DNA from: Actinoplanes liguriensis | Lineage (GTDB): Bacteria > Actinomycetota > Actinomycetes > Mycobacteriales > Micromonosporaceae | Direction: 5' to 3' | Assembly (NCBI GenBank): GCA_000715855.1 | Contig: KL571236.1 | Span: forward strand, 19,529 to 30,529 | Length of the DNA: 11,001 bases | Shown: one piece after another, positions 1-11,001 of the stretch | Numbering within the stretch: the first letter of the stretch is position 1 | Layout: each line of letters opens with the position of its first letter | The notes under the pieces: generated by a model | Databases searched by the model: none | Told to the model about the DNA's origin: nothing | The model's input: the letters and a program-made list of their open reading frames with translations, nothing else | Translations under genes and position numbers: made by a program

Positions 1-209
1 ACCGCGGCCCGCTCCTCGGCCAGCCAGTTCGGAACCTCGTCGTCGGCGGAGGAGGTGTCGCCGGCCGGCACCGCCGCCACGGTCGTCACGGACTCACCCG
101 CGTGACCGTGATCGTGGTGGTGGTGCCCGTGGTCGTGTCCATGCTCGTGATCGTGGTGATGTCCGTGGTCGTGGGCCACGGTCTGCAGGGATTCGGTCTC
201 GCTGCTCAT
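1..209 (-). CDS. His-rich N-terminus of protein downstream of sufU (partial; possibly SufT-like)
   Basis: Only the first ~69 codons are in the window; the frame stays open to the left edge. The ATG overlaps the sufU stop by 4 nt (ATGA) and has a near-perfect Shine-Dalgarno, so this is a real, translationally coupled gene of the suf operon. Residues 13-36 hold 15 histidines interleaved with Asp, Glu and Gly, typical of a flexible site for Ni, Zn, Co, Fe or Cu. After it come an acidic/Ser/Thr/Ala linker and an Asn-Trp-Leu-Ala-Glu-Glu stretch. No conserved domain is reached. In actinobacteria the gene after sufU is usually a DUF59/SufT (PaaD-like) Fe-S assembly factor, so a SufT with an added metal-binding tail is the leading guess from position alone. 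A metal chaperone or transporter is also possible. The gene is well supported; its identity is not. Confidence 0.75.
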   Translation of the reverse strand, partial: MSSETESLQTVAHDHGHHHDHEHGHDHGHHHHDHGHAGESVTTVAAVPAGDTSSADDEVPNWLAEERAA

Positions 210-658
210 GCCTTCACCTCCGGGCTCGCGCCCACCTCGACACCGGCGCGCGCCGCCGCGTCCTTGAATGCCATCCACGGGAGCAGGGCGCACTTCACCC
301 GGGCCGGGAACTTGGCCACACCGGCGAAAGCAATGCCGTCGCCGAGCACGTCCTCGTCCGGCTCGACGGCGCCACGGCTCTGCATCAGCTCCACGAACGC
401 GCGGTGGACCTCGGCGATGGTCGCCGAATCCTTGCCCTCGAGCAGCTCGTGCAGCACCGATGCGGAGGCCTGGCTGATCGAGCAGCCCAGGCCGTCATAC
501 GAAATATCGCTCATGTCCGCGTTGACCCGGACGGTGATCTCGTCGCCGCAGGTCGGGTTGACGTGGTGCGCCTCGCCGTCGAACTGCTCGCGCAGGCCAC
601 GCCCGTGGGGGTGCTTGTAGTGGTCCAGGATGATCTCCTGGTACAGACCGTCGAGCAT
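206..658 (-). CDS. sufU: SufU, zinc-dependent sulfurtransferase of the SUF system
   Basis: SufU accepts persulfide sulfur from SufS and passes it toward the SufBCD scaffold in the cytoplasm. The 150-residue length fits the family. The expected metal/sulfur ligands are present: C37 and D39 in PTCGDE, C59 in GLGCSISQAS, and C123 in RVKCALLPW. The long spacing between the second and third cysteines includes the insertion that separates SufU from IscU. The start at 658 is chosen because ATG shares its A with the sufS stop (TGATG), GGAAGGTG lies just upstream, and the N-terminus matches the usual Leu-Tyr-Gln-Glu-Ile-Ile-Leu-Asp-His-Tyr opening. A longer in-frame start at 775 would sit inside sufS and add a non-conserved leader. 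It lies directly after its sulfur donor gene sufS. Assignment is firm. Confidence 0.96.
   Translation of the reverse strand: MLDGLYQEIILDHYKHPHGRGLREQFDGEAHHVNPTCGDEITVRVNADMSDISYDGLGCSISQASASVLHELLEGKDSATIAEVHRAFVELMQSRGAVEPDEDVLGDGIAFAGVAKFPARVKCALLPWMAFKDAAARAGVEVGASPEVKA
214..221 (-). promoter_or_regulatory. Ribosome binding site for the His-rich gene
   Basis: GGAGGTGA on the minus strand lies 4 nt before the ATG at 209, inside the 3' end of sufU. It is one of the strongest Shine-Dalgarno matches in the window and fixes the start of the His-rich gene. Confidence 0.7.
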
Positions 659-1887
659 CAGCCGAACACCTTCCGCACCTGGTCGAGACCGCGCGCCAGG
701 GCGTCGATCTCCTCCGTGGTCGTGTAGAGGTAGAACGAGGCCCGGGTCATCGCCGGGACCGAGAACCGCTGGCACACCGGCCGGGCGCAGTGGTGGCCGA
801 CCCGCACCTCGACGCCGAGCGCATCCAGGACCTGCCCGACGTCATGAGGGTGTACCCCGTCGACACCGAACGACACCGTGCCACCCCGGCTGACGGGTGA
901 GGCCGGGCCGTAGATGCGGACGCCGGGGACCGCCGCGAGCTGCTCCAGCGCGTACGCCGTGATCTCCTGCTCGTGGCGGTGGATCTCGTCCATGCCGATG
1001 CCGGTGAGGTAGTCGACCGCCGCCCCGAGCCCGATCGCCTCGGTGATCGGCGGGGTGCCGGCCTCGAAGCGGGCCGGCGGCGGCGCATACGTCGTCTTCC
1101 CCATCGTCACGGTCTCGATCATCGAGCCGCCGGCCAGGAACGGCGGCATCTCGGAGAGCAGGCCGAACCGGCCCCAGAGAACGCCGATGCCGGTCGGGCC
1201 GAGCATCTTGTGACCGGTGAACGCGATGAAGTCCACGCCCAGCGCCCGCACGTCGACCGCGAAGTGCGGCACCGACTGCGAGGCGTCCAGCATGACCAGC
1301 GCGCCGACCTGACGGGCCCGCTCGACCAGCCGCGCCGGGTCGTTGATCGTGCCGAGCACGTTGGACATGTGCGCGACCGAGACCAGCTTCGTCCGCTCGT
1401 TGACCAGCTCGTCGAGCTGGGACTCGTCGAGGCGGCCCTCGTCGGTGATGCCGAACCAGCGCAGGGTCGCGCCGGTCCGCTCGCAGAGCAGCTGCCACGG
1501 CACCAGGTTCGAGTGGTGCTCCATCTCGGAGATCACGATCTCGTCGCCCTCCTTCAGGGCGAGGAACTGCCCTGCGGAGTGCGCGACCAGGTTGATCGCC
1601 TCGGTGGAGTTCTTGGTGAAGATCACTTCATCGGGGCTGCCCGCACCGATGAAGCTCGCGATCCTCGCCCGCGCGCCCTCGTACATCTCGGTCGACTCGG
1701 TGCCCAGGGTGTGCACCGAGCGCGACACGTTGCCGTTGTGCCTCTCCTGGTGCGCGCGCATGACGTCGAGCACCTGCACCGGCTTCTGCGAGGTGTTGGC
1801 GCTGTCCAGGTAGACCAGCGGGTGGCCGTTCACCTCCCGCTCGAAGATCGGGAAGTCCTTGCGCACCCGCGCGACGTCGAAGCTCAT
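658..1887 (-). CDS. sufS: SufS, PLP-dependent cysteine desulfurase (class V aminotransferase fold)
   Basis: SufS converts L-cysteine to L-alanine and holds the sulfur as an enzyme persulfide, the sulfur source for Fe-S cluster assembly. At 409 residues it has normal family length. Visible landmarks are the cofactor-stacking region EMEHHSN (H124/H125), D201 and Q204 in LDASQS, the Schiff-base lysine K227 in FTGHKMLGPTG, and the active-site cysteine C367 in RVGHHCARP. The short, structured loop around C367 is the group II (SufS) form, not the IscS/NifS form. The ATG at 1887 follows AGGGG by about 6 nt and lies 8 nt past the sufC stop. It overlaps sufU by 1 nt, in keeping with SufS-SufU pairing. 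Nothing is missing or broken. Confidence 0.97.
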   Translation of the reverse strand: MSFDVARVRKDFPIFEREVNGHPLVYLDSANTSQKPVQVLDVMRAHQERHNGNVSRSVHTLGTESTEMYEGARARIASFIGAGSPDEVIFTKNSTEAINLVAHSAGQFLALKEGDEIVISEMEHHSNLVPWQLLCERTGATLRWFGITDEGRLDESQLDELVNERTKLVSVAHMSNVLGTINDPARLVERARQVGALVMLDASQSVPHFAVDVRALGVDFIAFTGHKMLGPTGIGVLWGRFGLLSEMPPFLAGGSMIETVTMGKTTYAPPPARFEAGTPPITEAIGLGAAVDYLTGIGMDEIHRHEQEITAYALEQLAAVPGVRIYGPASPVSRGGTVSFGVDGVHPHDVGQVLDALGVEVRVGHHCARPVCQRFSVPAMTRASFYLYTTTEEIDALARGLDQVRKVFG

Positions 1888-1895
1888 CTTTACCC

Positions 1896-2654
1896 CTAGG
1901 CCTTGGCGAGGAACTTCTCGTAGCCGGACACCTCGAGCTCCTCGGCCAGCTCCGAGCCACCCTCCTCGACGATCTTGCCGCCGACGAAGACGTGCACGAA
2001 GTCCGGCTTGATGTAGCGCAGGATCCGCGTGTAGTGGGTGATCAGCAGAAAGCCGGTCTCGCCGGTCTCGCGGACCCGGTTGACGCCCTCGCTGACCACC
2101 CGCAGCGCGTCGATGTCCAGGCCGGAGTCGGTCTCGTCGAGGATCGCCATCTTCGGCTTGAGCAGCTCGAGCTGCATGATCTCGTGCCGCTTCTTCTCAC
2201 CGCCGGAGAAGCCCTCGTTGACGTTGCGCTGCGCGAACGCCGGGTCCATCTGCAGCTTCTCCATGGCGCCGCGCAGCTCGCCGGCCCACGTCCGCAGCTT
2301 GGGCGCCTCGCCGTCGATCGCGGTCTTCGCCGTACGCAGGAAGTTCGCCACCGAGACGCCGGGGACCTCGACGGGATACTGCATCGCGAGGAAGAGGCCG
2401 GCGCGGGCGCGCTCGTCGACGGTCAGGGCGAGCACGTCCTGCCCGTCGAGAGTCACCGAGCCGCCGGTGATCTCGTACTTCGGGTGGCCGGCGATGGAGT
2501 AGGCGAGCGTCGACTTGCCGGAGCCGTTCGGGCCCATGATGGCGTGCGTCTCGCCCGACTTGATGGTGAGGTCGACCCCGGCGAGGATCGGCTTCAGCTC
2601 GCCATCCGGCAGCTTCACCGAAACCTGCAGGTCGCGGATCTCCAGGGTGCTCAC
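1896..2654 (-). CDS. sufC: SufC, ABC-type ATPase of the SufBCD scaffold
   Basis: SufC is the cytoplasmic ATPase that drives conformational change in the SufB-SufD heterodimer during cluster assembly. It is not a transporter subunit. The 252-residue protein has a full ABC nucleotide-binding domain: Walker A GPNGSGKST (41-49, K47), Q-loop Q92, signature FSGGEKKR (149-156), Walker B ending in D173-E174, and switch histidine H207. The SufC-specific phrase after Walker B, ETDSGLDIDAL, is present. The start is GTG at 2654, which overlaps the stop of the upstream Rieske gene by 4 nt (GTGA) with GGAG about 8 nt upstream. It sits between the Rieske gene and sufS in the operon. Assignment is firm. Confidence 0.97.
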   Translation of the reverse strand: MSTLEIRDLQVSVKLPDGELKPILAGVDLTIKSGETHAIMGPNGSGKSTLAYSIAGHPKYEITGGSVTLDGQDVLALTVDERARAGLFLAMQYPVEVPGVSVANFLRTAKTAIDGEAPKLRTWAGELRGAMEKLQMDPAFAQRNVNEGFSGGEKKRHEIMQLELLKPKMAILDETDSGLDIDALRVVSEGVNRVRETGETGFLLITHYTRILRYIKPDFVHVFVGGKIVEEGGSELAEELEVSGYEKFLAKA

Positions 2655-2983
2655 GGGTTTACTCCATTGCTCGTCTGTGTCGAAACGTAGATGTCTCCGT
2701 CGCGGATCTCGACGGGGTAGACCGCCACCGGGTCGATGGCGGGCGGACCGGAGGGCTCACCGGTACGCAGGTCGAAGCGCGAGCCGTGCAGCCAGCACTC
2801 CAGGGTGCAGCCGTCGACCTCGCCCTCGGAGAGCGCCACCGAGGCGTGGCTGCACTCATCGCGTACCGCGTAGAAGTTGTCGTCGTCGGCGTGCACGATC
2901 GCGACCTCGACACCGTCGACCTCCACCTGGAGGGCGGTGCCTTTCGCGATGTCCGACACCGGCCCGACGTTCTCGAAAGCCAT
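2651..2983 (-). CDS. Rieske-type [2Fe-2S] ferredoxin encoded within the suf operon
   Basis: This is a small soluble Rieske protein of 110 residues with no signal peptide or membrane segment, like the ferredoxin components of ring-hydroxylating dioxygenases. The [2Fe-2S] ligands are C44 and H46 (CSH) and C63 and H66 (CWLH), each pair followed by the expected Gly/Ser and aromatic residues; C59 is an extra cysteine. It overlaps the sufD stop by 1 nt (TAATG) and the sufC start by 4 nt, so it is co-translated with SUF genes. No oxygenase or reductase gene is nearby, so a catabolic role is unlikely. A role in electron supply or as a SUF client is inferred from position. Rieske genes at this position are common in actinomycetes and are often annotated as dioxygenase ferredoxin subunits. 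Confidence 0.92.
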   Translation of the reverse strand: MAFENVGPVSDIAKGTALQVEVDGVEVAIVHADDDNFYAVRDECSHASVALSEGEVDGCTLECWLHGSRFDLRTGEPSGPPAIDPVAVYPVEIRDGDIYVSTQTSNGVNP

Positions 2984-4110
2984 TAAGCCCCGGCCTCCAC
3001 CAGCCGGGCCTCGATGGCGTCGCCCAGGCGCTCGCGCAGCTCCTCGACCGGGATCTTGTTGATCAGCTCGGCGAAGAAGCCACGCACGACCAGCTTGCGC
3101 GCCTCGCTCTCCGGGATGCCGCGGGCCATCAGGTAGAAGAGCTGCTCGTCGTCGAAACGACCGGTGGCGCTCGCGTGCCCGGCCCCGGCCACCTCGCCGG
3201 TCTCGATTTCCAGATTTGGTACGGAGTCAGCCCGCGCCCCGTCGGTCAGGACGAGGTTCCGGTTGATCTCGTACGTGTCCGTGCCGGTGGCAGTCGCCCG
3301 GATCAGCACGTCGCCGACCCAGACCGTGTGCGCGGACGCGCCCTGCAGCGCGCCGCGGTAGCCCACGTAGCTGCGGCAGTCCGGCACCGAGTGGTCGACC
3401 AGCTGGCGGTGCTCCTGGTGCTGGCCGGCGTCGGCGAAGTACAGCCCCCACAGCTCGGCGTCGCCGCCGCGCCCGGTGTACTCCACGCTGGTGAACTGGC
3501 GGACCAGGTCACCGCCGAGCGTGACCTGCACGTGCTGGACGCGGGCGTCCTTGCCGACCCGGAACTTCACGTGCTGCGCCTGCACGGCGTCGCTCGCCCA
3601 GTCGGCCACCGTCACGAAGGTGAGCTGGGCGCTGTCGCCGATGATCACCTCGATGTTGTCGGCCAGGGTGACCGTGCCGGTCTGCTCCAGCACGACCGTG
3701 GCCTTGGCGAAGTTGCCGACCTTGACCACGGTGCGCGCGGCCGCGGCCTCGCCGCCCTTGCCGACCAGGTGGATCACGGCCGCCTCGGTGGGCTCGGCCT
3801 CGGCCGCCACCTCGATCACGGTGACGCCGGCGGCCGAGCCGTACGCGAGCGCGCTGATCCGGTCGAACGGGGTGAGCACCGGGTCGACGTCGTCGGCGTT
3901 GGACACCGTCACCCCGGCGGGCAGGTCGTCGTGCTCCACCGCCGGGGCCGCGCCAGACAGCGACGTGGCCTTGACCAGGTCACCCAGGCGCTTGAGGGGG
4001 GTGAAACGCCACTCCTCCTCCAGGCCGTTGAGGGCCGGGAAGTCGGCGACGTCGAAGGAGCGCAGCACCTGCGACTTGGTGCTCGGCGGGGCGATGGCCT
4101 CGGTAGTCAT
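2983..4110 (-). CDS. sufD: SufD, Fe-S cluster assembly scaffold subunit
   Basis: SufD pairs with SufB on a SufC dimer to form the cytoplasmic SufBC2D scaffold and is linked to iron entry. The protein has 375 residues, the usual length. The middle is the beta-helix typical of SufB/SufD. The conserved C-terminal part contains AGQHQEHRQLVDH (228-240), the cysteine in PDCRSYVGYRG, and H312 in GAGHASATG, which matches the functional interface histidine of E. coli SufD (H360). The same frame is open upstream into sufB, giving a spurious 569-residue reading. The ATG at 4110 is chosen because AAGGAAGA lies just before it, it lies past the sufB stop, and it gives the normal N-terminus. The 38-nt gap to sufB is the largest inside the operon. 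The stop overlaps the Rieske start by 1 nt. Confidence 0.96.
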   Translation of the reverse strand: MTTEAIAPPSTKSQVLRSFDVADFPALNGLEEEWRFTPLKRLGDLVKATSLSGAAPAVEHDDLPAGVTVSNADDVDPVLTPFDRISALAYGSAAGVTVIEVAAEAEPTEAAVIHLVGKGGEAAAARTVVKVGNFAKATVVLEQTGTVTLADNIEVIIGDSAQLTFVTVADWASDAVQAQHVKFRVGKDARVQHVQVTLGGDLVRQFTSVEYTGRGGDAELWGLYFADAGQHQEHRQLVDHSVPDCRSYVGYRGALQGASAHTVWVGDVLIRATATGTDTYEINRNLVLTDGARADSVPNLEIETGEVAGAGHASATGRFDDEQLFYLMARGIPESEARKLVVRGFFAELINKIPVEELRERLGDAIEARLVEAGA

Positions 4111-4111
4111 T

Positions 4112-4119
4112 TCTTCCTT
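4112..4119 (-). promoter_or_regulatory. Ribosome binding site for sufD
   Basis: AAGGAAGA just before the ATG at 4110 selects the sufD start over the longer open frame that reaches back into sufB. Confidence 0.55.
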
Positions 4120-4148
4120 AGTCAGCTTCTTTGCGACGGCCGGGCTGA

Positions 4149-5570
4149 TTAACCCACGGCCCCTTCCATCTGCAGCTCGATCAGGCGGTTCAGCTCCAGG
4201 GCGTACTCCATGGGGAGTTCCTTGGCGATCGGCTCGATGAAGCCACGCACGATCATGGCCATCGCCTCGTCCTCGGTCAGACCGCGGCTCATCAGGTAGA
4301 AGAGCTGGTCCTCGCTGACCTTGGAGACGGTCGCCTCGTGGCCCATGTTCACGTCGTCCTCGCGGATGTCCACGTACGGGTACGTGTCCGAGCGGGAGAT
4401 CGTGTCGACCAGCAGCGCGTCGCACTTGACCGTGCTCTTGGAGTGCGCGGAGCCCTCCAGGACCTGGACCAGACCGCGGTACGACGTACGCCCGCCGCCC
4501 CGCGCGATCGACTTGGAGATGATCGTCGAGGAGGTGTGCGGCGCGGCGTGCACCATCTTGGCGCCCGAGTCCTGGTGCTGGCCGGCACCGGCCATCGCGA
4601 TCGACAGCACCTCGCCCTTGGCGTGCGGGCCGGTCATGTAGACCGCCGGGTACTTCATGGTCACCTTGGAGCCGATGTTGCCGTCGACCCACTCCATGGT
4701 CGCGCCCTCTTCGCAGGTGGCGCGCTTGGTGACCAGGTTGTAGACGTTGTTCGACCAGTTCTGGATGGTCGTGTAGCGCACCCGGGCGTTCTTCTTCACG
4801 ACGATCTCGACGACCGCGGAGTGCAGCGAGTCGGAGGAGTAGATCGGCGCCGTGCAGCCCTCGACGTAGTGCACGTAGCTGCCCTCGTCGGCGATGATCA
4901 GGGTCCGCTCGAACTGGCCCATGTTCTCCGTGTTGATCCGGAAGTAGGCCTGCAGCGGGATGTCGACGTGCACACCCTTCGGCACGTAGATGAACGAGCC
5001 GCCGGACCAGGTCGCGGTGTTCAGCGCGGCGAACTTGTTGTCGCCGACCGGGATCACCGTGCCGAAGTACTCCTTGAAGACGTCCTCGTGCTCGCGGAGG
5101 GCCGTGTCGGTGTCCAGGAACAGGACGCCCTGGGCCTCCAGGTCCTCACGGATCGCGTGGTAGACGACCTCGGACTCGTACTGCGCGGCGACGCCGGCGA
5201 CCAGGCGCTGCTTCTCCGCCTCAGGGATGCCGAGCTTGTCGTACGTCGCCTTGATGTCCTCCGGCAGGTCCTCCCAGGAAGCGGCCTGCTTCTCGGTGGA
5301 CCGGACGAAGTACTTGATGTTCTGGAAGTCGATGCCGGTGAGGTCGGCGCCCCACGACGGCATCGGCTTGCGGCCGAACAGGCGCAGGCCCTTGAGACGC
5401 AGGTCCAGCATCCACTGCGGCTCGTTCTTCAGCGCGGAGATGTTGCGGACCACGGACTCGGACAGGCCACGCTGCGCGGTGGCACCGGCGACGTCGGCAT
5501 CGGCCCAGCCGTACTCGTACCTACCAAGAGCGGCCAGGTGCTCTTCCTGAGTGACGATCTGGTCAGTCAT
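4149..5570 (-). CDS. sufB: SufB, Fe-S cluster assembly scaffold subunit
   Basis: SufB is the main scaffold subunit on which the cluster is built with SufC and SufD. It is 473 residues long, the usual intein-free length; there is no intein, unlike mycobacterial SufB. The N-terminal segment [13 protein letters not shown] (53-65) and the beta-helix core with [13 protein letters not shown] (188-200) are typical. Toward the C-terminus C383 (KCDALLVD) and the pair H411-E412 (MGHEATVS) match the E. coli residues C405, H433 and E434 used in sulfur/cluster handling at the SufB-SufD interface. The terminal motif [11 protein letters not shown] is present. The ATG at 5570 overlaps the sufR stop by 4 nt (ATGA); a modest AGGACAG lies upstream, so translation probably depends partly on coupling to sufR. 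Confidence 0.97.
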
Positions 5571-6295
5571 GTATCTGTCCTAACCGTGATTGCGGCGGTT
5601 GTTACGGGCGCCGGACGGGCCGGGATGTGCGTGGTGCACACTCCGTCGCCGTGCGCGATGGTGGCGAGGCGCTGCACGTGAGTGCCGATGAGCCGGGAGA
5701 TGACTTCGGTCTCGGCGTCGCACAGCTGAGGGAACTCGGCAGCCACGTGGGCCACCGGGCAGTGGTGCTGGCACAACTGTCCGCCGGACGCGATCGTGGT
5801 CGCGCTGGCAGCGTAGCCCTCCGCGGTCAGCGCGTCGGCGAGCGCCTCCGCCCGGGCGATCGGGTCCGGCCCGGCCTCTTCGAGAGCGGCACGGCAGCGG
5901 TCCTCCAGCGCCTGGATCTGCGAACCGGCGAACGCGGTGACCGCCTCCGGCCCGTTGTGCTGGGCGATCCACCGCAGGGCCGCGGCGGCGATGTTGTCGT
6001 AGTGATGCGGAAGACTCTCCCGCGCGGCGGCGGTGAGCACGAACGCCTTGGCCGGGCGGCCACGGCCACGCGGGCCGGTGCGACGGACCTCCCGGGTCTC
6101 GACGAGCTGGTCGGCGAGCATCGCGTCGAGGTGCTTGCGGATCGCCGCCGGGCTCAGGCTCAGGCAGGCGCCGAGCTCGGCCGCGGTGGCCGCGCCACGC
6201 TCCAGCAGCAGCTGGGCGACCCGATCCCGGGTGCGGCCGTCCGACGCGGCGGCTGTTGCCACCGCACCGTCTCTCAGCTGCACCTGGGTTTTCAC
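5567..6295 (-). CDS. sufR: SufR, Fe-S-sensing repressor of the suf operon
   Basis: This is a DeoR/ArsR-like winged-helix regulator with a C-terminal cysteine domain. It represses suf genes when it carries a cluster. The DNA-binding part spans about residues 22-92, with a helix-turn-helix in [19 protein letters not shown] and a basic wing [12 protein letters not shown]. Cysteines C175 and C179 (CQHHC), C192 and C220 form the likely Fe-S site; C44 and C134 lie outside it. The GTG at 6295 is chosen (242 residues) because a good promoter ends 7 nt upstream, and it leaves a ~20-residue lead before the helix-turn-helix as in relatives. In-frame ATG 6352 and TTG 6379 would lie upstream of that promoter. 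Its stop overlaps sufB, so the repressor is co-expressed with its targets and probably autoregulated. Confidence 0.94.
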
Positions 6296-6331
6296 TACGC
6301 CAACGTTACGTATTTCATCCCGGGGCTGCAA
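6296..6331 (-). promoter_or_regulatory. Promoter of the sufR-sufB... operon, probably leaderless
   Basis: On the minus strand a -35-like TTGCAG (6331-6326), a 17-nt spacer and a -10-like TAACGT (6308-6303) are followed after 7 nt by the GTG of sufR. Spacing and boxes fit a housekeeping (HrdB-type) promoter. A transcription start at or next to the GTG would give a leaderless message, in line with the absence of a Shine-Dalgarno there. The small palindrome AACGTT (6302-6307) overlaps the -10 box and could be part of a repressor site. The promoter call is an inference from sequence only. Confidence 0.6.
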
Positions 6332-6340
6332 ACCGGTCCC

Positions 6341-6360
6341 CCGGTGATCCATCACACCGG
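6341..6360. promoter_or_regulatory. Palindrome in the sufR-ctaA divergent region (candidate operator)
   Basis: GTGAT-CC-ATCAC (6344-6355) is a perfect 5-bp inverted repeat with a 2-nt centre. It extends by four more pairs if two bases (AC at 6356-6357) are skipped. It lies 12 nt upstream of the proposed sufR -35 box and between the two divergent promoters. SufR is the natural candidate to bind, but no known SufR consensus was matched with certainty. Confidence 0.3.
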
Positions 6361-6364
6361 GCCT

Positions 6365-6394
6365 TTCTTTCAAGATCAATTTCGCGCGTACGAT
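6365..6394 (+). promoter_or_regulatory. Weak promoter candidate for ctaA
   Basis: TACGAT (6389-6394) is a good actinobacterial -10 match, but the -35 is poor (TTCTTT with an 18-nt spacer is the best seen). The -10 box contains the ATG at 6393. If the promoter is real, the first usable start is GTG 6402, again exactly 7 nt downstream, mirroring the sufR side. Confidence 0.35.
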
Positions 6395-7361
6395 GCCACG
6401 GGTGAAGTCCTTCGAGCCGCTCTACCGTCCGTTCGCCGCCTGGTTGCGCCCGCTGGCCCTCGCGTCACTGGTCGCCAACATCGCGCTGATCGTCACCGGC
6501 GCGGCCGTCCGGCTCACCGACTCCGGGCTCGGCTGCCCCACGTGGCCCAAGTGCACCGACGGGTCGTACACGACGACGTCCGCGATGGGCGTCCACGGCG
6601 TCATCGAGTTCGGCAACCGGCTCCTCACGTTCGTGCTGGCCGGGCTCGCCATCGCCTGCTTCCTCGGCGCCTTGGGCCGGCCGCGCCGCCGCTCGCTGGT
6701 CCGGCTCTCGATCGTCGTCGGGCTCGGCATCCCGATGCAGGGCGTGATGGGCGGCATCACCGTCCTCACCCACCTCAACCCGTGGGTCGTCGGGATGCAC
6801 TTCCTGCTGTCGATCGCGCTGATCACCCTGGCGTTCGCGTTCTGGCGCCGGATCGACGAGGGCGACGGCGCGCCCGTGCTCCTGGTCCCCGCCCCGATCC
6901 GCGCCCTGGCCGCGCTCACCACGCTGGCCAGTCTCGCCGTCGTCGCCGCGGGCGTGGTCGTCACCGGCAGCGGGCCGCACTCCGGCGACCGCGGCGCCAA
7001 ACGCAACGGCCTCGACCCGGCCGCGGTCTCCCAGGTCCACGCCGACCTGGTGTTCCTGCTGATCGGCCTCTCGGTCGCGCTGTGGTTCGCGCTCCGCGCC
7101 GTCCCGGCCCCGCCGGCCGCGGTCAGGGCCGCGCTGACACTCGTCGTGGTCGAGCTCGCGCAGGGCCTGATCGGCTTCGTGCAGTACTTCACGCACCTGC
7201 CGGTCCTTCTGGTCGCCGCCCACATGCTCGGCGCCGGCCTGGTCTGGACCGCGACGCTGGCCGTCCTCTGGTCCCTGCGCACCCGCCCGGTCACGGTGCC
7301 GGCCCCCGCACCGCCGATCCCGGCCGTGCAGCCGGTCGCCGAGTCGGCCCCGGCTCACTGA
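6393..7361 (+). CDS. ctaA: CtaA/COX15-type heme A synthase
   Basis: This membrane enzyme oxidises heme O to heme A for aa3-type cytochrome oxidase. It is 322 residues with about eight transmembrane helices in two homologous four-helix halves. The first external loop has the cysteine pair C48/C54 in GLGCPTWPKC. H68 and E72 follow in HGVIEFGNR, where Bacillus CtaA has His in place of N75. Other expected heme-ligand histidines are H136 (VGMHF), H216 (SQVHADL) and H277 (AAHMLGAG). A Pro/Ala-rich cytoplasmic tail ends the protein. No Shine-Dalgarno precedes ATG 6393 or GTG 6402; the ATG is listed as the outer limit, but GTG 6402 (319 residues) may be the true start of a leaderless message. Divergent from sufR; its stop overlaps the end of the convergent NACHT gene by 7 bp. 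Heme and Fe-S genes side by side suggest a shared iron/respiration theme. Confidence 0.94.
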   Translation: MPRVKSFEPLYRPFAAWLRPLALASLVANIALIVTGAAVRLTDSGLGCPTWPKCTDGSYTTTSAMGVHGVIEFGNRLLTFVLAGLAIACFLGALGRPRRRSLVRLSIVVGLGIPMQGVMGGITVLTHLNPWVVGMHFLLSIALITLAFAFWRRIDEGDGAPVLLVPAPIRALAALTTLASLAVVAAGVVVTGSGPHSGDRGAKRNGLDPAAVSQVHADLVFLLIGLSVALWFALRAVPAPPAAVRAALTLVVVELAQGLIGFVQYFTHLPVLLVAAHMLGAGLVWTATLAVLWSLRTRPVTVPAPAPPIPAVQPVAESAPAH

Positions 7362-10300
7362 CCGAGGAACTCGGCCAGGTCCACCACGCAGCGGAAGCCG
7401 TCGTGGACCGTGCGGAACAGCGGGTGCGCGAAATCCCGCGCCCCGGTGCGCAGCAGCACCGGGTGGTGGTGGAACGCCCCGCCCCGCAGCACGTGGTACT
7501 TCTCCCCGTAGTGCTCCGACTTGTCCGGCGCCCCGGGGTAGGCCCGGTACCAGTCGGACGTGCGCTCGCAGACGTTCCCGGCGCAGTCCAGCAAGCCGAA
7601 GGGGCTGGCCCCGGCCGGGAACATGCCGACCGGTGTGGTCATCGGCCCGTCACGCACCTGGTCGTACCCGGCCCACCAGCGTGACCAGCTCTCCTCCCGG
7701 ACGATCGAGATGTCCGAGTGCCGCAGCGCCGAGTTGCAGCGCTCCGGATCCCAGACGTCGCCCCACGGCCAGATCCGCCCGTCGTCGCCCCGGGCCGCCC
7801 GCTCCCACTGCGGCTCGGTCGGCAGGGTCTTGCCGGCCCAGTCGGCGTACGCCTGCACGTCCGGCCAGCAGAGCAGCACCACTGGGTGGTCCGGGATCGC
7901 CTCCCAGCTCGTCCCGGGGCCGCGCGGGTGGGCCCAGTCGGCGCCGGGCAGTTCGACCAGGTCCGGTTGCGAACCGAGCTTGACGTGGCCGCTGCCCTCC
8001 CGCTCGGCGACCGTCCGGTACCCGGTGGTGGCGGTGAACACCGCGAACGCCGCGTTGGTGACCAGCGTCCGGTCGATGAAGTACTCCTTGAGCTCGACCG
8101 TGCGGGCGGGCATCTCGCTGACCGCCCAGGAGGCGCTCCAGCCGTACTGCTTGAGCAGGTAGCCGGCCTTCTCCTGGGACGTGCCCATGATGAACTCACC
8201 GGCCGGGATTCGGACCATGCCGAGCTCCTGCTCGTGACCGAGCGCCAGCATCGCGTTACGCGCGGCGATCCGCACCGCGGGTACCCCGTCGGTGCTCATC
8301 GTCCGCCGTAGCGCGGTGAGCGTGGTCTGGTCGGCCTTCTTCAAGCGGGCCAGCCCGCGGGCCGCGCGGACCCGCACCTCCGGGTCGGCCGCCTCCAGGT
8401 CCGCCCGCAACGGCACCACGGCCGCCTGGTCGGCGCCGGCCTGGGCGAGCAACTGGGCCGCCTCGGACCGGACCGCGGCGTCCTGCACCTGCAGGGTGCC
8501 CTTGAGCCGGTCGGTCATCAGCCTGTGTGTATAAGAGACAGGCTCCACGTAGTTCTCCACGCCCCGGCCGGTGATCAGCTTGAGCAGCCGGATGCCCTCC
8601 TCGCGGGCCTCGTCGGCCGCGTGCGGCAGCGCGGTGAACAGCCCGTCGCAGAGCTCGGTCCGCAGCCGCCCGTTGTCGCGCACGCTGGTCGCCTCGTGCA
8701 GGCAGCGGGCGGCCAGCAGCAGCCCGCGGTCGCTGAGCGTGCCGTCGGCCTGCCAGATCGCCCGGATCAGCGGGGCCGCGTCGGAGGCCCGGCCGGCGTA
8801 GAACAGGGCGACCATCTCCCACCGGTCGCGCACCTCGCCCTGCAGATTCTTCAGCAGCGTGCTGAGTCCGTCGGCCTGGTCGACCAGGCGGAGCGCGGTG
8901 AAGTACTCACGGAGCGTCTTGTGCGAGAAGTCGTACGTGTTGATCGCCTTCTCGTACAGCACGCCACTGCCCTCGGCGATCTCCCAGACGAACCGGCGGG
9001 CCTTGGTCCCGAAGTACTCGTCGGTCTCCTCGGCGTCGGTCTTGCCGTCCTCGGTCATGAACCGCTGCACCCGGTCGGTCAGCTCGTTCTGCGAGATCAG
9101 CGACCGGGCGGTGGAGTTCAGCTCCAGGGCCAGCTGCTTCAGGAACCGCTCCTTGGCCGGTTGGGTGAACTTGAAGTTGCGGCGCACCTTGCGGACGCTG
9201 TCCCACTCCCAGAACCGCACATTCACCAGTTGCGCGAACAGCTCGGTGCGCTGCGCGGTGTCCAGCTCGTCCCGGACGTCGAAGGACTCCACGATCAGGC
9301 TCAGCAGCAGCGGGTTGCCGCCCAGCTCCAGCAGCGAGCGGTCGCGGCGGACGATCTCCCAGAGCCGATCGGCGCGCTGCGGCTCACCCATGAACCAGTT
9401 GACGATGAAGTCGTGGATCTGGGCCGGTTCGAAGTCGAGCAGCTCGACGGTCTGGAAGTTGAGCGTGCCGGCCGCGATCTCGTAACTCTGCGGGCGGGAC
9501 GAGACCACGATCCAGTTCGGATGCTGCTTGTTGCTGTACCGGTTGGCGAAGCGGGTGACCAGGTCGATCACCACCGGCAACTTCTCCGGCTCGTCCACCT
9601 CGTCCAGCCCGTCGAGCAGGAACAGGAAGTGCCCGGCCTCCAGTTTGGACCGGATGAACCGCTGCGCGCTGGGGAAGTTGCGCTCGGCGAAGTACGTGGT
9701 CAGGTGCTCGGCGAGATCGGTGACGCCGGTCAGATCCTTGAGCGACAGGTAGATCGGGACCCGTCGGCCGGGCTGCCAACCGGCGTACTTCGTACGGCTG
9801 CTCCGCCTGGTCTTGCCGTTGGCCTCGGCCCGCAGGAAGGTCTTCGCCGGCACCGGCGTGGCACTCGCCGGGGCCGCCGGCAGCGCCGGGCCGGGCCGCA
9901 CGCGGTCGAGCAGGCGGCGGCCGGACGTCGGCGGCGCCTCGTTCTCCTCGACCGCCTTGTCCTGGGCGTAGAGGTAGCAGAGGTAACGCAGCAGGGTGGT
10001 CTTGCCCATCCCGGGCTCGCCGACCACGGCCAGCCGCTTGTACTGCGACAGCGCCGCACGCGGCTCCATCTTGGTCGAACCGCCCAGCCGGGCCCGCTCG
10101 GGTGCCTGGTCCCGCTGGCTGTCCGGGCTGCGCAGATGGCTCGGGACCCCGGTGATCTGGACCATCACGTAGAACTGGTCCATGTCGACCGGCCGGGTCC
10201 GGGAGAACTGCCAGCGGTTCGTCTCCTGGTCCAGCACGGCGACGTAGTTCTGGTAGAGGCGGCGGCGGAAGATCGTCCAGTCGGCGAAGGTCCGGCTGAT

Positions 10301-10543
10301 CCAGGACAGGCCCTTGCCCGCCCGGGTGGCGATCGACTCGGAGATCTTGCGCAGGAAGACGCCGATCAGAATCAGCGTGACCACACTGAGCAGGATCTCG
10401 AACTTCTTCGTGTTCCAGAACGTCTGGAGCAGGGGGCCGACGGGTGGTGTCGATCCGCTCGGGCTCGGCAGCGGCACGGCGGGGGCGTGCACCACGTCGA
10501 ACCAGAACGACGTGACGAGATCATGAATCGGCAGGAGCGGCAA
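7355..10543 (-). CDS. Membrane-anchored NACHT NTPase with HEAT-like repeats and C-terminal FGE/C-type-lectin-like domain
   Basis: A 1062-residue STAND-type signalling ATPase, probably an NLR-like sensor. In order: short Pro-rich N-terminus; one transmembrane helix (about 48-64) followed by many Arg/Lys, so the rest is likely cytoplasmic; NACHT with Walker A GEPGMGKTT (175-183), Walker B FLFLLDGLDEVDE (306-318), sensor VSSRPQ (347-352) and GNPLLL (409-414); helical region and HEAT-like repeats (about 580-770); FGE/SUMF1-type domain (about 774-1055) with RIPAGEFIMG, LPTEPQWERAARG, AGNVCERTSDWY, VLRGGAF and GFRCV. The FGE catalytic cysteines after RGGAF are absent (HHHP instead), so ligand binding is likelier than catalysis. 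An Ala/Pro-rich insert fills about 195-260. The TTG start at 10543 is chosen for its strong Shine-Dalgarno; the ATG at 10705 would overlap the aminotransferase. Residues 669-675 come from adapter-like sequence. Antiphage or stress-sensing function is inference. Confidence 0.88.
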   Translation of the reverse strand: MPLLPIHDLVTSFWFDVVHAPAVPLPSPSGSTPPVGPLLQTFWNTKKFEILLSVVTLILIGVFLRKISESIATRAGKGLSWISRTFADWTIFRRRLYQNYVAVLDQETNRWQFSRTRPVDMDQFYVMVQITGVPSHLRSPDSQRDQAPERARLGGSTKMEPRAALSQYKRLAVVGEPGMGKTTLLRYLCYLYAQDKAVEENEAPPTSGRRLLDRVRPGPALPAAPASATPVPAKTFLRAEANGKTRRSSRTKYAGWQPGRRVPIYLSLKDLTGVTDLAEHLTTYFAERNFPSAQRFIRSKLEAGHFLFLLDGLDEVDEPEKLPVVIDLVTRFANRYSNKQHPNWIVVSSRPQSYEIAAGTLNFQTVELLDFEPAQIHDFIVNWFMGEPQRADRLWEIVRRDRSLLELGGNPLLLSLIVESFDVRDELDTAQRTELFAQLVNVRFWEWDSVRKVRRNFKFTQPAKERFLKQLALELNSTARSLISQNELTDRVQRFMTEDGKTDAEETDEYFGTKARRFVWEIAEGSGVLYEKAINTYDFSHKTLREYFTALRLVDQADGLSTLLKNLQGEVRDRWEMVALFYAGRASDAAPLIRAIWQADGTLSDRGLLLAARCLHEATSVRDNGRLRTELCDGLFTALPHAADEAREEGIRLLKLITGRGVENYVEPVSYTHRLMTDRLKGTLQVQDAAVRSEAAQLLAQAGADQAAVVPLRADLEAADPEVRVRAARGLARLKKADQTTLTALRRTMSTDGVPAVRIAARNAMLALGHEQELGMVRIPAGEFIMGTSQEKAGYLLKQYGWSASWAVSEMPARTVELKEYFIDRTLVTNAAFAVFTATTGYRTVAEREGSGHVKLGSQPDLVELPGADWAHPRGPGTSWEAIPDHPVVLLCWPDVQAYADWAGKTLPTEPQWERAARGDDGRIWPWGDVWDPERCNSALRHSDISIVREESWSRWWAGYDQVRDGPMTTPVGMFPAGASPFGLLDCAGNVCERTSDWYRAYPGAPDKSEHYGEKYHVLRGGAFHHHPVLLRTGARDFAHPLFRTVHDGFRCVVDLAEFLGQ
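8526..8541 (+). other. Tn5/Nextera mosaic-end adapter sequence embedded in the NACHT gene (probable assembly artefact)
   Basis: TGTGTATAAGAGACAG is identical to the last 16 of 19 bases of the engineered Tn5 mosaic end used in Nextera library adapters. Natural Tn5 outer and inner ends each differ from it within these 16 bases, so a wild transposon end is a poor explanation. It lies mid-gene in a helical-repeat region and reads in the gene frame as VSYTHRL (residues 669-675). On the plus strand it opens a frame with MCIRDR, a peptide seen as an adapter artefact in sequence databases. Seven-base inverted repeats AGCCTGT (8520-8526) and ACAGGCT (8538-8544) flank an 11-nt loop and overlap the adapter. 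Real genomic sequence may have been lost, duplicated or joined here. Confidence 0.9.
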
Positions 10544-10547
10544 ATGT

Positions 10548-10556
10548 CCTCCTCCC
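10548..10556 (-). promoter_or_regulatory. Ribosome binding site deciding the TTG start of the NACHT gene
   Basis: GGGAGGAGG on the minus strand gives AGGAGG 4 nt before, or GGGAGG 7 nt before, the TTG at 10543. No comparably placed site supports the ATG at 10705, which would begin inside the aminotransferase gene. TTG starts are uncommon but used in high-GC actinomycetes. Confidence 0.6.
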
Positions 10557-10593
10557 GGTCGAACAGACGCGAACGGCTGCGGCTTCCGGGGCA

Positions 10594-10622
10594 AGCGTAG
10601 GAGATGAACATTCGCCCGTACA
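10594..10622 (-). promoter_or_regulatory. Possible promoter for the NACHT gene (weak)
   Basis: In the 115-nt gap after the aminotransferase, a -10-like TACGCT (10599-10594) stands 17 nt after TGTACG, which matches only half of a -35 box. It would give a leader of about 45 nt. Read-through from the aminotransferase is an equal possibility, since no terminator with a T-run is seen in this gap. Confidence 0.25.
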
Positions 10623-10658
10623 GATATGGAATGGTGCGCGAATCGGCGCGCTTTCCGG

Positions 10659-11001
10659 TCAGGCCGGGTCGGCGTCGGCACAGGCGGCCGCGAGGATCGC
10701 GGCACCGGTGGTCACCTGTTCGTCCGTGATGTTGAGGGGCGGCAGCAGTCGCAGCACCGCGTCGCCGCGGCCACCACATTCGACGATCAAGCCCCGGGAC
10801 AGCGCCGCACGCTGGACCTCAGCGGCCCGCTCGGAGGCGGACCGGCCGGTCAGCTCGACGGCCCACATCAATCCCAGGCCTCGGACGTCGGCCACCCAGG
10901 GGAACCGGTCGCGCAACTCGCCGAGCAAGGTGCCGAGCCGGTGTCCCTGACGCCGCACATTGTCGAGAATCGCGTCGCGGCGCATCATCTCGGCGGCCGC
11001 G
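10659..11001 (-). CDS. Class-III PLP-dependent aminotransferase, C-terminal part (diaminobutyrate transaminase-like)
   Basis: The last ~114 residues are present; the 5' end, including the PLP lysine, lies beyond the right edge. The small C-terminal domain is typical of class-III (omega) aminotransferases: DVRGLGLMWAVEL, then ALSRGLIVECGGRGDAVLRLLPPLNITDEQV. The phrase ending in RLLPPLNIT with GLIVE(C/T)-G-G/R upstream resembles 2,4-diaminobutyrate:2-oxoglutarate transaminases (Dat/EctB type) more than ornithine or acetylornithine enzymes, but that is a resemblance only. Such enzymes supply diaminobutyrate for ectoine, siderophores or peptide antibiotics. The gene reads in the same direction as the NACHT gene with 115 nt between them; no functional link is apparent. 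The frame is open to the window edge, so the truncation is only the boundary. Confidence 0.88.
   Translation of the reverse strand, partial: AAAEMMRRDAILDNVRRQGHRLGTLLGELRDRFPWVADVRGLGLMWAVELTGRSASERAAEVQRAALSRGLIVECGGRGDAVLRLLPPLNITDEQVTTGAAILAAACADADPA

Follow-up and report, generated by a model that had tools for sequence, protein, structure and literature searches.

Gene content of the window

The window, i.e., the whole stretch of 11,001 nucleotides analyzed here, corresponds to positions 19529-30529 of contig C44 in a draft assembly of 12,446,298 bases and 556 contigs. Runs of N directly adjoin the window on both ends, so the window is a single contig block, and the join described below at position 8526 is internal to that block. 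A SUF iron-sulphur cluster operon occupies window positions 206-6379, where SufS and SufB score above the NCBIfam cut-off; the other translations of this region we take to be SufU, SufC, SufD, a Rieske-type protein and a regulator.

On the reverse strand, positions 7355-10543 encode, as assembled, a predicted NACHT, HEAT and FGE-sulfatase protein, as judged from Pfam matches and homologs. The start at 10543 was our choice, and the reading frame is open to 10705. The Pfam matches to NACHT and to the C-terminal FGE-sulfatase domain are above the cut-off, and the match to HEAT_2 is slightly under it. The protein has a weak NCBIfam match, far under the cut-off, to the antiphage NACHT protein EruA, and the single PADLOC match of the gene is weak as well. 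Seven relatives with at least 45% identity were found, some of them partial. When 60 genomes of the genus were searched, a full-length match was present in the genome itself and in none of the 59 others; among the matches listed from those other genomes, the similarity is limited to single domains.

A mosaic end sequence within the NACHT gene

The sequence TGTGTATAAGAGACAG is located on the forward strand at positions 8526-8541, inside the NACHT gene. A first-pass annotation of this DNA had equated these 16 bases with the engineered mosaic end (ME) of Tn5/Nextera, and the match is indeed exact. It is the sole match in the window to the 19-base ME when up to three mismatches are allowed, and 0 of 200 shuffled sequences gave a match at the same threshold. 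All 16 bases agree up to the CAG end, so that the insert-proximal end is intact and the outer three of the 19 bases have no match. The feature is a remnant of the 3′ 16 bases of the ME, with its insert side toward higher coordinates. No 11-mer of the two tested adaptor-plus-ME sequences was found elsewhere in the window. Both peptides named in the first-pass annotation are read at this copy: VSYTHRL on the coding strand, as residues 669-675 of the 1062-residue reading, and MCIRDR at the start of an open reading frame on the strand opposite the gene.

Copy number and adaptor tails

The exact 16-mer occurs 1,732 times in the same assembly (856 + 876), and its reversed-sequence control occurs there 0 times. 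The genome-wide frequency of the 16-mer is far above chance. Within the genus, only this genome contains copies among the 67 searched, and the other 66 have none. Within the family, copies were found in 20 of 354 genomes, the 19 others carrying 1-11 each, so the contamination here is very heavy compared with that of the other affected genomes. All 35 forward copies in these 19 genomes lie at the beginning of a contig, with starts no further in than base 244 (25 reverse copies were left out of this count), which is the placement expected of adapter at a contig tip. Low-level ME remnants of this kind are seen, for example, in genomes G250, G212 and G178. Among the papers listed in our literature searches, none could be tied to this assembly.

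Genome-wide, 38 copies extend 5′ into CGCGCCATCAG and 43 extend 5′ into CAGCCCGCTCAG, in each case ahead of AGATGTGTATAAGAGACAG. In PMC3699833, CGCGCCATCAG and CAGCCCGCTCAG are the 3′ ends of Epicentre Nextera adaptors 1 and 2, and AGATGTGTATAAGAGACAG is named as the Nextera adapter; the same adaptor 2 end is printed in PMC3836717. The ME reverse complement is given as a trimmed Nextera XT adapter in PMC10542563, and short inserts that lead to adapter in NexteraXT reads are described in PMC3906532. The assembly copies in question have the 3′ parts of the published adaptors fused to AGATGTGTATAAGAGACAG. The window copy differs from these adaptors in that it has no outer adaptor tail and retains only the final 16 bases of the ME.

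Placement relative to scaffold gaps

The surroundings of the copies were inspected in two samples, one consisting of 20 stretches of the genome plus the window (410,000 bases, 64 of the 1,732 copies) and the other of 800,000 bases with 84 copies. Gap adjacency was defined in the first sample as an N run within 60 bases of the ME. N runs lie on the 5′ side of 50 of the 64 copies and on the 3′ side of none, with 1 copy at a contig start and 13 gapless. The second sample gave the same picture (5′ side 73/84, 3′ side 0/84, 1 near a stretch end, 10 gapless). Over both samples (1.21 Mb), a gap is found on the adapter side of 123 of 148 copies and on the insert side of none; 2 copies are near an end, and 23 are gapless, the window copy being one of these. 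At the far sides of the two gaps that bound the window, ME ends are present at the edges of the neighboring contig blocks, one of them with all 19 bases. In its sequence, its insert-ward orientation, its position at contig ends or gaps and the adaptor tails of some copies, the pattern is shared with Nextera/Tn5 ME contamination of draft genomes.

The 133 N runs of the first sample are 63-359 bases long (runs cut at stretch ends included), which means that the assembly is interrupted about every 3 kb. In these 410 kb (L039-L058 plus the window, genome G000), 125 of the 133 runs measure 140-300 bases. GAGACAG is present within 40 bases of 63 of the 266 gap edges and absent from 197, with 6 edges too short to score. 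Many gaps are therefore free of adapter, though the adapter copies themselves are mostly at gaps.

Gene sequence missing at the join

The window protein was aligned with seven homologs that are 45-61% identical to it overall. Between two anchors on either side of the ME copy, it has 9 residues and all seven homologs have more (30 in two, 31 in five), so it is 21-22 residues shorter at this position. The ME accounts for 16 of the 27 bases between the anchors. By these figures the assembled gene lacks about 80 bp; at 45-61% identity to the homologs, the size of the loss in residues is an estimate. The first-pass annotation had expected about seven extra residues in this protein alone; the residue comparison is opposite to that prediction, yet it supports the same artefact reading, and the suspicion that neighboring sequence might be missing proved justified. 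Judged from the predicted proteins, the join is lossy and not a plain insertion. It is also local, since both flanks come from one gene and retain its order. The unreliable stretch extends over approximately 8515-8545.

None of the seven aligned homologs carries the ME peptide at the position of the join. One homolog, the metagenomic P0007, contains SYTH at a different place, in a short and odd N-terminal stretch; this may be a further piece of adapter or a chance occurrence.

At other gapless sites, the pieces on either side of the ME were searched separately. Four of the first sample's 12 such sites were tested against Pfam, and two were informative. At L052:9888, in an arginine deiminase gene, Pfam, two NCBIfam models and the PDB chain 1rxx all point to a loss of about 9 positions; the loss at L054:12261, in an EAL-domain gene, is about 10 Pfam positions. 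Eighteen bases lie between the pieces in each of the two. At a response-regulator/LytTR site the join falls in a linker by Pfam, and at an EamA-like site Pfam matches one side only.

Reading frame and inverted flanks

The join in the window keeps the reading frame. For the gapless joins in general, frames were called with a simple three-periodic G+C model on 300-base flanks. Ten of the 23 were left uncounted, eight that lacked confident frames on both sides (including the EAL-domain site) and two with coding on opposite strands. Among the confident same-strand joins, the frame is kept in 4 of 7 in the first sample, the window join among them, and in 1 of 6 in the second. The combined proportion of 5/13 is at chance level, indicating that joining took place regardless of reading frame. 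The 4/7 had raised the idea that selection or a frame-aware step rescues the frame, which was rejected with the 5/13 of the enlarged sample.

The 7-bp inverted flanks reported in the first-pass annotation are present (AGCCTGT at 8520-8526, ACAGGCT at 8538-8544), but they are no mark of a special mechanism, being in part ME: 5 of the 14 arm bases belong to it. Arms of at least seven bases were obtained around the same 16-mer in 218 of 20,000 random flanks of 70% GC (1.1%). We agree with the earlier advice that this hairpin be given no function, since its arms are partly ME and arms of that length occur in random flanks; a functional hairpin was rejected on this ground. Among the 16 sites scored, only the window site had arms of at least seven bases. 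Scoring was applied to those of the 64 first-sample sites with 12 N-free 5′ bases, and the arms had to reach the 3′ flank. By this rule, the longer inverted pairs of ME against ME at two of the 16 sites (L045:9370 and L054:10944) were excluded.

Five of the 23 gapless joins have an inverted piece of the ME (5, 7, 7, 9 or 13 bases) at the end of their 5′ flank, as would be seen if both contig ends had carried adapter. CTG at 8523-8525 on the forward strand of the window is at the same place as these pieces; these three bases may be what remains of a second, inverted ME end, or else genomic. In the former case, 3 matching bases remain in the inverted flanks.

Origin of the 16-mer

The 16-mer in the window is almost certainly residual Nextera adapter at a lossy assembly join, i.e., an artefact of library preparation and assembly. 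The library would have been made by tagmentation of the Epicentre Nextera type, in which Tn5 transposase fragments DNA in the tube and tips the fragments with adaptor and ME. Incomplete trimming of the reads would then have led the assembler to extend many contig ends into adapter, and most of these adapter-tipped ends would have been left next to a scaffold gap. At the window site, two adjacent pieces of one gene were probably fused via an adapter end with the loss of the roughly 80 bp between them, a join presumably made by the assembler or by a gap closer. That the contig was stitched through residual adapter, as the first-pass annotation had proposed, is borne out by the observed identity and number (1,732) of the copies, by the one-sided gaps, by the adaptor tails and by the residues missing relative to the homologs. 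Some points speak against an artefact: the window site is gapless, tail-free and in frame, and 4/7 in frame in the first sample exceeds one third.

The ME is also used in laboratory Tn5 transposons, and the exact match would fit a laboratory mutant with a real in vivo insertion of the Tn5 type, or with the footprint of one. Such an origin is highly improbable given 1,732 copies with one-sided gaps, some of them with adaptor tails unlike a transposon. No direct repeat corresponding to a 9-bp target duplication was found in the flanks of the 16-mer, and the gene is incomplete relative to all seven homologs, so that sequence has been lost and not only gained. A natural Tn5 end was rejected together with the mutant on these same grounds. 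A natural sequence that resembles the ME by chance or convergence would account for the open frame across the 16 bases, yet this is the least probable reading of all, in view of the shuffled sequences (0/200), the 66 congeners without a copy and the lack of the peptide at the site in the aligned homologs.

Two further alternatives accept the adapter and differ in what happened around it. With the 16-mer lying between in-frame coding stretches, it might have been simply inserted into a gene that is otherwise complete and naturally short here. We consider this improbable and set it aside because the homologs have more residues at the site, not fewer; the arginine deiminase and EAL-domain joins are lossy, too. 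Alternatively, common adapter ends could link unrelated contigs and so produce a chimera of two distant parts of the genome. Coding on opposite strands at 2 of the 23 gapless joins would be in line with this, and a real gene border would give the same. For the window a chimera is very unlikely, as both sides of the join align to the same homologs in order, with about 22 residues lost.

Consequences for the assembly

Residues around 669-675 are unreliable, as had been suspected; we recommend masking from about residue 667 to 675 and regarding the gene as incomplete at the join. An in-frame adapter join can conceal a deletion and pass for an intact gene, and the peptides VSYTH and MCIRDR are a handy warning sign of an adapter remnant. 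By simple proportion, the 23 gapless joins among the 148 sampled copies correspond to about 270 of 1,732, so that many proteins would be affected. Many predicted proteins in this reference assembly probably contain residues of synthetic origin, miss short segments or suffer from a frameshift, and some of them still look intact. The 16-mer is uninformative on the biology of the NACHT gene. The finding concerns data quality only, and the assembly needs cleaning before gene-level use.
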